NCBI GenBank assembly: GCA_035623075.1
Contig: DASPUC010000005.1
Span: 1-64,000, forward strand
DNA length: 64,000 bases
Reading direction: 5' to 3'
DNA from: Nitrospiraceae bacterium
GTDB lineage: Bacteria > Nitrospirota > Nitrospiria > Nitrospirales > Nitrospiraceae
A program made the translations under genes and the position numbers. The notes beneath the pieces are model-generated. The model saw only the letters and a list, made by a program, of their open reading frames with translations, ran no database searches and was not told the origin of the DNA. This document shows positions 1 to 64,000 of the stretch, piece after piece (the first letter of the stretch is position 1; every line of letters begins with the position of its first letter).

Positions 1-1512
1 TCCCTGTCCCTCTTTTTCTTCCTCGGCCGTGATTATTTCCCCGAGATCCGGTCGGGCGTGATTCAGATGCATATGCGGGCGCCGCTCGGAACTCGTATCG
101 AGGCATCCGGACGTATCGCCACGCTGGTCTCCTACAGCATCGAGGAACTGCTGCCCGGTCAGGTCGAAAATATCGTCAGTAATTGCGGCCTGCCTGTCGG
201 TCCGCACAACCTCGCCTTCATTCCGACGCCGACGATCGGTTCCCAGGATTGCGATCTGACGATCCTCTTGGAGAATGAAAAGTCGCCGGTGTGGGAGTTT
301 CGGCGCATTCTCCGCAAAGGCTTGACGGAGCGCTACCCGGGCACCGAATTCACGTTCCAGCCCTCCGACCTGACGGCCAAAATTCTCAACTTCGGCGCCC
401 CGGCGCCGATCGACGTGCAAATCAACGGCCCGGACATGTCCTCCAACTACGAGTTCGCCCGCAAATTGGTGGGCAAGTTCCGCGAGATCCCCGGTGCCGT
501 GGACGTGGTGATCCAACAAACGATGCGCACCCCGACCCTCATGGTCGAAGGCAACCGCACCTTCGGCCTCGGTGTGAACAGGACCCTGAAAGACATAGCC
601 GACAATCTGCTCATGACAACCGCCGGCAGCCAACAGGTCGACCAGATCTATTGGCTCGATCCCAGGACCGGCATGTCGTACCTGATTAATGTCTATACGC
701 CGCAGCCGCAGATCAACAGCCTCAATAGTCTCAAGACCGTCCCGATCAATTCCTCAACCAATCCGGCAAACGATCACGATGTGCAGTTGCTCGGCAATTT
801 GGCTGACCTGTCCGCGGAGGGTACGCCAGGCGTGATCACGCACGGGAACATCATGCCGCTGTTCGACATCTATGTCTCGACCGAAGGGCGTGACCTGGGC
901 GGGGTGCTAACGGATGTGGAGAAGATCGCCAAGAGTATGGAGCACGAGAAGCCCCGCAGCGCTGAGGTCGAAATCCATGGTCAGGCCTCCCTGATGCACG
1001 ACGCCTATTTCGAGCTGATCTTCGGGCTGCTCGCCTCAATCGTGCTGGTCTATCTGTTGATCGTCGTTAACTTCCAATCCTGGCTCGATCCGTTTATTAT
1101 CATTACGGCCTTACCCGGCGCGTTGGCAGGCATCGCGTGGTCGTTGTTCCTGACCCATACGCGCCTATCGGAGCCGGCGCTCACGGGTGCCATCATGACC
1201 ATGGGCACGGGGACCGCCAATGCAATCCTGGTTGTCTCCTATGCGCGCGAACGGCTCCAAGAACACGGTGACGCGTTGCGGGCCGCGATCGAAGCGGGGA
1301 AGACCCGCCTCCGCCCGGTGCTCATGACCGCCTCGGCCATGATCATCGGGATGGTTCCCATGGCAACGGGCTATTCCACGAATGCGCCGCTGGGTCGCGC
1401 CGTCATCGGCGGGTTGCTCGTGGCCACGGTCTTCACGCTGTTTTTCGTCCCCTGTGTGTACGCTATGATCTATAACAGGCGAACGGTTCGCCAGAAGGAG
1501 CGTGCATCATGA
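1..1512 (+). CDS. RND efflux permease, C-terminal part (5' end outside window)
   Basis: The frame is open from the first base, so the N-terminal half of this inner-membrane proton-driven pump lies upstream. About 503 codons are visible. They hold the second periplasmic (pore and docking) region, with the AcrB-like stretch FGAPAPIDVQINGPD, then the last membrane bundle, including LDPFIIITALPGALAGI and AVIGGLLVATVFTLFFVP near the C-terminus. The protein resembles the second permease of this window (31726-34989), so both belong to the same AcrB/HAE-like branch. The stop overlaps the start of the adaptor gene (ATGATG at 1509), giving a translationally coupled permease-adaptor-outer membrane factor operon. 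The substrate cannot be read from the sequence. Confidence 0.93.
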   Translation, partial: SLSLFFFLGRDYFPEIRSGVIQMHMRAPLGTRIEASGRIATLVSYSIEELLPGQVENIVSNCGLPVGPHNLAFIPTPTIGSQDCDLTILLENEKSPVWEFRRILRKGLTERYPGTEFTFQPSDLTAKILNFGAPAPIDVQINGPDMSSNYEFARKLVGKFREIPGAVDVVIQQTMRTPTLMVEGNRTFGLGVNRTLKDIADNLLMTTAGSQQVDQIYWLDPRTGMSYLINVYTPQPQINSLNSLKTVPINSSTNPANDHDVQLLGNLADLSAEGTPGVITHGNIMPLFDIYVSTEGRDLGGVLTDVEKIAKSMEHEKPRSAEVEIHGQASLMHDAYFELIFGLLASIVLVYLLIVVNFQSWLDPFIIITALPGALAGIAWSLFLTHTRLSEPALTGAIMTMGTGTANAILVVSYARERLQEHGDALRAAIEAGKTRLRPVLMTASAMIIGMVPMATGYSTNAPLGRAVIGGLLVATVFTLFFVPCVYAMIYNRRTVRQKERAS

Positions 1513-2711
1513 TGCAACGTCTCCGCGGAAAAGTCGTGGTACTGTCCGCGATCCTTCTGTTCCTCCTCTACCTTGGTTTTCGCATCTATGAGGGCAAAAG
1601 CGATGCCGTAGCGTTGCAGCAGAAGACGGTCGAAGACGCCGTTCCCACTGTTGCCATCGTCAATCCAATGCCGGCGGATACGAGCGAGACGATCACACTC
1701 CCTGGGAATATTACAGCCTGGTTTGAGGCCCCGATCTATGCACAGGTCTCTGGCTACGTGAAGATGTGGTACAAGGATTACGGCGCGCTGGTGAAGAAGG
1801 GCGACATCCTCGCCGAAATCAATGCACCGGCCCTCGACGCCCAATATGCACAGGCCAGGGCGGATTTGGACTCGGAGCGCGCCAAATATGCGCTCGCGGA
1901 CATTACCGCAAAGCGATGGTTGGCGCTGCGCGCAAACCATGCGGTCTCAGAACAGTCGATCTCGGTACAGGTGGCCAATGCGAAGGCCGAAGCGGCAAAG
2001 GTCAAGGCGGCGGAGCAGAACGTCAAGAATTTTGAGGCCTTGATTCGGTTTAAAACCATCGTCGCGCCCTATGACGGCGTGGTCACCGTGCGCAACATCA
2101 ACGTCGGCGATTACGTCAATAAGGAAGGCACGATCAGTACTCCCGGCGTAATCAGCAATCTCTTCACTGTCGCCGACGTCAGCATGATGCGACTCTTCGT
2201 CTCGGTACCGGAGTCTTTCGGCCCCTTTCTCCAGTTGGGCCTGACGGCCGACGTGACCGTCCCGCAATTGCCCGATCGTCATTTCACCGCCAAATTTCTG
2301 ACCGTCGCCCGCGGATTTGATGTGAGCACACGCACGGCGGTCACCGTCTTCACCATCGACAACGAGGACCGGGCCCTCTGGCCTGGCTCGTATGGCAAGG
2401 TCGTGCTGACGGCGCCGGTTGATAGAAAGGTATTCACGATTCCGTCCACCGCGCTGGTGTTCCAGGAGCACGGCACACAAGTGGCCGTGGTGACGGAGGA
2501 CGACCGAGTGCACCTCAAACCGATCACTGTGAGCAAACTCCTCGACAACGTCATCGAAGTGTCGGAGGGGCTTTCCGAGGGCGATCGCGTGGTGAACAAC
2601 CCCAGTGCCGCGTTGCTCGAGGGTGACAAGGTTCGCGTTGTGACGCCGGCGCCGGGGTATGATCTCATCACGACGGAAGGGCCTGCGTCGAAGGAACCAT
2701 CGTCAAAATGA
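1509..2711 (+). CDS. RND efflux periplasmic adaptor (HlyD/MFP family)
   Basis: This 400-residue membrane fusion protein should link the upstream permease to the downstream outer-membrane factor. It begins with a membrane anchor (VVVLSAILLFLLYLGFRIY). The first lipoyl half follows with YAQVSGYVKMWYKDYGALV, then GDILAEINAP, then an Ala/Lys/Glu-rich helical hairpin at about residues 110-180. The second lipoyl half (APYDGVVTVRNINVGDYV) and the beta-barrel and membrane-proximal domains follow. Length is normal for the family. The start overlaps the permease stop by four bases and the stop overlaps the next start (ATGA at 2708), so the three genes are almost certainly co-translated. Confidence 0.93.
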   Translation: MMQRLRGKVVVLSAILLFLLYLGFRIYEGKSDAVALQQKTVEDAVPTVAIVNPMPADTSETITLPGNITAWFEAPIYAQVSGYVKMWYKDYGALVKKGDILAEINAPALDAQYAQARADLDSERAKYALADITAKRWLALRANHAVSEQSISVQVANAKAEAAKVKAAEQNVKNFEALIRFKTIVAPYDGVVTVRNINVGDYVNKEGTISTPGVISNLFTVADVSMMRLFVSVPESFGPFLQLGLTADVTVPQLPDRHFTAKFLTVARGFDVSTRTAVTVFTIDNEDRALWPGSYGKVVLTAPVDRKVFTIPSTALVFQEHGTQVAVVTEDDRVHLKPITVSKLLDNVIEVSEGLSEGDRVVNNPSAALLEGDKVRVVTPAPGYDLITTEGPASKEPSSK

Positions 2712-4342
2712 CATACCCATTACTAAGAACGGGGCAACACGTGAGAACGAAACCTCGACTGTCACGCACCGTTCGAGCATGGGTGAAGCATAGCGGTTTT
2801 TTGTTGCTGGCGTTCAATTTGTCATCCTGTAATTGGTTCCCGGCTGTCGATCTCTCGCCCACCTATCAACCGCCTGAATATGTCGTCCCTGCCTCATGGC
2901 GTGGGTCGAGTCCCTTTGTCGAAGCGAAGCCGTCGGATGATGAATTGCGTTCAGATTGGTGGACGCTATTTGACGATCCGGTCTTGAACAGGCTTGAAGA
3001 GCAGGCCATGGCGGCCAATCCTGATCTGCAAGCCGCTGCTGAGCGATTCGTCCAAGCCCGCGACGTGATGATGATGGCCCGATCGCAGTACCTTCCTCAT
3101 GCAGGTGTGGGGTTCGGTGCGTCGGGCAATAGAGAATCGGTCAATGCTCTGTTTCGCCCTCCAGAAATTTCACAATTCGCCAACAGCGTGGCCGCCGGAG
3201 GGATCGCCTCCTGGGAGCCTGATTTCTGGTCGGCACTCCGTAACGCCACGCGCGTGGAACTCTACCGAGCCGAAGAGCGCGCCGCCGACTTTGGGCTCGC
3301 GCGCCTGAGTCTTCAGGCGGAAATTGCAGCGGATTATTTCACGCTGCGCGGCTATGACGCCCAGATGACGATCTATACTCAATCGATCGACTACTACAAA
3401 CAGTCGCTCGAGATTGTCGAGGCCCAGTTCATCGGCGCGATCGCATCGGCACTCGACGTCGCCCGTGTCCAATCTCTGTTGTTCAGTACTCAGACGAAAA
3501 AAGCCCAGATTCAAGCTAAGCGCCAAGTGACGGAACAGGCGATCGCTACTCTCGTCAATATGGCACCGGCCGGTTTCACGATCGAGCCGGTCGATGAAAT
3601 TCGAGTGCCGAAATTCAAGATTCCGCAGACAATCCCGTCCACGTTGCTTGAGCGCCGGCCCGACATCGCCGGGATGGAGCGCAAGATGGCGCAAGCGAAC
3701 CGCGCCATCGGCATCGCCCGCGCCGCTTTTTATCCCAATGTGTCGTTCCGGGCCGGCGGCGGATACGAATCTACCGGCTTTAATCTGGTCACGCTCGCCA
3801 ATAGTTTTTTTTCGTATGGCTCCACCGTGTCACTGCCCCTCTTCCAGGCTGGGTATCGCCGCGCCCAATTGCAGCAGTCCTGGTCGGTTTATCGTGAGAC
3901 AGAAGACCGATACCGTTCCACGGTGCTCAACGCCTTTCGCGAAGTGGAAAACAATTTGAGTCTCACAAACTTGCTGACGACGGCGGCCAACCGGCAGGAC
4001 GCCGCCGTTGCGGCCACGCTCACCACCCAGAACCTGTCCATGGATCTCTATACGGGCGGTCTGATTTCCAGCCTTGACCTTATTTATGCGCAGGTCAACA
4101 CGCTCGTTGCGCGCATCGATTCAGTGCAGATCAAGGCCGAATTGCTAACTTCTTCAGTGGCGCTGATCCGTGCGCTCGGCGGAGGCTGGAACCGTCAACA
4201 ACTGCCAACCGACGAGCAGATCCAACCATTTGGTACGTTCCAATATACCAACCTCGACAAACCAACACCCGCGGGAGGAATCGATGTCACCGCGCCGGAT
4301 AACTCGGTCCATAATGATCTGACCAAACCCCTCGTTCCGTAA
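2708..4342 (+). CDS. Outer-membrane efflux lipoprotein (NodT/OprM type)
   Basis: This is the outer-membrane channel of the tripartite pump. The N-terminus is a lipoprotein signal with lipobox LSSC near residue 40, followed by the family-typical entry LSPTYQPPEYVVPASW. WWTLFDDPVLNRLEEQA and NPDLQAAAERFVQARD are hallmark NodT/OprM segments. The two OEP repeats contain the usual RRPDIAGMERKMAQANRAIG in the middle. The C-terminus carries a 50-residue extension after ALGGGWN that is rich in Pro, Thr and Asn. It is the third gene of the operon, with a four-base overlap to the adaptor. A GTG or later start would also keep the lipobox; the overlapping ATG was chosen because of the coupling. Confidence 0.92.
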   Translation: MTYPLLRTGQHVRTKPRLSRTVRAWVKHSGFLLLAFNLSSCNWFPAVDLSPTYQPPEYVVPASWRGSSPFVEAKPSDDELRSDWWTLFDDPVLNRLEEQAMAANPDLQAAAERFVQARDVMMMARSQYLPHAGVGFGASGNRESVNALFRPPEISQFANSVAAGGIASWEPDFWSALRNATRVELYRAEERAADFGLARLSLQAEIAADYFTLRGYDAQMTIYTQSIDYYKQSLEIVEAQFIGAIASALDVARVQSLLFSTQTKKAQIQAKRQVTEQAIATLVNMAPAGFTIEPVDEIRVPKFKIPQTIPSTLLERRPDIAGMERKMAQANRAIGIARAAFYPNVSFRAGGGYESTGFNLVTLANSFFSYGSTVSLPLFQAGYRRAQLQQSWSVYRETEDRYRSTVLNAFREVENNLSLTNLLTTAANRQDAAVAATLTTQNLSMDLYTGGLISSLDLIYAQVNTLVARIDSVQIKAELLTSSVALIRALGGGWNRQQLPTDEQIQPFGTFQYTNLDKPTPAGGIDVTAPDNSVHNDLTKPLVP

Positions 4343-4385
4343 TCGTCACCCATTGGCGCTGGAGATCAGCCCGTCCTTCTTTACA

Positions 4386-4423
4386 CCCCTGTTTGACTAG
4401 GGGCAGGGGACCCACCACCCCTG
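4386..4423 (+). promoter_or_regulatory. Candidate alternating hairpins in the leader of the kinase gene
   Basis: Three short complementary blocks lie in the 190-base gap: CCCCTG at 4386-4391, CAGGGG at 4404-4409 and CCCCTG at 4418-4423. The middle block can pair with either neighbour but not both, giving two mutually exclusive 6-bp hairpins, as in attenuators. No T-run follows, so this is not a standard intrinsic terminator. It may simply end the efflux operon message. Confidence 0.25.
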
Positions 4424-4533
4424 TCGCGCCTTCCTGCGCCCTTGCGGGATTGATCCTCACGTGCCTCTGATAACGACCGCACCTCTCCCTGGTTCAACTG
4501 GCACACAACTTCCCCCTATGATACGGTAGCCTC

Positions 4534-6117
4534 ATGAACCGCTCTACGACGGATCGGTTTCGTCATCTCTCCATCGGCCAGAAGTTGCTCGTTTCCTTCG
4601 GACTGATCCTGACCCTCCTGGCACTGAGCTTGACGGCGCTCTTGTTTTATCTCACCCGCATTAACAGCTATGTTGACCGACACAAACGCATTACGATTCC
4701 AGCGATCGTGACCGCAGCAAACATGCAACGGGAGGCGTACGACCTGAAGCTGGCATTCCACCTCCACCTTGAGGGAAACTCTCCTGATTCAATCCAGGAG
4801 ACTGTGACCCAGCTCGACCGCCATCGCGCGGCGATTCAGACGGCTCTTGACCTTTACAACGGCACACACGCAGCGCGCACCCATCCCGTTCTGTACGGGA
4901 TGTTGACTGAACACCATCGACTGGATCTGGCGGAGCAGGAAGACCGAGCTCTTGCGGAAATTAGCGCTTCGTTGGAAAAATTGACCATGAATGGAAAGCA
5001 ATTGTTGGTGTCACCCGCGCTTGCTCAACCCATGATAGACGAGACCGATCGACTCGTGACACGCATCATCGATGGTCTCAATCAACTTGTAGAGGCTCAT
5101 ACACAGATTGACATTGAAATGAAGCATGAGGGTGACCGCCTGCTCGGCCACGCCCGCCTGATCGCGTTGTCCCTCGCGCTCATTTTGGCGTTAGTAATCG
5201 GCGCCACGTATGTTCTAGCCACCAGGCATATCGCGCATCCGCTCATGACGTTGGCCGCGACCGCCGACCGCGTCGCCCATCAGGATTTGTCGGCCACGTT
5301 TGAACCCTGGCCTAGCCGCGATGAGGTCGGCATCCTTGCCACTTCCCTCACGTCGATGCTCTCCAGTTTGCGTGAGCGTGGTGCTGCGCTGGTGCGCAAG
5401 ACCAAAGAGCTCGAAGCGTTTACCTATTCGATCGCTCATGATTTGAAAGGCCCGTTGCGAGAAATCGAAGGGTTTTCCTCGCTGCTGGAAAAACACTTCG
5501 CAGAGGCCGGAGACCCACAGATCAAACACCACGTCGATGTCATCAGAAAATCTGCGCTCCGTCTTACGCACATGATCGATGCGCTCCTGAAATATTCACG
5601 ACTGGAACAACAAGACTTGCCTCGAACTCGGTTCAACCTGTCAGAGATGGTCAACCAACTCGTGCGCGAACGACAGACGCAGGCGGTCGGCATAATCCCG
5701 ACGATCACCGTTGACTTGCCATTCACCCATTTTTATGGCGAGCCGATCAGCATCCGCCAAGCGATCACCAATCTGCTCGACAACGCGATCAAGTTCTCCC
5801 GTCACTCTCCTACTCCGGACATCCGCGTCAGCGGGCAGCAGACGGCAGCCGAGTGGTTGGTCTCAATCTCCGACAACGGCATCGGCTTTGATCCTGCTCA
5901 GGCGGACAAGATCTTCGGTCTCTTCGAGCGTCTGCATCCTGTCAACGAATACGAAGGGACCGGCGTCGGACTGGCGATCGTCAAAATGGTTATGGATAAG
6001 CATAGTGGTCGCGTGTGGGCAGAATCATCACCCGGCCAAGGCAGCACGTTTTATCTGGCATTTCCTCACAGCCAAGAAGCCATCAGATTTCAGCAATCCG
6101 CCACAACTGCCGGCTGA
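4534..6117 (+). CDS. Membrane sensor histidine kinase (HAMP, HisKA, HATPase)
   Basis: A 527-residue kinase with TM1 at about residues 16-40, a periplasmic helical sensor of about 165 residues and TM2 at about 208-229. HAMP follows at about 230-285, then a dimerisation domain with H302 in AHDLKGPLRE, and an ATPase domain with LLDNAIKFSR (N box), SDNGIGFD (G1) and GTGVGLAIVK (G2). All residues for autophosphorylation appear present. The HDLKGPLR H-box is typical of the phytochrome/Cph1-like kinase group. The partner is very likely the sigma-54 regulator 32 bases downstream. No clear Shine-Dalgarno precedes the ATG. The efflux operon ends 190 bases upstream on the same strand, so control of efflux is possible but unproven. 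Confidence 0.93.
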   Translation: MNRSTTDRFRHLSIGQKLLVSFGLILTLLALSLTALLFYLTRINSYVDRHKRITIPAIVTAANMQREAYDLKLAFHLHLEGNSPDSIQETVTQLDRHRAAIQTALDLYNGTHAARTHPVLYGMLTEHHRLDLAEQEDRALAEISASLEKLTMNGKQLLVSPALAQPMIDETDRLVTRIIDGLNQLVEAHTQIDIEMKHEGDRLLGHARLIALSLALILALVIGATYVLATRHIAHPLMTLAATADRVAHQDLSATFEPWPSRDEVGILATSLTSMLSSLRERGAALVRKTKELEAFTYSIAHDLKGPLREIEGFSSLLEKHFAEAGDPQIKHHVDVIRKSALRLTHMIDALLKYSRLEQQDLPRTRFNLSEMVNQLVRERQTQAVGIIPTITVDLPFTHFYGEPISIRQAITNLLDNAIKFSRHSPTPDIRVSGQQTAAEWLVSISDNGIGFDPAQADKIFGLFERLHPVNEYEGTGVGLAIVKMVMDKHSGRVWAESSPGQGSTFYLAFPHSQEAIRFQQSATTAG

Positions 6118-6149
6118 AGGCTGAGGACTGACAGCTGAACGCTTAGATC

Positions 6150-7493
6150 ATGCACACACTCATTATCGACGACGAAGAATACGTCAGATTAGTGCTGGAG
6201 CAGGCTCTCCGCGAAGAGGGCTGCGAGGTAACAGTGGCGAAGAACGGCCAGGCGGGTATCGATGTGCTTCAAACCATACCGCTTGATTGCGTGATCACGG
6301 ATCTCCGTATGTCGGGCCTCGATGGGCGTGCCGTGCTGAAGTGGGTAAAGGAACACCAGCCTTCCATCGATGTGCTGATGCTCACCGGTCATGGCGACAT
6401 CAAAGACGCGGTTGATGCCATCAAGCACGGGGCGTCGGACTTTCTCGTCAAAGACACCCCGTTTGATCCCACTGTTGTCAAGGCCGCGTTGACCAAATTG
6501 ATGACCATGCGCTCACTCAAGCAGGAAAATCTCGCGGCACGACATGGAGGATTCACGCGCGACGTCATCGTGGAAGGCTCCAGTCCGGCCTGGCAGAAGT
6601 TGAAAGCCCAGATCGTACAGGTTGCGCCGGCCAATGCACCCATCCTCATTCAAGGAGAAACGGGATCTGGGAAAGAAGTCGTTGCTCGGCTACTGCATGA
6701 TCTAAGCCGTCGAGCAGATGGACCGTTCATCGCCATCAATTGCGGTGCGGTGAGCCGGGAACTGCTGGAGAGCGAGCTCTTCGGACATGAGAAGGGGTCG
6801 TTCACCGGAGCGACCTCGGCCAAGCTCGGCCTCATCGCTGCAGCGGAGGGCGGCACACTCCTCCTGGACGAGATTGGGGAGATGCCGGGTCCGATGCAAG
6901 TGAGTCTGCTACGGTTTCTCGATCGCGGCGAGTATCGACCCGTCGGGAGCACGCGCGCGCTACATGCTAATGTGCGCATCGTCGGTGCAACGAATCAGGA
7001 CCTTCAAGAACTGATCCTGCAAGGCCGCTTCCGCGACGATCTACTCTATCGCATTAACACCGTTACCCTGCTGGTGCCTCCGCTCCGTGAGCGAAGAGAC
7101 GACTTGCCTCTGCTGATTGACCATATTCTCAAAACCCTGCGCATCCCCGGAGCCACAACACGAACCGTGTCCCCCGAGGCCATGCGGCAACTCTTAGCCT
7201 ACCGCTGGCCCGGTAACATACGCGAACTACGCAACGTAATTGAACGAATAATGTTGATGAAGACCGGCTCCGCACCGATCAGTTTGGAGGAAGTTACTCA
7301 GGTCCTCCCCCAGGGACAGGGATCCATACGGGCCGAGGATCTCACGCAGCTTTCGCTGGACGAGATCGAACGCCTCCATATCGCGCGCGTCCTCGGCGCA
7401 TGCGGGGGCAACAAGACCCATGCTGCCAAGACATTGGCGATCGATTACAAAACCCTGCTCAGCAAACTCAAGAAATACGGGCTCGGCACCTGA
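6150..7493 (+). CDS. Sigma-54-dependent response regulator (NtrC family)
   Basis: 447 residues in the order receiver, AAA+ and Fis-type helix-turn-helix. The receiver (1-120) has acidic D7/D8, phosphoacceptor D51 in VITDLRM and K101, which is followed by Asp rather than the usual Pro. The AAA+ domain has Walker A GETGSGKE, the sigma-54 contact loop GSFTGA, Walker B LLLDEIGEMPG and the arginine-finger region. The C-terminal helix-turn-helix reads GACGGNKTHAAKTLAIDYKT. The protein should activate sigma-54 promoters when phosphorylated by the kinase encoded just upstream. Its targets are unknown. Confidence 0.94.
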   Translation: MHTLIIDDEEYVRLVLEQALREEGCEVTVAKNGQAGIDVLQTIPLDCVITDLRMSGLDGRAVLKWVKEHQPSIDVLMLTGHGDIKDAVDAIKHGASDFLVKDTPFDPTVVKAALTKLMTMRSLKQENLAARHGGFTRDVIVEGSSPAWQKLKAQIVQVAPANAPILIQGETGSGKEVVARLLHDLSRRADGPFIAINCGAVSRELLESELFGHEKGSFTGATSAKLGLIAAAEGGTLLLDEIGEMPGPMQVSLLRFLDRGEYRPVGSTRALHANVRIVGATNQDLQELILQGRFRDDLLYRINTVTLLVPPLRERRDDLPLLIDHILKTLRIPGATTRTVSPEAMRQLLAYRWPGNIRELRNVIERIMLMKTGSAPISLEEVTQVLPQGQGSIRAEDLTQLSLDEIERLHIARVLGACGGNKTHAAKTLAIDYKTLLSKLKKYGLGT

Positions 7494-7646
7494 CCTCGGT
7501 CTACGTCAGACGTATTGATCTGTCGGAATTCATCGGGTCCAAGTGTTCTTAACACTTCCGTGAAAAGCCCATCATAAAAACACCTATTTCCTTGGCAACC
7601 CCAACTCCATTCACTATGATGCACCAAGAACAGATTAGCCTCATCA

Positions 7647-8027
7647 ATGAGTCAACCCTCTTCACAGGCCCGACGGCTCATCGACCTCCGAAAGCACCCC
7701 CGAATTTACACACCGTCGGGCGCTCTTTTTTCGTTTAAACGTCTCGTGGTTCCGGTTCAGTTCGAAGGGAATACCGAAGGAGAAGGGACTCTCATCGATC
7801 TCTCCCTCGGAGGCTGTCGCTTGCTGAGCGACATTCCGCTTGAAATCGGCGAGCAGTACAACCTGATTCTGCAAGTCTCCAAGGAAAGCAGCCCCGTCAT
7901 CGTCGAGGCAGCCACGGTGCGGTGGACCCAGGACAACACCTACGGGCTCAAGTTTCTCTCGCTGCAATCAGTCGCTGAATCCCACCTTCGAGAACTTTTG
8001 TTGGATATCCGTCATCCCGCCCCCTGA
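7647..8027 (+). CDS. PilZ domain protein
   Basis: A 126-residue protein made of a single PilZ domain. Both c-di-GMP-binding motifs are visible: the RxxxR-type LRKHPRIY near residues 14-21 and the (D/N)xSxxG motif in LIDLSLGGCRLLS near residue 50. It has no signal peptide or membrane segment, so it is a cytoplasmic c-di-GMP receptor or adaptor. It is transcribed in the same direction as the preceding two-component pair but separated from it by 153 bases, so it may have its own promoter. A partner is not evident. Confidence 0.88.
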   Translation: MSQPSSQARRLIDLRKHPRIYTPSGALFSFKRLVVPVQFEGNTEGEGTLIDLSLGGCRLLSDIPLEIGEQYNLILQVSKESSPVIVEAATVRWTQDNTYGLKFLSLQSVAESHLRELLLDIRHPAP

Positions 8028-8169
8028 ACCCTCTTCAAAGCTTGCAACAATTGAGTATTCACGGCTCATTAAAACTTCTCTTCGGCTGGTGTGCTTGGCG
8101 GCTTCTTCCTTCCGCCGTTCCGTTAACTTCTTTATCCGTGCGGACGAGGCGAAATGGTTGCGGGCACCG

Positions 8170-8532
8170 CTATTTCTTGGGCTTCCAGTACCACGCCTCC
8201 CGCGCCGCCCGACCAACTTGATCGTCGGTCATATAGTCTCTGGCGATATAATTGCGGAGCGTCTCGGCCGTCGGATCGCCCGATGCAGCGGCCAGGATGA
8301 ACCAGAATTCGGCCTGTTCGACATCCTGGGGCACTCCCCGCCCTTCCAAGTACATTCGACCGAGCATCATCTGCGCGACATGATTTCCCTGTTCCGCCAG
8401 CGGTTGGCACTCCCGTAGTGCGGTCGCATAGTCACCGCGCTTATAGGCCGCCTCTCCTTCCTCCATCCCTGCCCATGCTGACACGCCAAAGACCACCGTG
8501 AACAACGTCGCCAGCATCATACCTAGTCGCAT
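8170..8532 (-). CDS. Small exported Sel1-repeat protein
   Basis: A 120-residue protein with an N-terminal signal peptide (MRLGMMLATLFTVVFGVSAWA). One TPR-like helix pair (EGEAAYKRGDYATALREC) and one Sel1-type repeat (AQMMLGRMYLEGRGVPQD) follow. The C-terminus (ARDYMTDDQVGRAAREAWYW) is less typical. The ATG at 8532 was chosen because GGAGGG lies seven bases before it; an upstream in-frame TTG at 8547 has no such site. It probably acts as a periplasmic scaffold protein. It is convergent with the PilZ gene and stands at the end of the minus-strand block of small exported proteins. Confidence 0.85.
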   Translation of the reverse strand: MRLGMMLATLFTVVFGVSAWAGMEEGEAAYKRGDYATALRECQPLAEQGNHVAQMMLGRMYLEGRGVPQDVEQAEFWFILAAASGDPTAETLRNYIARDYMTDDQVGRAAREAWYWKPKK

Positions 8533-8596
8533 CGGATGTCCCTCCAATTCATTGAGGGACAGACCAGACCGTCCCTCTCTTCTCTAAATGCAGAAC

Positions 8597-9076
8597 TTAC
8601 TTGCTCGCAGCCGCCTTGGACACATCAGCAACGGCCGGCGTAAATCCCTCGAAGGATTGGAGATAGGTTTCGACCATGAAGCGCGGCACCTGACCGGGTC
8701 CAACCGGCGAACAGTGTGAGACAACATCGTTGCACCCGCTTCAGCACGCGCCCGGTGACATTCCCATGTTATTGGCAAAGCCACTCAGGGCACAGGCGGA
8801 CCTCCGGTTCTTTTGTGCACGGTCCAGGACTTCGCCTAGACTCGCGTTCGCCAGTTTTTCTTCCGAGTCGGCGGCGAGGACATCGACACCGAGCGTCAGC
8901 GACACCTGTTTGATGGAGTGCAGGAACTGACTTGGCCTCATGTACCGGGCTTGTGTGACGTCCGCAGCAGCCGAGGCCGACTGGGCCGAGAGGAGTGTGA
9001 GTACGCCGAAGAGGACCGCGCCCCAGACGCAGGATATCTTCTTGTCACTCATCACAGCTTCCATTCCCTGTCCCAC
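8597..9076 (-). pseudogene. Small exported protein gene interrupted by an in-frame TGA
   Basis: The frame opens with a signal peptide (VWGAVLFGVLTLLSAQSASA) and continues to MGMSPGAC, where a TGA lies at 8743-8741. Reading on in the same frame gives a further 47 sensible codons (SGCNDVVSHCSPVGPG, then VETYLQSFEGFTPAVADV) before TAA at 8599-8597. No frame change is needed, so a single substitution (for example CGA or TGG to TGA) would restore about 158 residues. The interrupted region is cysteine-rich. Function is not recognised. Possible starts are GTG 9076 (AGGAG upstream) and ATG 9064. Selenocysteine is unlikely, as no convincing SECIS hairpin follows. Confidence 0.6.
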
Positions 9077-9107
9077 CTATTCTCCTAGGTAACATCGCGC
9101 AGGGACA

Positions 9108-10388
9108 CTACCGCTGTATCTTGCAATAGGGGTCGAAGAGCTTCTTGAAGTCATCCGTACAGTCGCCGCCGGGGCGCCGCTTCGGGTCATGCGCGCCGGG
9201 TGTATCGGGGATGTCGCGAAATTCATCTGTCAACTGCTGAGCAATCTGGCAATGGATGTTGTTGGCGGGCTGACCGGCCAGTTTCATCTTCTCGCACGCG
9301 GTCTGGTATCCAGCTGGACCGCCGAGCAACTGATCTTTTCCCGCGATCGCCTGTTGCTGGTCGCGAGGATCATGCGTCGATTGATAGGCGGTCCAACTTT
9401 TTTTGACGTTCTGATAGACGGGATAGAGATTGCCCATGATCCGGTTCAGCGGAATCTCAGCCTGCGGCAAGCCGGCTTGATCAACCTTGTTCAGACCGAT
9501 CTGCCGCACCCTGGTGAACGTCACGCGCGCATCGGCCAGCGTCGCAGGACAGGTCGTGATGGCTTCGTCACCGAACTTGGCCAGCGGATGCTTGCGCGAC
9601 ACTTTCAGAAATTCTGCCATGGGGAGGGGTACGTCCTTGTACCAGAATGTGATGGTTTCCGATCCCGTACTGTCCGGATTGGTAGGGCCATATTCGCAGT
9701 CATACAGCTGCGCGCCCTTTGCTTCAAGATCGCGGATCTGGCTGAGCGCCTGTTCTTGCACAGCAAGCGAGACGTCATTCGAGACCGCAGGCTGCCAGGC
9801 TTGTTGAGTGACCGCTACAATCGTGGGCTTCTGCAGACCAATCTCTTTGCTGTGATCCCTGACCGCGTACCAGGCTACCCGCTGTTCCAGCAGCTTGATG
9901 AGATTGTTTCGGATCTTCTGCACCCGCTCGCTTTTGCAACCCTGGTTGTGTATCTCCATTGCCATGGTCAAGAAGTTCGGATCCAGCATAAACACGCCGG
10001 CGGCATCCTTCGAGGCGCCACCCAAGACGCTGAGGGCCATGAACTGCGCGCTCGGAAACGTACCAGTCTGCCGGTCCGTATTCAGGTAGCGAAGGTATTT
10101 TGCCATCATGGCCAGTGACTCCGTGTCCGACACGGTGTCTCCAAACAGCGGACACTTATCCGGCCCAGCTTTCGCGTCCGTTCGGAATGCCGTCATCACA
10201 GCTTCCACGTCCATCCGGCCGAAATTGTCGTCACTGATATGAGCAAAATCGCCCTTGTAGAGTTTTGTGAGGAGTTCAGGATCGTGCTTCGGCCAGGCTT
10301 TGGTGATTTGGGCGTTCGCGGGGAGGGAATGGAGCAGGAACAATATCAGAACGAAGAACAGGCTCAGTGGTACCCTTCGTCGTCTCAT
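9108..10388 (-). CDS. Exported protein of unknown function
   Basis: About 426 residues from the ATG at 10388, which has GGAAG six bases upstream and opens a clear signal peptide (RRRRVPLSLFFVLILFLLHS, cleavage after ANA). A longer frame to 10511 would place an Arg-rich stretch before the signal and is rejected. The mature protein has scattered cysteines (CPLFGDT, HNQGCKSERV, YDCEYGP, ITTCPAT) and ends with a Cys pair region (GGDCTDDF, FDPYCKIQR). No family was recognised. It lies between broken neighbours on the same strand but is itself uninterrupted. It is probably periplasmic. Confidence 0.75.
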   Translation of the reverse strand: MRRRRVPLSLFFVLILFLLHSLPANAQITKAWPKHDPELLTKLYKGDFAHISDDNFGRMDVEAVMTAFRTDAKAGPDKCPLFGDTVSDTESLAMMAKYLRYLNTDRQTGTFPSAQFMALSVLGGASKDAAGVFMLDPNFLTMAMEIHNQGCKSERVQKIRNNLIKLLEQRVAWYAVRDHSKEIGLQKPTIVAVTQQAWQPAVSNDVSLAVQEQALSQIRDLEAKGAQLYDCEYGPTNPDSTGSETITFWYKDVPLPMAEFLKVSRKHPLAKFGDEAITTCPATLADARVTFTRVRQIGLNKVDQAGLPQAEIPLNRIMGNLYPVYQNVKKSWTAYQSTHDPRDQQQAIAGKDQLLGGPAGYQTACEKMKLAGQPANNIHCQIAQQLTDEFRDIPDTPGAHDPKRRPGGDCTDDFKKLFDPYCKIQR

Positions 10389-10446
10389 GGGGCACTTCCG
10401 TATCAAGCCGACTAAGGCAACAATTCCCGATTCATTCTTCTGGGCA

Positions 10447-11255
10447 TTACAGTTTCGGTTTCTCCTGCTGCTTGGCCTTCTCGACGTCCTGTTTGTGCTG
10501 CCCCTCAGCAATATCCTTTTGCCATTTCGCTGTGGCTTCCGACGCGCGCAGCGCGAGAGGCAAGCTCACGGCTTCCACACGCATGGTGAGGTACAACTCC
10601 GGGAGCTCCGACTCCCGCACCGATGTGTACACGGCGTTGTAGGAGTCGAAACACCAACCCCGCTGAGGGTTGTTAATCGCATTCTTGGACAGATTCATCG
10701 CTAGCTCCACCGCCGTGTTGAGGCACTCCGTTACCGTGGCGGCACTATTGGTTTTCGGCAGAGGAGCCAGACGACCCTGGTCGTCGAAGAGCCATACCAG
10801 ACTCTGAATCTGACTGTCGTTGGCAGCCCGCTCTCTCAGGTTGGGATTCGTGATCGTTTCTTTCCCATACTTCTCGCGCAACGAGGCCAGGAGCGTGGCC
10901 TTGGGGATGCCTCTGTTGGCGAAGAAGTGTTCGCGAATGACTCTCCACACCACTTGCTTGCTCGGCGGATAGGTCGCGTCCACTTGCACCTGATCGCTTT
11001 CCACCCCGCCCCCAACGTCCTGCGCCGGCCTCGACGAAAACGACCTGATGACGGGCTTGTCGAGTGTCGGCAGAGTGTCCGACCTAACTTGAATTTTGTT
11101 CTTGGGGAGCTGCGCCTCGAGCTTCGCATAGGCATCCTGCACTGGCATGTTCAATTGGATGCCGAGAATGTCCGCAATCCTTCAGCGGCCGCATGCCCTG
11201 CTAACGCGACAACCATTACGATGCAGCCGATCACCGATTTCCATGGCGTGTTCAT
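10447..11255 (-). pseudogene. Exported paralogue C of a tandem family, frameshifted near its signal peptide
   Basis: The ATG at 11255 follows AAAGGAGA and opens a signal peptide (MNTPWKSVIGCIVMVVALAG, then HAAAEG). That frame ends at 11151. The mature part runs in another frame, entering as ADILGIQLNMPVQDAY and staying open to 10447. Adding one base near 11175 (TTGCGG to TTGGCGG) joins them as AEG-L-ADILGIQLNMP, which matches the paralogues at 11293-12167 and 12213-13259. The mature protein shares a Q-V-V segment, a KYG motif (SLREKYGKE) and LFDDQGRL with them, and a Lys-rich C-terminus. Either a true frameshift or a consensus error; automated calling would start it at about 11154 and miss the signal. 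Confidence 0.65.
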
Positions 11256-11292
11256 CAGACAGTCTCCTTTCAACGCATCAATGAGCAGTTCG

Positions 11293-12167
11293 TCAGAACT
11301 TCGGCCCGCCGAGCTTTTCGGCTTCTTTCGTCTTCTTCTCGTCGTACTCCTTGAGCACGTGATCGAGCGCGGCGTTCGTCGCGTCGACAGCGCTGCGCAA
11401 CAGCGGGACATTGACCATATTGACCATCACGACGCCTGCCATGTTGCCACCCGTTGTCGTAGGGTTGACCGATGCCTTTACAACAGTCACGCCCGCTTTT
11501 TCGCACTGCCCCATACTGACAGGGGTTCTCCCTCTGTACCCAGAGGCAGGAGCGTCGATGTGCGGCGTGGCTGTCCCCGGCTCGCAAGACCCAACCATGA
11601 GCTTCATCGCCCGGCTTTCATCGAGCAACTGTCCCTGGGAGTCGAAGAGTCACCTGAGCTCCGGGCTACCTATGGGCTGAATAGACGTGGGAGTTCCATA
11701 CTTTTTCTTCAATCCGGCGACGACATTCTCGACCGTGGGCGTTGCCTGTTTTGGAAAAGTCAAATTGCGCGACAGGTAATAGACGACTTGTTGGTTCGGG
11801 GCAGCGTCAGGTGAGCCTCAATCGTCTCACTGCCTTTTGCTTCAGCGTAAGGAACTTCGCCCTTGACCACAGACACCCATTGCTTCTTCTGACCGGTTGT
11901 ATTACAGACGCGTGTCGTCGCGCATTCCCAGTTGAATTCGATCTTCTGCAGATCGATCTTCAAGGCTGGATTGGCGGCCTTCATCAGTTCCATCGCCTGC
12001 TTCGCCGGCATGCCGAGTTTGATGCCGACGACATCGATGTATCCCGCCGAGGCGGCAATCTTGGCCGTGGCCTCCGGCGTGCAGCAGTCGTCGGCAGCGA
12101 AGCTGCTGCTGTGCGCTATGAGCATCGCCCCAATCAGCACAACCAATACAACTGTCCATATCCGCAT
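11293..12167 (-). pseudogene. Exported paralogue B of the tandem family, with a frameshift and a stop
   Basis: The ATG at 12167 (GGGGGAG six bases upstream) opens a signal peptide (MRIWTVVLVVLIGAMLIAHS). The mature start, SAGYIDVVGIKLGMPAKQAM, shares the LGMP signature with its neighbours. The frame fails at a C4 run (11798-11801). One added C restores the segment NQQVVYYLSRNLTF followed by KKKYGTPTSI, the same block seen in the intact paralogue. Further on, a TGA at 11652-11650 interrupts ELR-stop-LFDSQGQL, where Trp is expected. The remainder (LMVGSCEPGT ... KKTKEAEKLGGPKF) is open to 11293. Two independent lesions make real decay more likely than a single error. Confidence 0.65.
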
Positions 12168-12212
12168 GAGACGCTCCCCCTTTCCTGGCTCGTACAAGCT
12201 CCGTCACTGTCC

Positions 12213-13259
12213 TTACAGCGCCGGCTTATTCTTCTGGGCAGCCCCCTTTTCTTTCGCCTTCCGCGCCTTGTCGGCTCGCACCAGGAGATCATGCGTGGCA
12301 TCCGTCGCGCTGCGATCGAGCGGCTGGCTGCCGATGTTCACTAACAACACCCCCACTACCTCGTTCGAGGAGACACCGAGCTCGGCCGCTCGGAAGAGCC
12401 GGGCGTGAATGATGGTGTAGTCGGGACAGGTTTTGCTGCCTTGCTCACCGAGGTCGTAACCCTTCTCGAGCCTGCTTTTCATCGCGTACAAATCGGCTTG
12501 GATATCATTGGCTGATATGGCATTGGGCTGCACGGCGCCTGGCTGGCCGAAGGTCGAGGCTGTATACATACAATTCTGAATGGTGCTGTCGCCGTTCTTC
12601 GTATGCACTATTTCCTGGATACTTTTCATCCCCTTCACCCGGTTTCCTTGCGCATCGTCCACCCACACCATCGCCCGATGACCGGCCGATCGAAACCAGT
12701 CCGGACCTTGATCAAAAGACACGGCACTATATTTCTTGATCAACTCAGCGGCTAGTACTTCTTGCGTCGGAGTCGTCTCCTTGGAGAAGGTGACGTAGCG
12801 GCTGATGCGGGAGACCACCTGCGGGTTGGGCTGCATGGTGAGCATGAGGTAGATTTTTTCCGTATTGGGAATGATCGGAGGGCCGCCGCGCAATAATTCC
12901 TGGCTCGCCGCAAAGACTCCATACATGAGCGGCCAAGGCAACACGTCGTACTTGACCGTCTCCGGTTTGATCTGCAGTTTGCCATGGGCCTTGAGCGCCG
13001 CTGCTGCCTCTTTGCCCGACATCCCCAGCTTGAAGCCTACGACATCGTAGTGCGGTGCGGATGCAGCCAGTTTTGCCGTGGCCTGGGCTGTACCGGAACT
13101 TTCAGCGGCAGCCGACTGCTCGGACGGTGCCGGCTTGGACAATTGCTCCTGCAGTTGCTGCAGCTCGTCGGTCGACGAATTCAGCTTGTCGAGTACATCG
13201 TCGGCGGCCACACCGCCACTCGCAACGCACATGATGGCGATGAATAAGACACCCGACAT
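12213..13259 (-). CDS. Exported paralogue A of the tandem family (intact)
   Basis: The only uninterrupted member of a three-gene tandem family, about 348 residues from ATG 13259. A signal peptide (MSGVLFIAIMCVASGGVAAD) is followed by a Gln-rich helical stretch (DELQQLQEQLSK) and the signature HYDVVGFKLGMSGKEAA. The central domain has PNPQVVSRISRYVTF and an AAELIKKYS block, equivalent to the KYG motif of the paralogues, then MVWVDDAQGN. The C-terminus is Lys/Ala-rich (RKAKEKGAAQKNKPAL). The family is not recognised; a periplasmic location is inferred. No Shine-Dalgarno is obvious before 13259; ATG 13349 is an in-frame alternative but would bury the signal peptide. Confidence 0.72.
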   Translation of the reverse strand: MSGVLFIAIMCVASGGVAADDVLDKLNSSTDELQQLQEQLSKPAPSEQSAAAESSGTAQATAKLAASAPHYDVVGFKLGMSGKEAAAALKAHGKLQIKPETVKYDVLPWPLMYGVFAASQELLRGGPPIIPNTEKIYLMLTMQPNPQVVSRISRYVTFSKETTPTQEVLAAELIKKYSAVSFDQGPDWFRSAGHRAMVWVDDAQGNRVKGMKSIQEIVHTKNGDSTIQNCMYTASTFGQPGAVQPNAISANDIQADLYAMKSRLEKGYDLGEQGSKTCPDYTIIHARLFRAAELGVSSNEVVGVLLVNIGSQPLDRSATDATHDLLVRADKARKAKEKGAAQKNKPAL

Positions 13260-13345
13260 TGCTCTAAACGCATGGTGCTTGGCGATCCCTCCACGTTGAA
13301 GTGCAAGTCGTATTTCTCCTCTTTCAAAGCTTCGAGCCAACGCGG

Positions 13346-13497
13346 TCATCCGCGGATCCCTATGGAGGCACAACCAACCCTCCCACCACAATTTGCATCG
13401 GGCACAAGAATCAGGGCCTGGGCGGGACCCCCTATGAGGCTAGTGCCGTCGCTACAAGTACCAACTTAGTGATGCTTCGCAGAGCGAAGTTCACCAT
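13346..13497 (-). pseudogene. Very small exported peptide gene with a frame break at G5
   Basis: AAAGGAG sits six bases before the ATG at 13497, and the frame encodes a clean signal-like peptide (NFALRSITKLVLVATALAS) before TAG at 13434. The stop is followed directly by a run of five G. In the neighbouring frame the sequence reads GGPAQALILVPDANCGG to TGA at 13348, which would make a 50-residue secreted Gly-rich peptide. The strong ribosome site and good signal support a real, broken gene, but it is short and has no known relatives that I can name. Confidence 0.35.
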
Positions 13498-13679
13498 TGG
13501 CCACTCCTTTCGCTCGATGCCACTGCACCTCAGGAGACTATGTAGGCGCAAAGAGCCGCTAGTATCTAGAAGTGCGGGCAGGGCATCAATAGAGATGTCT
13601 AGGGGAGGAATCCGCTTAAACGGGCTTTTCTCGCACGGTTGAAACTGCGTGGCACTTACTCACAAGGCACCGTGAACTC

Positions 13680-15851
13680 TCATTGCCGAGCAATCTCTGC
13701 TGCGGCTGTGTCGAACTCCTTCCACGACCAGATTCTGTTCTGCTCCAACAACGTGTTGGCTCCGACAAAGAGGGCAAAGAGGTTTTGGCGCCGAGTAGCT
13801 TGCTCGGCGTCGCTCAGAGACGCAACTACGGTGGAGGGTTCGAGCTGATAGTCGAGATCCCGCCAACTTTCCGTGCGGAGGGAATACACGAGCACGCCAT
13901 GGCGATCAACGAGCGCGATCAGATCGTCATAGACACTGCTCAGATACGCAAAGTTGTCTTCCGCACAGTCCCTCACGAGCAGACAGCTGAGGTCACGCCC
14001 AAGAAAGGGAGCGAGGCGCGGGGTTAAGCCCGCAAGACCCAGCAGCGTAGGAACCAAATCCACCTGGCTGGCCACGGTCGCAATTCGCCGAGGACGCAGG
14101 TCGCGAGAAAACCGGAGGGACGGGTCAAACCACAGATACAGCGGCGCCAGAAAGTGCCCGATCTGTTTCTCATCTTTCGTCCGCCCGACTACTTCGTGAC
14201 GTCCATGGTCGCCTAAAATCATAACGATGGTGTTCTTGAGCAGTCCGGCTCGGCGGCTTTCCGTAAAGAACCGCTCCAATTCCTGATCCAAGTAACGGAG
14301 AGACGCGATATATCCATCAGGTTCTTGCCTCAGCGATCGGACAGCATCGGTGGTTTCCGGAACAGAGAATGGGTGATGCATACCTAACGTGAGCGTGGTC
14401 AAAAAAAACGGGGTGCCGCGATTTTGCAGGAACGCGAGTCGCTCGCGAATTAAATCCAACAAGTCTCCATCGGAAATTCCCAAACTTGGACCCGAACCGA
14501 TCCGCTTAGTTCCTTCCGGAAAATCATGCATATCGAACAACTGGTGAAATCCATTTCTGGTCGCGAACAGCTGAAGCCGATTGAGATCCCGATCCTCACC
14601 GGTGACCATTTCGCTGCGGTAGCCATGGTTTTTCAAGAGAGCCGGGAGACAGGGATAATCGTAGGCGTAGCGAGTCTTCATGGCCGCCTGTCCCTGCCGT
14701 GGGTAGTAGGAGCAAAAGGACGCAAACAAACCTCTCGCGGTTTGTGTGCCGTTGGAGTAAAAATTCTCAAAATAAAAACTGTGGCGCTGTAACGTATCCA
14801 GAAACGGTGTAACGGGAATTCCTCTCATCTCTTGATTCAAGAAACGACGGTCCAGACCTTCCACCAAGATCATCAGCATATTGGGAGCGGAGCCGACGGA
14901 CCGTACCTCTGGAGGATGCATCGCGCGCACGAGGGGGAAGCGCGGGTAGGCAAAGTCCGCCTTCGGATCAAGCAGTCCTTGCATCATGGGAATGGCTTTT
15001 TCCACAGGCATCCCCGGAAAATCAGACAGGCGATCTCCTTTGAGCTGCGCGGAGAACGTTTCCCTAAATCCTTCGCTGGCATACAGAATCGGATTTTGCG
15101 ACAGCATATAATACTCAAGACTGCTGATGTTCGCGAGACGCAAGGCGTAGAATCCTTGATGGTGCAGCCCCATCGCCCCAAGCACCAGCCCACCCGTCAG
15201 CACACCATTGGTGATGAGACCAGACTGCGGCCTCCAACGGGCAATCATCGGCCTCACGACTCGGGAAAAGAGCCACCACCATGCGACGAGAATCAGCCCT
15301 TGGGCTGCATAGAAAATCGCTAGCACAGGCGCCCATGATCCCTTTGCACTCAGTTCTGCTTGAGTCTGCCTCGCAGCCTGCCCATCGTCGATGCCGATTT
15401 CCTTGGTCTGGGTCACAAGATCCATTACGTATTCGAAGAAGACAAAATCCAAATGATGCTGGTTATAGTGATAGTAGCCCATGTCGATCGTCAGCAGCGT
15501 GAGAAGCATGCTCCCCATCACAACCATGACAATTGCCAGTACGCGGACGTGGAGAAACTGACGACCGACCCATTGCCGTCCCTTCCGAAATAACTTCACA
15601 ACAGACGTCACCGCGAAGGCGAGTCCAATCGCCAGCAACACCGTGAACGTGGCGATGGTCAGGTCTCCCCTAAACCCGAACCACAGGGTGTGCACTAACA
15701 GCGAAACGGAAGCGGACTCGCGAGCCGGCGTCTCTGCCATTTGGATGAACCGTAACGTCTGTTGGAGCAGGAGGAATGCAACCCACCAAAAGACGATAAT
15801 TTGGCGGACCGACCAGTTTGGCCGGCAGAGAGAGTTGGTCGGGTTCAACAT
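13680..15851 (-). CDS. LtaS-like membrane sulfatase / phosphoglycerol transferase
   Basis: A large alkaline-phosphatase-superfamily membrane enzyme. The N-terminal third has about five membrane segments (QIIVFWWVAFLLLQQTL, TIATFTVLLAIGLAFAV, VLAIVMVVMGSMLLTLL, VLAIFYAAQGLILVAWWW and LTGGLVLGAMGLHH). The extracytoplasmic domain carries sulfatase landmarks: NMLMILVEGLDRRFLN (metal-ligand Glu, nucleophile region), NGTQTARGLFASFCSYYPRQ and TIVMILGDHGRHEV (metal-binding D-H). Family members transfer phosphoglycerol or phosphoethanolamine head groups to surface polymers or lipids. The start is uncertain: ATG 15851 puts TM1 near the N-terminus, while ATG 15911 and TTG 15953 are in frame; none has a strong ribosome site. 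Confidence 0.88.
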   Translation of the reverse strand: MLNPTNSLCRPNWSVRQIIVFWWVAFLLLQQTLRFIQMAETPARESASVSLLVHTLWFGFRGDLTIATFTVLLAIGLAFAVTSVVKLFRKGRQWVGRQFLHVRVLAIVMVVMGSMLLTLLTIDMGYYHYNQHHLDFVFFEYVMDLVTQTKEIGIDDGQAARQTQAELSAKGSWAPVLAIFYAAQGLILVAWWWLFSRVVRPMIARWRPQSGLITNGVLTGGLVLGAMGLHHQGFYALRLANISSLEYYMLSQNPILYASEGFRETFSAQLKGDRLSDFPGMPVEKAIPMMQGLLDPKADFAYPRFPLVRAMHPPEVRSVGSAPNMLMILVEGLDRRFLNQEMRGIPVTPFLDTLQRHSFYFENFYSNGTQTARGLFASFCSYYPRQGQAAMKTRYAYDYPCLPALLKNHGYRSEMVTGEDRDLNRLQLFATRNGFHQLFDMHDFPEGTKRIGSGPSLGISDGDLLDLIRERLAFLQNRGTPFFLTTLTLGMHHPFSVPETTDAVRSLRQEPDGYIASLRYLDQELERFFTESRRAGLLKNTIVMILGDHGRHEVVGRTKDEKQIGHFLAPLYLWFDPSLRFSRDLRPRRIATVASQVDLVPTLLGLAGLTPRLAPFLGRDLSCLLVRDCAEDNFAYLSSVYDDLIALVDRHGVLVYSLRTESWRDLDYQLEPSTVVASLSDAEQATRRQNLFALFVGANTLLEQNRIWSWKEFDTAAAEIARQ

Positions 15852-15911
15852 GCGAAATCGCAGAGCGGCGTCATGATCACACCAAGCATGGAATTCATAA
15901 CTGGTCGACAT

Positions 15912-16373
15912 CTCGCTGTCAATGGTTCGAGGCAAGCCATACTGAGAGGACAACTAGGCTTTATCCCCTCCACGATCCTTAGGGCAAGAAGAACACATGT
16001 AAGAGTAAAGAGATCGATCTGGAGGATTTCCATGACTCTATGGCGATTCTCCATGACTCCGGAACCGTGTACCCAGCCATCGCCTCGCTGTTTACAACAT
16101 AAACCATTATTTTTCTACCGGTGAACTGCCGTCCTCCCTTTGATCTTCATGGCACAATCCGTGCTCGGAATTTGCTCACACCCGGATGCGATCCCACGCG
16201 GGATCTTCTTGGAAAGGACTGGTCCTGGATCAGTACATGCTATGAATTCCTCGCGATTGCGTCTCACATCCCGCCACCGCAAGCAACTCTGATGACGGTG
16301 AAGCGGCAGGACGCGGAAGATACCTCGCTCACGAACAGCGACGGCATTTCATCCTGTTTATGGAATCGAGATG
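15912..16373. other. Intergenic region without a convincing gene
   Basis: About 460 bases between two minus-strand genes. The plus strand carries an open frame (16121-16390) with no ribosome site and no protein-like features. The only notable element is a sigma-54-type promoter match at 16150-16165, listed separately. Confidence 0.4.
16150..16165 (+). promoter_or_regulatory. Sigma-54-type promoter match
   Basis: TGGCAC at 16150-16155 is an exact -24 element. After the standard ten bases between GG and GC it is followed by TGCT (GC at 16163-16164) as the -12 element. Spacing is canonical. A transcript would start near 16176 and run against the small gene at 16374-16709. No plus-strand gene is evident for it, so it may be a chance match or drive a non-coding or antisense RNA. 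Confidence 0.35.
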
Positions 16374-16709
16374 TTAGGGAAGTTTCTTGACTGAAGCGGC
16401 TTGATTGCCCGACGCGAGGATGACTTCGACCTGATCACCGACCTTGAGCGTGGAATCGCGTCCTGTGTCTTTATTGAGGGAGATCAAGGTGCTTATGCCG
16501 TCCGACGATTTCACGATGATCAAATCCGTCGTCAACATGATCAACTCCCCGCTTACCTTTTCTGATAGCGACGCCGGAACGCTCTGAGAAGGTACGGGAA
16601 CCGGTAGTAGTACGAACATCGTGGCAAACACCAGCCATGAGAAACGCCGAGTGAGTATGATGGATTCGATGGAACATCTGCATCGAGTGGCGGCTGAACT
16701 GAATAGCAT
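16374..16709 (-). CDS. Small exported protein, possible OB-like/DUF5666-type domain
   Basis: 111 residues. A hydrophobic segment (FSWLVFATMFVLLPVPVP) acts as a signal peptide or anchor. The mature part reads VSGELIMLTTDLIIVKSSDG, then a beta-rich stretch ending KVGDQVEVILASGN. The strand pattern and the closing K-V-G-D motif resemble small DUF5666-like OB-fold proteins and the protein at 24782-25150. No partner is evident. The start is uncertain because 16 residues precede the hydrophobic segment and no ribosome site is seen; no later in-frame ATG precedes that segment. Confidence 0.6.
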   Translation of the reverse strand: MLFSSAATRCRCSIESIILTRRFSWLVFATMFVLLPVPVPSQSVPASLSEKVSGELIMLTTDLIIVKSSDGISTLISLNKDTGRDSTLKVGDQVEVILASGNQAASVKKLP

Positions 16710-16772
16710 GACGCATGACCCGCTGGGGATGAGAGCGGGGCGCGGTCTTGAGCCGCACCCCCGAGGACCGGC

Positions 16773-17003
16773 CTACTTTCCGCCCATATCCTTCTTCTCG
16801 TCCTTCTTCTCGTCGCCGAAGATGACGTGGCCGCCCTTGTCATTCTTCTCGTCCTTCTTTTCATCGCCCGAGAGCTTCGGTCCAGCAGTGTCCTTCTTGT
16901 CCTTCTGTTCAGCCGGAGCAGGATCGCCGGCAAACGAGAGGGTGGACGTCGCGCCAAAAGTCAGGAGCGCGACCAACGCCATCAAACCGCTTAACCGCTT
17001 CAT
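16773..17003 (-). CDS. Small secreted Lys/Asp/Glu-rich repeat protein
   Basis: 76 residues from the ATG at 17003, placed by the strong site GAGGAGG five bases upstream. A signal peptide (MKRLSGLMALVALLTFGATS, cleavage after SFA) is followed by an extremely charged tail with repeated units EQKDKKD, GDEKKDEKND and GDEKKDEKKD. The repeats are also visible in the DNA as near-identical blocks at about 16793-16870. The mature peptide should be disordered and highly hydrophilic. No family is recognised; metal or polyanion binding, or a stress role, would be guesswork. Confidence 0.7.
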   Translation of the reverse strand: MKRLSGLMALVALLTFGATSTLSFAGDPAPAEQKDKKDTAGPKLSGDEKKDEKNDKGGHVIFGDEKKDEKKDMGGK

Positions 17004-17171
17004 GGAACCTCCTCTAGTGAGAGATGTAGTGATGCAAGTACGACCCATGGCCATGCCCTATGCATGACCTTTATATAGCGTTTATCAACGTAGAGCCGTG
17101 AACACAACGGACAAAATCGCCGCACGGACGACTGCATTTGTCCAATGCGAGAATGACCCATAGGAGGCACA

Positions 17172-18056
17172 ATGATCATGACCGGGCTACAACACACGAT
17201 CACGAAAGACGCGGTGATGCCCGAGCGACCAGCGACTCTTGGCCGACTCGACGAGGTGGTGACAACGGCTGATGAATTCGACCGGGTCTTCTCACAGGCC
17301 CTGCCGATCTTGCTCGACCGTACCACCGCTTCCACAAAGCGGTTTTTGCGCGAAACGGGCCAGTGGATCGACGACGTAGCGCACGAGAAGTTCGTGCTGC
17401 GCTGGGCCGCAGAATATGTGGAACAGTTTCTCGTGTGTGGGCGGAGCGAAGTGCCGTGCCGGCCGTTGTTTCTACTGGACTCGCTTGTGGCGAAACAGCA
17501 CAGTCATCCCGAGCCGTTTTGTTATCATCCGGACTTGCTCACCCCGCTCGGCCGGTTTCTCGACGGGCTCGTGGCAAGAGCCGTCATCAGCCGCGATGCA
17601 CTTATCGCTTTGTACTATCATTGTTATGGATTGGGGCTGGGCGACGTCATTGCGATCACGGGCTTAGAGGGCTCGGAAAGTCAGCGCATCCACAAGAACT
17701 TCCGACGCTGGCGGGATTCCGGTTGGCAACGAACGATAGAGGAGGCCGGCCTTACTGAGGTTGATCTGACGGAACTCAGCAGCCAACAGCAGCGCCACCG
17801 TCAACGGTTTAACAGCGAGGCCGAGCGGCTCATTCGTTTTGCGCAGGCCCACTACCGGAAAAGCGAGCCGGACCATTATGTCTGTATGTCCCGATCCCAG
17901 TGGGAAGAGATGTTCGCCCAGGGCTATGGTTGTGACTATCGGATTTGGCATCTTGCGTTGTGTCTGGACTGTATTCAGACGACTTGGGATCTGAACGGCA
18001 ATGGAACTCGGGTCGATGAAAAACCCCACATAGAACTGCATGTGTGGCCATCATAG
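17172..18056 (+). CDS. Cytoplasmic protein with a sigma-region-4-like segment, function unknown
   Basis: 294 residues, start fixed by AGGAGG five bases before ATG 17172. There is no signal or membrane segment. The middle (about 140-190: DALIALYYHCYGLGLGDVI, then AITGLEGSESQRIHKNFRRW) looks like the helix-turn-helix of sigma-70 region 4 in ECF-type factors. A clear region 2 is not visible, so it may be a diverged sigma-like or regulatory protein rather than a functional sigma factor. The C-terminal third (residues 215-294) has several Trp, Cys and His residues. The next gene, 45 bases downstream, encodes a membrane protein, an arrangement reminiscent of sigma/anti-sigma pairs; this is inference. 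Confidence 0.78.
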   Translation: MIMTGLQHTITKDAVMPERPATLGRLDEVVTTADEFDRVFSQALPILLDRTTASTKRFLRETGQWIDDVAHEKFVLRWAAEYVEQFLVCGRSEVPCRPLFLLDSLVAKQHSHPEPFCYHPDLLTPLGRFLDGLVARAVISRDALIALYYHCYGLGLGDVIAITGLEGSESQRIHKNFRRWRDSGWQRTIEEAGLTEVDLTELSSQQQRHRQRFNSEAERLIRFAQAHYRKSEPDHYVCMSRSQWEEMFAQGYGCDYRIWHLALCLDCIQTTWDLNGNGTRVDEKPHIELHVWPS

Positions 18057-18101
18057 GCGCGGAACGAAAGATTGTCCCTGACGACATCGTAAGGAGGAAT
18101 T

Positions 18102-18647
18102 ATGGAACCAGAACGAGACCTCGCTGACTATCGAGAGCGTCTCCTCAATGCGTTACAGGCCGGCGGGCGCCGCTCATCTTGCACAGCAACAGGTCCGATC
18201 CACGTGTACGTGAACGATCATCGGGTCGGATTACTGGATAGCGGAGGGACCGATGCGTCCCTGTCCATGCATCACAACTCCCCCATTCACACTGTCCATC
18301 TTCGATCGGAAGACGGCGTGTTGCTCGGTGGGTTGTCCGCCCCCGAGTACGAATTCAGGACCAGTCGCATCTCTCTCGAAGGCCACGAACTCGAGATCCG
18401 GGTTCACAACAACGCACAGGGCGGATCGGTCAACGCTGTCATCATCCCCGTGGCAAGTCTCTGGCGTCGCACGTGGCGAACGTTGGCCCGTGCCTGCGCC
18501 AACGAGAACCTCCGTCCGTCGACCGCGGCAGTTCCCGGGATAAGAGCGGTCGCCTTCACACAAGCGCTGTTGGCCATCGCCGTCGTGGGGCTTGCCGTCG
18601 ATCGGATGACCGGTTGGATAACCCCGGAGCGCACGCCCCCCCTGTGA
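18102..18647 (+). CDS. N-terminal part of a membrane coiled-coil protein split at a C7 tract
   Basis: 181 codons with AAGGAGG before the ATG. The first 140 residues form a soluble, beta-rich cytoplasmic region (IHVYVNDHRVGLLDSGG). One membrane helix follows (VAFTQALLAIAVVGLAVDRM). The frame then reaches seven consecutive C (18636-18642) and stops at TGA 18645-18647. One extra C would carry the protein into the downstream frame as ITPERTPPPVTPAEAP and on to 19369, giving a 423-residue protein with cytoplasmic head, one membrane span and a periplasmic coiled coil. It is probably the cognate membrane partner of the upstream gene. Confidence 0.72.
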   Translation: MEPERDLADYRERLLNALQAGGRRSSCTATGPIHVYVNDHRVGLLDSGGTDASLSMHHNSPIHTVHLRSEDGVLLGGLSAPEYEFRTSRISLEGHELEIRVHNNAQGGSVNAVIIPVASLWRRTWRTLARACANENLRPSTAAVPGIRAVAFTQALLAIAVVGLAVDRMTGWITPERTPPL

Positions 18648-19369
18648 CACCCGCAGAAGCCCCTTGGGCGGCCCCGCTCGCGGAGGTCGCGAAGCTTAAG
18701 CAGCAACTGGCCGATTTCGCGGAGATGCAGTCGAAAGCGGTGGAGACTATGCAGGCCCAACAGCAGGGTATGGCACAGCTGCAACGGACGATGGCCAAGC
18801 TCTCTTCAACTCAGGAAACGGTCGCCTCCAGCGTGCTCACCGTCAAGCAGGATATGGAGCAACGGCGCAAGGCATCGCAGCGGGACATCGAGCGCATGAC
18901 CCGGATGTTGATGAGCCAAGCGCACACAGAACAGGAGCAACTCGAAGCCGAGATCCATAGTCTCCCAGTAGCAAACGACCGCCTTTCCAAAGAAATGGCC
19001 GATCTGGAAAAGAATAATCAGGACCTGAAGAAACGGTTGAAATCGGCGGGGCTGGACGTATCGAAAGCGACCGTATCGGATCGCGACAAGCCGATGGTCT
19101 CGCAGCAAGCCGAACCGAGCCAGTTGCCACAAGTGGCTGAGGCCCGCCCCAATACTCAGCAACAGCCATTTTTATTTTGGGTGAGCTTCAGCGACGGAAC
19201 CAGCCAGGAAAGTATCGACCAGTGGGTCAGGGACATGCGGGGACGAAAGGGAGCTTTCAGCGAAGGGTGGCAAGCGGTGGAAATTGTCACGCCAGCGGAG
19301 CCGATAGATCGCTTTCTGGATCAGATCAAGCACACGAAGATTGTAAAAGCGGTGCGGGTCAGCCGATAG
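18644..19369 (+). CDS. C-terminal coiled-coil part of the split membrane protein
   Basis: From about 18644 this frame encodes a Pro/Ala linker and then a long coiled coil. Its segments include AEVAKLKQQLADFAEMQSKA, MAQLQRTMAKLSSTQETVAS, and DRLSKEMADLEKNNQDLKK. A compact C-terminal domain follows (FLFWVSFSDGTSQESIDQW, RFLDQIKHTKIVKAVRVSR). A GTG at 18644 overlaps the upstream TGA (GTGA), so coupled re-initiation is formally possible, but no ribosome site is seen. The domain lacks any signal of its own, which supports its being the periplasmic part of the upstream gene with the frames separated by the C7 tract. Frames further upstream in this register are not protein-like. Confidence 0.7.
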   Translation: MTPAEAPWAAPLAEVAKLKQQLADFAEMQSKAVETMQAQQQGMAQLQRTMAKLSSTQETVASSVLTVKQDMEQRRKASQRDIERMTRMLMSQAHTEQEQLEAEIHSLPVANDRLSKEMADLEKNNQDLKKRLKSAGLDVSKATVSDRDKPMVSQQAEPSQLPQVAEARPNTQQQPFLFWVSFSDGTSQESIDQWVRDMRGRKGAFSEGWQAVEIVTPAEPIDRFLDQIKHTKIVKAVRVSR

Positions 19370-19457
19370 CGTCCGATTCGATAATGGGTTCGGTCGCCGA
19401 AGAGGAATGAGCGTCGGTGGAGGATGAGGCAGTATACAAGAATTCCGACTCTCCCTC

Positions 19458-20024
19458 TCACTCTGGTTGCGACGGGTCACCCGCACGTGTACCTGCCCAT
19501 CCTTTTTGAAGCACACGCAGAACCACGAACACAGTCCACGACGGAAGCCAGATCCATACCGCCTCGCTGGCTAGGACGCGTGCCGCGTCTTCGCTAAAAA
19601 ACTCGCCGATGCCGATCGGAGACACGACGATGGGCCGATAACCGAAAAAATATCTGGCGGTATCAAACGGTGAGAAAAACGCTACGCCCAAACCCCCGTT
19701 GGTCAAGGCATCCAGAACTCCATGGGATACAGTACAGAGGAAGAAATACAGAACCACCCCAGCCGTTGCCATTGGCGACTTCAGCCGATGCCACCAGGCC
19801 ACCATGACCCCACTCAATAGGGCGGCAAAAAGTATGGAGTGCGTCAGGCCGCGATGCCCCCACACATCGCCATACTGAATGCCATAATGAAACCCGATCA
19901 CATCTACATCCGGGATAATGGAACAGACCACACCTAATAACAGCACACGCCGATTCACCACGTGACGCTGAAAGGCCTGACCCATCGCTAGCGCGACGAT
20001 GGCGTGCGAAAACTCAGAAGCCAT
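19458..20024 (-). CDS. Inner-membrane metal-dependent hydrolase (DUF457/YdjM family)
   Basis: 188 residues with about four membrane segments. The family signatures are the N-terminal MASEFSHAIVALAMG, SIIPDVDVIGFHYGI and the conserved WGHRGLTHSILFAALLSG, whose His and Asp residues are the expected metal ligands, plus VSHGVLDALTNGGLG. The start at 20024 follows GGGAAGGA. Proteins of this family (YdjM and relatives) are linked to LexA-regulated responses in E. coli; the substrate is unknown. It is convergent with the coiled-coil gene. Confidence 0.9.
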   Translation of the reverse strand: MASEFSHAIVALAMGQAFQRHVVNRRVLLLGVVCSIIPDVDVIGFHYGIQYGDVWGHRGLTHSILFAALLSGVMVAWWHRLKSPMATAGVVLYFFLCTVSHGVLDALTNGGLGVAFFSPFDTARYFFGYRPIVVSPIGIGEFFSEDAARVLASEAVWIWLPSWTVFVVLRVLQKGWAGTRAGDPSQPE

Positions 20025-20132
20025 TCCTTCCCTTTCACGTCACTCTGCGCATAGGAAGACCGAATGTGGACACGTCAGGAACTGCAGATGCGAAGCGTCG
20101 AGGACACCTCCTGCTGCGGGGTATGATGATCG

Positions 20133-20597
20133 TTAGACACCTTTCCTAAATTCGACCTGTCGCCACGCTTCGTAGATCACCACCGACACCGAATTCGACA
20201 AATTGAGACTCCGGCTTTCCGGAATCATGGGCAGGCGGATACGCCGCTGCTCGGAGACACTTCTCAAAATGTCAGCCGGCAATCCACAGCTCTCCGGACC
20301 GAACAAAAACACATCGCCCTCGGCGTAGTCAATTTGGTCATACCGGTGGGTACCTTTTGTCGAGACGGCAAACAGGCGGTGATCTGTAAATCGATCGGCG
20401 CAGGCGGTCCAGGTTTCATGGACAGTAATCGCCGCATATTCACGGTAGTCCAGGCCGGCCCGCCGCAGGAGCCGGTCCTCGAGTGTAAACCCGAGCGGTT
20501 TGACCAGATGCAAAGAGGAGCCGGTGTTGGCACAGAGTCGGATGATGTTGCCGGTGTTCGAGGGGATTTCGGGCTGAAAAAGGATGACGTCGAACAT
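20133..20597 (-). CDS. trmL: tRNA (cytidine(34)-2'-O)-methyltransferase TrmL
   Basis: 154 residues, the usual length for this SPOUT-fold enzyme that methylates the ribose of the wobble base in tRNA-Leu isoacceptors. Diagnostic segments are the N-terminal FDVILFQPEIPSNTGNIIRL and LHLVKPLGFTLEDRLLRRAG. The knot region has FGPESCGLPADIL and the closing RLPMIPESRSLNLSNSVSVV. It stands alone between unrelated genes, with a 500-base gap to the next divergent gene. No Shine-Dalgarno is clear before the ATG. Confidence 0.96.
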   Translation of the reverse strand: MFDVILFQPEIPSNTGNIIRLCANTGSSLHLVKPLGFTLEDRLLRRAGLDYREYAAITVHETWTACADRFTDHRLFAVSTKGTHRYDQIDYAEGDVFLFGPESCGLPADILRSVSEQRRIRLPMIPESRSLNLSNSVSVVIYEAWRQVEFRKGV

Positions 20598-21106
20598 GGA
20601 GTGGAATAGCAGTATGGAAGACCGGCCTACCTCTCGATTAAGACAGAACTCCGGCGGGACAGGAACGACGCTTCACCATCTATGTCCCCTCCGGGGAGCT
20701 TGCGTTACGACCATTCACTTTTTCTCGTTCAATCTCGCATTCACTGGTTTCGCAACCCCTTGTGGCTTCCCTCTGTTCGTCCTCATCGGTCACCTTAAGG
20801 CACTCGCTACAGGAACTTTGCGCATGGGCAGGAAATCCGAGGCACAACAGCAAGACCAATCAGATGGAACACGTTCCTTGCATAGTAAGACTTCTCATAG
20901 AAGAGCTGTCAGCCTCTGCAACGCATGCCGTGAATCCATTTTTCTTGTTCTGCCTCAGACAAAGAGGGGAGCCACACCGCGCTGAGAGAACACGCGCATT
21001 ATATAATGGTAAGCGGCGCAGGTGGCAATTGAGTCGTGGTATTAAATCGTTCTTTGGACAAGCCAACACAACGTATGCCAATATGTCGTCGAGGGTAGTT
21101 TCTCGT
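20598..21106. other. Long intergenic region between divergent genes
   Basis: About 510 bases. The plus-strand frame of the downstream TPR gene stays open through part of it, but that stretch lacks protein character and a ribosome site. A -10-like TATATAATGG lies near 20999-21008 on the plus strand without a clear -35 partner. No gene or RNA was recognised. Confidence 0.35.
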
Positions 21107-22858
21107 ATGAAACACTCAGTCGCTCAACCGAAACATCGAACAGTCCCAATCCTAGTTGGCGTAGCATTTGGGCTGGCATTGGCGATGGGAACATTCGCGT
21201 TCGCCGAAGACCTGCAATTCCTTTCCGAACATGACATAACCGAACGTGCCAAGGGCGCATGGGAGAGCGGTGCGATCAACCCTGCGCTGGATATCCTTGA
21301 CCAAGGAATTGAAGAGAATCCTCAGGCACTCTCGTTATATAAACTACGTGGGGATATTCTCTCCACCTCTCGAGGTCCTCGAGAGGCAGTTGAGGCTTAT
21401 AATACGGTCCTCGCCACACACCCCACGTCGCTGGATGTCCGATGGGCCAAGTGGAGCGTGCTGGTTCGCTGGGGACAGGGAGAAGAATCCATCGATGAAT
21501 TGCGACGTATTGCAGAGATCGATGACAAAAACCCTTTAATCCATCTGCGGCTGGCGCAGGAATTCCGGAAGCATAATCGCCTCGAGGAATCACTCGATTC
21601 TTACAAGAAGGCCGTAAACCTCATGCCTGAGTTACTGGGCTGGCGATTAGCGATGGCCCGAGCGCGTTTTGATGTCCTAGATTATGAAGGCGCGGATAGC
21701 GACGTTGCCTACGTGTTGCAGAAGATACCACCCGGCTCTCCGCTGGAGCTTCCTGCTGAAAGTCTCCGCACCGTCATTCATGGATTGTCCCAAGATCGCG
21801 GCCGCCGGTTTCAACCAGTTTTTTCTCAAGAAGGAATCACACCGGCCCAATTGAAAGAATGGGCCTTTATCCGTGCGGACGCATGGAGACTGTTCGTTGC
21901 AGGGCGATACCAGGAAGCCGAGCCCATATACAGAAAACTTCTGGCGCTCAACCCCAGGGACCCCAACGCCACCCACCAATTCGGGCTGACCTTGATGCAG
22001 GTTGGTAAATGTAAGGAAGCGCTAAGTATGTTCGGAAAGGTGTCCGATCTGGATCCAACCGACGAACTGTATGCGGATACCGTGTTTCGGATGGGTCAAT
22101 GCCTCGTGGATCTGGAACAATGGGAAGAAGCGTTCGTCCATTTCCAAATACTCTATGACGAAGCCGTTGAAATTGAAGAGCACACGAAGAATGTTCAGCT
22201 TCCACCAGGAACGCGTGTGTTGGATAAACAGAAACTGGCCCGGTGGCTCGAGAAGGTACGCCCGCATGTTCCTGAAGCCGCGCAATTGTCAACTCATGGT
22301 ACCGGAGGCAGCGGCTCACACAAAGACGGTTCTCGTCCCACAGTCCTGACGGAAGAAGAATATGCGAAAGTTCTCGAACGGGTAAAACCTCAGAAGCCTC
22401 TGGACACTGGGTCGTCACTGATTGGCAGAGACGCCGATTTCAGTTGGTTTCGCTATGTCATCCCCGCGAGCAAAGTGATGCGCGATGATTTTCCCACCGG
22501 TGACCATCAATTTATTCCGCTTAATCCGGGAGACAGCTTTCCGACAACACAGCAAGACATCTACTTGGTGTTTGGGCTGGTATCGGCTTCCTATGACGCG
22601 GTACCCCTTACGGCACAATGTTTTTTAGAGACCTCGGAGATGACCGAAAACCAAAATCCCTTAACTCAGGATCGGGTCATGATGTCCATGAACGACCAGT
22701 CTGCCTACTTTAGATTATCCCCTCCTAAAACCGGATGGACACCCGATCTGTATCGTTGTGGATTATTCGCAGGAGAACGGACATCCGCCGATACGCAAGT
22801 TGACGACGTCAGGTTCCGCATCATTCCATCGCCCCGGCCACCGCAGCAGAGCTCCTAA
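21107..22858 (+). CDS. Exported TPR-repeat protein
   Basis: 583 residues from ATG 21107, chosen because it opens a signal peptide (TVPILVGVAFGLALAMGTFA) behind a GAGGG site; the frame extends upstream but not plausibly. At least six TPR units follow, for example ALDILDQGIEENPQALSLYK, IDELRRIAEIDDKNPLIHLR, and EALSMFGKVSDLDPTDELYA. A Gly/Ser linker near residue 395 leads to a C-terminal beta-rich domain (DFSWFRYVIPASKVMRDDF and RFRIIPSPRP) resembling ligand- or matrix-binding domains, not a known enzyme. It is probably a periplasmic scaffold or assembly factor. No operon partner is seen. Confidence 0.85.
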   Translation: MKHSVAQPKHRTVPILVGVAFGLALAMGTFAFAEDLQFLSEHDITERAKGAWESGAINPALDILDQGIEENPQALSLYKLRGDILSTSRGPREAVEAYNTVLATHPTSLDVRWAKWSVLVRWGQGEESIDELRRIAEIDDKNPLIHLRLAQEFRKHNRLEESLDSYKKAVNLMPELLGWRLAMARARFDVLDYEGADSDVAYVLQKIPPGSPLELPAESLRTVIHGLSQDRGRRFQPVFSQEGITPAQLKEWAFIRADAWRLFVAGRYQEAEPIYRKLLALNPRDPNATHQFGLTLMQVGKCKEALSMFGKVSDLDPTDELYADTVFRMGQCLVDLEQWEEAFVHFQILYDEAVEIEEHTKNVQLPPGTRVLDKQKLARWLEKVRPHVPEAAQLSTHGTGGSGSHKDGSRPTVLTEEEYAKVLERVKPQKPLDTGSSLIGRDADFSWFRYVIPASKVMRDDFPTGDHQFIPLNPGDSFPTTQQDIYLVFGLVSASYDAVPLTAQCFLETSEMTENQNPLTQDRVMMSMNDQSAYFRLSPPKTGWTPDLYRCGLFAGERTSADTQVDDVRFRIIPSPRPPQQSS

Positions 22859-23010
22859 GAACGACAGAGCCGCGAGAGAAGATAGATCTTGGCGGCTATC
22901 CAGCATATCAGGATGCTGAAGAGTACATTGACCGTCAGAATGCTCATCACCCCAACCCTGTACATGTTCTCATAGAGCAGCTCGGCCCTTCCCGATAGGC
23001 GCAGGAACAT
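22854..23010 (-). CDS. Possible small single-span membrane protein
   Basis: 51 codons ending with TAG at 22854, tail to tail with the TPR gene. The frame reads MFLRLSGRAELLYENMYRVG and then a membrane helix (ILTVNVLFSILICWIAAKIY) with a basic end (LSRLCRS). The composition is protein-like, but the ribosome site is weak. A shorter start at ATG 22974 is possible, and the frame also stays open upstream without an ATG. It could be a remnant of a longer gene. Confidence 0.35.
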
Positions 23011-23120
23011 GGGACGTCCGCGCGCGATGACTGCGTCAATGACAAGGAAACAACGGGAAGATTCCGGGGGAAAATTTACGGGGAAGGCGTGTCAGCTTTC
23101 ACAAGGTCTGGCCGACAATT

Positions 23121-23606
23121 TCAGAGGACCTCGAAGGATACCTCTTTCATACTGAAATCCCCAGTCTTGTCGGCCACCACGATTCGCACACGATGCTTTC
23201 CCGGCGGAATCTTTGCTTCCTTCACTTGAATGCCGTCAGGCGTCACATAGGGCCGTATGCGATCCGTGATGTCGATCGGGATGAACTTGACCAATGTTAC
23301 CTTCAACGTCGCCAGATCAATAGGCTCAGATCGAGGGGTGAAGCGGACCAGAACCTGGATCGGCATCGACCCGCGGCCACCGTTGAGAGGTTCCACAACA
23401 TCAATGACGGGACCCAAACTTATATCTTCCCGTCCGACCTCTAAGGTTCCTCGCTTGGGCTCTGGTGCAGGAGCCATCGCAGCTTCTTCAGGGAGAATGA
23501 GCCAATCACCGGTTCCTGCGAGCCCCATGGGGGCCAAACAGACCAGACTCATCGTGCTGCCTATTACAATCACCCTCAAACGCCGCTTCAACACATGCAT
23601 GTTCAT
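23121..23606 (-). CDS. Small exported protein, beta-rich, unknown function
   Basis: 161 residues, with AAGGAG placed well before the ATG. The signal peptide (LRVIVIGSTMSLVCLAPMGL) is followed by a Pro/Ala linker (EEAAMAPAPEPKRG). The mature domain alternates short strands (PIQVLVRFTPRSEPIDLATL, IPPGKHRVRIVVADKTGDFS), which is the layout of Ig-like or filamin-type periplasmic domains. No catalytic motif or family is recognised. It may bind another envelope protein; this is inference only. Confidence 0.75.
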   Translation of the reverse strand: MNMHVLKRRLRVIVIGSTMSLVCLAPMGLAGTGDWLILPEEAAMAPAPEPKRGTLEVGREDISLGPVIDVVEPLNGGRGSMPIQVLVRFTPRSEPIDLATLKVTLVKFIPIDITDRIRPYVTPDGIQVKEAKIPPGKHRVRIVVADKTGDFSMKEVSFEVL

Positions 23607-23790
23607 GACTCTGTCTCCTTTTTGACAGACATCACGAGAGGTGACGCGCTTAGCCTGGATGCCGGGCGACGAGACCCAGCTGAATTATGGCACTCATGCG
23701 AACTCGACTCAAGTGAGAGAAAATGAAGCAGAACAAGTATGTCGCAGATACCGGACCCGAAGAAACAGTGCCGTCCGATTTGAGTTATCA

Positions 23791-24138
23791 TTATTCTTTC
23801 GGCCAATAGTCTCTATGAAAATCCTTTAATCGTCCATCTTGCGCGAAGACCAGAGTCTTCCGCCAGCCTTGCGCACCGCCATACCCAGAAAACTCCCATG
23901 TCCATATATCCTCTCCCTCTTGGGATGTTACGCGCTTCGCCGGCTTGCCCCACTCGGTCAGGTAATAATCCTTCGTCTTCACCCCGATCTCTTGCCGCCT
24001 CTCTGCATCAAACGCTTCCCAGCGCTGTTCCAGGGTCATGAAGCATCCCGTCAACAGCAGCAGCATTGTCAGAAGAACGCGGGACAGGTGGAATGGCCGT
24101 TCAGACAAAGGAGGATTCTTCTGTCTGAGCCATTCCAT
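23791..24138 (-). CDS. Small lipoprotein
   Basis: 115 residues with a lipoprotein signal ending in LLLLTGC (Cys at about residue 32). The mature part (LEQRWEAFDAERRQEIGVKT, DYYLTEWGKPAKRV, then YGGAQGWRKTLVFAQDGRL) resembles small outer-membrane lipoproteins of the SmpA/OmlA-like kind, where a W-G-x-P motif precedes a short beta sheet. The start codon directly abuts the stop of the upstream gene (TGAATG), so the two genes are probably co-translated. Confidence 0.72.
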   Translation of the reverse strand: MEWLRQKNPPLSERPFHLSRVLLTMLLLLTGCFMTLEQRWEAFDAERRQEIGVKTKDYYLTEWGKPAKRVTSQEGEDIWTWEFSGYGGAQGWRKTLVFAQDGRLKDFHRDYWPKE

Positions 24139-24417
24139 TCATGTCTCTGAGCTTGATTGTTCACTCAGCCAGGTTTCAAACGCGTGACGAAGCAGTTGCT
24201 TATACCGGGGTTCATATCCGGGAATGGATGAGTAGTCTCCCGATTCCAGCATCTTTCGAATGACGGTTTCAGAGTAGGAAGGCCTTCCATCTTTATGATC
24301 TTTATGCCACACAGCAAGACGTTCTTCAGACTCTCCATCACGTTGATCCGAAAATACGTACCAGTCGCAGTCAGAGGAAAATCGAAGATAGGCCATGGCA
24401 AAACGGTACTCCGACAT
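24139..24417 (-). CDS. Small cytoplasmic protein of unknown function
   Basis: 92 residues from ATG 24417; the frame extends to 24585 but the added residues look non-coding. The sequence (MSEYRFAMAYLRFSSDCDWY, then VWHKDHKDGRPSYSETVIRK) has no signal or membrane segment. C-terminally it is helical (PRYKQLLRHAFETWLSEQ). It shows some resemblance in layout to small proteins that accompany phage or toxin modules, but no family is recognised. A second ATG at 24396 is an alternative. It is immediately followed by the lipoprotein gene. Confidence 0.55.
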   Translation of the reverse strand: MSEYRFAMAYLRFSSDCDWYVFSDQRDGESEERLAVWHKDHKDGRPSYSETVIRKMLESGDYSSIPGYEPRYKQLLRHAFETWLSEQSSSET

Positions 24418-24690
24418 TAAGGTGAGGTCAAGAATGAGCCTGGAGGTTAGCCACTCGTGGCTGGTGCGGGTCCCTCTCCCACCCTGGGACAAGGCTGGCA
24501 GGCAGCCACGCCGAGTGGTGACAGATAGGTGCGGCTTGGGGTTAGACGGCAGCAACTGGAGCAGAATTGCACAACATGCCGACATTTTTTATCAATGAGC
24601 AGACTGCCCGAGCCGATCATAGCCCTTCCGGATCGTTTAAGCCCACAATTTCACGTCAAAACCCCATAGATTTTAATCGCGGCATAAGGC

Positions 24691-24718
24691 TTGCTGAGGC
24701 GGAGGGATTGAGTATAGG
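24691..24718 (+). promoter_or_regulatory. Possible sigma-70 promoter for the 24782 gene
   Basis: TTGCTG at 24691-24696 and TATAGG at 24713-24718 are spaced by 16 bases and point towards the gene at 24782. Both elements deviate from consensus, so the call is weak. Confidence 0.3.
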
Positions 24719-24719
24719 G

Positions 24720-24750
24720 AACCTGAGAGATGGAGGAATCTCTTCAGGTT
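24720..24750 (+). promoter_or_regulatory. Inverted repeat with a GGAGGA loop upstream of the 24782 gene
   Basis: AACCTGAGAGAT (24720-24731) and ATCTCTTCAGGTT (24738-24750) form a 12-bp stem with one bulged T and a GGAGGA loop. It lies about 30 bases before the start codon and about 15 bases before the true ribosome site AAGGAGG. No T-run follows, so it is not a terminator. It could be an operator palindrome or an RNA hairpin. The surrounding 24418-24781 stretch holds no gene that I can support. Confidence 0.5.
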
Positions 24751-24781
24751 AACTCCAACTGATTTCCAAGGAGGGGAACCA

Positions 24782-25150
24782 ATGAACATCGATGTGAAGC
24801 GACTCTTGGCTTTGGCCCTGATGGCAGGGATCATCGGGGGTTTCGGCACCGGGCTGGCGCTGGCGGACTCTGACGAGGCAGCATCATCCAACGCGCAGTC
24901 CATGCAGATGGATACTGCCCCAGGCCCAGCCTTTACCACCGTGGATGGGAAGATCAGCAAGATTGACGGGCCGGTGTACACGGTTCAAAGCGAATCCACA
25001 GGCTATCAGAACCTTGGCAGCACGAAGAACGTCAATGAAGTGAAGATCTATGTCAGCAAGGAGACCAAAAAACTCCACGGGGAAAAGAAAGTCGGAGATA
25101 AGATTCGGGCCGAGGTAACCCAAGGCGGCTTTGCCAACTCGATTCAGTAA
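24782..25150 (+). CDS. Small exported protein with an OB-like beta domain
   Basis: 122 residues, start fixed by AAGGAGGGGAACCA directly upstream. The signal peptide (LLALALMAGIIGGFGTGLAL) is followed by a Ser/Ala/Met-rich linker. The mature domain reads FTTVDGKISKIDGPVYTVQS, then EVKIYVSKETKKLHGEKKVG and DKIRAEVTQGG. The strand pattern with a closing K-V-G-D motif resembles DUF5666-like proteins and the protein at 16374-16709. A palindromic element and a possible promoter lie upstream, and a strong terminator follows, so it is probably a single-gene transcript. Function is unknown. Confidence 0.8.
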   Translation: MNIDVKRLLALALMAGIIGGFGTGLALADSDEAASSNAQSMQMDTAPGPAFTTVDGKISKIDGPVYTVQSESTGYQNLGSTKNVNEVKIYVSKETKKLHGEKKVGDKIRAEVTQGGFANSIQ

Positions 25151-25166
25151 CGCCTTGCGGTCTTTT

Positions 25167-25202
25167 GAATGGGCGGTTTGCAGGGACCGCCCATTCGCGT
25201 TC
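25167..25202 (+). terminator. Strong terminator hairpin
   Basis: GAATGGGCGGT (25167-25177) pairs perfectly with ACCGCCCATTC (25186-25196) around an eight-base loop. The following GCGTTCTTAG is only moderately T-rich. It lies 16 bases after the stop of the gene at 24782 and between two convergent genes, so it may serve both directions. Confidence 0.7.
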
Positions 25203-25292
25203 TTAGACTAGCCCCCCTCAATTTTTATTCGCAACCACTGAACCATCACATCGATTATCCATGAGGGGAACGCCATCTTGGCATTGACCTAC

Positions 25293-26066
25293 TTAGTGGG
25301 TCCAGATCTGTGCTGGAGTCGCTTCGAAGGGATAGACATGAATCATCCACCCACCGGCTTGGGGAACGAATCGCCCGCCGGCTTGCTGGCACTCTGACTC
25401 CGTGGCGATGGTTCCCTTGAACCCAAACTGTTTCCGGGTTATGCGACGTCCACTGCCGTCCGGCTGGAGACACAGATTCACGTGGGCATGCCACTGCGCA
25501 ACGCTCAAAGGGATGCGATCGTTTAACTGATCTTCACTCATACCTCTCGGCCCCGTGTACATCGCCCCCTCGAGTTCATAACCTTCCCCGCTTTTCTTAT
25601 ACAACAGGGCAGTCGGCTCAGCCGGATCAAAGCGAACCCTGGCTAGAAATCGGCGTTGCTTATTCGCGAAATGGTAATGCTTCGGCGTTCGCTCAGGATG
25701 AAGCGGAATATACCCGTCGTTCATGGCCACCCGGTAATCCTTGTACTTTGCGAGTGCCTGCCGTAGAGACTGGACGATTTGATCGGCACGTTGGGCATCG
25801 CCTGGATTCGCTGGCCGCAGCGTTGTCCATCTCATGTGGGGCCCGGCATGTCGCTGATGAGGTATCATCGCTTCGACAGTACCCTCGGCATGGTCATGAT
25901 GATCCATGTTCATACTCTGGGGAGTGGGATTTTCTTGCACTGATTCAACTATTTGAGTCGACTTCGCCCTGTCAATATGCCAAACCAGGCTCCCTAAGAA
26001 AGCCAGAACCATGCCCAGAACGACCCTGCCGCGGCGTGTTGAGCTTGGATTACCTTGGCCAGTCAT
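25293..26066 (-). CDS. Conserved exported or membrane-anchored His-rich protein, function unknown
   Basis: 257 residues. A hydrophobic N-terminus (RVVLGMVLAFLGSLVWHI) is followed by a His/Asp/Met segment (MNMDHHDHAEG, IPHQRHAGPHM) that could bind metal. The conserved core has TPKHYHFANKQRRF, EGAMYTGPRGMSEDQLNDRI, PLSVAQWHAHVNLCLQPD and GWMIHVYPFEATPAQIW. The spaced histidines (HYH, WHAHVNLC, MIHVYPFE) look like a metal site in a compact fold. I recall this pattern from unassigned proteins in metal-stress regions, but no activity is known to me. The neighbouring operon encodes RND efflux. Confidence 0.78.
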   Translation of the reverse strand: MTGQGNPSSTRRGRVVLGMVLAFLGSLVWHIDRAKSTQIVESVQENPTPQSMNMDHHDHAEGTVEAMIPHQRHAGPHMRWTTLRPANPGDAQRADQIVQSLRQALAKYKDYRVAMNDGYIPLHPERTPKHYHFANKQRRFLARVRFDPAEPTALLYKKSGEGYELEGAMYTGPRGMSEDQLNDRIPLSVAQWHAHVNLCLQPDGSGRRITRKQFGFKGTIATESECQQAGGRFVPQAGGWMIHVYPFEATPAQIWTH

Positions 26067-26228
26067 ACTTACCTTCTTTAAATGCTCCCCCGTGATCGCT
26101 TGGATCCTCTTCTAGCACAAGAAACGAGCTGACCTCGTACCCGTTGACAACCCAGGACCGTTTGCACGGCGTTTCCCATCAGCCACACGTTAACCACGAG
26201 CTGAGTGTTCGTCCCGTCGTTCCGCCGT

Positions 26229-27689
26229 CTAGAATTCTTGCCAGCCTTTCCCCGTTGCATACAGGAGCGCAGCTGCACTGGCCTGTACTCCGTACCGCGC
26301 CTCCGAAAGACGGACTTCCGCCGACAAGAGCGCCGTCGTCGCGGTCGTGACGTCCACTATCGATGCCAGCCCAAGCCGGTATCGTTCCTTCGCCAGCGTC
26401 AGAGCACTGCGTGCCGACTCAACTTCCCGTTCCTCGACTTTCACCTGCTGCTGTGCGGTCTGGAGGCTCAGATAGGTGTCGGTTACCTCGAGGGCCACCT
26501 GGTTCGACAGATCGACTTTCTTTTGTTCCGACTTATACTTTTGTTCGCGTGCCTGAGCAGTCTGATTCTTGATGAGAAACCCCGTAAACAGCGGAACGGA
26601 CACCGTCGCCCCAGCACCCCACCAGAGGTTCGTCTGTCCCGGATGGGAACCCGCATATTGGTTAATCGGTGCGTCGCTGAAATGGATCACGCCGTACATG
26701 CCTAAGGCCGAGATGGTAGGGAAGTTGAGCGCCTCGGCTCCGCTGAGTTTTTCGTCGGCCTGACGGATCCGATCCGTTGTCCCTTGAAGCTCGGGACGAT
26801 CTTCCATGGCTCGCTGGATCAGCATTTCGAGCGTGGCCGACGGCATAGCGCTGGCCGGCACCTCTTCCAACGTGTACTCTTCCGGCCCGCGCACCCCCAT
26901 CGTGTTATTGAGGGTCGCAAAGGCTGCGCGCAGCTCGTTCTTCGCTTGCAGGAGCTGAACCTCGGCGTTCCGAAGTTCCACTGAGATGAGATCGAGATCC
27001 AGCTTGGATTTTAGCTGACGCTTGTACAGAAGTGCGATTTGATCCCGGATAATCCCGCGCTCGCGCACGGTCTCTTCCGCGATCTCAACCAAACGCTTCT
27101 CTCGTATGCAACGGATGTAAGCGTGCTGCACCCTGAGAATCACGAGGGCTTTGTTCGAGACGATGTCTTTTTCAGTTGCCTCCTGTCCGGCTCGCTCCGC
27201 CTCGATCCTGTGAGAGGTCTGGCCGAAGTCATAGAGCAGTTGATCCCCGCGAAAGCCGGCGCTCTCGACATAGGATGTCGGCTTGTTTTGCGCACCGGCA
27301 ATATTGAAGGCGCTAAGGGGCCGAATCGTCCCGCCCGTTTGAATGGCGTAGGCATTGAGTTCGGGGTAATACTGCGCCTTCGCCTGCTCCGTGACTGCCT
27401 CAGCCGCCATAGCAGTTTCCTTTGCCTTCTTGAGCGTAGGGTGCTGCTCGAGTCCGATTTGAACCGCCGTCTTGTACCCAAGAAAGGCGCCCTTACTCGG
27501 CGGAACAGTACGTGAAGAGTCGGTCACCGGCTCGCCGGCAAGAGGCGATGACCCTTCCGCAGACCAGGTTCTGTCGGCACTCACCACAATGGTAGACGAT
27601 CCCAGCCATAGGAACGCGAGCACGATCAGTTGGTAGCGGTCAGCGTGAAGTCTCGCGCTGCTGGACTGGCTCCGCTCAGTACCGACCAT
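26229..27689 (-). CDS. TolC-family outer-membrane efflux protein, third of three in tandem
   Basis: About 486 residues from ATG 27689, chosen because GGGAGTGGAGT precedes it and a signal segment follows (YQLIVLAFLWLGSSTIVVSA). Two OEP repeats are clear: the first begins with GYKTAVQIGLEQHPTLKKAK and the second with RPELQGTTDRIRQADEKL. The C-terminus VQASAAALLYATGKGWQEF matches the ends of the two preceding genes. The start overlaps the previous stop by 14 bases. It is the last gene of the RR-RND-adaptor-TolC-TolC-TolC operon. It has no lipobox, unlike the factor at 2708-4342. Confidence 0.92.
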   Translation of the reverse strand: MVGTERSQSSSARLHADRYQLIVLAFLWLGSSTIVVSADRTWSAEGSSPLAGEPVTDSSRTVPPSKGAFLGYKTAVQIGLEQHPTLKKAKETAMAAEAVTEQAKAQYYPELNAYAIQTGGTIRPLSAFNIAGAQNKPTSYVESAGFRGDQLLYDFGQTSHRIEAERAGQEATEKDIVSNKALVILRVQHAYIRCIREKRLVEIAEETVRERGIIRDQIALLYKRQLKSKLDLDLISVELRNAEVQLLQAKNELRAAFATLNNTMGVRGPEEYTLEEVPASAMPSATLEMLIQRAMEDRPELQGTTDRIRQADEKLSGAEALNFPTISALGMYGVIHFSDAPINQYAGSHPGQTNLWWGAGATVSVPLFTGFLIKNQTAQAREQKYKSEQKKVDLSNQVALEVTDTYLSLQTAQQQVKVEEREVESARSALTLAKERYRLGLASIVDVTTATTALLSAEVRLSEARYGVQASAAALLYATGKGWQEF

Positions 27690-29067
27690 ACTCCACTCCC
27701 GTGGCATAGGCGAGCGCGGCATCGCTTGCGCGAAAATCATATTGAGCGGTGGCCAGCCCGACTTCAGCGTTCAAGAGATCAGCTGTGGCAGTGACGACAT
27801 CCAAAATGGAGCCTAAGCCAGCCTTGTATCTCTCTCGTGCCAGGGTGAGCGCCTCGCGCGCATGAGCGACTTTTTCTTCGGCCACTGTAATTTGCTCCTG
27901 CGCGGTGAGACGACTCAGGAAGGCCTGAGCGACTTGAAGAACAATATCGTTGGCGATCACGCGTGTGTCCGCTTCGACCCCTGCCTTGCGAGCCTCAGCT
28001 TCATTGATCTGCCCCTCAATTCGTCCGCCTGTGTACAGGGGAAACGCGCTCGTGCCGCCTGCTCCCCACCAGCCGAGTTTGGCTCCAGGATTGCTGACTG
28101 CTTGGCCGCTCGACTCCTCCTCTCGACTCCACCATGTGTAACCAGCCGTGCCGATGGCTGTGATGTTTCCGAAGTTCAACGCCTTGGCAGCCTTCAACGC
28201 TTCCTCAGCCGCTTGAATGCGATCTTTGCTTCCTAAGAGTTCCGGTCTCTTTGACAGGGCTTCAGGCAACAGTGAATCGATCGCAGGGGCGGGCGTGATC
28301 GACAGGGTGCCGATTTCCAAGTCATATTCGGCCCCGGGCTGGAGCCCCATTGCGTTGTTCAGGGCTGCGAAGGCCGCTTTCAAATCATTCTCAGCCTTGA
28401 TCAGCGCAAGTTCTGCTCGATCGGCCTCGACCGACGCAAAGTCAAGATCGAGCTTGGAACGGAGCTGGTGCTGGTAGAAAGTGGCCGCTTGGTCGCGGAT
28501 CAGCGTACGCTCTTTAAATACCTCGCGCGCGATATCCACTAACCGCCGTTGTTTCAGGCAATTCAGATACGACTGTTCGACGTTGAGGATGGTCAGCGCC
28601 TTGCTGGTGAGGACGGCCTTTTCAGCCGAGGAGGTAAAGGCCTTTTGCGCAAGAATCTGATGCGCCGTGCGGCCGAAATCTGTGATCAATAGGTCGACGC
28701 GTATGCCCGGCGTCGTGAGGTAATTGGTCGGCTTTGGGAGAGAGCCGGAGATGCCTAGATTGGCGAGGACTCTCGTATTGCCGCCGGTACTGGCATAGAT
28801 TCCCGTGACTTGCGGATAATTGACCGATTCGATCTGCTTCACGACCGCTTGGGACTCGAGGACTTCGTGCTGAGCGATCTTGATGCGAGGTTGCTTCTCC
28901 AGCGCGAGATGGATGGCTCCGTCCCATGACAACGGCGACCTCTTGGATGATGCGGCGGGCAACTCGACCCGATCGGCTGCCTGGAGCCGTTCAGCCATGA
29001 TGGCAGAACCCACCATGGCGATGGCCAACATCCATTTAATAGCGCTGGTAGTCTTGTCCTGTGGCAT
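27676..29067 (-). CDS. TolC-family outer-membrane efflux protein, second of three in tandem
   Basis: About 463 residues from ATG 29067. The signal segment is IKWMLAIAMVGSAIMAERLQ. OEP repeats start with DGAIHLALEKQPRIKIAQHE and RPELLGSKDRIQAAEEALK. The C-terminal YDFRASDAALAYATGVEYGR aligns with its two neighbours. An upstream extension to 29133 would run through the end of the previous gene and is rejected, although the 32-base overlap that remains is unusual and suggests tight coupling. The second OEP repeat contains the channel-forming helices with RERYKAGLGSILDVVTATAD, the typical TolC pattern. Confidence 0.92.
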   Translation of the reverse strand: MPQDKTTSAIKWMLAIAMVGSAIMAERLQAADRVELPAASSKRSPLSWDGAIHLALEKQPRIKIAQHEVLESQAVVKQIESVNYPQVTGIYASTGGNTRVLANLGISGSLPKPTNYLTTPGIRVDLLITDFGRTAHQILAQKAFTSSAEKAVLTSKALTILNVEQSYLNCLKQRRLVDIAREVFKERTLIRDQAATFYQHQLRSKLDLDFASVEADRAELALIKAENDLKAAFAALNNAMGLQPGAEYDLEIGTLSITPAPAIDSLLPEALSKRPELLGSKDRIQAAEEALKAAKALNFGNITAIGTAGYTWWSREEESSGQAVSNPGAKLGWWGAGGTSAFPLYTGGRIEGQINEAEARKAGVEADTRVIANDIVLQVAQAFLSRLTAQEQITVAEEKVAHAREALTLARERYKAGLGSILDVVTATADLLNAEVGLATAQYDFRASDAALAYATGVEYGRY

Positions 29068-30457
29068 AGGCCACCACTGCCTCGCTGGTTTTGTAAATGT
29101 ACCGAGCTTCGGTGAGACGCGACTCGGCTTCAAATAGCACCGCTGTGGCGCGGATCACTTCTATGATGGGATTCAATCCCAACCGGTACCGTTCTTCAGC
29201 CAGGGTCAGTGCTTCTTTCGCGAAGGCCACTCGATCCAGCTCGAGTGCAATTTGTCCCGCGTTCGTGACCAAAGCGAGATAGGCACGAACGATCTGCAAG
29301 ACAACTTCGTTCGCGAGATTCTCAAACTCTTGCTCCGTTTCCCCTCTCCGATGACCAGCTTCCTTCACCTGGTTCTGAATCCGAAAACCCGTGAAGATGG
29401 GGAACTTGGCCGTGGCGCCGCCACCCCAAAGCGGCGCCACCTCGTTGTCATGGAGGCCGTTATCATGCACATCCCAGTACTTCGTCGCTCCGATGGTTCC
29501 GACCGCGGTGACTGACCCGAAGTTCAAGGCCTTCGCGGCTTTAAGTAACTCTTCGCTCGCCACCACGCGATCTCGATTACCAAGCAACTCCGGTCGATCC
29601 TTGAGGCCCGCTTCCAGCAGAGACTTCGGATCCGGCTCCTCGGAGACGGCCACGGACAATTTTTCTAATTCGTAGTGACCCGGCCCTTCGACGCCCATCG
29701 CGTTGTTCAAGCCGGCAAAGGCTTGCTTCAAGTCGTTCTGCGCTCTGATCAACGCGAGTTCGGCATTGGACACTTCGACCAACACCAAATCCAGATCCAC
29801 CTTCGACTTCAGCTGGTTCTTGTAGAGAGCTTGGACCAGATCTCGAATCACCATCCGCCGCTTGACCGTTTCCGAGGCGATAGTGATGAGGCTTTGTTGC
29901 AGCAGACAATTCAAGTAGGCCTTCTGCACGCTCAAGATCACGAAGGCCTTGTTCGTGAGAATATCTTTCTCACTCGCGGCTTCATTGGCTTTGTTGGCAA
30001 GGAGACGATGAGCCGTATAGCCGAAATCCGTGATCAATTGGTTCAGCAGCAGCCCCCCGGTCAGCATATTCTGGTTGTGCTTAGCGAGGGCGCCGCCAGG
30101 GTCGAATCCATGCCCGCCGCGATCATGGACGATCTTGCCGTCAGCCGTCACGATGCGGAGCGAACCGCTGCTCTCCGCGATCGAAGCTTCTAACCAGGGA
30201 TACAGTTCGCCTTGAGTCTGCTGGGACAGAGCCTTTGCGACCATGGACGCAGAACGTGATCGCTCGATCAGAGGATGCTGCGCCAATCCGATGCGGATGG
30301 CTTCTTGACGTGTCAACAAGGAGCCGGGAGGCCTCGTATGGGGACGAAGCGGAGCTGCGTCGCCTCGATCGTTCGAATCGCTCGGCTGCGCCGAAGACAA
30401 GCCGAACGGGAAGGTGACCAGCGCCAATGCGAAGATCATGGGGACGATTTGACGCAT
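29036..30457 (-). CDS. TolC-family outer-membrane efflux protein, first of three in tandem
   Basis: 473 residues; ATG 30457 has AAAGGA four bases before it. The signal peptide (QIVPMIFALALVTFPFGLSS) is followed by a linker and OEP repeats beginning at TRQEAIRIGLAQHPLIERSR and RPELLGNRDRVVASEELLK. The C-terminal motif AVVAYATGQDYQRY closes the protein. It differs from its two downstream paralogues by a longer loop (GGHGFDPGGALAKHNQNM) in the first repeat. It lies 56 bases after the adaptor gene, which fits one operon. Confidence 0.92.
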   Translation of the reverse strand: MRQIVPMIFALALVTFPFGLSSAQPSDSNDRGDAAPLRPHTRPPGSLLTRQEAIRIGLAQHPLIERSRSASMVAKALSQQTQGELYPWLEASIAESSGSLRIVTADGKIVHDRGGHGFDPGGALAKHNQNMLTGGLLLNQLITDFGYTAHRLLANKANEAASEKDILTNKAFVILSVQKAYLNCLLQQSLITIASETVKRRMVIRDLVQALYKNQLKSKVDLDLVLVEVSNAELALIRAQNDLKQAFAGLNNAMGVEGPGHYELEKLSVAVSEEPDPKSLLEAGLKDRPELLGNRDRVVASEELLKAAKALNFGSVTAVGTIGATKYWDVHDNGLHDNEVAPLWGGGATAKFPIFTGFRIQNQVKEAGHRRGETEQEFENLANEVVLQIVRAYLALVTNAGQIALELDRVAFAKEALTLAEERYRLGLNPIIEVIRATAVLFEAESRLTEARYIYKTSEAVVAYATGQDYQRY

Positions 30458-30513
30458 CAATCCTTTGCGCCTCGCATCCGAATGCGAGGCCCGTGTAATG
30501 GCTTAAGAGTGAT

Positions 30514-31713
30514 TTAAAGCTTCTGGCGAGCCGGCTTCCCGACCGGAAGGTTGTATGCCGAGGCTTTCACCGCCTGCCCGTCTGTGAGCCCGCCCTTTCC
30601 CACCACGACGATTTCTTCCTCTCCAGTGAGGCCATCAACCACCTCCAGCCACAAACCGTCATCGATGCCGGTCTTGATGGGAACGAGACGGACCTGACCT
30701 TGATCAAGAACAAAGACCGACTTCGCGCTTCCGTTCTGTGTCGTCACCACAGCGGCTGGTGGAATCACGAGCGCATTCGGATGCTGCTGGAGGTGCAGCG
30801 CGACGTTCACGAACATGCCAGGCTGGAGTTTGTGGTCCTTGTTCGGCAGGTCGATCTCAACCAGGAGAGTGCGGGTCGCAGGGTCAAGCGCTTCGGTGGT
30901 CCTGGTAATGACAGCGTTGAATTCTTGTCCGGGCAACTCGCGGGAGATCAGCGTCGCGGACACGCCTGGCTTGGCCAGTAACGCCGATTCCTGAGGCACG
31001 TTCACGTAGATGCGGAGCGTCTCGATATCCATGAGGGTGAACAACGGCACGGCCTGCGTGGCCGAGCCGGTCGCCGCCTGAATCAGCGCACCAGGGTCCG
31101 CGAAACGGGCTGTGATGACGCCATCGAACGGCGCATATACTTTCGTATATTCGAGCAAGGTGCGACGGTTGTCACGGAGATGCTTGGCAGCCTCGGCGGC
31201 GGCTTGAGCGACATCCACGTCCTGTCTGGCGATCACATCCGGATTCTCTTTCCACACCCCATATAGACGGTCAGCAGTAATCTTCCTGATCTTGTAATCC
31301 GCCTCAGCCTGACGGTATTGATCTTCAACTTCCGGCGCATCAATTATCCCCAGCAATTGCCCCTTTTTAACCACGTCCCCTTTGTCGAACCCAATCCATT
31401 TCAAGTAACCGGACACTTTTCCATACAGAGTTGCCTGATACCAAGGAGAAATGTTCGCCGGCAACGTCAGGGTCTGGCTAATATCGCTTCGTTCGACTTT
31501 CAAGACTTGGACCTGCGGCGCACCGGCAGACGTTTGAGCCGACTCTCGACCTGTATCCGGCGAGGAGACTGTTGGTTGCTGGCCCTGGATGATGATGAAG
31601 GCCACCGCGAGAAGGAAGAGCACTCCAGCAACCGTTAGGGTGATTTTGATTCGAGCCGTCGGTGTCATATGTGCCAAGGAGTCACTCCGTTCGAGAGTAT
31701 AGTCCAATTCCAT
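30514..31713 (-). CDS. RND efflux periplasmic adaptor (HlyD/MFP family)
   Basis: 399 residues. The membrane anchor is IKITLTVAGVLFLLAVAFII. The lipoyl domain halves are ATLYGKVSGYLKWIGFDKGD and YAPFDGVITARFADPGALI, with a helical hairpin between them (RQAEADYKIRKITADRLYG). The beta-barrel and membrane-proximal domains end in LEVVDGLTGEEEIVVVGKG. The ATG at 31713 follows GGAGGAG. It sits 12 bases after the permease stop. It resembles the adaptor at 1509-2711, so the two efflux operons share ancestry in both components. Confidence 0.93.
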   Translation of the reverse strand: MELDYTLERSDSLAHMTPTARIKITLTVAGVLFLLAVAFIIIQGQQPTVSSPDTGRESAQTSAGAPQVQVLKVERSDISQTLTLPANISPWYQATLYGKVSGYLKWIGFDKGDVVKKGQLLGIIDAPEVEDQYRQAEADYKIRKITADRLYGVWKENPDVIARQDVDVAQAAAEAAKHLRDNRRTLLEYTKVYAPFDGVITARFADPGALIQAATGSATQAVPLFTLMDIETLRIYVNVPQESALLAKPGVSATLISRELPGQEFNAVITRTTEALDPATRTLLVEIDLPNKDHKLQPGMFVNVALHLQQHPNALVIPPAAVVTTQNGSAKSVFVLDQGQVRLVPIKTGIDDGLWLEVVDGLTGEEEIVVVGKGGLTDGQAVKASAYNLPVGKPARQKL

Positions 31714-31725
31714 TGCTCCTCCAAA

Positions 31726-34700
31726 TCAGTAGACCTTTCCTTCCGCTTCGGCCAGCTTGGCTGCCGAGCGGCGACGGACGATTACGTGTAGAACCGGGAT
31801 GAAGAGTAACGTCATGAAAGTCGACACGGTTAGTCCCCCGATCACTGCCCGGGCCAAGGGCACGTTGGCTTCGCTTCCTTCTCCAATCCCTAACGCCATC
31901 GGCGCCAACCCAAGAACGGTGGCCAGCGAGGTCATGAGGATCGGACGAATGCGGAGCCTCCCCGCTTCGACGACGGCTTCTTCGAGCGGCATTCCTTCAC
32001 GCAACCGATTGTTGGCAAAATCGACGAGCAGCACGCTGTTCGACACGACGATCCCGATCATCATGAGCGTCCCGATCAGAGATTCGACGTTCACGGACGT
32101 ATCGGTCAGGAGAAGCATCCAGATCACCCCGATGAAGCCCAGCGGTACCGCGAACATGATGACGAAGGGATCGAGCCAGGATCGAAACAGTCCGACCATC
32201 ACGAGATAGATGAACACCATCGCGAGAGGAAGGGTACTGGAGAAACCAATAAGCGCGGTACGCATGCTCTCGAACTCACCCATGAAGGCTACCCGCACAT
32301 CCTCTGGCACACTTACCTTCGCGAGCTCGCCTTGGATCTTTGCAGCAATGTGGCCCAGATCATTGTCCTTCACACTCACCAACACGTCCATCGTCCTGAG
32401 CAGACTATAGTGGTCCACGGTTTCAGGGCCGGTTTTTCGAACGACATCCACGAGGTCCCGTAGAAGAACAGGAGGCTTTGCTCCGTCAGTGCCGGCTCCT
32501 GGCAGTCGAGGCTGTTCGGGAAAAGGGGTCTGCCCAAGTACCAATGAGCTGCCTCTCAGTCCCGCTCCCCCGATGCTGGCCGCTGCTGGCTGCTCAACAT
32601 GGATACCAATCAACGGCATGTTCAGAAAATCTTCAAACTCCACGAGGATCTGTTCCGGGAACTGCGTGACCACGAAATAGGCATTATTCGTTTTGGGATC
32701 GATCCAATAGCCGGGATTGAGGGTCAGGTTTGACGCGAGGCCGGTAATGAGATCAGTGACGATCTGCTGTTCGTTGAGGCCAACGTAGGAGGCCTTCGCC
32801 CGATTGATGTCCAGGTGAATTTCCGGGTAGTCTATCCCTTGGCGGACCTGCACATCCGCGGTTCCCGGCACTCGGGCAGCCGCTTCTTTGATCTGCCCGG
32901 CGACTTGGGCGATTTCATTTATATCGATACCACTCACTTTGATGTCGATAGGAGCCGGCAGGCCGAAGTTGATCACATCACTGACGATCCCACCGGTCTG
33001 AAAGGAGAACTTCAGACCTGGCATCTCACGGTAAAGAGTCTCTCGCAATCGCGCGACGATATCCGGTGTCCGCGCCTTATGGTCGCGGACAAGGGTGACT
33101 AGGATGAACGCCTGGTGCGGGCCATTTACCGGCGAGTACAGAACCATCCATCCCTGCGGAAGTCCGATGTTCGAGACGATCTGGTCTACGTCCGATTTGG
33201 GAATCTCTTGTCTGATCAGATCCTCGATCTTCGCGATGATGGCCTCGGTTTTTTCGATTCGGGTTCCCTCGGGCGCCGACACGTTCAGAATGAAGGATCC
33301 TGCGTCCACCTTGGGGAAAAACTCGGTTGCCATGTTAGGGGCCATGAAGACGGAGCCGACGAAGGTGAGCGTGACAACGATGACGACCACAGCCTTGTGG
33401 GCCAGGCACCAACGGAGAACCAGGACATACCAATCAACGAATGGGTCGAACAGACTGAGCCGGTTCCACCACGCGACAAAGCCGCTTTGAGGGGGCGGAG
33501 CGTGCCCGTGGCTGCCGTGCCCTTGCCTGAAGAGCCATGCGATCGTAACCGGCGCGACCGTCAGCGCAACGAAATATGAGGCCATCATCGCGTAAGCGAC
33601 CGTGAGCGCCAGCGGGACGAACAAGAATTTAATGATGCCCGTGAAGAAGGCAATTGGGAGAAAGACCAGGAAGACTGTGATCGTAATCACCAGCATTGGC
33701 ATTGCCACCTCAGTCACCGCGTCACCTGCCGCATCCTTGGCCGACTTGCCCATGTCCATATGTCGGTGGGTATTCTCCACAACCACGATCGCATCATCCA
33801 CGAGACGACCAACGGCCAGAGCCAGGCCACCCAGCGTCATGATGTTGATCGTATGTCCGGTGAAAAACAAACCGATGAAGGCGGCCGTCACCGACAGGGG
33901 AATGGCCAAGGCGATGATGAGCGTGTAACGGAGGCTGCCCAAGAACAACAAGACCATCAGACAGGCGAGCCCGCCGCCGAGGAGGCCTTCATGCTCGAGC
34001 GTTTGAATGGATTGGCGGATATAGATGGATTGATCGAACAACAGCTTGACCACGATGTCTTTGGGGATGCCGACGAGTTTCGGCAAAGCCTCTTTGATCC
34101 CGTCGACGACCCGCAGGGTGTTGGCGCCGGCCTGTTTCATGATCGGGAGATAGACTGCCCTGTGCCCATTGATCCGAACGATGTTGGTCTGGATCATCGT
34201 GGAATCGACCGCTTTGCCCACATCTCGGAGGAAGACCGGCACTCCGTTGACCAGCTTGAGCGGGATCTCGTTCATCTGATCCACGATCTTGATCATGCTG
34301 TTCGTATAGACGTTATAGTCGAAATCTCCGATCTTCACGTCACCGGCCGGCAACAGAACACTTTGGGCGTTGACCGCATTCACGATATCGTGCGTTGAGA
34401 CACCGCGGGCGAGCATCCGTTCAGGATCAAGAAAGACCGTCACTTGCCGCACAGTCCCACCGAATGTCGTCGGATACATGATCCCTGGCACATTGCCGAA
34501 CTGCGGTCGCACGTTGAAATAGGCGATGTCGCGAACCTCCTTTTCGCCCATCGTCTCGCTGCTCGTCGTCTGGACCGCGATCGGCAAGCTGGCCGCTCCA
34601 AACTTGATGATGATGGGCGGAAAGACTCCCTGCGGCAGATACCGCAGATTCGAATAGGTGAGGCTCGTGATCTCAGCCACCGCCGCATTGACGTCGTACG

Positions 34701-34989
34701 ACGGTTGAAAATAGATTTTGATGAGACTGACTCCAGACAGCGACCGTGATTCGATGTGCTCGATGTATGAGGCTTGGAGAAAGGCCTGCTCCAAGCGGAG
34801 GGTAATCGCACCTTCAACTTCCGATGGCCCCATACCTTTATAGAACGTCGCCACGGCGACAACCGGCAGATTGATCTCCGGGAAGATGTCCACGACCATG
34901 TTCTGGTAGGGCACGACTCCGAGAATCACGACGATGAGGCTAATCGCTGCGGCTGCAAAGGGATTCTTGAGTGCGGCGTGGGTCAGCAT
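31726..34989 (-). CDS. RND efflux permease (AcrB/HAE-like)
   Basis: 1087 residues, a complete proton-driven inner-membrane pump with twelve membrane helices and two large periplasmic loops. The N-terminus is typical (PFAAAAISLIVVILGVVPYQ and IFPEINLPVVAVATFYKGMG). The proton-relay motif in TM4 is intact: LALAVGRLVDDAIVVVENTH, with both Asp residues. The C-terminal half carries LDPFVIMFAVPLGFIGVIW and RAVIGGLTVSTFMTLLFIPV. A His/Gly/Pro-rich insert (RQGHGSHGHAPPPQSG) lies in the central cytoplasmic loop. The RR gene upstream overlaps its start by seven bases. It is homologous to the partial permease at the left edge. The substrate is unknown. Confidence 0.95.
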   Translation of the reverse strand: MLTHAALKNPFAAAAISLIVVILGVVPYQNMVVDIFPEINLPVVAVATFYKGMGPSEVEGAITLRLEQAFLQASYIEHIESRSLSGVSLIKIYFQPSYDVNAAVAEITSLTYSNLRYLPQGVFPPIIIKFGAASLPIAVQTTSSETMGEKEVRDIAYFNVRPQFGNVPGIMYPTTFGGTVRQVTVFLDPERMLARGVSTHDIVNAVNAQSVLLPAGDVKIGDFDYNVYTNSMIKIVDQMNEIPLKLVNGVPVFLRDVGKAVDSTMIQTNIVRINGHRAVYLPIMKQAGANTLRVVDGIKEALPKLVGIPKDIVVKLLFDQSIYIRQSIQTLEHEGLLGGGLACLMVLLFLGSLRYTLIIALAIPLSVTAAFIGLFFTGHTINIMTLGGLALAVGRLVDDAIVVVENTHRHMDMGKSAKDAAGDAVTEVAMPMLVITITVFLVFLPIAFFTGIIKFLFVPLALTVAYAMMASYFVALTVAPVTIAWLFRQGHGSHGHAPPPQSGFVAWWNRLSLFDPFVDWYVLVLRWCLAHKAVVVIVVTLTFVGSVFMAPNMATEFFPKVDAGSFILNVSAPEGTRIEKTEAIIAKIEDLIRQEIPKSDVDQIVSNIGLPQGWMVLYSPVNGPHQAFILVTLVRDHKARTPDIVARLRETLYREMPGLKFSFQTGGIVSDVINFGLPAPIDIKVSGIDINEIAQVAGQIKEAAARVPGTADVQVRQGIDYPEIHLDINRAKASYVGLNEQQIVTDLITGLASNLTLNPGYWIDPKTNNAYFVVTQFPEQILVEFEDFLNMPLIGIHVEQPAAASIGGAGLRGSSLVLGQTPFPEQPRLPGAGTDGAKPPVLLRDLVDVVRKTGPETVDHYSLLRTMDVLVSVKDNDLGHIAAKIQGELAKVSVPEDVRVAFMGEFESMRTALIGFSSTLPLAMVFIYLVMVGLFRSWLDPFVIMFAVPLGFIGVIWMLLLTDTSVNVESLIGTLMMIGIVVSNSVLLVDFANNRLREGMPLEEAVVEAGRLRIRPILMTSLATVLGLAPMALGIGEGSEANVPLARAVIGGLTVSTFMTLLFIPVLHVIVRRRSAAKLAEAEGKVY

Positions 34990-35423
34990 CGGGTTTCCAC
35001 GGGATTAGGTATCACGTTCCAAGTGGTCCAAAATCGACACATCACTGCAACGCATTGCACCAGTTCATCGAAGGTTCCTGGCTTCACGACATAGCCATTG
35101 GCACCGTAGGCATAACCGGCCGTCATGTCGCACGACGCCTCCGAAGTCGTGAAGACTACGACTGGAATCGAAGCAAGGCGATGATGGGTTCGAAGTCGAA
35201 CCAGGAACTGGTCGCCGCGCGTTTTTTCTAACTGCCAATCGAGCAGGATCAGAGAGGGCAGCGACTCGTACACGGTACGATTAGCCAGGAAATGCATCGC
35301 TGCTTCGGGGTCATGTTCGGTATAGAGCTGGATGTCCAGTCTGGCTTGGGCCAGCGCCTGGCGGAACAACTCACACTCGCCGGGGCTGTCGTCGATTAAT
35401 AAAACGGATGCAAGGTTCCGCAT
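34983..35423 (-). CDS. Stand-alone response regulator receiver (Rcp1-like)
   Basis: 146 residues, a single receiver domain without output domain. ATG 35423 was chosen because GAAGG lies before it and the fold begins there (NLASVLLIDDSPGECELF); the longer frame to 35522 is not protein-like. The acidic pair is in LIDDSPGE, the phosphoacceptor Asp in LILLDWQLEKTRGDQFL, and the Lys in GYVVKPGTFDELVQCVAVM. The K-P-G variant and the R-G-D-Q loop are typical of Rcp1-like regulators that pair with hybrid or phytochrome kinases. It heads the efflux operon and overlaps the permease start, which is unusual for a regulator without DNA-binding domain. Confidence 0.9.
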   Translation of the reverse strand: MRNLASVLLIDDSPGECELFRQALAQARLDIQLYTEHDPEAAMHFLANRTVYESLPSLILLDWQLEKTRGDQFLVRLRTHHRLASIPVVVFTTSEASCDMTAGYAYGANGYVVKPGTFDELVQCVAVMCRFWTTWNVIPNPVETRC

Positions 35424-35624
35424 AATGCAATCCTTCAGAGGAATCCGGAGAGGAATATCAGCAGGGAATGTGCCGGACTCCAAGAGGTAGAGCATCAGGA
35501 TATAATAGTGGACGACTAACAATAACTTATAAAATGAATCTGAAGGGATTGATGAAGGCCAATTGAGAGAGGATTGGGGAGAAGTTCCACAGAATCGTGG
35601 ACTTTTTCCAGAGAGTTAGGAGCG

Positions 35625-35881
35625 TGGCCTAGTGGTCTTCCATACCAAGCTGGCGGAGGAACAGGTCAAGACAGCGCAAGGGGCTCTGCAGCCGGAAGAG
35701 CCACGCTAGAAGCTTGGCCTCCGCACCCCGGTTGGAAGTGACGCAAGCGGAGGTCGCTTTCACGGCTGCACAGACCTGATTGCTGGAGGCTTAATAATAT
35801 GACTACAAGATAGCGGAGGTAACGCTGGCCTACACCACTGGCGGACAGGTTCGAATGGAGATGGACTCAACGGTCCGCTAA
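35625..35881 (+). pseudogene. Decayed C-terminal end of a TolC-type outer-membrane protein gene
   Basis: No intact gene exists in this stretch, but conceptual translation shows TolC-like pieces in changing frames. VVFHTKLAEEQVKTAQGALQ (from 35632) sits in one frame. LEVTQAEVAFTAAQT, then LLEA, then YDYKIAEVTLAYTTGGQVRM to TAA 35879-35881 sit in another. The second part is interrupted by TGA and TAATAA. The order and spacing match the last helices of the OEP domain (QAEVAF..AQT.LLEA..DYKIAEVTLAY.TGG). At least one frameshift and three stops are needed, so it is a remnant. It points the opposite way to the intact efflux operon. Confidence 0.6.
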
Positions 35882-36612
35882 CGTGAAGACGTAGTTGCGA
35901 CCGGTCCTGGTTGGAGTTTCGCGAGATCGATGACAAGTTCATCGGTGGTATTTGCCAGCAGTGTGTCCCAGAGACTATGCCGATAATGCACGACGGCCTC
36001 GGAAGGCTGAAAAAAGAGATCAAACTCCTTCGGAGCCGTCGGCCGCATCGGATAGCGACGGTCATAGATCATGCCGTACGTTGGGATCCCGTAGATAATC
36101 TGCCAGTTCCCTAGAATGAAATGTAGTTCGGTGCCGTGGAAGTATAACCCCCCCGAGGTAATCACACGCTTGACGGAGGTTTGTGGCTGACTCAGATAGA
36201 ACGTCACCCGTTCGTTGTCTCTGGCCTCCGCCAACGCTTGGGCGATATGCTGTGAGAGCAGCCTGATTTCATCAGGAGAAAACACCGGCTCGAACGGAGC
36301 CTCACCCTGTATCCACTTCTGCAGCCAGATCCGATGCTCTTGCACCCGTATGCCGTCGAGCAGGCGGGCGACTTCATCGGCCGTGATGACCTTGGGATGA
36401 TTATGCGCGGTCGGCGGCCACTCGGGCAACACCAGGTCATCCAGTTCAAGCCGAACAAAGTTGACGGGATCCTCGTAGACGGAACGGTAGGGCACGTGAG
36501 GGATCGCGCAGCCAAGCAAACCCGGCAGGAAATAAAAAATAAGAAGTGTGGCGACTCGGCTCAGCTCTTCCCTATTCTTTATGCTTTTCACCTCTGACAC
36601 CTGGCTCTTCAC
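35878..36612 (-). CDS. Lipoprotein of unknown function
   Basis: About 244 residues with a lipoprotein signal (VATLLIFYFLPGLLGC, Cys near residue 35). The mature part begins with PHVPYRSVYEDPVNFVRLEL, contains EVARLLDGIRVQEHRIWLQK and VFSPDEIRLLSQHIAQAL, and then a beta region (GGLYFHGTELHFILGNWQII). Repeated aromatic and His residues suggest a compact domain. GTG codons at 36612, 36600 and 36594 are all possible starts. It overlaps the cyclophilin stop by four bases (GTGA-type), so they may be co-transcribed. No family was recognised. Confidence 0.75.
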   Translation of the reverse strand: MKSQVSEVKSIKNREELSRVATLLIFYFLPGLLGCAIPHVPYRSVYEDPVNFVRLELDDLVLPEWPPTAHNHPKVITADEVARLLDGIRVQEHRIWLQKWIQGEAPFEPVFSPDEIRLLSQHIAQALAEARDNERVTFYLSQPQTSVKRVITSGGLYFHGTELHFILGNWQIIYGIPTYGMIYDRRYPMRPTAPKEFDLFFQPSEAVVHYRHSLWDTLLANTTDELVIDLAKLQPGPVATTSSR

Positions 36613-37121
36613 CCCTCACTAATCGTGACTGTCATCTCAACTCGTTCCAACGGGTTGTCGCGGCCATCGCGCCTCAGATTCACGACCTTGTCGGCGACGT
36701 CCATCCCATTGACCACTTCACCGAACACGGTGTACTTCCAGTCGAGGGAATTCGCGTCGGCGACACAGATAAAAAACTGCGAGCCCGCGCTATCTGGGTC
36801 GTTCGAACGAGCCATGGATAAAATACCGCGTTTGTGCGGCTTGCTGTTGAATTCGGCTTTGACCTTGTAACCCGGTCCACCCATACCGTGCATGCTTCGA
36901 TCGGGATTTTTGCTGTTAGGATCGCCGCCCTGAATCATGAACCCCGGAATCACGCGATGAAACGTGGTCCCGTTATAAAATCCTTTCTTGGCCAGGTCCA
37001 CGAAGTTCTTCACATGACCCGGCGCGACGTCAGGATAGAACCGGAGCACGATGTCGCCGAGAGACTGTCCCTTGCTCGTCACCGTAATCGTCGCACGCAG
37101 TTTGTCACTGACTTCTGCCAT
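36609..37121 (-). CDS. Cyclophilin-type peptidyl-prolyl cis-trans isomerase
   Basis: 170 residues, the normal length of a bacterial cyclophilin that catalyses proline isomerisation. The catalytic core is seen in KGFYNGTTFHRVIPGFMIQG (active-site Arg in FHRV) followed by GGD, then GILSMARSNDPDSAGSQFFI and NSLDWKYTVFGEVVNGMDV. No signal peptide is present, so it is cytoplasmic (PpiB-like), although the N-terminus TITVTSKGQSLGDIVLRF is slightly extended. The start ATG 37121 follows GGATACGGAGT. The order from here to the BNR-repeat gene (20 bases apart) suggests an operon. Confidence 0.95.
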   Translation of the reverse strand: MAEVSDKLRATITVTSKGQSLGDIVLRFYPDVAPGHVKNFVDLAKKGFYNGTTFHRVIPGFMIQGGDPNSKNPDRSMHGMGGPGYKVKAEFNSKPHKRGILSMARSNDPDSAGSQFFICVADANSLDWKYTVFGEVVNGMDVADKVVNLRRDGRDNPLERVEMTVTISEG

Positions 37122-37141
37122 ACTCCGTATCCTTTCTTTGG

Positions 37142-38203
37142 TTACCGGAACAAGAAGGGCGGCGGAGCCATCCCTCCTTCCAAACCTTGGTTAATAGGGC
37201 TCCATGTCTGCCCGTCGTCGTCGCTGCGAAAAGCACCCGCATTGGTCCCGACGTAGAGAGCGCCGCTTCCGGACTCAATCAGCACCTGCGTCGCCATGCT
37301 GGTTAGTCCTTTGTTCAGCGGAATCCACTGACGTCCTGTATCGGTCGTTTTGAAGATTCCCTGGCCGGTCGCCACGAAGAGTCCGCGGCTGTTGAACACG
37401 ATCCCCCGAATCGAGTCGTTCGGTAGTGCGCGGCTGATCGACCGCCAGGTCACGCCGCCATCTATGCTGCGAAAAACTCCGCCATCGAAGGTTCCGGCGT
37501 AGATCCCTCCTTCAGGATCAATGATCAGCACTCGAATGAAGTTTTCGACCATCCCTTCATGATCTTTCAACCCGTGCTCCATCCTGGTCCATCCAGCAGA
37601 ATGAGCCTTGAAACGCAAGACACCCTTCCCGGACGTTCCCGCAAAGAGTGTACCATCCGATGATTTTGCCAACGTGTGCACGAGGATGTCGTCTAGACCG
37701 CTGGTCACCACCGACCAATGGTCGCCGCCATGATCCAGGCGGTAGGCTCCGTTCGCTGTCCCGGCATAAAGGTTATCCCCACTTGCGAGGAGAGCTTTGA
37801 TTTCATGCCGCTTGAGCCCCTCGTTGACAGCCTGCCACGTTTTGCCCTGGTCACGAGAACGAAAGACGCCGCCACGAAATGTTCCCGCATAGACGGTCCC
37901 GTCTTGTGTCGTCGTCATGCAGAGAATGAAAGGATCGGTGACACCCTGACCGGATTTCGTCCAGGTCGCACCACGGTCCTCGCTGCGAAAGATACCGTGT
38001 CCGAACGAGCCGGCATAAACGTGATTCTTGCCGGATGCCGTCAGCGCTTGAATGCTGGCCGCCTGTTGGTCCAACGGTGAACCGGTCGCATCGGTCTGAG
38101 CCACCGGCACAGACGGTGTATTCACCTCAGCCAGAACACTCGGGCAACAGAAGACCATGAGTGCAAGAGCGACACGTGCCATTATATGGTTGTTCAACCG
38201 CAT
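37142..38203 (-). CDS. Exported BNR/Asp-box repeat protein (sortilin-like beta-propeller)
   Basis: 353 residues with a signal peptide (RVALALMVFCCPSVLA). At least six Asp-box repeats are visible, with the S/T-x-D-x-G-x-x-W pattern: SEDRGATWTKSG, SRDQGKTWQAVNEG, DHGGDHWSVVTSG, SIDGGVTWRSISR, TTDTGRQWIPLNKG and SDDDGQTWSPINQG. Between them lie repeated V-Y-A-G-T blades (DGTVYAGTFRGGVFRS). These features make a periplasmic or outer-membrane-associated beta-propeller. Homologous propellers include sialidase-like and YCF48-like proteins, but no sialidase active site is evident. ATG 38182 is an alternative start. Confidence 0.9.
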   Translation of the reverse strand: MRLNNHIMARVALALMVFCCPSVLAEVNTPSVPVAQTDATGSPLDQQAASIQALTASGKNHVYAGSFGHGIFRSEDRGATWTKSGQGVTDPFILCMTTTQDGTVYAGTFRGGVFRSRDQGKTWQAVNEGLKRHEIKALLASGDNLYAGTANGAYRLDHGGDHWSVVTSGLDDILVHTLAKSSDGTLFAGTSGKGVLRFKAHSAGWTRMEHGLKDHEGMVENFIRVLIIDPEGGIYAGTFDGGVFRSIDGGVTWRSISRALPNDSIRGIVFNSRGLFVATGQGIFKTTDTGRQWIPLNKGLTSMATQVLIESGSGALYVGTNAGAFRSDDDGQTWSPINQGLEGGMAPPPFLFR

Positions 38204-38211
38204 GGCTATGG

Positions 38212-38985
38212 TTACCGCACGCGGTGCCCAGCCGTGCCCATCGGCAGATCTGGATCGAGGGGGAGGCTCACAGCCTGACCGGAATATCGGCCGAACAACC
38301 TGGCTCCGAGAATGCCCACTTCATACAGCAGCATCAGTGGCACGGCCATCAGCAGCATCGTAAAGAGCGTGGCATCTGGGGTCACGATGGCGGAGAGAAT
38401 CAGCGCACCAAGGATGGCGTGCCGACGATACTTGGCGAGACTCTGGGCGGACACTACGCCGAGCCGTGCGAGTAACGTGAGCGCCAGCGGCAACTCGAAA
38501 GCGCAACCGAAAATCAGCAGGAACTTTACGTTGAAATCGATGTACGTTCCCACCGAAAGTTGCGGTGTGATGTCGCGATCCATCCCGAAACTGACGAAGA
38601 AATCGATTACTAGTGGAAGGATAACGAGATTGCAAAAGATGAGGCCGAGGGCGAACAGCCCTCCTGCCAATGCGAAGAGCGGGATGCTCCAGCGCTGCTC
38701 ACGAGGAAGCAGCGCTGGAGCAATGAATTTCCAGAACTGGTAGAAAACGACGGGCAAACTGCATACAACCGCTGCCAGAAACGAAACTTTGATCGAGGCG
38801 AACAGCGCTTCCGTCGGCCCGTAAAAGACCAGCTGGTTGGGAAACGGCCGATTCAACCAGGCGATCATGTCGGCGGAAAACGCGAAGGCCCCCATCAACG
38901 CGACGAGAATCGTGGCCCCGATGATAATCAGCCGCCGCTTGACGGTTTGGATATGTGCGGCCAAAGGGTTGACGATCTGTGCCAT
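38212..38985 (-). CDS. tatC: Sec-independent translocase subunit TatC
   Basis: 257 residues with six membrane helices, the multispanning core of the twin-arginine translocase. Conserved segments are ALFASIKVSFLAAVVCSLPV, FWKFIAPALLPREQRWSIPL, FLLIFGCAFELPLALTLLAR and LILSAIVTPDATLFTMLL. The expected second-loop Glu (LPREQR) is present. In the N-terminal cytoplasmic segment HLxELRxR the Glu that binds twin-arginine signals in E. coli TatC (Glu15) is replaced: here HIQTVKRRL, Thr14. TatA or TatB genes are not seen nearby. No Shine-Dalgarno precedes the ATG. Confidence 0.95.
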   Translation of the reverse strand: MAQIVNPLAAHIQTVKRRLIIIGATILVALMGAFAFSADMIAWLNRPFPNQLVFYGPTEALFASIKVSFLAAVVCSLPVVFYQFWKFIAPALLPREQRWSIPLFALAGGLFALGLIFCNLVILPLVIDFFVSFGMDRDITPQLSVGTYIDFNVKFLLIFGCAFELPLALTLLARLGVVSAQSLAKYRRHAILGALILSAIVTPDATLFTMLLMAVPLMLLYEVGILGARLFGRYSGQAVSLPLDPDLPMGTAGHRVR

Positions 38986-39033
38986 ATAATATGTCTCGGC
39001 AGCCCGCCATGCCCGTCTCCATGATACTAGGGC

Positions 39034-39276
39034 TTAGTGGGCTGTCGCGTGTAAATCGTGATCGCGGTAGCTTCGAATGAGCTCCGCCATTTTATCTTTT
39101 TTCAGCAGCTTTTCTTTCTGCAACTGCTTCTTCTGCAGCTCTTCAGCGGGCGTGAGGACATGGTGCCTTTGCAGCTCGTTGAGTTCGTGGTCCAGCCGAT
39201 GGTGGGACTCTTCCAGTGCACGAAATTCGTGGCTGGACTGGCGTAGCCGTTCCGCAATCGCATCGTCCGTCAGCAT
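39034..39276 (-). CDS. YdcH/DUF465 family small helical protein
   Basis: 80 residues, strongly charged and helical: SHEFRALEESHHRLDHELNE, then LTPAEELQKKQLQKEKLLKK and DKMAELIRSYR. The order E-x-H-H-x-L-D, then L-x-P-x-E-x-x-x-K-x-L-K-K-x-K-L-x-x-K-D matches the DUF465 hairpin. Members are cytoplasmic and their role is unknown. The start is secure because AGGAGG lies seven bases before ATG 39276. Located between rimI and tatC on the same strand. Confidence 0.9.
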   Translation of the reverse strand: MLTDDAIAERLRQSSHEFRALEESHHRLDHELNELQRHHVLTPAEELQKKQLQKEKLLKKDKMAELIRSYRDHDLHATAH

Positions 39277-39300
39277 ATCGCACCTCCTGGTGTAGGTTAG

Positions 39301-39837
39301 TTATGCATGCCTGACACGACTGTCTGCCTGACTCCCGGATGTTTGCAGCCACTGGGGCTGCACCACAATGGGTTCCAGTTCCATCAAAACCGCATCTTCG
39401 CTGGGATTAGTGTAATATGAAGGACGAGTGGCAATCCGGTGAAACCCGAGGCGTTGGTAGAGCGTCTGTGCCGCGATATTGGAAGCTCGAACTTCAAGCA
39501 CGGCACGGACCGCACCTTGATTGACTCCCGTTTGCAAGGCGTGGATCACCAAGGTCCTCGCCAAGCCTTGCCGGCGCACTGAACTCAGCACCGCCAGATT
39601 CATCAAGCGAACTTCCTCGAAGACGATCCAATAACACAGGTACCCGACGACCGCCGTCGAATCGGTGCCCGGCATGTCGCTCTGTTTCGCCAGGAGAAAA
39701 TGGGCGAACCGATTGCCGGTTAACTCCGCCTCCAGCATTTTGCGCGTCCAGGGGGCTGAGAAGCAAGCCTCTTCGATATGTAGGATATCAGATAAGGCTT
39801 CGAGGGTCGCGGGTTCAATCGTAAAGGATCCTTTCAC
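39301..39837 (-). CDS. rimI: Ribosomal protein S18-alanine N-acetyltransferase RimI
   Basis: 178-residue GNAT-fold acetyltransferase. Characteristic stretches are EALSDILHIEEACFSAPWTR, the beta strand with VVGYLCYWIVFEEVRLMNLA, the acetyl-CoA loop SVRRQGLARTLVIHAL and AVRAVLEVRASNIAAQTLYQ, followed by RLGFHRIATRPSYYTNPSED, the RimI signature. The C-terminal 20 residues form an extension. The GTG start overlaps the stop of tsaB (GTGA at 39837-39834), so the two are translationally coupled, the usual neighbourhood of rimI. Confidence 0.95.
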   Translation of the reverse strand: MKGSFTIEPATLEALSDILHIEEACFSAPWTRKMLEAELTGNRFAHFLLAKQSDMPGTDSTAVVGYLCYWIVFEEVRLMNLAVLSSVRRQGLARTLVIHALQTGVNQGAVRAVLEVRASNIAAQTLYQRLGFHRIATRPSYYTNPSEDAVLMELEPIVVQPQWLQTSGSQADSRVRHA

Positions 39838-40646
39838 GTTTTGTTCCCTCTGGTCCTGATCCGCCGCTCAGACTCGCCGACACGTATTCTGGCCATTCTG
39901 GCCCCCAGTTTCTTGGCCACCCGTTCCTGACGGCGCGCAACGGGGGATACACCTCCCGATTGCTCGTACTTCAGCTCAGCCTCGGATTGCTGGATATATA
40001 AAGGACTTATCCCCAATCCCGCCACATCCCCGCTTCGCAAGCGGGCCATCCCGGCCAACCCGACACTCACCGCTGACGGTTTCATCGCATGAGCCGGTGC
40101 CGCCGTTAGTTTTACCGACCTTGCAAGGCTATTCCTGATAGCCGCCTCCTGAACCTCCCACCCTTGCCCCATCATCACGGTGGGCCCTGCCAGCATTCCC
40201 CCGAGTGTGGATGGCGGACCCACTTGTTCCGGAATTACCCGCTCGATCAGGTTATCGGTCACCCATCGAAACACGGCCCAATACACTTCGTCTCGACGAC
40301 TGCTGAGGACAGGACACAGTGGTGTCGAGGCGCCGCGGAGATTCCACGCCAGTCCTTCCAATGTTGGTACAACCGCCAAGGGAAGTCCGGTGATCGTACG
40401 AAATCCCAGCATAGTCGCCAATCCCACCCGTAACCCTGTGAACGACCCGGGGCCGATCGATACAACAAGGCCCTCAAGCTGCTTCAGTGACAGGCCGGAC
40501 TCGGCGAACAGTTCGTCAATCGCAGGAAGCAAGAGCTTGGAGTGGGACCTGCCGGCATCCTGATCGCGTCGTGCCACAACCCGCTGATCATCCAGAATCG
40601 CGACGCTTTGCCACGGGGTTGCCGTGTCAACGGCAAGAATTTTCAT
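39834..40646 (-). CDS. tsaB: tRNA threonylcarbamoyladenosine biosynthesis protein TsaB
   Basis: 270-residue ASKHA-fold protein that with TsaD and TsaE makes the t6A37 modification of ANN-decoding tRNAs. The N-terminal motif is MKILAVDTATPWQSVAILD, then HSKLLLPAIDELFAESGLSL and LVVSIGPGSFTGLRVGLATM, the TsaB hallmark. The C-terminal region has an extra Arg-rich tail (RQERVAKKLGARMARIRVGE) beyond the usual length. It is coupled to rimI by a four-base overlap. Confidence 0.96.
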   Translation of the reverse strand: MKILAVDTATPWQSVAILDDQRVVARRDQDAGRSHSKLLLPAIDELFAESGLSLKQLEGLVVSIGPGSFTGLRVGLATMLGFRTITGLPLAVVPTLEGLAWNLRGASTPLCPVLSSRRDEVYWAVFRWVTDNLIERVIPEQVGPPSTLGGMLAGPTVMMGQGWEVQEAAIRNSLARSVKLTAAPAHAMKPSAVSVGLAGMARLRSGDVAGLGISPLYIQQSEAELKYEQSGGVSPVARRQERVAKKLGARMARIRVGESERRIRTRGNKT

Positions 40647-40650
40647 TGTG

Positions 40651-41508
40651 CTATACCTGACCCAAGTCGCCGGCCTTCAGCGGCTGGTTCGGGACAATCT
40701 CGTGAAAAGTCAGTTGGACACTCCCCCGCCCTTTTCCGTCCTCCAACGAAATCTTGAAGGGTCTGAGCAACCGCGTATCATCAGCCGCGGGCGTGCCTGT
40801 CGCACCACCGATGGGACGGAAGTCATCATACTGAATGGTCGCCTCCACCTCGCCTGAGGCAGTGAGTCGATCCTCCTGTACCACCAGCAACGTGCGTCGA
40901 TCGAACCAGAGCCGCCGTTGCACCGCCCGTTCTTCCTGTGAGCCGTTATGGATCGGCACCAACACATCGAGTCGGTACCGATCTCCGTCTTCTGTGAGAG
41001 TGACGGTCTCACCTTGAGCAATCGCACCAGTCCCGACCACGCCGCCCATCGCCCACACACTCAATTGAAACGGCCGCGCCAGCTTGCCCATCTCGCTCAT
41101 GTCGGACCGACTGCCCGTTAGAACACGCCCCATCGTCGGTAATCGCAGCTTATATTGATCATCAGCCTGGACAAATTCAAAGAGTTCGCCGCCGATCGGG
41201 GTGAAGCCTCGCAGCCGCATCGCATCCGGCCGCTGGTAATACACCGTTCCTTCCACACGAGAGGCAATCGGAATAATCCCGCCGCGGACTTTCGCGCTGA
41301 AGAGCCCCTTCATCGTCTGGATCGCTGCTTCCCGCTGTCGCAGCAACGCAGTCAACTCCTCAACCGTCGCCTGTTTGAGCTGAACACCCTCAGGAGGACG
41401 GACTTCGGCACAGCCGGAGAAGAGAAACGTGGTCGAGACCGCAAGCAAGACCACGGCGGTCAGCCACTGTTTAGACAAGCGCGACCTCCAGTGCTTCACC
41501 CACTTCAT
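40651..41508 (-). CDS. LolB-like / DUF4292 outer-membrane lipoprotein
   Basis: 285 residues with a lipoprotein signal (TAVVLLAVSTTFLFSGC, Cys at about residue 33). The mature part is a LolA/LolB-like half-barrel: TMKGLFSAKVRGGIIPIASR, VEGTVYYQRPDAMRLRGFT, YKLRLPTMGRVLTGSRSDM. Later strands carry RRLWFDRRTLLVVQEDRLTA and ATIQYDDFRPIGGATGTP. Members shuttle or insert lipoproteins, or act in lipid transport. The gene overlaps the radA 3' end by 38 bases and ends four bases before tsaB, so it belongs to a dense housekeeping operon. Confidence 0.85.
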   Translation of the reverse strand: MKWVKHWRSRLSKQWLTAVVLLAVSTTFLFSGCAEVRPPEGVQLKQATVEELTALLRQREAAIQTMKGLFSAKVRGGIIPIASRVEGTVYYQRPDAMRLRGFTPIGGELFEFVQADDQYKLRLPTMGRVLTGSRSDMSEMGKLARPFQLSVWAMGGVVGTGAIAQGETVTLTEDGDRYRLDVLVPIHNGSQEERAVQRRLWFDRRTLLVVQEDRLTASGEVEATIQYDDFRPIGGATGTPAADDTRLLRPFKISLEDGKGRGSVQLTFHEIVPNQPLKAGDLGQV

Positions 41509-42832
41509 GGATCCCGATCAGCTCGATTCCATCCATGGCATCCAGTTTCGCCAGATTCCGCTCGGGCAAGAGACACCGTTTGAATCCCATCTTCGCCGCC
41601 TCCTTGATCCTAAGCTCCGCTTGACTGATGGCACGGACTTCTCCGCCCAGTCCGACTTCGCCCAGCACCAGCAAACTCGGCTCGATGGGGACTTCCCGCA
41701 AACTCGATGTGACGGCAGCGACAATTCCGAGATCGATCGCCGGCTCATCGATCCGCATCCCGCCCACGACATTCACGTAGACATCCTGTCCCGACAGATG
41801 CAGTCCGAGCCGCTTTTCCATGACCGCGAGAAGCAACGAAACACGATTGAGCTCCACCCCGTTGGCCATACGCTTCGGCATCGCATAGCTGGTCGACGAC
41901 ACCAGGGCCTGCAATTCCACCAATATCGGCCGCGTTCCCTCCAGGCTCGACACCACGACCGACCCAGTGCTGCGATGTGACCGTTCAGCCAAGAACAACT
42001 CGGAGGGATTGCTCACCTCCTCCAACCCGGAATCCTTCATCTCGAACACGCCAATCTCGTTGGTCGACCCGAAGCGGTTCTTGACGGCTCGAAGGATTCG
42101 GTAGCTATGACCCCTGTCCCCTTCAAAGTATAAGACCGTGTCGACGATATGTTCGAGCAATCGAGGCCCGGCAATCGCTCCTTCCTTCGTGACATGGCCA
42201 ATGATGAATACCGGCACACCGGCACGCTTGGCCAACCACATAAGCTGGCCCGCGACTTCCTGCACTTGGCTGATGCTGCCGGGGGCAGACGTCATCTGTT
42301 CGGTGTAGACGGTTTGAATCGAGTCGACGACGAGCGCCGCCGGTTGAATCTCCTGCACCGCTTTGAGGATCTGTTCGAGCGACGTTTCAGCGAGAATCAG
42401 AAGACTCGGATGCTCGATTCCGAGTCGCTGCCCGCGCATCTTGATCTGTCGCGGCGACTCTTCACCGGAGACATAGAGAACTTGCTCGCGCTTGCCCGCC
42501 AATCGAGGAAGGGCCTGTAAGAGGAGTGTCGTCTTTCCGATGCCGGGATCGCCGCCGATCAAAATGACTGCGCCGGGGATCACTCCACCGCCGAGTACGC
42601 GGTCGAACTCGCCGATCTGGGTGAGCCGCCTCGGCTCTCCGACAATTTCAATGTCGGCGATGGGCGTGGCTATGGCAGGGGCGATCTTGACGGATGCAGG
42701 ACGACCCTTGCCAGTCGCCGCCTGCCGTTCCTCCTTCATCGTATTCCAGCCGCCACAATCAGGACAGCGGCCGAGCCACCGAGGCGATTGATACCCGCAG
42801 GTTTGGCAGGAAAAACTCGTCTTCGCCTTCAT
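41471..42832 (-). CDS. radA: DNA repair protein RadA
   Basis: About 453 residues from ATG 42832; the TTG 24 bases upstream has no ribosome site. RadA is a DnaB-like helicase-related ATPase that processes recombination intermediates. An N-terminal zinc motif (FSCQTCGYQSPRWLGRCPDC) precedes the RecA-like core with Walker A GGDPGIGKTTLLLQALPRLA, Walker B AALVVDSIQTVYTEQ and the signature KNRFGSTNEIGVFEM. A Lon-protease-like C-terminal domain ends the protein. It overlaps the LolB-like lipoprotein gene by 38 bases. Confidence 0.97.
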   Translation of the reverse strand: MKAKTSFSCQTCGYQSPRWLGRCPDCGGWNTMKEERQAATGKGRPASVKIAPAIATPIADIEIVGEPRRLTQIGEFDRVLGGGVIPGAVILIGGDPGIGKTTLLLQALPRLAGKREQVLYVSGEESPRQIKMRGQRLGIEHPSLLILAETSLEQILKAVQEIQPAALVVDSIQTVYTEQMTSAPGSISQVQEVAGQLMWLAKRAGVPVFIIGHVTKEGAIAGPRLLEHIVDTVLYFEGDRGHSYRILRAVKNRFGSTNEIGVFEMKDSGLEEVSNPSELFLAERSHRSTGSVVVSSLEGTRPILVELQALVSSTSYAMPKRMANGVELNRVSLLLAVMEKRLGLHLSGQDVYVNVVGGMRIDEPAIDLGIVAAVTSSLREVPIEPSLLVLGEVGLGGEVRAISQAELRIKEAAKMGFKRCLLPERNLAKLDAMDGIELIGIHEVGEALEVALV

Positions 42833-43403
42833 TAGCCGAATGCCTTGGGATGACAAGGGGAATGACGCTCTATAATAAAGGAAAGCGGAACGATGTGGAA
42901 AGGGCCTACCTCATGAATGAATCTATAGAAGCCACTGCCTTTGTCCTTAGGTTGTCCATCATTCTTGGAGGAGTCTCTACGTGACTGATGACACTATTTC
43001 TCCTTGCAAGAATGAGAGGAAAACCCGTTCATAAGGTCTTGAACAAAACAAGTTCGTTAGATCCTTCGGCTCGCATCATTTTTCCCCTCGCCTTTATCCT
43101 AGCACTTGTTGTGGTCTTTCTGTATGCGTTCAGAAATTAGACGGCACAAATAGATGAGTCCTGCTGCAGCCCCCTAATTACCTTGCAAATCAGCATCAAT
43201 GGAACGGATGCGCAATGAAGTTCACACCATTGGATATCTGGATATCCCATTTTCCCCCACCATGTCGTGCGCAAATGGCCCGGGTAATCGGATGACCGGA
43301 TTGCCCTTCACTGCGCGCGTCCAACGAGCACTACCCTTAATGTAAAAATGCGATCCACTTTGCGTGTCGCGTTGCGCGAGCACGAAGGGCAATCCGCCGC
43401 TCG
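42833..43403. other. Intergenic region with short open frames
   Basis: About 570 bases between radA and the next minus-strand gene. On the plus strand there is a TATAAT (42881-42886), a 23-codon frame from ATG 42914 to TGA 42984, and the small membrane-protein frame listed next. A minus-strand frame (43222-43431) has no protein character. Nothing else was recognised. Confidence 0.35.
42988..43140 (+). CDS. Possible small single-span membrane protein
   Basis: 50 codons to TAG 43140, reading MTLFLLARMRGKPVHKVLNK, TSSLDPSARI and a terminal membrane helix (IIFPLAFILALVVVFLYAFR). The composition and the C-terminal anchor are convincing for a small membrane protein. The best ribosome site (GGAGGAG, 42968-42974) is better spaced for a GTG at 42981 in another frame (VTDDTISPCKNERKTRS), so a frameshift in a small gene is possible. 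Confidence 0.35.
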   Translation: MTLFLLARMRGKPVHKVLNKTSSLDPSARIIFPLAFILALVVVFLYAFRN

Positions 43404-44288
43404 CTATAATTTCTTGCGTACTTCCTTCCAATCTTTCGCCACCTTCGCCTTGCGCGGCACTTCGCCTTTGGACGGTTCTGGCACAATCACCGCCTCGAGG
43501 CGACGTTGAAGAAACGCTTCCGCAAAGGCTTTCGATCGACCGATACCGACTTTGAGCGTTTTCCAGCCGGCGGTGTGGAGTTCGTCTAATCGGGTGCCCA
43601 CTGCATCAGAATCGCCTGGCAGAGCAAGAATATGACCAGGGGGAAACTTGTGCGTTTTCAACCATGCTCGAACCAACTCATTTGTGGAGAACCCACCCGA
43701 GTGATCGCCCTCCGTTGTCACCATGTAGATGACATTATAATAGAACTGTGTCAGCTTCCTCAGCTCGTCGGCAGCATCCGGTATCGGATCCCTTTCCGCT
43801 CTCTTCCCGAACGGAAGGGTCGGTACAGGGGAGGACGCAGGCTCTTCTTCCATTAATGCCGCGAGTTCCACGGCGAGGATCGGCCTCCGACGTTCCCAGA
43901 CTGAAACGTTCGCCGTTGCTTCCGCAGGTCCGATTCTCGGACTGTCGGCAACACGCACGGTGATCGTTGCCATGCCGCGTGTTTTGGGGGTGAACTGGAA
44001 CACGGCACGTCCGTCACCTCCTGTCATCGCTCTCGCGACAATCTCCCCGTTCTGCAAGAGTTCGAGCGGTTCTCCTCCCAACCCTGCATCACCCAACAAG
44101 CCTTTTCGAGCGAGCTTGGCTTCGATGGCAACCGGTTGGTTGAGGCCGGTCAACGCATCTTTGACGAGCAACGTGCCGGCCACCTTATCGGCTGACCAGA
44201 CAACAACACCCTCTGGAGCAAGCAACAATAGCACGACCACCCACCAGGCTCGGATGGTCGGTCGTGCTCCTCGCACCCATGCACTCAT
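43404..44288 (-). CDS. Exported protein with an Ig-like domain and a HAD/LNS2-like domain
   Basis: 294 residues. A membrane segment or signal (IRAWWVVVLLLLAPEGVVVW) is followed by an Ig-like or carboxypeptidase-regulatory-like beta domain (QPVAIEAKLARKGLLGDAG, GRAVFQFTPKTRGMATITVR). After a linker comes a domain that resembles App1/Lipin-like HAD folds: FYYNVIYMVTTEGDHSGGFS, TNELVRAWLKTHKFPPGHIL and GWKTLKVGIGRSKAFAEAF. The catalytic D-x-D of HAD phosphatases is not visible, so activity is doubtful. No partner gene is evident. Confidence 0.7.
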   Translation of the reverse strand: MSAWVRGARPTIRAWWVVVLLLLAPEGVVVWSADKVAGTLLVKDALTGLNQPVAIEAKLARKGLLGDAGLGGEPLELLQNGEIVARAMTGGDGRAVFQFTPKTRGMATITVRVADSPRIGPAEATANVSVWERRRPILAVELAALMEEEPASSPVPTLPFGKRAERDPIPDAADELRKLTQFYYNVIYMVTTEGDHSGGFSTNELVRAWLKTHKFPPGHILALPGDSDAVGTRLDELHTAGWKTLKVGIGRSKAFAEAFLQRRLEAVIVPEPSKGEVPRKAKVAKDWKEVRKKL

Positions 44289-44334
44289 ATAATATTGAAA
44301 TCAACTGACTGGATTGGCAAACGGCCTGTCGTAA

Positions 44335-44802
44335 CTAGGCTTTGAGCGCATCCAATACTTCTTTCGTGTGGCCGTCCACTTTGACCTTACGGAAGATCGC
44401 CTTCAACTGCCCCGATGCATCGATCACAAACGTGCTGCGTTCGAGGCCCCAATAGGTTCGCCCATACATATTCTTGAGCTTATAGACGCCGTAGGCTTTA
44501 GAGGCTGCGGCTTCTTCATCGCTCAACAATGTGAACGGCAACTTGAACTTGGCGATGAACTTCTGGTGGGAGACTTTCCCGTCCATGCTCACACCGAGCA
44601 CCACCGCTCCGGCTTTCTTCAACGTCGCCTCCCCGTCACGAAAACTACAGGCTTCTTTGGTACAGCCCGGAGTGTCATCCTTCGGATAGAAATAGAGGAC
44701 GACCTGCTTGCCCTTGAAATCCTTCAGGCTGACCGTCTTTCCCGATTGATCGGGCAAGGAGACATCAGGGGCTGTGTCTCCGATTACAAGTTCGCGTGCC
44801 AT
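44335..44802 (-). CDS. bcp: Thiol peroxidase / peroxiredoxin of the Bcp (PrxQ) family
   Basis: 155 residues from ATG 44802, which follows GGAAGGACTGGG; the longer frame to 45021 has no protein character. The enzyme reduces H2O2 and organic peroxides with thioredoxin. The peroxidatic and resolving Cys are in YPKDDTPGCTKEACSFRD. The fold continues with GVSMDGKVSHQKFIAKFKLP and TYWGLERSTFVIDASGQLKA. A thioredoxin gene lies elsewhere in the window (60532-60879). It lies 25 bases downstream of the TPR lipoprotein gene on the same strand. Confidence 0.95.
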   Translation of the reverse strand: MARELVIGDTAPDVSLPDQSGKTVSLKDFKGKQVVLYFYPKDDTPGCTKEACSFRDGEATLKKAGAVVLGVSMDGKVSHQKFIAKFKLPFTLLSDEEAAASKAYGVYKLKNMYGRTYWGLERSTFVIDASGQLKAIFRKVKVDGHTKEVLDALKA

Positions 44803-44827
44803 TACCCAGTCCTTCCGTTTGCAATCC

Positions 44828-45259
44828 TCACCGAGGCCCCATGGTCGGCCTTCCAGTTGCGTAGGGCCGTTCCTTCTGCGTTTTCGGCGCCTGCACATTG
44901 CCATACGGGGACAAGGCGGGAGAATCCCAAATGGTTTTATCTCCCGGCGCGAGATTCGCGGCTTCCATGAATTGCTGCCGCGCGGTTTCCGTATCACCCA
45001 GAGCGTTGAGTGCAAGGGCATAGTTATAATGAGCCTGCCCGGATTGAGGCGCGAGCGCCATCGCTTGCGAAAAATACGTCTTGGCTTCCTCGAACTGTCG
45101 TGCCTGATAGGCCTGCGTCCCCTGTTCAGTCAATGCGATGGCTTGAGGTGTGTTTCCTGGATCCAACGTCAACGGAACCAACGGCTTGGCTTTTGGTTTC
45201 GCGCAGGCAACGAGTCCCATCGTCAAGAGCAATGCTCCAAGAATAGACAGGTATTTCAT
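44828..45259 (-). CDS. TPR lipoprotein
   Basis: 143 residues from ATG 45259, placed by GGAGGAG just upstream. Lipoprotein signal MKYLSILGALLLTMGLVAC with the Cys at residue 19. Two TPR units follow: AIALTEQGTQAYQARQFEEA and QAHYNYALALNALGDTETAR. The C-terminus (SPALSPYGNVQAPKTQKERP) is Pro-rich. It is likely a periplasmic scaffold attached to a membrane, comparable to small NlpI- or PilF-like proteins, but no specific family was identified. It lies 24 bases downstream of the DUF507 genes. Confidence 0.82.
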   Translation of the reverse strand: MKYLSILGALLLTMGLVACAKPKAKPLVPLTLDPGNTPQAIALTEQGTQAYQARQFEEAKTYFSQAMALAPQSGQAHYNYALALNALGDTETARQQFMEAANLAPGDKTIWDSPALSPYGNVQAPKTQKERPYATGRPTMGPR

Positions 45260-45283
45260 AGCTCCTCCGTACATCTCCACAAC

Positions 45284-45559
45284 TCATGCCTTCGCGTGCT
45301 TCCGCAGTTCTTCCTCAAACGTTTTCCGGTAGAGCACATCCCATTCCGGGCTACCTTCCACGATCGTCCGTGAATAAGACGATAACTTGTACCTCACTTT
45401 CCGGTCGATTTCACCTTCCTGTGTTAATTCGGCAGCGAGCACCCGTTTGATTTCGCGGAGAACCTTGCCTTCTTCACTCTTCATGTGAATCAACGGACTA
45501 TTTTTGACTGCCCTAAGAATGACATGCGAGAGATGGCTGATCTTGTCGTCACTCAACAT
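45284..45559 (-). CDS. DUF507 family protein (second copy)
   Basis: 91 residues, helical and charged: MLSDDKISHLSHVILRAVKN, EEGKVLREIKRVLAAELTQE, DRKVRYKLSSYSRTIVEGSP and EWDVLYRKTFEEELRKH. The order matches the DUF507 pattern, in which an N-terminal helix carries the L-S/x-D-x-K-I-x-x-L-x-x-x-I motif. ATG 45559 is used; a GTG at 45574 would add five residues. Nothing about its biochemical role is known. The adjacent gene encodes a paralogue. Confidence 0.88.
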   Translation of the reverse strand: MLSDDKISHLSHVILRAVKNSPLIHMKSEEGKVLREIKRVLAAELTQEGEIDRKVRYKLSSYSRTIVEGSPEWDVLYRKTFEEELRKHAKA

Positions 45560-45591
45560 ATCGAATCTGTGCACGGCGGGAAATCGGAAGG

Positions 45592-45873
45592 TTACAGTAT
45601 AATGCCACGATCTCGTACCAACTTGTTTTTGATCATCGTAAACATTTTTTGATAATCGACCTGTCCCCGCTCGATATCTTGTTCGTAGACCTTCATGAGT
45701 TGCCGGACTTCTGCGTTGAGCCGGTCCTCGACGGAAAGTTCCTCCGTCATGGTTTGATCGAGCACCTGAACAAAGGCCTTTCGATCACCGGTCAGTTCCA
45801 CATGGCCTTCCTGCTGCAAACGAGTCGCCAATGTTTCCGCCATGTGATGAACACGTTCTTTCGAGAGCCGCAC
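45592..45873 (-). CDS. DUF507 family protein (first copy)
   Basis: 93 residues, starting with GTG at 45873: RLSKERVHHMAETLATRLQQ, then VLDQTMTEELSVEDRLNAEV and KVYEQDIERGQVDYQKMFTM, ending IKNKLVRDRGIIL. This copy has the usual DUF507 end. The paralogue downstream is similar in length and layout, separated by 32 bases, so the pair may form a heterodimer. The family is common in Nitrospirota and Deltaproteobacteria as far as I recall. Confidence 0.9.
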   Translation of the reverse strand: MRLSKERVHHMAETLATRLQQEGHVELTGDRKAFVQVLDQTMTEELSVEDRLNAEVRQLMKVYEQDIERGQVDYQKMFTMIKNKLVRDRGIIL

Positions 45874-45909
45874 GATCTGTCCCCTGTCTCTCCGAACTCC
45901 GTCCCAGCT

Positions 45910-46293
45910 TTAGATCTTCTCCACTTTGATCGTCTGCATGGTCATGACCTGTCGCAAAACTGTGGCATCGCCGATAACCTTACCGACGATGTTCACACGA
46001 TCAGCGGGGACCGGGTCTGGGCCCATGCTCATCGGAGTTCGACCGAAGAAAATCGCCACCACTTGCCCTACCCCCCAAAAGGCGACATCACCGACCTTCA
46101 CCTGTGAGGTGGCCGTCTCGCGATAATCTTTCACGCCGGGGAGTTTGAAATACAATTCCTCGCCCCATGTGTTCAGTGGTGCTTCGACGGGCAAGGCAGC
46201 ATAGATTTCATCGGCGGTTTTATTGGGCTTCAGTTCCACGACGAGCTGCACTGAGCCGACAGTCACACGTATGCGCCTGGCGTTGCCCAACAT
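45910..46293 (-). CDS. Cyclophilin-like fold protein (TM1367/DUF369 type)
   Basis: 127 residues: RIRVTVGSVQLVVELKPNKT, then ALPVEAPLNTWGEELYFKLP and VGDVAFWGVGQVVAIFFGRT, ending in MSMGPDPVPADRVNIVGKV. These segments match the Cyclophil_like family (PF04126), a small cyclophilin-fold group without confirmed isomerase activity. The start ATG 46293 follows GGAAGGTGATG. It is cytoplasmic. It lies 36 bases upstream of the DUF507 genes in the same direction. Confidence 0.9.
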   Translation of the reverse strand: MLGNARRIRVTVGSVQLVVELKPNKTADEIYAALPVEAPLNTWGEELYFKLPGVKDYRETATSQVKVGDVAFWGVGQVVAIFFGRTPMSMGPDPVPADRVNIVGKVIGDATVLRQVMTMQTIKVEKI

Positions 46294-46425
46294 CCCGTTT
46301 CATCACCTTCCCTCGCATTCAAGGAATGGTGTCGTCCTCCTGCAACCAGAAGAATTTCGGCTCGAGTCTCGTTCGGAATCTAACTTGTTTACCCCCTGAA
46401 ATCAAGGCTACAATCCGGCTTCGCG

Positions 46426-47232
46426 ATGCTCACCTCAACCTTTGTTCTTCTTCACAGAGTTGGTCCTCACACTGAGCGACGCTTATGGGACACAGGCGTC
46501 CTCAACTGGGCGACATTTCTGGGTTCGTCGGCACTCTCCGGCATCTCGTCTGTCCGAAAAACGTGGTACGATGCGCAATTGGTTGCTGCTCAATCCCACC
46601 TGGATGCCGGTCATGCGCAGTATTTCGCGACATGCCTCAAGCCGCGTGAACACTGGCGCTTGTTTGACGCCTTTCGCCGTCGCGTTCTCTATCTGGACAT
46701 TGAAACAACCGGCATGTCGGCTCGTGATGGACACGTCACGGTGGTCGGGCTCTATCGCAACGACCGCATGACCAGTCTCGTACATGGCGAAACATTAACG
46801 GAAGATCGCTTGCACGATGAACTCGAGCAGACTGATCTGCTCGTGACATTTTTTGGAAGCGGGTTCGACATCCCGTATCTTCAAGCGAAGTTTCCTCGAT
46901 TGGACTTCCGAAAGCCTCATTTCGATCTCTGCTTTGCTGCGCGCCGACTCGGATTCCGCGGCGGTCTTAAGCTCATCGAGCAAGAGCTGGGCATTGACCG
47001 TGACCAAGACGTCATCGGACTCGATGGATGGGACGCGGTTCGTCTCTGGCATCAGTGGAAAGGAGGCGATCAGGCGGCGCTGGACCTCCTGCTCCGCTAT
47101 AACATCGCTGACACTCGCAACCTCGCACTTCTCGCTGAACACCTCTACAAACGACTGGCCGCTCGCTTCGGTCCGTTGTCTGTTGCTGCCATATCGGGCT
47201 ATCGCAACTTCTCGTCTGAGGCCCCTGCGTGA
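46426..47232 (+). CDS. Ribonuclease H-like 3'-5' exonuclease domain protein (YprB type)
   Basis: 268 residues. The N-terminus, MLTSTFVLLHRVGPHTERRL followed by WDTGVLNWATFL, is a YprB-type helix-hairpin element. The DEDD-type nuclease core has VLYLDIETTGMSARDGHVTV (D-x-E), VTFFGSGFDIPYLQAKFPRL with the second Asp, and LLRYNIADTRNLALLAEHLY with the final Asp. The enzyme presumably trims DNA or RNA ends. The TGA overlaps the start of the PP2C gene (GTGA), so the two are coupled. Confidence 0.9.
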   Translation: MLTSTFVLLHRVGPHTERRLWDTGVLNWATFLGSSALSGISSVRKTWYDAQLVAAQSHLDAGHAQYFATCLKPREHWRLFDAFRRRVLYLDIETTGMSARDGHVTVVGLYRNDRMTSLVHGETLTEDRLHDELEQTDLLVTFFGSGFDIPYLQAKFPRLDFRKPHFDLCFAARRLGFRGGLKLIEQELGIDRDQDVIGLDGWDAVRLWHQWKGGDQAALDLLLRYNIADTRNLALLAEHLYKRLAARFGPLSVAAISGYRNFSSEAPA

Positions 47233-48008
47233 CACACTCGACTCGATGGATTGGTATCGGACGCACACACATCGGCTGCGTCCGTTCTTCGAACCAGGAC
47301 ACCTATGGCGTGCTCAACGATCAGGGAGTCTGGTTCGTTGCTGACGGGATGGGCGGTCACGCAGGAGGAGACATTGCGGCTCAAATTGCCGTGGCCGTCG
47401 CAATCTCCGAAACGAAAGAGCGCGTCGCCCTACTGCGCGACCAACCTGATCAGGCTTCGACGATGCTGGCCGACATTATCACGCGCGCGAATCAAGCCAT
47501 TCACGACAAAGTCCGGCATGAGCCTCACCTTAAGGGCATGGGCACGACCATCGCTGCGCTTGCGATTCCGCCCTCTCCTACGCCTATTGCTCACGTGGCA
47601 CATCTCGGCGATAGCCGGGCTTATCTGTATCGTGATCGATCGTTGACCCAATTGACGCGCGACCACACGCTCGTCGAGCAGCTTGTGAAACGTGGGCTCC
47701 TTGACGTCGAATCCGCACGCACGTACCCGGAGCGTCATGTTCTGACTAAAGCCCTCGGGATGGGAATCGGCGTGAAACCTGAGCTGACGTCCTGTCCATT
47801 GCGTCCCGACGATATCCTGTTGTTATGCACGGATGGTCTGAATAAGATGCTCGATGATCCCGCCATCGCCGTGGTTCTAGCGGACTGCTACGGCGACTCT
47901 GATCGTGCGTCATATGAGCTCATCACACGGGCAGTGGAACGGGGAGGGGAAGATAATGTGACTGTCATCGTTTGTGCTCCGGTCACGTCGGTTCTCTCTC
48001 CCACATAG
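47229..48008 (+). CDS. PP2C-type protein serine/threonine phosphatase (Stp1/PrpC)
   Basis: 259 residues, a complete metal-dependent phosphatase. Landmarks: GCVRSSNQDTYGVLNDQG, WFVADGMGGHAGGDIAAQIA (first metal Asp), VAHLGDSRAYLYRDRSLTQL, LLLCTDGLNKMLDDPAI and GEDNVTVIVCAP (last metal Asp). It begins with GTG 47229 overlapping the exonuclease stop. Bacterial members dephosphorylate substrates of Hanks-type kinases; no such kinase is encoded in this window. Confidence 0.95.
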   Translation: MTHSTRWIGIGRTHIGCVRSSNQDTYGVLNDQGVWFVADGMGGHAGGDIAAQIAVAVAISETKERVALLRDQPDQASTMLADIITRANQAIHDKVRHEPHLKGMGTTIAALAIPPSPTPIAHVAHLGDSRAYLYRDRSLTQLTRDHTLVEQLVKRGLLDVESARTYPERHVLTKALGMGIGVKPELTSCPLRPDDILLLCTDGLNKMLDDPAIAVVLADCYGDSDRASYELITRAVERGGEDNVTVIVCAPVTSVLSPT

Positions 48009-48100
48009 TCATTGACAACCACTCATAGGCCATGTAGCCTGAGCTTCCAACCAGCCATTCTCCACACCCTTCAGGATTTGGGCTAAAGGAAAGCGGTGCC

Positions 48101-48997
48101 ATGTTTGTCGCGAGTCGTCTCATCCTGGGTGCGCTCCTCTGCACAGGCAGTGGGGCCGTCGCCATGACGGTACAGGCAGCAGACATCCAGACTCCCGAGG
48201 ACACAATTCGAGCTCTGGTCCGTGCGAACGCAGAAAAGGACATGCCGGCCCTTTCTCGCCTCATGGCGCATGACGCCGATATCATCAGTTATTCGGTTGG
48301 CGGACGGAAATACATAGGATGGCCGGACCTCGAACGGGACATGCAGGAAGAGTTCGACTCCGCTACCAAGCTGGACATTCCGATCACCGAACTCAAGGTT
48401 TGGACCAAAGGGGACATCGCCTGGTTCACGATGGAGGTGAACTATATCCGCACCGTCACCCGAGGCGCCGAACAACAGCGTGCCACGTTGCCACTCAGGG
48501 AAACCGGCGTGTTGGAACGCCGCGACGGGCGATGGGTGCTCTTATCCTGGCACGAATCGTTTCAAAACTCGGGAGCCGCAGTTCCTCTCGCGGGTTCTGC
48601 ACGGACGACCGCTGTTCCCGCGCGGACCTCATTAACTCATCAAGAGACAACTCCGGATCTAAGCAGTGAGTGGGATATTCTCGAAGTCGAGGACAACAAA
48701 ACTTACAAAGCCACGTTGGATAGGTCCGGCAACGGTCCCTATACTCAGCAAGGCGGGCGATTCGTCACCACCAAATTTGACGATGGCCTGTGGCAAGGAA
48801 CGTGGCATCAAAGCGGAAACGATCGAGAAGGCGGATTCGAAATCCTCTTGTCTGAGGACGGTCTCAGCGCGAAAGGAGTTTGGTGGTATTCACGTGTCGG
48901 TGACAAGAACAACATCCCTCCTCGCCAATGGGGAGGGACCTATGTGTGGAAGAGGATCGTGAAACCGGGGACAGCGACCGAATCATCGTTTCGCTGA
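48101..48997 (+). CDS. Exported NTF2/SnoaL-like domain protein
   Basis: 298 residues with a signal peptide (FVASRLILGALLCTGSGAVA, cleavage near VQA). The first domain has the SnoaL-3/DUF4440 pattern: TPEDTIRALVRANAEKDMPA, GGRKYIGWPDLERDMQEEF, VWTKGDIAWFTMEVNYIRT and GVLERRDGRWVLLSWHESF. After a Thr/Pro linker near residue 180 a beta-rich C-terminal domain follows (YTQQGGRFVTTKFDDGLWQG, WWYSRVGDKNNIPPRQWGGT). That domain is not recognised. The start follows AAGGAAAG. The protein is probably periplasmic. Confidence 0.85.
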   Translation: MFVASRLILGALLCTGSGAVAMTVQAADIQTPEDTIRALVRANAEKDMPALSRLMAHDADIISYSVGGRKYIGWPDLERDMQEEFDSATKLDIPITELKVWTKGDIAWFTMEVNYIRTVTRGAEQQRATLPLRETGVLERRDGRWVLLSWHESFQNSGAAVPLAGSARTTAVPARTSLTHQETTPDLSSEWDILEVEDNKTYKATLDRSGNGPYTQQGGRFVTTKFDDGLWQGTWHQSGNDREGGFEILLSEDGLSAKGVWWYSRVGDKNNIPPRQWGGTYVWKRIVKPGTATESSFR

Positions 48998-49085
48998 CGG
49001 CTGTAGCTTCTACGCTGGCACATCGAATGCAACCGTGCTGCTCATCGAATATCCGTGCAATGCTGTCTCACATGTGGGAGGTCCA

Positions 49086-50090
49086 ATGGCACAGCTTTTC
49101 TATGTAATTATAGTAGGCTTTCTTCTGTCCGTCGTGACCCCCGTCTTCGCTGACGGCGGCCATCAGCATCACGCGGTTCCCACATTGAACGGCCAGACCA
49201 CGACGAAGGTCACCATCGCTGAGAATATCGTGACCCTCACGTTCGGACCAGTCGATCTCCCGTCCGCGCACGACGGGGACCTCGCTGCGTCCATGCCGAA
49301 GCATGTATTCCAGCTTCCTAAGGACATGTATATGGTGGGCTACAAATCAGCCGTGTTTACCAAAGACGGCACAACGCTGCCGAGAAACTACCTGCACCAC
49401 ATTCTCATGTTGAATAACGATAAACCCAGTGTCTCATGCCCCGGAGAGCCACTCTTCTTCAGCGGGGCCGGACTTGAGATGACCGAAGCGCGCTTTCCCG
49501 ATGGGTATGGCGTCAAGCTGGCGAAGGGCCAAAACTTAATGTCCGTCGTGGCGTTTTATCACAAAGCCCCGCGCACCAAGGATGTCATGGCCAGCTTCAC
49601 CATGTACATGGCACCGGAGGGAAAGCCGATTAAGGAAATGGACGTCTATCAGGTCGGAGTGAACGTCGTGTGCTACAGCAAATTTGCTCAGCGCGGCCCC
49701 GATCAAACCGATGAAGGCATTGAAATTAAGAACGGGGTCCAGGTGCATAGTGCTCCTCTGAAGTTCTTAATGGATGGCTGTGTCAAATTTGCTTATCCGC
49801 ATGGACACGATGAGTTGTTGCTGATCGCGTTGGAAAACAAGACGAGGAAGCAGACACTTCTCCGGACTGTACCAGACGTCGCGAGTGATGGAGCCTTTCT
49901 CGAATTTCAACCTCATCAAGTGTATAAGGACGCCAGAGGGTTTTCAGTCACCACAGCAGACGACTATGAAATGGTGATGGTCCACCATCATCCATTGCAA
50001 AAAGAAGAACTGCAGCATGGAATGGGAAATTATCTTCTCTATATGACTCCGGGAATCTGTTCCGGTACCGATACCGCACTCGCCAAGTAA
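49086..50090 (+). CDS. Exported protein, possible copper type II monooxygenase-like fold
   Basis: 334 residues from ATG 49086, preceded by GTGGGAGGT. Signal peptide YVIIVGFLLSVVTPVFA, then HQHHAVP. Histidine groups at RNYLHHILMLNN, SVVAFYHKAP, FAYPHGHDELLLIAL and EMVMVHHHPLQKEELQHGMG recall the copper ligands of PHM-type ascorbate-dependent monooxygenases. Several cysteines (PSVSCPGEP, VNVVCYSK, MDGCVKF) could form disulfides. The match is by eye; a metal-binding periplasmic protein is safer than a named enzyme. A terminator-like hairpin follows about 120 bases downstream. Confidence 0.7.
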   Translation: MAQLFYVIIVGFLLSVVTPVFADGGHQHHAVPTLNGQTTTKVTIAENIVTLTFGPVDLPSAHDGDLAASMPKHVFQLPKDMYMVGYKSAVFTKDGTTLPRNYLHHILMLNNDKPSVSCPGEPLFFSGAGLEMTEARFPDGYGVKLAKGQNLMSVVAFYHKAPRTKDVMASFTMYMAPEGKPIKEMDVYQVGVNVVCYSKFAQRGPDQTDEGIEIKNGVQVHSAPLKFLMDGCVKFAYPHGHDELLLIALENKTRKQTLLRTVPDVASDGAFLEFQPHQVYKDARGFSVTTADDYEMVMVHHHPLQKEELQHGMGNYLLYMTPGICSGTDTALAK

Positions 50091-50425
50091 GATGACATGA
50101 TACCTATATCGCTCGCCGTTGACATTGCCTGCAAGAGCATCGTCCTATAGCTTCCTCCCGCTCCGTCTCAGTGGGTCAGCGCGTTCATTTTTGTCCGCGA
50201 ACCCGCTTTCACCCTACCAAAGTAGGAGCCTGTTTTTCCGCTCGTAGACTGGGTTTCCCGCTTCCCCCTATGTTATTCACATGCTCATACTCGCAGCCGA
50301 TTCTGAACTGTTCGGACAAGGAATAGAGGCAGTTGCTCTGTTCCTGCATCCGATCGAAGCGACCGTGTTTTCATCGCTCTGGGATTATCTTGCTCTGATG
50401 TCCCAGAGGCACCAGGGATGTCGTA
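50091..50425. other. Intergenic region upstream of the large fusion gene
   Basis: 335 bases. A short plus-strand frame from 50281 overlaps the start of the large gene in another register and shows no protein character. Apart from a terminator-like hairpin near 50213, I see no gene, RNA or convincing promoter. Confidence 0.35.
50213..50237 (+). terminator. Weak terminator-like hairpin
   Basis: CCTAC (50213-50217) and GTAGG (50222-50226) pair around CAAA, followed by AGCCTG and five T (50233-50237). The stem is short, so strength is uncertain. It would end the transcript of the gene at 49086. Confidence 0.35.
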
Positions 50426-53400
50426 ATGCCGCAGAGTCAGTCCCCCACGGTTTTGGTCGCCAGCCCCAGAGCGGAAGAAATCAAACTCATCACCATCAGC
50501 CTTCGCGGATTCTTTCCGAGCTGTCGAATAGAAATCGTCTATGCCCCTGAGGAAGCTATGGTATGGGCGCCCATGCAGGATTGGGACGTGATCCTGATCG
50601 ACGACGAATGGGTACCACCCGGCGGTCGGTCGTCTGTGATCGACGCATTGAAACAGCACGCTCCGTACGCCACCATCCTTGTCGAAAGTGATCACGCCGA
50701 TTCGGCCTCAGCCCTTCAGGCTCTCCAGGCGGGAGCCGACTTTTACTTGTACCGAAAATCCCCCGGTTTCCTTGCCGAGTTGATGTTCTATATACGAGAG
50801 GCGATTGATCGACGCGAGATGCGTGTCACGCTCGAGCGGACACAGGAACGTCGTCTGCGTCTGCTCGAACTACTCACCGACATCCTATACGAACTGGACC
50901 CGGAAGGCCGCTTTCTCTCGATCGGTCCCGGCATCACGCCCCTATTGGGATATCCCGTTGAGGAACTGATCGGCCAGTCCTATACAATCCTCCTTCCATC
51001 GGACCAGCACGCGCTTGCTCACCATCGATTTAACGAACGCCGAGCAGGCATACGCGCAACCAAACGGACCGAACTGCTGCTCCGGCCCAAGCCGGGCCAG
51101 AAAGAGACGACTAATCGCCTGTTCGCAGAGGTCACGGCCAAAGGGCTTTATGACACCCGTCGCCGGTTTTTGGGAACGATCGGGTTGATTCGTGATCTTT
51201 CCTCGCGGAAAGAATACGAAAACACGATCCAACAGTTTCAACAGCGCGTGCGGCACTCTGACCAACTACACACACTCGTTCACCACATCACAGAATTCTC
51301 ACGCAATCTCCAAGCGCCGCTCACCGCCGTCCTTGATGATTCTCGCCATCTTCTAGACGCGCTTCGTGGTTTGCGGTTTGAGGAGCGCATCGACTCCCTG
51401 ACCGGTCATGCGACAACTGCAATGGCACTCGCTCAACAAGTCACTGAGACCCTGCGCGAGTCTGTCCTCCTCCCTGGCGCAGGCACCGTGAATGAACTCC
51501 TCGACGAAGTAATCGGCACGATTAGTCTTGCAGAGAACGGGGTGGCTGCGATTGTGACTCAATTCTCCCGGCCACTTCCGCCTTACGAGAATGACCGGGA
51601 CACATCTTTGGCGCTCTTTCGCCTCCTGATCCGGTATGCCCAGGCCTATCTACGCACGGTCGGCCGGATTCCTAGACTGACCGTCATCACACATGGTGTC
51701 GGCGTTCCATCGTTGATCTCGGAAACTCCGGCGCTCTTCCCCCTCTCGCCACCGACCGAGGTAGAAGTAGAAATCCGTGAGTCTGATCGCGGACAAGAAG
51801 CCACCGTTACACTTGAGCAGATTGAATCCGTTGATCTTCTCACTGCTTATCAACTCGTCCGAGATTTGAGCGGCACCTTGGATTTTGCTGCACCGGTTCA
51901 CGGTCCGCTTCGTATTGTCGTTCGTCTTCCTGTTTCTCCTCGGGTAAGACAGGAACCTTCTTCACCCAAACCACCAGCCTCAGTACCACCTGCTGCCGCG
52001 CCGATCATCACTCAGGGCCTCCCAACGGGAGAGCGTCCTGCTGTTCAGCCTACGGCGCTAGAGCGTCGACGCAGTGTTCGCATTTCGACGACCCTCCCCG
52101 CTCATGTGACCCTCGGCTCGGCCACATGGGTTGGTACTGTGATGAACCTGAGCACGGGCGGGGCGTGCCTCATCCTTCCGCCAGATATGCCGTCGTTGGA
52201 CATACAAACTGTCATCGTCGCTCTGAAAACTGAGGTCGGCATTCTTGAACTTGGTGGAAACGCTTACTGGCGAACCGCAGCATCCGCCCCCCGAGAGCAC
52301 CATGTACCCTCGTCCCATCTTGTTCTGGTATTTTCTGCTCCTCCGCCACAAGAAGCCTCTGTCCTCGCTTCTCTGGTCGAGGCCGCACGTGAACGTTCGC
52401 TCGCGTTTATCCTGGAAGCTCAGCTTTCGGCCACCCCCCGCTCACAGCCGCTTGAGACCACCATTGTACCGAGTGCTGGTGGTGAAACCGATCGACGGGA
52501 GGCCGTCCGTCTGAAATTCTCCCTCCCAGCGCATCTCGATGTTACCGATCAATTTGGATCCAGCAGACGACTGTCGGCTCTTGTCACCGATATGAGTCGA
52601 ACCGGTGTTTGTCTCGAAATCCACGCTCCGCCAGGTCCGCTGTCTGGCTCAGTCACTTTGCATTTTGTCGAGGCGCACATTTCCACCATCCCGCCTGCAG
52701 ACGGACCAACGGCGCCGGATGCAGTGATTCCAGCCCGCATCGTTTGGACGACCGGAATATCACCTGTCCACCGGACCGTCCCTGCCACGATGCTCGAACC
52801 AGCCTTTCGCCTTGGCCTCTGCTTTCACGCTCTGACTCCGTATGCCGAACGGGAAATCAATCGTGTGCTGTACCGCCGGTTGACGTCCGACGAAGGAACA
52901 GGCGATACCCTTCTCCGTCGTACACCGGTCATCAGCATCCCCAGAGAATGCCGGAACCAGCGCGGGCAAACCATTGCGATTACAGACGATCATCTCCGCC
53001 ATCCGCTCACGTCGAACCTTCCTGTAGTCATCATCGCGCCAGGCTATGGCCAGACCGCTGCAGACTATGCAGCCCTGGGACACTTTCTCGCCCATCATCG
53101 CATCCGTGTCCTACGGTATGACCACACCAATCATCTGGGTCTGAGCGAAGGCGAACTGCAGCATACGTCGCTCCGAAGCATGCAAGCAGACCTCACCAAG
53201 GTGATTGAGTTCGTCCATCACACGTGGGCCGGGGTACCCATTGCAATTATCGCCAGTGACATCGCAGCCCGGGTTGCACTCAAAGCCGCGGGACAGTCCT
53301 CATCCATCGCACTCATTGTGTTGGTTAATCCGACCGTCGACCTTCAAGTGATGTTCCAGACCACTCACGCGCATGATCTCCTGACTGATTACCGCTTTGG

Positions 53401-54616
53401 GTTCCGTCGCGGCATCACGAATCTCATAAGTCTGAACGTCAACCTTGATCACTTTGTTGGTGATGCTATCGCAGGCAATTTCACTGATCTTGCGTCGACT
53501 TTGGACGATCTTCGTCTGGCTCGAGTCCCTCTTGCAGTAGTCACGACGCCCATCAGTCCTCTGAGTCCCCTTCCCCCATCCGACCTTCCACATACGTTCA
53601 TAACCGCGCTTGGAACACGAAACCGTGTAACCAGCGTGCCCGCGGTGCTAACTGAATCGTGCCTGTCGTTCGGATCCCCAGCTGTTGCAGCATTTCGGCA
53701 GATCCTGGACCAGATCGCTTCCGCCATGACACTTCCAGAAAACCCGGTCGAGCTTCAGGAACAAGCTGAGCGGTCGCTCAACCGTCAACGCCGGATCGAG
53801 ATGGAACGAACATGCCTGCGCCATGGTGTGTCAGGTGTGACTCGAGAAGCGCTATGGCTAGCTTATCTGCAACAGCTTCCTCATCTGGCCAACCTTCATG
53901 AACATTGGAAACTGATGGATGATCTGTATCGATCTCTGGGACCACTTGACCCATCTACGGTTATCGTGGACATCGACGGCAGCAACACCGACTTGGTCCG
54001 AGTCATGTTGGTTAACCAAACCTATCGAGCCCGGTATCGTGAAAGGACTCAGGAACCGCCGCCGAAACTAGTAGAACTAGGACGTACTCGTGGCTCCCTC
54101 CTGCTCGCTCGTCGGACCTTTCAAGCGCTTTTTCATGAACTGGACCGCACTTGGGATGGTGGGCTACGAGCGTACCCCCCGCTGACCACTGCAACCATTC
54201 AGACCGAGTGGACCTCCGCCCTTCCATTCCAAGACGGTACGCTCCAACGCATCGTCTGCAATCTCGCACTTCCATTTGTTCCTTCTCCTCTCGCTTTCTT
54301 ACGGGAACTTTATCGAGTTCTTCATCCGCAAGGACGGCTTGTGCTCACAGCGTTCCACCCTGAGACAGACTTGAGCACCTTTTACCGCCACCATCTTCGG
54401 AGCGTGCACCAGGACGAATTTGGGACCGAAGGTCAGATCGTCCTGCATTACCTAGGCCGGCTCCGAGAAGCAATTCGCCACGGCCTCTTACATACGTTTG
54501 ACCGTATAACTCTGTCTCACTTGCTGCAGCAGTCAGGGATTGCAGCCCCCCGTATTTCGTCGGTTTTTAACGGTCAGGCTTTGCTCGCGATCGTTGAAAA
54601 GGGGGAATTCCTCTAG
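50426..54616 (+). CDS. Giant multidomain signalling protein: REC-PAS-pseudokinase-PilZ-PilZ-LuxD-like-methyltransferase-like
   Basis: 1396 residues with no signal or membrane segment, so cytoplasmic. Receiver (1-130): D59/D60 in VILIDDEW and K111 remain, but the acidic pair after strand 1 is lost (VLVASPRAE). PAS about 145-262. Kinase-like region about 275-505: the H-box reads FSRNLQAPLT, with R293 for His, and no N or G boxes are seen. PilZ1 about 545-640 (RRRSVR, NLSTGG 574-579) and PilZ2 about 688-815 (RREAVR, DMSRTG 722-727) keep both c-di-GMP motifs. About 835-1090 resembles LuxD: LPVVIIAPGYGQTA, RYDHTNHLGLSEGEL and S944 in IASDIAAR. About 1125-1396 is methyltransferase-like (ALPFQDGTLQRIVCNLALPF) with a weak SAM motif. 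Likely a c-di-GMP sensor; enzyme activities unproven. Confidence 0.85.
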   Translation: MPQSQSPTVLVASPRAEEIKLITISLRGFFPSCRIEIVYAPEEAMVWAPMQDWDVILIDDEWVPPGGRSSVIDALKQHAPYATILVESDHADSASALQALQAGADFYLYRKSPGFLAELMFYIREAIDRREMRVTLERTQERRLRLLELLTDILYELDPEGRFLSIGPGITPLLGYPVEELIGQSYTILLPSDQHALAHHRFNERRAGIRATKRTELLLRPKPGQKETTNRLFAEVTAKGLYDTRRRFLGTIGLIRDLSSRKEYENTIQQFQQRVRHSDQLHTLVHHITEFSRNLQAPLTAVLDDSRHLLDALRGLRFEERIDSLTGHATTAMALAQQVTETLRESVLLPGAGTVNELLDEVIGTISLAENGVAAIVTQFSRPLPPYENDRDTSLALFRLLIRYAQAYLRTVGRIPRLTVITHGVGVPSLISETPALFPLSPPTEVEVEIRESDRGQEATVTLEQIESVDLLTAYQLVRDLSGTLDFAAPVHGPLRIVVRLPVSPRVRQEPSSPKPPASVPPAAAPIITQGLPTGERPAVQPTALERRRSVRISTTLPAHVTLGSATWVGTVMNLSTGGACLILPPDMPSLDIQTVIVALKTEVGILELGGNAYWRTAASAPREHHVPSSHLVLVFSAPPPQEASVLASLVEAARERSLAFILEAQLSATPRSQPLETTIVPSAGGETDRREAVRLKFSLPAHLDVTDQFGSSRRLSALVTDMSRTGVCLEIHAPPGPLSGSVTLHFVEAHISTIPPADGPTAPDAVIPARIVWTTGISPVHRTVPATMLEPAFRLGLCFHALTPYAEREINRVLYRRLTSDEGTGDTLLRRTPVISIPRECRNQRGQTIAITDDHLRHPLTSNLPVVIIAPGYGQTAADYAALGHFLAHHRIRVLRYDHTNHLGLSEGELQHTSLRSMQADLTKVIEFVHHTWAGVPIAIIASDIAARVALKAAGQSSSIALIVLVNPTVDLQVMFQTTHAHDLLTDYRFGFRRGITNLISLNVNLDHFVGDAIAGNFTDLASTLDDLRLARVPLAVVTTPISPLSPLPPSDLPHTFITALGTRNRVTSVPAVLTESCLSFGSPAVAAFRQILDQIASAMTLPENPVELQEQAERSLNRQRRIEMERTCLRHGVSGVTREALWLAYLQQLPHLANLHEHWKLMDDLYRSLGPLDPSTVIVDIDGSNTDLVRVMLVNQTYRARYRERTQEPPPKLVELGRTRGSLLLARRTFQALFHELDRTWDGGLRAYPPLTTATIQTEWTSALPFQDGTLQRIVCNLALPFVPSPLAFLRELYRVLHPQGRLVLTAFHPETDLSTFYRHHLRSVHQDEFGTEGQIVLHYLGRLREAIRHGLLHTFDRITLSHLLQQSGIAAPRISSVFNGQALLAIVEKGEFL

Positions 54617-54668
54617 CTGAAAGAATCCTCGAGGTGTATACTCCTCCCCTGGCACACTCCCCTTTCAA

Positions 54669-56018
54669 GTGAGCGGCTTTCGGCTAACGGCACAGGACCT
54701 GGAGCCACACGTCGGTAGCCCGATGCGCATCCGCCCTATGACAGCACGACGACCCAACATCGATCGTTCTCCGGTTCCGGTTTCCTTGAATATCCTCGAG
54801 TTACTCACTCGGTTTTCCTCCGATCTTGGGGCAATGACAGACCTTCGTGCCTTGAGCGATCGGATTCTGCAGACACTTTGCACCGCGGGATCCAGCTCGC
54901 ATGGTGCTCTGTTCGTTTTAGATCGTGAACGGGACCGGTATCGGCGGATGAGCACGATTGGCCCCGTAGCCAATTCGGCATTTCCCACGAGCCTGCCAGC
55001 CGATCATCCCTTGCCCCATCATTTGACTCAAATTCGCCGAATCTTCATCCAAAAAGATATTCCTACGAAGCGTCGTTACAGCGATTCCAACTCGACGATT
55101 CGACCAATGATGGAATCGTTTCAAGCCGCCTGCGCCATTCCACACTTCAACAAAGGCCGCCTCATTGCCTATTCGATCCTGGGGAAAAGTCATATGTCCG
55201 ACATGGTCGACAAGGAATCCCAGCTTGTGCTCACCTCCCTCGCCCAGATTGCGGCAAATGCGCTGGACAACATCATGCTCTATGAAGACCTCCACCGCTC
55301 CCAAACCTTGATGAAACGAACAGACCGCCTGAAGTCTCTCGAGACCATTGCCGGCGGGTTCGCCCACGAAATCCGCAACCCCTTAACTTCTATCAAAACG
55401 TTTATCCAGCTGGCCCCTGAACGAAAGGATGATGCTGATTTTATTAGGGAATTCAGCAAAGTGGTGATTGACGATGTGTACAGGATTGAGCGGTTGATCC
55501 AAGAAATCCTGGACTATGCCCGATATATGGAACCGAAGTTGACGGATGAGGACATCAATGAGATCGTTTCCTCCTGCCTGTACTTCGTCGACGTAAAGGC
55601 CGAACGGCTGGGGATAAAGATTGAAAAAGAGTTGGCGTCTGACTTACCTCGTGTCATGCTGGACCGTCAGCAAGTCAAGCAAGTTCTGTTAAACCTGCTC
55701 CTGAACGCCATGGATGCTATGGGTGAGCGGGGAGGGCGGTTGCATGTTCGGACACACAAGCTTATGAAACCAGGAGGAAAGATCTGGGCTCAGATCGAGA
55801 TAGAGGACACGGGCCACGGTATCCCGGAAGGCACGCTTGAACATATCTTTGATCCGTTTTTTACCACAAAACATGAAAGTGGTGAGCACGAGGGCACAGG
55901 ACTGGGTTTGACGATCGTTCATCAAATTATTCAGGAACACCGGGGCGAAATTCAGGTCAAGAGTACGGTCGACGTAGGCACTACCTTTTTCGTCAACCTT
56001 CCCGCCTTGCCGGCCTAA
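54669..56018 (+). CDS. Cytoplasmic histidine kinase with GAF domain
   Basis: 449 residues from GTG 54669; ATGs at 54723 and 54738 are possible starts and none has a good ribosome site. There are no membrane segments. A GAF-like sensor (about 35-205) includes SSHGALFVLDRERDRYRRMS and LTSLAQIAANALDNIMLYED. The HisKA domain has IAGGFAHEIRNPLTSIKTF with the phosphorylatable His near residue 233, and the ATPase domain has LLNLLLNAMDAMGERGG (N box), IEDTGHGIPEGTLE (G1) and HEGTGLGLTIVHQI (G2). The NtrB-like H-box and the NtrC-type gene two bases downstream make them partners. It also follows the giant fusion gene by only 52 bases. Confidence 0.93.
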   Translation: MSGFRLTAQDLEPHVGSPMRIRPMTARRPNIDRSPVPVSLNILELLTRFSSDLGAMTDLRALSDRILQTLCTAGSSSHGALFVLDRERDRYRRMSTIGPVANSAFPTSLPADHPLPHHLTQIRRIFIQKDIPTKRRYSDSNSTIRPMMESFQAACAIPHFNKGRLIAYSILGKSHMSDMVDKESQLVLTSLAQIAANALDNIMLYEDLHRSQTLMKRTDRLKSLETIAGGFAHEIRNPLTSIKTFIQLAPERKDDADFIREFSKVVIDDVYRIERLIQEILDYARYMEPKLTDEDINEIVSSCLYFVDVKAERLGIKIEKELASDLPRVMLDRQQVKQVLLNLLLNAMDAMGERGGRLHVRTHKLMKPGGKIWAQIEIEDTGHGIPEGTLEHIFDPFFTTKHESGEHEGTGLGLTIVHQIIQEHRGEIQVKSTVDVGTTFFVNLPALPA

Positions 56019-56020
56019 CC

Positions 56021-57463
56021 ATGAAACACGACGTCGACCCCACCATAAAGAAACGCGTACTCCTCATCGACGATGAACCTCGTATCAGGGCTTCACTCAA
56101 AATGGTCTTAGAGCCGACGTATGAGGTGTTCCAGGCAGGCGATGCACAGGAAGGTCTCGAAGTGTTCCGTAAGGAGGCACCTCATTTGGTTCTCCTTGAC
56201 GTTATCCTACCGGGAACGGATGGTCTTGCAATCCTGCAAACACTGCGGACCGAGGATCGCTCGACGCCCGTCATCATGCTGACGGGAACGAAGTCTGTGA
56301 AGACTGCCGTTGACGCGATGAAGCTTGGCGCCGCTGACTATCTCTCCAAGCCATTCGAGGTCGAGGAGCTTCGGATTGTCGTTGACAAGGCACTCAATTC
56401 CCAAGAACTGGAACGGGAGGTCAAGCAACTTCGTGCGCAGGTCGTCCAGCGATACGCGTTCCACAACCTGATCGGTAAAAGTCCTGCCATGCAGGACATC
56501 TATGGCAAGATTGAGCAAGTTGCAGACAGCCGAACCACGGTTCTCATCACAGGCGATAGCGGAACAGGGAAAGAATTAGTCGCCAAGGCACTCCACTACA
56601 ACAGTTCACGGCGCGACCGTCCATTCGTGGCGTTGAATTGTGCCGCTCTTCCGGAAACGCTCATCGAGTCGGAGTTATTCGGCCACGAGAAGGGCTCCTT
56701 TACGGACGCAACGGCCCGCCGCGTCGGCCAGTTTGAGCTTGCAAACAACGGGACGCTGTTTCTTGATGAGATCGGCGACCTCAGCCCTATGACGCAGGCA
56801 AAGTTGTTGCGCGTGTTGCAGGAACGAGAATTTACGAGAATTGGCGGCGTCCAAGCCATTAAAGTTGACGTGCGTATCATCGCCGCGACCAACAAGAACA
56901 TTGAGGAACTGGTCAGGAAAAATCAATTCCGGGAAGACTTGTATTACCGGATCAACGTCATTTCCCTCTACCTACCGCCCTTGCGCGAGCGTGGCGAGGA
57001 CATTCCCCTCCTGGCCAAGCACTTTCTCGCTAAACGCGTCGAAGAAGACGGTCGCCCTCACCAAGAGTTTACCAAGGAGGCCATGGAGCTCTTGAGTCGC
57101 TATCCCTGGCCAGGCAATGTGAGAGAAATGGAGAACATCATCGAACAGGCGTTTATTTGGTCAAAAGGATCTGCCTCCGTCACACCAGAACACCTTCCGA
57201 ATATTCTCCGAAATGATACCCGCTCGTCTTCTCTCCGCGACGACACGCTTGCGGGGCGACTTTCCCTCGAAAAAGCCGTGATGGAGTTCGAGCGCGAGAT
57301 TATCTTGGACGCTCTTAAACGAACCAACTATGTACAGACCCATGCTGCCAACCTCTTGGGAATTAGCCGCCGGATGCTAAAATACCGAATGGACACACTC
57401 GGCATTGGCCGACCCGACAACGAAGTCAGCGGCGAACCCCAGCCTCCGCCAGTGCAGGAATAA
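56021..57463 (+). CDS. Sigma-54-dependent response regulator (NtrC family), GSFTDA variant
   Basis: 480 residues: receiver (10-130; acidic pair in LLIDDEP, phosphoacceptor D60, K110), AAA+ domain (150-375; Walker A GDSGTGKE, Walker B LFLDEIGDLSPM) and Fis-type DNA-binding end (YVQTHAANLLGISRRMLKYR). The sigma-54 contact loop reads GSFTDA (225-230) instead of GAFTGA; the essential Thr is kept. It begins two bases after the kinase stop, so they form a coupled two-component pair. A terminator-like element follows. A sigma-54-type promoter lies upstream of the next gene, which is thus a candidate target. Confidence 0.94.
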   Translation: MKHDVDPTIKKRVLLIDDEPRIRASLKMVLEPTYEVFQAGDAQEGLEVFRKEAPHLVLLDVILPGTDGLAILQTLRTEDRSTPVIMLTGTKSVKTAVDAMKLGAADYLSKPFEVEELRIVVDKALNSQELEREVKQLRAQVVQRYAFHNLIGKSPAMQDIYGKIEQVADSRTTVLITGDSGTGKELVAKALHYNSSRRDRPFVALNCAALPETLIESELFGHEKGSFTDATARRVGQFELANNGTLFLDEIGDLSPMTQAKLLRVLQEREFTRIGGVQAIKVDVRIIAATNKNIEELVRKNQFREDLYYRINVISLYLPPLRERGEDIPLLAKHFLAKRVEEDGRPHQEFTKEAMELLSRYPWPGNVREMENIIEQAFIWSKGSASVTPEHLPNILRNDTRSSSLRDDTLAGRLSLEKAVMEFEREIILDALKRTNYVQTHAANLLGISRRMLKYRMDTLGIGRPDNEVSGEPQPPPVQE

Positions 57464-57466
57464 CAC

Positions 57467-57494
57467 AGCCTCTTGAGAGGATTGAGCTTTTTTT
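57467..57494 (+). terminator. Terminator-like hairpin with T7
   Basis: CCTC-TTGA-GAGG (57469-57480) forms a short hairpin; flanking AGC and GCT can extend it. A run of seven T follows (57488-57494). It lies just after the stop of the NtrC-type gene and would separate it from the HD-GYP gene. Confidence 0.45.
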
Positions 57495-57615
57495 GCACGA
57501 AGCTGGTACAGAACTGCTCGAATAGTACGTAGAGCTTCGTCTGTGGAAACTACATATAGTTGCTTTACAGACAAACCCTACCCCAGCTTGATGTCGGATA
57601 CATAAGTCACTGAAT

Positions 57616-57631
57616 CGGAATAGGAATTGCT
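57616..57631 (+). promoter_or_regulatory. Sigma-54-type promoter before the HD-GYP gene
   Basis: CGG at 57616-57618 and TTGCT at 57627-57631 have the exact ten-base GG-to-GC spacing of -24/-12 promoters. The -12 part matches well, the -24 part (CGGAAT) only in GG. Transcription would start near 57642, 25 bases before the ATG at 57667. The neighbouring NtrC-type regulator is a plausible activator. Confidence 0.4.
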
Positions 57632-57666
57632 TGACAGAATACGTAATTGGGGGTAGAGGACACTAC

Positions 57667-58818
57667 ATGAACATTGCCTCCACGCAAGGCACAGAGAAGA
57701 CGAAGCCGACCGTCCTGGTGATTGACGATGAGGCCGGGCCACGTGATGCCCTTAAAGTTATCCTGCGCCCTTTCTTCAATATTCAAGCCGCAGAATCGGC
57801 CAAGGCCGCCATCGACCTACTTAACTCGCACCAGATAGACCTCATCACCCTCGACCAGAAACTCCCCGACCGACAGGGTTTGGATCTCTTACAAGACATC
57901 AAGCATACCCACGCAGACGTCGAAGTCATCATTATCACGGGTTACGGCAGCTTAAAATCAGCGATGGAAGGCATCCGGCACGGTGCAGCCGGGTACCTCC
58001 TCAAACCGTTCAACGTGACGGAACTTATCACCCTCGTCAACCAGACCTTAGAAAAAAAGCAGCGCCTTGATTTCCTGCGAAACTTCTTGAATACCAAACC
58101 TACCCTCTGGGGATCTGAGCAAGAGAGCGCTAAAGCGTGGAAAGAATTGATGGCGGGCTACTATCGTATTGGGAGTAAGAGATCTGCCGACCCGGGAAGC
58201 ACGGGCGAGACGTCGGATGTCCTTCCGATGCTTTCAGATTTGCTGGAAGCCAAGGATCGCCAACTGCTCAACCACTGTAGCCGCGTGAGCTTCTACGCAA
58301 CGCTGTTGGCCAACCGGATGAATCTCACCATGGCGGAGCAAAAGTCACTCGCTCTCGGGGCCTTTCTTCATGACATCGGGAAAATCGTATCAGAATCGTA
58401 CCGGTTCGCCGACGACGAAATATCCCCAGCCGGAGAGACCACAAGCAATCACCAGCATCCGGAACTCGGCGCTCGCATGATTCTTCCCCTTGGCCTTCCT
58501 GCCGAAGTGGGACAGATCGTGTCCTACCACCACGAGCGATGGGATGGGTCTGGTTACCCGCATGGTCTACAAGGTGACGGTATCCCGGTGTTGGCTCGTA
58601 TCGTGTGTCTCGCACAAGCCTTTGACCATCTTACGGCAGAACTTCCCGGGCGCACTTCCATGACCGTCGACCGTGCTTGTCACAACATGGTTCAGCATGC
58701 CGGAACGTTCTTTGATCCGATGCTCACCGAACTCTTCACACGTGTGGTCGATGAATGCAAGGCTTCTCTCCCCGCGATGGCCATTGCGACCACCCCAACA
58801 ACCGAACCGGACGCGTAA
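57667..58818 (+). CDS. Response regulator with HD-GYP phosphodiesterase domain
   Basis: 383 residues from ATG 57667 (GAGG eight bases upstream; the frame to 57631 is rejected). Receiver about 1-135 with acidic pair VLVIDDEAG, phosphoacceptor Asp in LITLDQKLPD and Lys in GYLLKPFNVT. HD-GYP domain about 195-370: HCSRVSFYATLLANRM, GAFLHDIGKIVSES (HD), HQHPELGARMI, and HHERWDGSGYPHGLQGDGIP with the GYP triad, followed by LARIVCLAQAFDHLT. These residues fit an active c-di-GMP phosphodiesterase. It forms the last gene of the cluster that starts with the PilZ-bearing fusion protein. Convergent with recN, 6 bases apart. Confidence 0.94.
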   Translation: MNIASTQGTEKTKPTVLVIDDEAGPRDALKVILRPFFNIQAAESAKAAIDLLNSHQIDLITLDQKLPDRQGLDLLQDIKHTHADVEVIIITGYGSLKSAMEGIRHGAAGYLLKPFNVTELITLVNQTLEKKQRLDFLRNFLNTKPTLWGSEQESAKAWKELMAGYYRIGSKRSADPGSTGETSDVLPMLSDLLEAKDRQLLNHCSRVSFYATLLANRMNLTMAEQKSLALGAFLHDIGKIVSESYRFADDEISPAGETTSNHQHPELGARMILPLGLPAEVGQIVSYHHERWDGSGYPHGLQGDGIPVLARIVCLAQAFDHLTAELPGRTSMTVDRACHNMVQHAGTFFDPMLTELFTRVVDECKASLPAMAIATTPTTEPDA

Positions 58819-58824
58819 CCTCCA

Positions 58825-60510
58825 TTATCGTCTGGGCTTTGTTTCGGACAGAAGCTCAGCTGCCGTAGCTCGAACCTTTTGTGTGACAGTCTCGCCCCCC
58901 AACATCCGAGCGATCTCAGATTCTCGCCCAATGCCGCTAAGATTCCTTACGGACACTGTTGTCCGCTTGCGATTCTGCTCTTTTTCCACCACGAGATGGT
59001 GATCAGCCTGGGATGCCACTTGAGGAAGATGCGTGATGCAGAACACCTGGTGAAATGCGCCCAATCTTCTCAGTCTGGTTCCCAACGCCGCAGCGACGGA
59101 ACCACCAACACCAGAATCGATCTCGTCGAAAACCAAGACCGGCACCTGGTCCATCTCCGCCAAGATCGTTTTGAGGGCCAGCATGACTCTTGAGAGTTCC
59201 CCCCCGGAAGCCACACGAGCCAGGGGTTTCAGAGGCTCCCCTCGATTCGTTGAGATGAGAAACTCGACGCCATCGCGCCCATTCGGTCCCGCCGACTCGA
59301 GGGACTCTGCACTCGTCACAACGATGTCGAAGATTGCATGGTCCATCTTCAAAATGGCCAGTTCATCCTTCACGAGCGTTTTCATTCGTTTGGCAGCCTC
59401 GGCTCTTTTCTTGGAAAGCTGCAGTGCTAGCTCCCACAGGGATTGTCGGGCCCCTTCCAATTTCGCGGTCAGCCCTGAGAGGGTCTCATCGTGCGTCGCA
59501 ATGGCCTCCAATTCTCCCTTCACACGTTCACCGAATTCTACGACCGTTGCGATCGACCCTCCGTACTTCTTTTTTAACCGATGGATTAGATCGAGACGAT
59601 CCTCCAACAGCGTTTGGCGGCTCGGGTCGGATTCCAGATTTTTCATGTAGTCACGAAGCCGCCCGGCGAGATCCTTGAGCTGGATCATCGCCTCGGTCGC
59701 CGTCTGTTGGCAATCCTGCATCGCCACATCAGTATGGACCAGATCAGACAGAGCCCGACCGACTCTGGTCAAGTGACTGAGGGCACTTTGCTCATCACCT
59801 TGCAGCCCCTCATATGCGGTCTGCGCCAACTCCCCTAATCGACGGGCGTGCACTAGTCGTTGACGCTCAGTCTCCAAAAGTTCGTCCTCCCCTGGTTGCA
59901 ATCCCGCTTGATCAATCTCGTGATATTGGAACTGAAGTAACTCGGCACGGTGGGCACGATCGGTTGCTTCCACCTGAAAAGCTGCGACCTGAGTCTTCAA
60001 ATCGTTCCATATCCGAAAGGCCTGTTGGTAGCGCCCATGGAGGTCCAGCGTTCGCCCAAAGGCATCCAACGCGTCAAGCTGGGCACCATGGCTCAACAAT
60101 GATTGTTGTTCGTGCTGGCCGAGAATATCAACGAGGGTTCCTCCGAGATCTTCCAGCGTGCGAAGGGGACACAAGCTTCCGTTCACGAAGATGCGGTGAC
60201 GACCGGAACGGGAGAGGATGCGACGAAGAATCAGCTCCGTACCATTCGCTCCAACAAGTTCTTTTGCCCGCAACTGGTCAAGCAGCGGGTGTGACGAAGA
60301 TAACTGAAAGGCTGCCTCGAGAAATGCTTCTTCTTCACCCGAGCGGATTTGATCGGCCGAGGCTCGACCGCCAACCAACAAACCGATCGCATCGATGAGA
60401 AGAGACTTCCCGGCTCCGGTCTCGCCGGTCAGAACCGTATAGCCGGGCTGGAACTGAAGATTGAGTTGCTCGATCAGCGCGAAGTTGGCGATGCGCAACT
60501 CAGCAAGCAT
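58825..60510 (-). CDS. recN: DNA repair ATPase RecN
   Basis: 561 residues, an SMC-like coiled-coil ATPase acting in double-strand break repair. N-terminal IANFALIEQLNLQFQPGYTV and Walker A GETGAGKSLLIDAIGLLVGG are followed by the long coiled coil. The C-terminal ATPase half has LARVASGGELSRVMLALKTI (ABC signature), VLVFDEIDSGVGGSVAAALG (Walker B) and QVFCITHLPQVASQADHHLV. Length is typical. The gene lies 21 bases downstream of the thioredoxin gene on the same strand. Confidence 0.97.
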   Translation of the reverse strand: MLAELRIANFALIEQLNLQFQPGYTVLTGETGAGKSLLIDAIGLLVGGRASADQIRSGEEEAFLEAAFQLSSSHPLLDQLRAKELVGANGTELILRRILSRSGRHRIFVNGSLCPLRTLEDLGGTLVDILGQHEQQSLLSHGAQLDALDAFGRTLDLHGRYQQAFRIWNDLKTQVAAFQVEATDRAHRAELLQFQYHEIDQAGLQPGEDELLETERQRLVHARRLGELAQTAYEGLQGDEQSALSHLTRVGRALSDLVHTDVAMQDCQQTATEAMIQLKDLAGRLRDYMKNLESDPSRQTLLEDRLDLIHRLKKKYGGSIATVVEFGERVKGELEAIATHDETLSGLTAKLEGARQSLWELALQLSKKRAEAAKRMKTLVKDELAILKMDHAIFDIVVTSAESLESAGPNGRDGVEFLISTNRGEPLKPLARVASGGELSRVMLALKTILAEMDQVPVLVFDEIDSGVGGSVAAALGTRLRRLGAFHQVFCITHLPQVASQADHHLVVEKEQNRKRTTVSVRNLSGIGRESEIARMLGGETVTQKVRATAAELLSETKPRR

Positions 60511-60531
60511 TGCGACGGATCATGACGCCCC

Positions 60532-60879
60532 TTACGCGGAACCGGCATGTTGCGCAAGCAGCGAATCGATGATTTCCTTGAATTGCCGTTTCGGCCTTGC
60601 CCCGACGAGCTTTTCCACGACTTGGCCGTTTCTGAAAAAGAGTATCGTCGGAATACTCATCACCTGGTATCGTCCAGCGATTTCAGGATTCTCATCGGTA
60701 TTCAGTTTGCGGACTTTCACCTTCCCAGCATACTCCTTGGCTAATTCATCGATGATCGGGGCCACCATTTGACAGGGGCCGCACCACACAGCCCAGAAAT
60801 CCACCAACACCAGTTCGGGAGCCTTCATGACCTCGGCATCCCAGGTTGTATCCTCGACCTTGATTGCGTCACCAGCCAC
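60532..60879 (-). CDS. trxA: Thioredoxin
   Basis: 115 residues from a GTG at 60879, fixed by AAGGAGGAG seven bases upstream; the 162-base extension upstream lacks protein character. Active site VDFWAVWCGPCQMVAPIIDE with the redox-active WCGPC, then KVRKLNTDENPEIAGRYQVM, SIPTILFFRNGQVVEKLVG with the cis-Pro. No signal peptide, so cytoplasmic. Length and motifs are those of TrxA. It could serve the Bcp peroxidase at 44335-44802. Confidence 0.97.
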   Translation of the reverse strand: MAGDAIKVEDTTWDAEVMKAPELVLVDFWAVWCGPCQMVAPIIDELAKEYAGKVKVRKLNTDENPEIAGRYQVMSIPTILFFRNGQVVEKLVGARPKRQFKEIIDSLLAQHAGSA

Positions 60880-60962
60880 GTTCCACTCCTCCTTCGAAAA
60901 AATTTCGTCGTCTAAAAGGGTGCTGCATCGTATCCTAGCCATCTCCGGAGAGTCAAATGAGG

Positions 60963-61517
60963 TCACCACCTCCATTCTGGAGGGACTCCAAACCACCAGC
61001 TCTCGGCGTGAGCTTTTCTCCAGGCCGTCTGCTGCGTCCACAGCCGTTTCACGAGCGCATCATCAAGCCGACTCGCCATCGCCGCGGTGAGATCCGCTTG
61101 TTTCTGCGCAGCGGACTGAATCACTTCCTTCGCGATTCTGGCCAAGACATCCGGTGGGTCAACAAGATCTTCAGGGCGACTGGAGACAAGATTTAAATAA
61201 AGGTGCTCCACCTGCACCCATTGGTCTGTCCTGGCCAGGAACTCTACATATGATTCAAGCGCCTGGTAGACATAGGTCAGATAGACATACCGTTCCACCG
61301 ACGGATGCTCGACAACATCACGCTGGCAGGCCTCAATCGCTCGCCGGAAGTCTCCTGCAGCCAAAAATACTTTCGCGCGCTGAAGGTTCCCCCCTCCCAC
61401 GTCCTCTCTTATCGAAACATCTGCCGAACTAACCTCCGAGGCGCACCCTATTAACAGGCAAAAGACGAAGACCTGGCCGACCGCAGCACCGGTCCTCCAT
61501 CGCGAGCATCGTGACAT
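60963..61517 (-). CDS. Lipoprotein with helical repeats
   Basis: About 184 residues from ATG 61517. Lipoprotein signal TGAAVGQVFVFCLLIGC. The mature part is helical and TPR-like: NLQRAKVFLAAGDFRRAIEA, CQRDVVEHPSVERYVYLTYV, DVLARIAKEVIQSAAQKQAD, and it ends in the Trp-rich SWWFGVPPEWRW. An upstream start at ATG 61559, which overlaps the lptD stop (ATGA), would add 14 residues before the signal and is possible. Its position after lptD suggests a role in the envelope, but no family is recognised. Confidence 0.75.
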   Translation of the reverse strand: MSRCSRWRTGAAVGQVFVFCLLIGCASEVSSADVSIREDVGGGNLQRAKVFLAAGDFRRAIEACQRDVVEHPSVERYVYLTYVYQALESYVEFLARTDQWVQVEHLYLNLVSSRPEDLVDPPDVLARIAKEVIQSAAQKQADLTAAMASRLDDALVKRLWTQQTAWRKAHAESWWFGVPPEWRW

Positions 61518-61555
61518 CGCTCTATAGCACCTACCCTCGCTCGATTCAAACCGAC

Positions 61556-63994
61556 TCATCGGCCGACTACCCCACTTTGCGGCGGAATGCTCGACAACGG
61601 AAATCCGTACGGTCCTCCCGGAGCGGCCCATGGCAATCCTTTCTCACCGATCAGCAAGGGGCTTAGAATGCTTCTCAACACATTCGTCCCGAAGTTTTCC
61701 GTCCATCCGATTCCCGTCAGGTTCAGCATAAAGTTATACTGCTGCCGATCCGGAAACTGGAGATAGTAGATCCCCAGCGACCAACACTTACACGGGTTTT
61801 GATACAGCCCCACGATGTCCAGTTCGGGAACGGTTCCGGTCTGGATGTTGTAATACGCCTTGGCTCCTATCGTCCAACCCCATGGGGTTCGAAACGCTCC
61901 GCCAGTCGTGAGAAACTCGACTTCACCGGTCGGGGCAAACACTTGGTTGAATGAAATCGGATTCCACAGGTCACCCCGTTGCACACGATTGCCACCATTC
62001 GTAAATCGTTGCCCGACTTCCAAATACCAATCATTCGACTGTTGGACGCGCAGATCGGTGTTCCACTGAGTGAACGATCCAGTGTAGGGACTCAAAAATC
62101 CGTCGAGGACGAGATATTGATTGATGGGAGGCCGTTGCCCCGGAGCTGGCCCACCTCCCCGAGTAAGCGCCGTGCCCGCTAGCTGGGCTTGAGTATACTG
62201 AGGAGACGTATTCCCGATGACAGCCCGCATCCAGAGATCGGACAATTTTTTCCCATCGACTGACACAGTCGCCGGCTGCAACGGTTGAGTTATGGTACCC
62301 ACAAGAGGCTGAACGCCTGGCGTAAAGTTTGTCGCCTGCGTTTGAATCCCTCCCACGTGATAACTCTGCGCTAGAGTTAGATCTAGCCAGTTGAAACTGC
62401 TACCACCGTCCTGCTCCAAGACACGATTCCGGAGCGAATAGGTCAACAGATTTTTCTTGGGAAGGTTATCTACCTGGTCAATCTGCGTGATCTGCGATTG
62501 ATCGGTTGGCGGCACATATTCGTAGATCACGCTCGGCTCGATTGTATGGAGAAAGGATCCTCCCTCGCTCGCGCCGAATTGGCGACTCAATTTCGAAGCG
62601 GCATCCAGCGCCGCCCAAAAGGTCTCACGATGCTGACTCTGCACAGTGTCAACTCCCCTCGTATAGTACACCTCACGAAATTTTACTTGAGGCGTTAGGC
62701 CAACCATGTGACCGAAATCAATCACGTCGGTCGACAATCCCGGCACGAGGTCAAGACGATTCTGCTGAAACCCCTCGGTCCGGTAGAAGTTTACAGCGCT
62801 TGTCTCACCGCCGAATAGCAAAGGAGAGTTCAATAGTGACAGATAGGGCAAGGAGTATCCGATTTCCGGCAGCCGTTGAAAGGTATCGACCCCTCCCTGC
62901 TCGAGAGGTTGTAGGTAGTTGCTCCAGAGATACAGATTCCCTGTGGTGAACCGTTGATTGGCTAAGAGGTTCGATTCCAAACTGGGAAGCGCCCGTTGAA
63001 CACCCGAATTGCTCAACTGCTGGAGGACGTTTGGGTCTGTCACGAAATTGGCCTGCAATCGCAACAACAAGTCCGGATTAAATTGTTGAGTATGACTCCC
63101 GGTAATCACTGCTCTGGTCTGAGTCGCTCCTCCACCTTGCTGATCCACGCCTGACACGTTCGGCAGTTGCGTCTGCTGGAGTAAATTCACATACCATTGT
63201 CCTTTCGACTGCCGATCCAACATGTAACGATACGACGCCTCACTCCCATACCCGAGCTTGGAGTAATAGTAGGGTGCGAGGGTCAAGTCTTGGCTAGGAT
63301 TAATCGCCCAGTAATAGCTACCTTGTGCGTTAAACCCAAACCGATTGTCATATAGTATTTGAGGAATCAAGAAACCGCTGCGTCGATTCGAAAGCGGGTA
63401 GGTCATAGTAGGGATCGGAACGAGAGGAACGTCCATTACACAGAGCCACGTCCCTGTAAAGGCCACATGATCTCCAGCCTCCAGATCAAGGTCCTTGAAT
63501 TGGAACCTCCAGGCCGGCACCTCTCCCTGCTGCGCGTCGCAGTTGGTGAACGTCCCTTCTTTCACTCGATAGTGGTCTTCGGAAAAGCGCTGGAGTAGAC
63601 GTCCCGTGACAAATGAATTCGATGCCGGGACGTGGAGTTGACCATTCGTCACAACACCCGCTTCGGTGTTTACATTCAGTTCAAGGCGGTCGGTGACGAG
63701 GTCCGCCTTAGGGTCTGTGAGGTGGACATGGCCCGTCGCAATCAGCACGCCGGGAAGGGCTTGAATGATGATGTGATCAGCCGTCAGATGAAGCGTGCCT
63801 TGATCGACAACGACAGTGCCGTCGGCCTCATAGACTTCTTGGTTCTGCAAATAATCGATGCGCTCTGCGCGAACGTCCAGCGGCAACGGCCCAGATGAGG
63901 GGGGAGACCCTACAGCAACCTGCGTGCGCTCCGCCAATCCCGGAGCTGGAATAAGCAATCCCGCGATCACCAGGCCCAGAAGATAGCCCCGCAT
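61556..63994 (-). CDS. lptD: LPS-assembly outer-membrane protein LptD
   Basis: 812 residues, close to full length for LptD. Signal peptide RGYLLGLVIAGLLIPAPGLA. The N-terminal OstA/LptA-like beta-jellyroll runs from about 40 to 170 (PLDVRAERIDYLQNQEVYEA, DGTVVVDQGTLHLTADHIII). The rest is the 26-stranded barrel (LVPIPTMTYPLSNRRSGFLI, QILYDNRFGFNAQGSYYWA), ending with ITGIGWTE-like strands (NLTGIGWTENFGTNVLRS) and a Pro-rich tail. Cysteines (NCDAQQGE, NPCKCWS) could form the inter-domain disulfides of the family. The start lies six bases from the window edge, so its ribosome site is mostly outside. Confidence 0.95.
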   Translation of the reverse strand: MRGYLLGLVIAGLLIPAPGLAERTQVAVGSPPSSGPLPLDVRAERIDYLQNQEVYEADGTVVVDQGTLHLTADHIIIQALPGVLIATGHVHLTDPKADLVTDRLELNVNTEAGVVTNGQLHVPASNSFVTGRLLQRFSEDHYRVKEGTFTNCDAQQGEVPAWRFQFKDLDLEAGDHVAFTGTWLCVMDVPLVPIPTMTYPLSNRRSGFLIPQILYDNRFGFNAQGSYYWAINPSQDLTLAPYYYSKLGYGSEASYRYMLDRQSKGQWYVNLLQQTQLPNVSGVDQQGGGATQTRAVITGSHTQQFNPDLLLRLQANFVTDPNVLQQLSNSGVQRALPSLESNLLANQRFTTGNLYLWSNYLQPLEQGGVDTFQRLPEIGYSLPYLSLLNSPLLFGGETSAVNFYRTEGFQQNRLDLVPGLSTDVIDFGHMVGLTPQVKFREVYYTRGVDTVQSQHRETFWAALDAASKLSRQFGASEGGSFLHTIEPSVIYEYVPPTDQSQITQIDQVDNLPKKNLLTYSLRNRVLEQDGGSSFNWLDLTLAQSYHVGGIQTQATNFTPGVQPLVGTITQPLQPATVSVDGKKLSDLWMRAVIGNTSPQYTQAQLAGTALTRGGGPAPGQRPPINQYLVLDGFLSPYTGSFTQWNTDLRVQQSNDWYLEVGQRFTNGGNRVQRGDLWNPISFNQVFAPTGEVEFLTTGGAFRTPWGWTIGAKAYYNIQTGTVPELDIVGLYQNPCKCWSLGIYYLQFPDRQQYNFMLNLTGIGWTENFGTNVLRSILSPLLIGEKGLPWAAPGGPYGFPLSSIPPQSGVVGR

Positions 63995-64000
63995 CCGAAC

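Follow-up and report, generated by a model that had tools for sequence, protein, structure and literature searches.

The window, a stretch of 64,000 nucleotides of DNA from a Nitrospiraceae bacterium, encodes a 1396-residue protein in which receiver, PAS, kinase-like and PilZ modules precede the folds of acyl- and methyl-transfer enzymes. The locus raises the question of whether c-di-GMP bound to the PilZ domains controls the C-terminal enzymes, as the initial annotation had suggested, or whether the protein has a different function. This very long regulator is conserved among Nitrospira-type nitrifiers, and its relatives with intact active sites point to an unrecognised lipid-signalling system.

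Architecture and conservation of the long protein

The gene is a single open frame with an ATG start and no internal stops, as determined by inspection of open reading frames (Table 1). All seven modules named in the initial annotation were recovered by Pfam and hhalign. Pfam profiles recognised the LuxD-like fold (Acyl_transf_2, 1e-13, residues 865-1040), the PilZ domains (1.3e-12, two stretches), the methyltransferase-like fold (Methyltransf_11, 3.5e-7) and the PAS domain, and matched the receiver weakly and below the threshold (E 0.008). The kinase-like module has no Pfam match, and profile-profile comparison with true histidine kinases of the family identified it as a degenerate HisKA-HATPase. 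The PilZ motifs are located where they had been annotated, with RRRSVR at residues 547-552, NLSTGG at 574-579, RREAVR at 690-695 and DMSRTG at 722-727.

Table 1 Coordinates of the window gene, its modules and downstream genes, and of PilZ-KASIII genes in other genomes
Feature	Position	Strand	Evidence
Whole protein, REC-PAS-pseudoHK-PilZ-PilZ-pseudoLuxD-pseudoMT, 1396 aa	50426..54616	+	Open frame; 28 full-length homologues
Receiver, aa 1-125; phospho-acceptor Asp59 present, acidic pair absent	50426..50800	+	Weak Pfam match; residue comparison
PAS, aa 140-262	50843..51211	+	Pfam 1.2e-7
Degenerate histidine-kinase module, aa 268-506; Arg293 in place of the H-box His, no ATP boxes	51227..51943	+	hhalign 6E-19; alignment A3
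PilZ1, aa 542-675; RRRSVR and NLSTGG	52049..52450	+	Pfam; motif inspection
PilZ2, aa 684-812; RREAVR and DMSRTG, motif residues invariant	52475..52861	+	Pfam; motif inspection
LuxD-like alpha/beta-hydrolase, aa 840-1094; Ser replaced by Asp945, triad Asp and His missing	52943..53707	+	Pfam, alignments, predicted structure
Asp945 codon, nucleophile position	53258..53260	+	Asp in 28/28 long forms; every intact relative has Ser
Class I methyltransferase-like module with a degenerate motif I, aa 1110-1394	53753..54607	+	Pfam; alignments
Remnant of SAM motif I, DIDGSNT, aa 1182-1188; intact relatives read DAGCGNG	53969..53989	+	Alignment
Soluble GAF-HisKA-HATPase kinase, without the 7TM sensor of intact relatives	54669..56018	+	Pfam; membrane-segment prediction
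NtrC-type response regulator (REC-AAA-Fis)	56021..57463	+	Pfam; GAFTGA loop reads GSFTDA
REC-HD-GYP, predicted c-di-GMP phosphodiesterase	57631..58818	+	Pfam; HDIGK and HHERWDGSGYP intact
PilZ fused to KASIII (FabH-like), directly before 7TM kinase	L153:7433-8998, L064:7158-8756, L171:6118-7701, L172:7973-9148		

Another 28 genomes of the family (Nitrospirales) encode full-length homologues with 31-51% identity. Therefore, both chance and an assembly error that merged separate genes are excluded as origins of the architecture. The initial annotation had considered the module order undescribed, and the literature searched contains no paper that combines Nitrospira with LuxD or PilZ with LuxD. 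The architecture is thus real, conserved and, in the literature searched, undescribed.

The kinase, regulator and phosphodiesterase genes follow the window gene in an operon that is conserved among its relatives, so that one locus is predicted to encode both a receptor and a phosphodiesterase for c-di-GMP. The GAFTGA loop of NtrC-type regulators usually contacts sigma-54; no convincing sigma-54 promoter was found near the operon. A 351-residue protein without Pfam or NCBIfam match is encoded at positions 49035-50090 of the window, and its gene is located upstream in most loci of the family.

Residues retained and lost in the long forms

Residues were compared in 28 long forms, including the window protein. 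The phospho-acceptor Asp59 of the receiver is invariant in all of them. YcgR-type PilZ receptors of c-di-GMP are characterised by the motifs RxxxR and [D/N]xSxxG (PMC11800159), and both PilZ domains of the window protein contain them. The motif residues are invariant in PilZ2 (Arg691, Arg695, Ser724 and Gly727 in 28/28) and nearly so in PilZ1, where Arg548, Arg552 and Gly579 do not vary in any long form. The intact state ascribed to both motifs in the initial annotation is thus borne out, with Pfam scores above the cut-off, and the domains look competent for c-di-GMP binding. However, this PilZ pair differs from known receptors in its attachment to receiver, PAS, pseudokinase and pseudo-synthase modules.

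In the window copy, the catalytic residues of the kinase-like, LuxD-like and methyltransferase-like modules have been lost. The H-box His is retained in two of the 28 long forms; the window protein reads SRNLQAPL at this place and has no G boxes. The Ser-Asp-His triad of LuxD is absent from the window module, in which Asp945 occupies the position of the nucleophile, as it does in every long form, and the triad Asp and His are missing. Judged by these residues, the LuxD module of the window copy is very probably inactive. SAM motif I is weakened across the long clade, and most other long forms keep its GxG, that is, two glycines. Therefore, the loss of the methyltransferase is complete only in the window copy, the SAM motif of which is the most degraded of its clade.

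The LuxD-like module is similar in fold and sequence to LuxD, the myristoyl-ACP thioesterase of Vibrio harveyi (PDB 1THT), which was the second-best PDB match in a Foldseek search with the AlphaFold model of residues 836-1396 (E 7e-13, pLDDT 79). In contrast to LuxD, it lacks the triad and scores 50.7 of 420 bits, far under the LuxD equivalog cut-off. No luxC or luxE gene was seen beside the window gene. For LuxD, pairwise dN/dS ranges from 0.10 to 0.32 among four pairs of dead sequences and from 0.08 to 0.22 among five intact pairs; the dead modules remain under purifying selection.

These residues bear on what the window protein can do. The model of the initial annotation, in which PilZ-bound c-di-GMP switches active acyl- and methyl-transfer enzymes, agrees with the intact PilZ motifs and with the still recognisable LuxD and methyltransferase folds. 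However, the window copy retains neither the nucleophile Ser nor the triad Asp and His nor SAM motif I, so that c-di-GMP driving the C-terminal enzymes is unsupported in the window protein and very improbable. An active enzyme in the window copy was rejected on the same motifs. Haloalkane dehalogenases and epoxide hydrolases use an Asp nucleophile, and the strict invariance of Asp945 in the 28 long forms from several genera could reflect a new LuxD chemistry in which Asp945 attacks the substrate. However, the His and the acid that such chemistry needs are not conserved at their positions, and the two triad loops are poorly predicted in the model; this alternative is improbable. That the window gene is a decaying pseudogene is hardly credible. 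The state of its SAM motif could be read in this way, but the frame of 1396 codons is open, the operon is conserved, dN/dS is low in the relatives, and the PilZ and receiver residues are invariant.

The suggestion of a new type of effector has a different outcome in the relatives. PilZ-fused LuxD-methyltransferases with intact active sites do occur, as different proteins of different genomes (for example L055, L059 and L101). The proposed kind of effector may therefore be real there, whereas it would have been derived away in the window protein, the sites of which are dead.

Intact relatives and their pairing with 7TM kinases

Shorter relatives contain the same pair of LuxD and methyltransferase (LuxD-MT), in which Ser, Asp, His and DxGCGNG are invariant (alignment A1); the invariance of the triad was counted over 15 intact relatives. 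In other classes, LuxD-MT occurs alone (549-672 aa). It also follows an N-terminal stretch that does not match PilZ (~780 aa), and occurs in the order PilZ-PilZ-LuxD-MT (~930 aa), and as REC-PAS-PilZ-PilZ-LuxD-MT (~1150-1280 aa). In the genus that includes N. defluvii, short intact and long dead copies are both present. In the window genome, only the dead copy is present; no intact LuxD copy was found, and no HisKA_7TM protein was detected at E 1e-8.

A 7TM-GAF histidine kinase directly follows or is fused to the intact LuxD-MT gene in all 58 loci with a readable flank. The fusion (L060:8383-13308) is a single chain of 1641 residues with the order PilZ-PilZ-LuxD-MT-7TM-GAF-HK, that is, the synthase together with its presumed sensor. 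In the N. defluvii genus, kinases of ~1000 residues beside the intact enzyme have two tandem 7TM domains (e.g. L101:9693-12701). The kinase at the corresponding place in the dead clade is either absent or a soluble GAF kinase (422-464 residues) in which no membrane segments are predicted. Directly behind the gene of locus L051, in which Ser is replaced by Gly, there is a 65-residue remnant of the 7TM start. Among the readable loci that have lost Ser, a 7TM kinase is retained solely in L064 (Ser to Asn), in which a PilZ-KASIII gene is positioned between the LuxD-MT gene and the kinase.

Some observations count against the interpretation proposed below. In L066, the triad Asp and His are kept, yet the kinase is soluble, and the divergent PilZ-(LuxD-like)-MT proteins of L141-L143 are accompanied by a hybrid kinase without 7TM. 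L141 has an acyl-CoA dehydrogenase gene in front. In the phylogenetic tree, all Ser-lost sequences belong to one group (SH-aLRT 87); the association of the triad with the 7TM sensor therefore rests on few events, not on eighty independent ones. For the table of triad and 7TM states, Fisher's test gives p 5e-19; given the relatedness of the sequences, this value is not read as a probability. The apparent Ser loss in L144 is a split-gene artefact and was excluded from the counts. Foldseek of the 7TM sensor retrieved generic GPCR-like topology only (TM ~0.45) and was not counted as evidence. The window protein very probably descends from a 7TM-linked enzyme.

A candidate acyl-signal system and its putative non-catalytic derivative

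In the outgroup operons L139 and L140, genes for a ketoacyl synthase (KAS), ACP, LuxD-MT and a 7TM kinase follow each other. Among the 236 Nitrospirales genomes, only four contain a PilZ-KASIII gene, which in every case lies immediately upstream of a 7TM kinase; the gene in L172 is truncated by the contig end, where its PilZ part is missing from the sequence. In none of these four genomes, two of which are incomplete (G033, 76%; G069, 87%), was an intact LuxD found. Because of these arrangements, an acyl-processing enzyme appears to be a required partner of the 7TM sensor, and one kind appears able to replace another.

An acyl-processing partner with a methyltransferase at hand resembles the Phc system of Ralstonia (PhcB/PhcS/PhcR/PhcQ), in which a kinase senses an acyl methyl ester produced by a methyltransferase (PMC8578825). 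In both systems, methyltransferase and sensor-kinase genes share one operon, acyl chemistry is implied, and receiver proteins follow; the arrangement of a methyltransferase synthase beside a membrane sensor kinase is observed in 58/58 readable intact loci. By this likeness of gene order and implied chemistry, the intact relatives may work as PhcB/PhcS do. However, here the methyltransferase forms one protein with a LuxD-type enzyme and PilZ domains, 7TM-GAF sensors are part of the kinase, and the regulator is NtrC-like. An active synthase with a membrane sensor kinase is absent at the window copy, which has lost both its catalytic residues and the membrane sensor. The ancestral signal could well have been a lipid and, by analogy with Phc, perhaps a fatty-acid methyl ester.

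It is also conceivable that the intact LuxD-MT proteins are ordinary lipid-modifying enzymes, acting for example on membrane lipids or in the manner of BioC/BioH, that the 7TM kinase senses, for instance, the state of the membrane, and that the window protein is a dead derivative. In favour of this reading, the methyltransferase resembles many families, BioC included. However, no match in six genomes reaches the curated BioC cut-off, and membership in the biotin pathway was rejected on this basis. The tight pairing with the 7TM kinase, which extends to fusion in one polypeptide, and the PilZ-KASIII replacement next to the same kinase also argue against ordinary lipid modification, which is considered unlikely.

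A pseudo-synthase scaffold fits the evidence better than an active effector. With modest confidence, the window copy is interpreted as what remains of a synthase that made an acyl signal and had a membrane sensor as its partner, kept as a cytoplasmic scaffold that binds c-di-GMP. In the ancestor, a LuxD-type acyl-ACP thioesterase/acyltransferase would have been joined to a SAM methyltransferase to give a bifunctional acyl-signal synthase. Its gene would have adjoined that of the 7TM-GAF histidine kinase sensing the product, and PilZ domains would subsequently have brought the synthase under the control of c-di-GMP. The window lineage would have acquired an N-terminal REC-PAS-kinase block. Its LuxD active site would have been destroyed, with an Asp fixed in place of Ser and the triad Asp and His gone, and its methyltransferase would have decayed; the neighbouring kinase is soluble and has no membrane sensor. 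PilZ1 and PilZ2 of the remaining scaffold would bind c-di-GMP, with PAS and the receiver as further inputs, and the pseudo-LuxD/MT part may offer a surface for binding or docking, through which the GAF kinase, NtrC regulator and HD-GYP phosphodiesterase encoded alongside are tuned. For the scaffold role taken by itself, the chances are evenly balanced. The plant receptor GID1 has an alpha/beta-hydrolase fold that lost catalysis and was retained for binding. The pseudo-LuxD module resembles GID1 as a non-catalytic hydrolase fold with a proposed binding role; it differs in being one part of a signalling hub, with a ligand that is only putative. If the interpretation is correct, the window protein would be a regulator without catalysis that arose from the fold of a signal synthase through a traceable series of intermediates.

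The quorum sensing described in nitrite-oxidising and comammox Nitrospirales employs acyl-homoserine lactones, long known only in lineage II (PMC12342949). It is tentatively proposed, with more doubt than confidence, that Nitrospirota possess an undescribed lipid-signal system of another kind, composed of KAS/ACP or PilZ-KASIII, LuxD-methyltransferase, 7TM-GAF kinase and NtrC regulator, with a c-di-GMP-gated synthase. In part of the family, the synthase would have become a non-catalytic regulator that binds c-di-GMP and perhaps lipid, and the kinase would have lost its membrane sensor. If so, the intact LuxD-MT/7TM pair, for example of Candidatus Nitrospira defluvii (FP929003.1, L101), would constitute a second signal class under c-di-GMP control, and biofilm signalling in nitrifiers would be directly testable.

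Scanning of contigs with the window protein as query gave no matches; scanning with an alignment of the intact relatives did, and the related named records are Nitrospirota. A metagenome-assembled genome labelled Nitrospinota (L088) contains a Nitrospirales-like LuxD-MT gene, indicating either transfer or a mislabelled bin.
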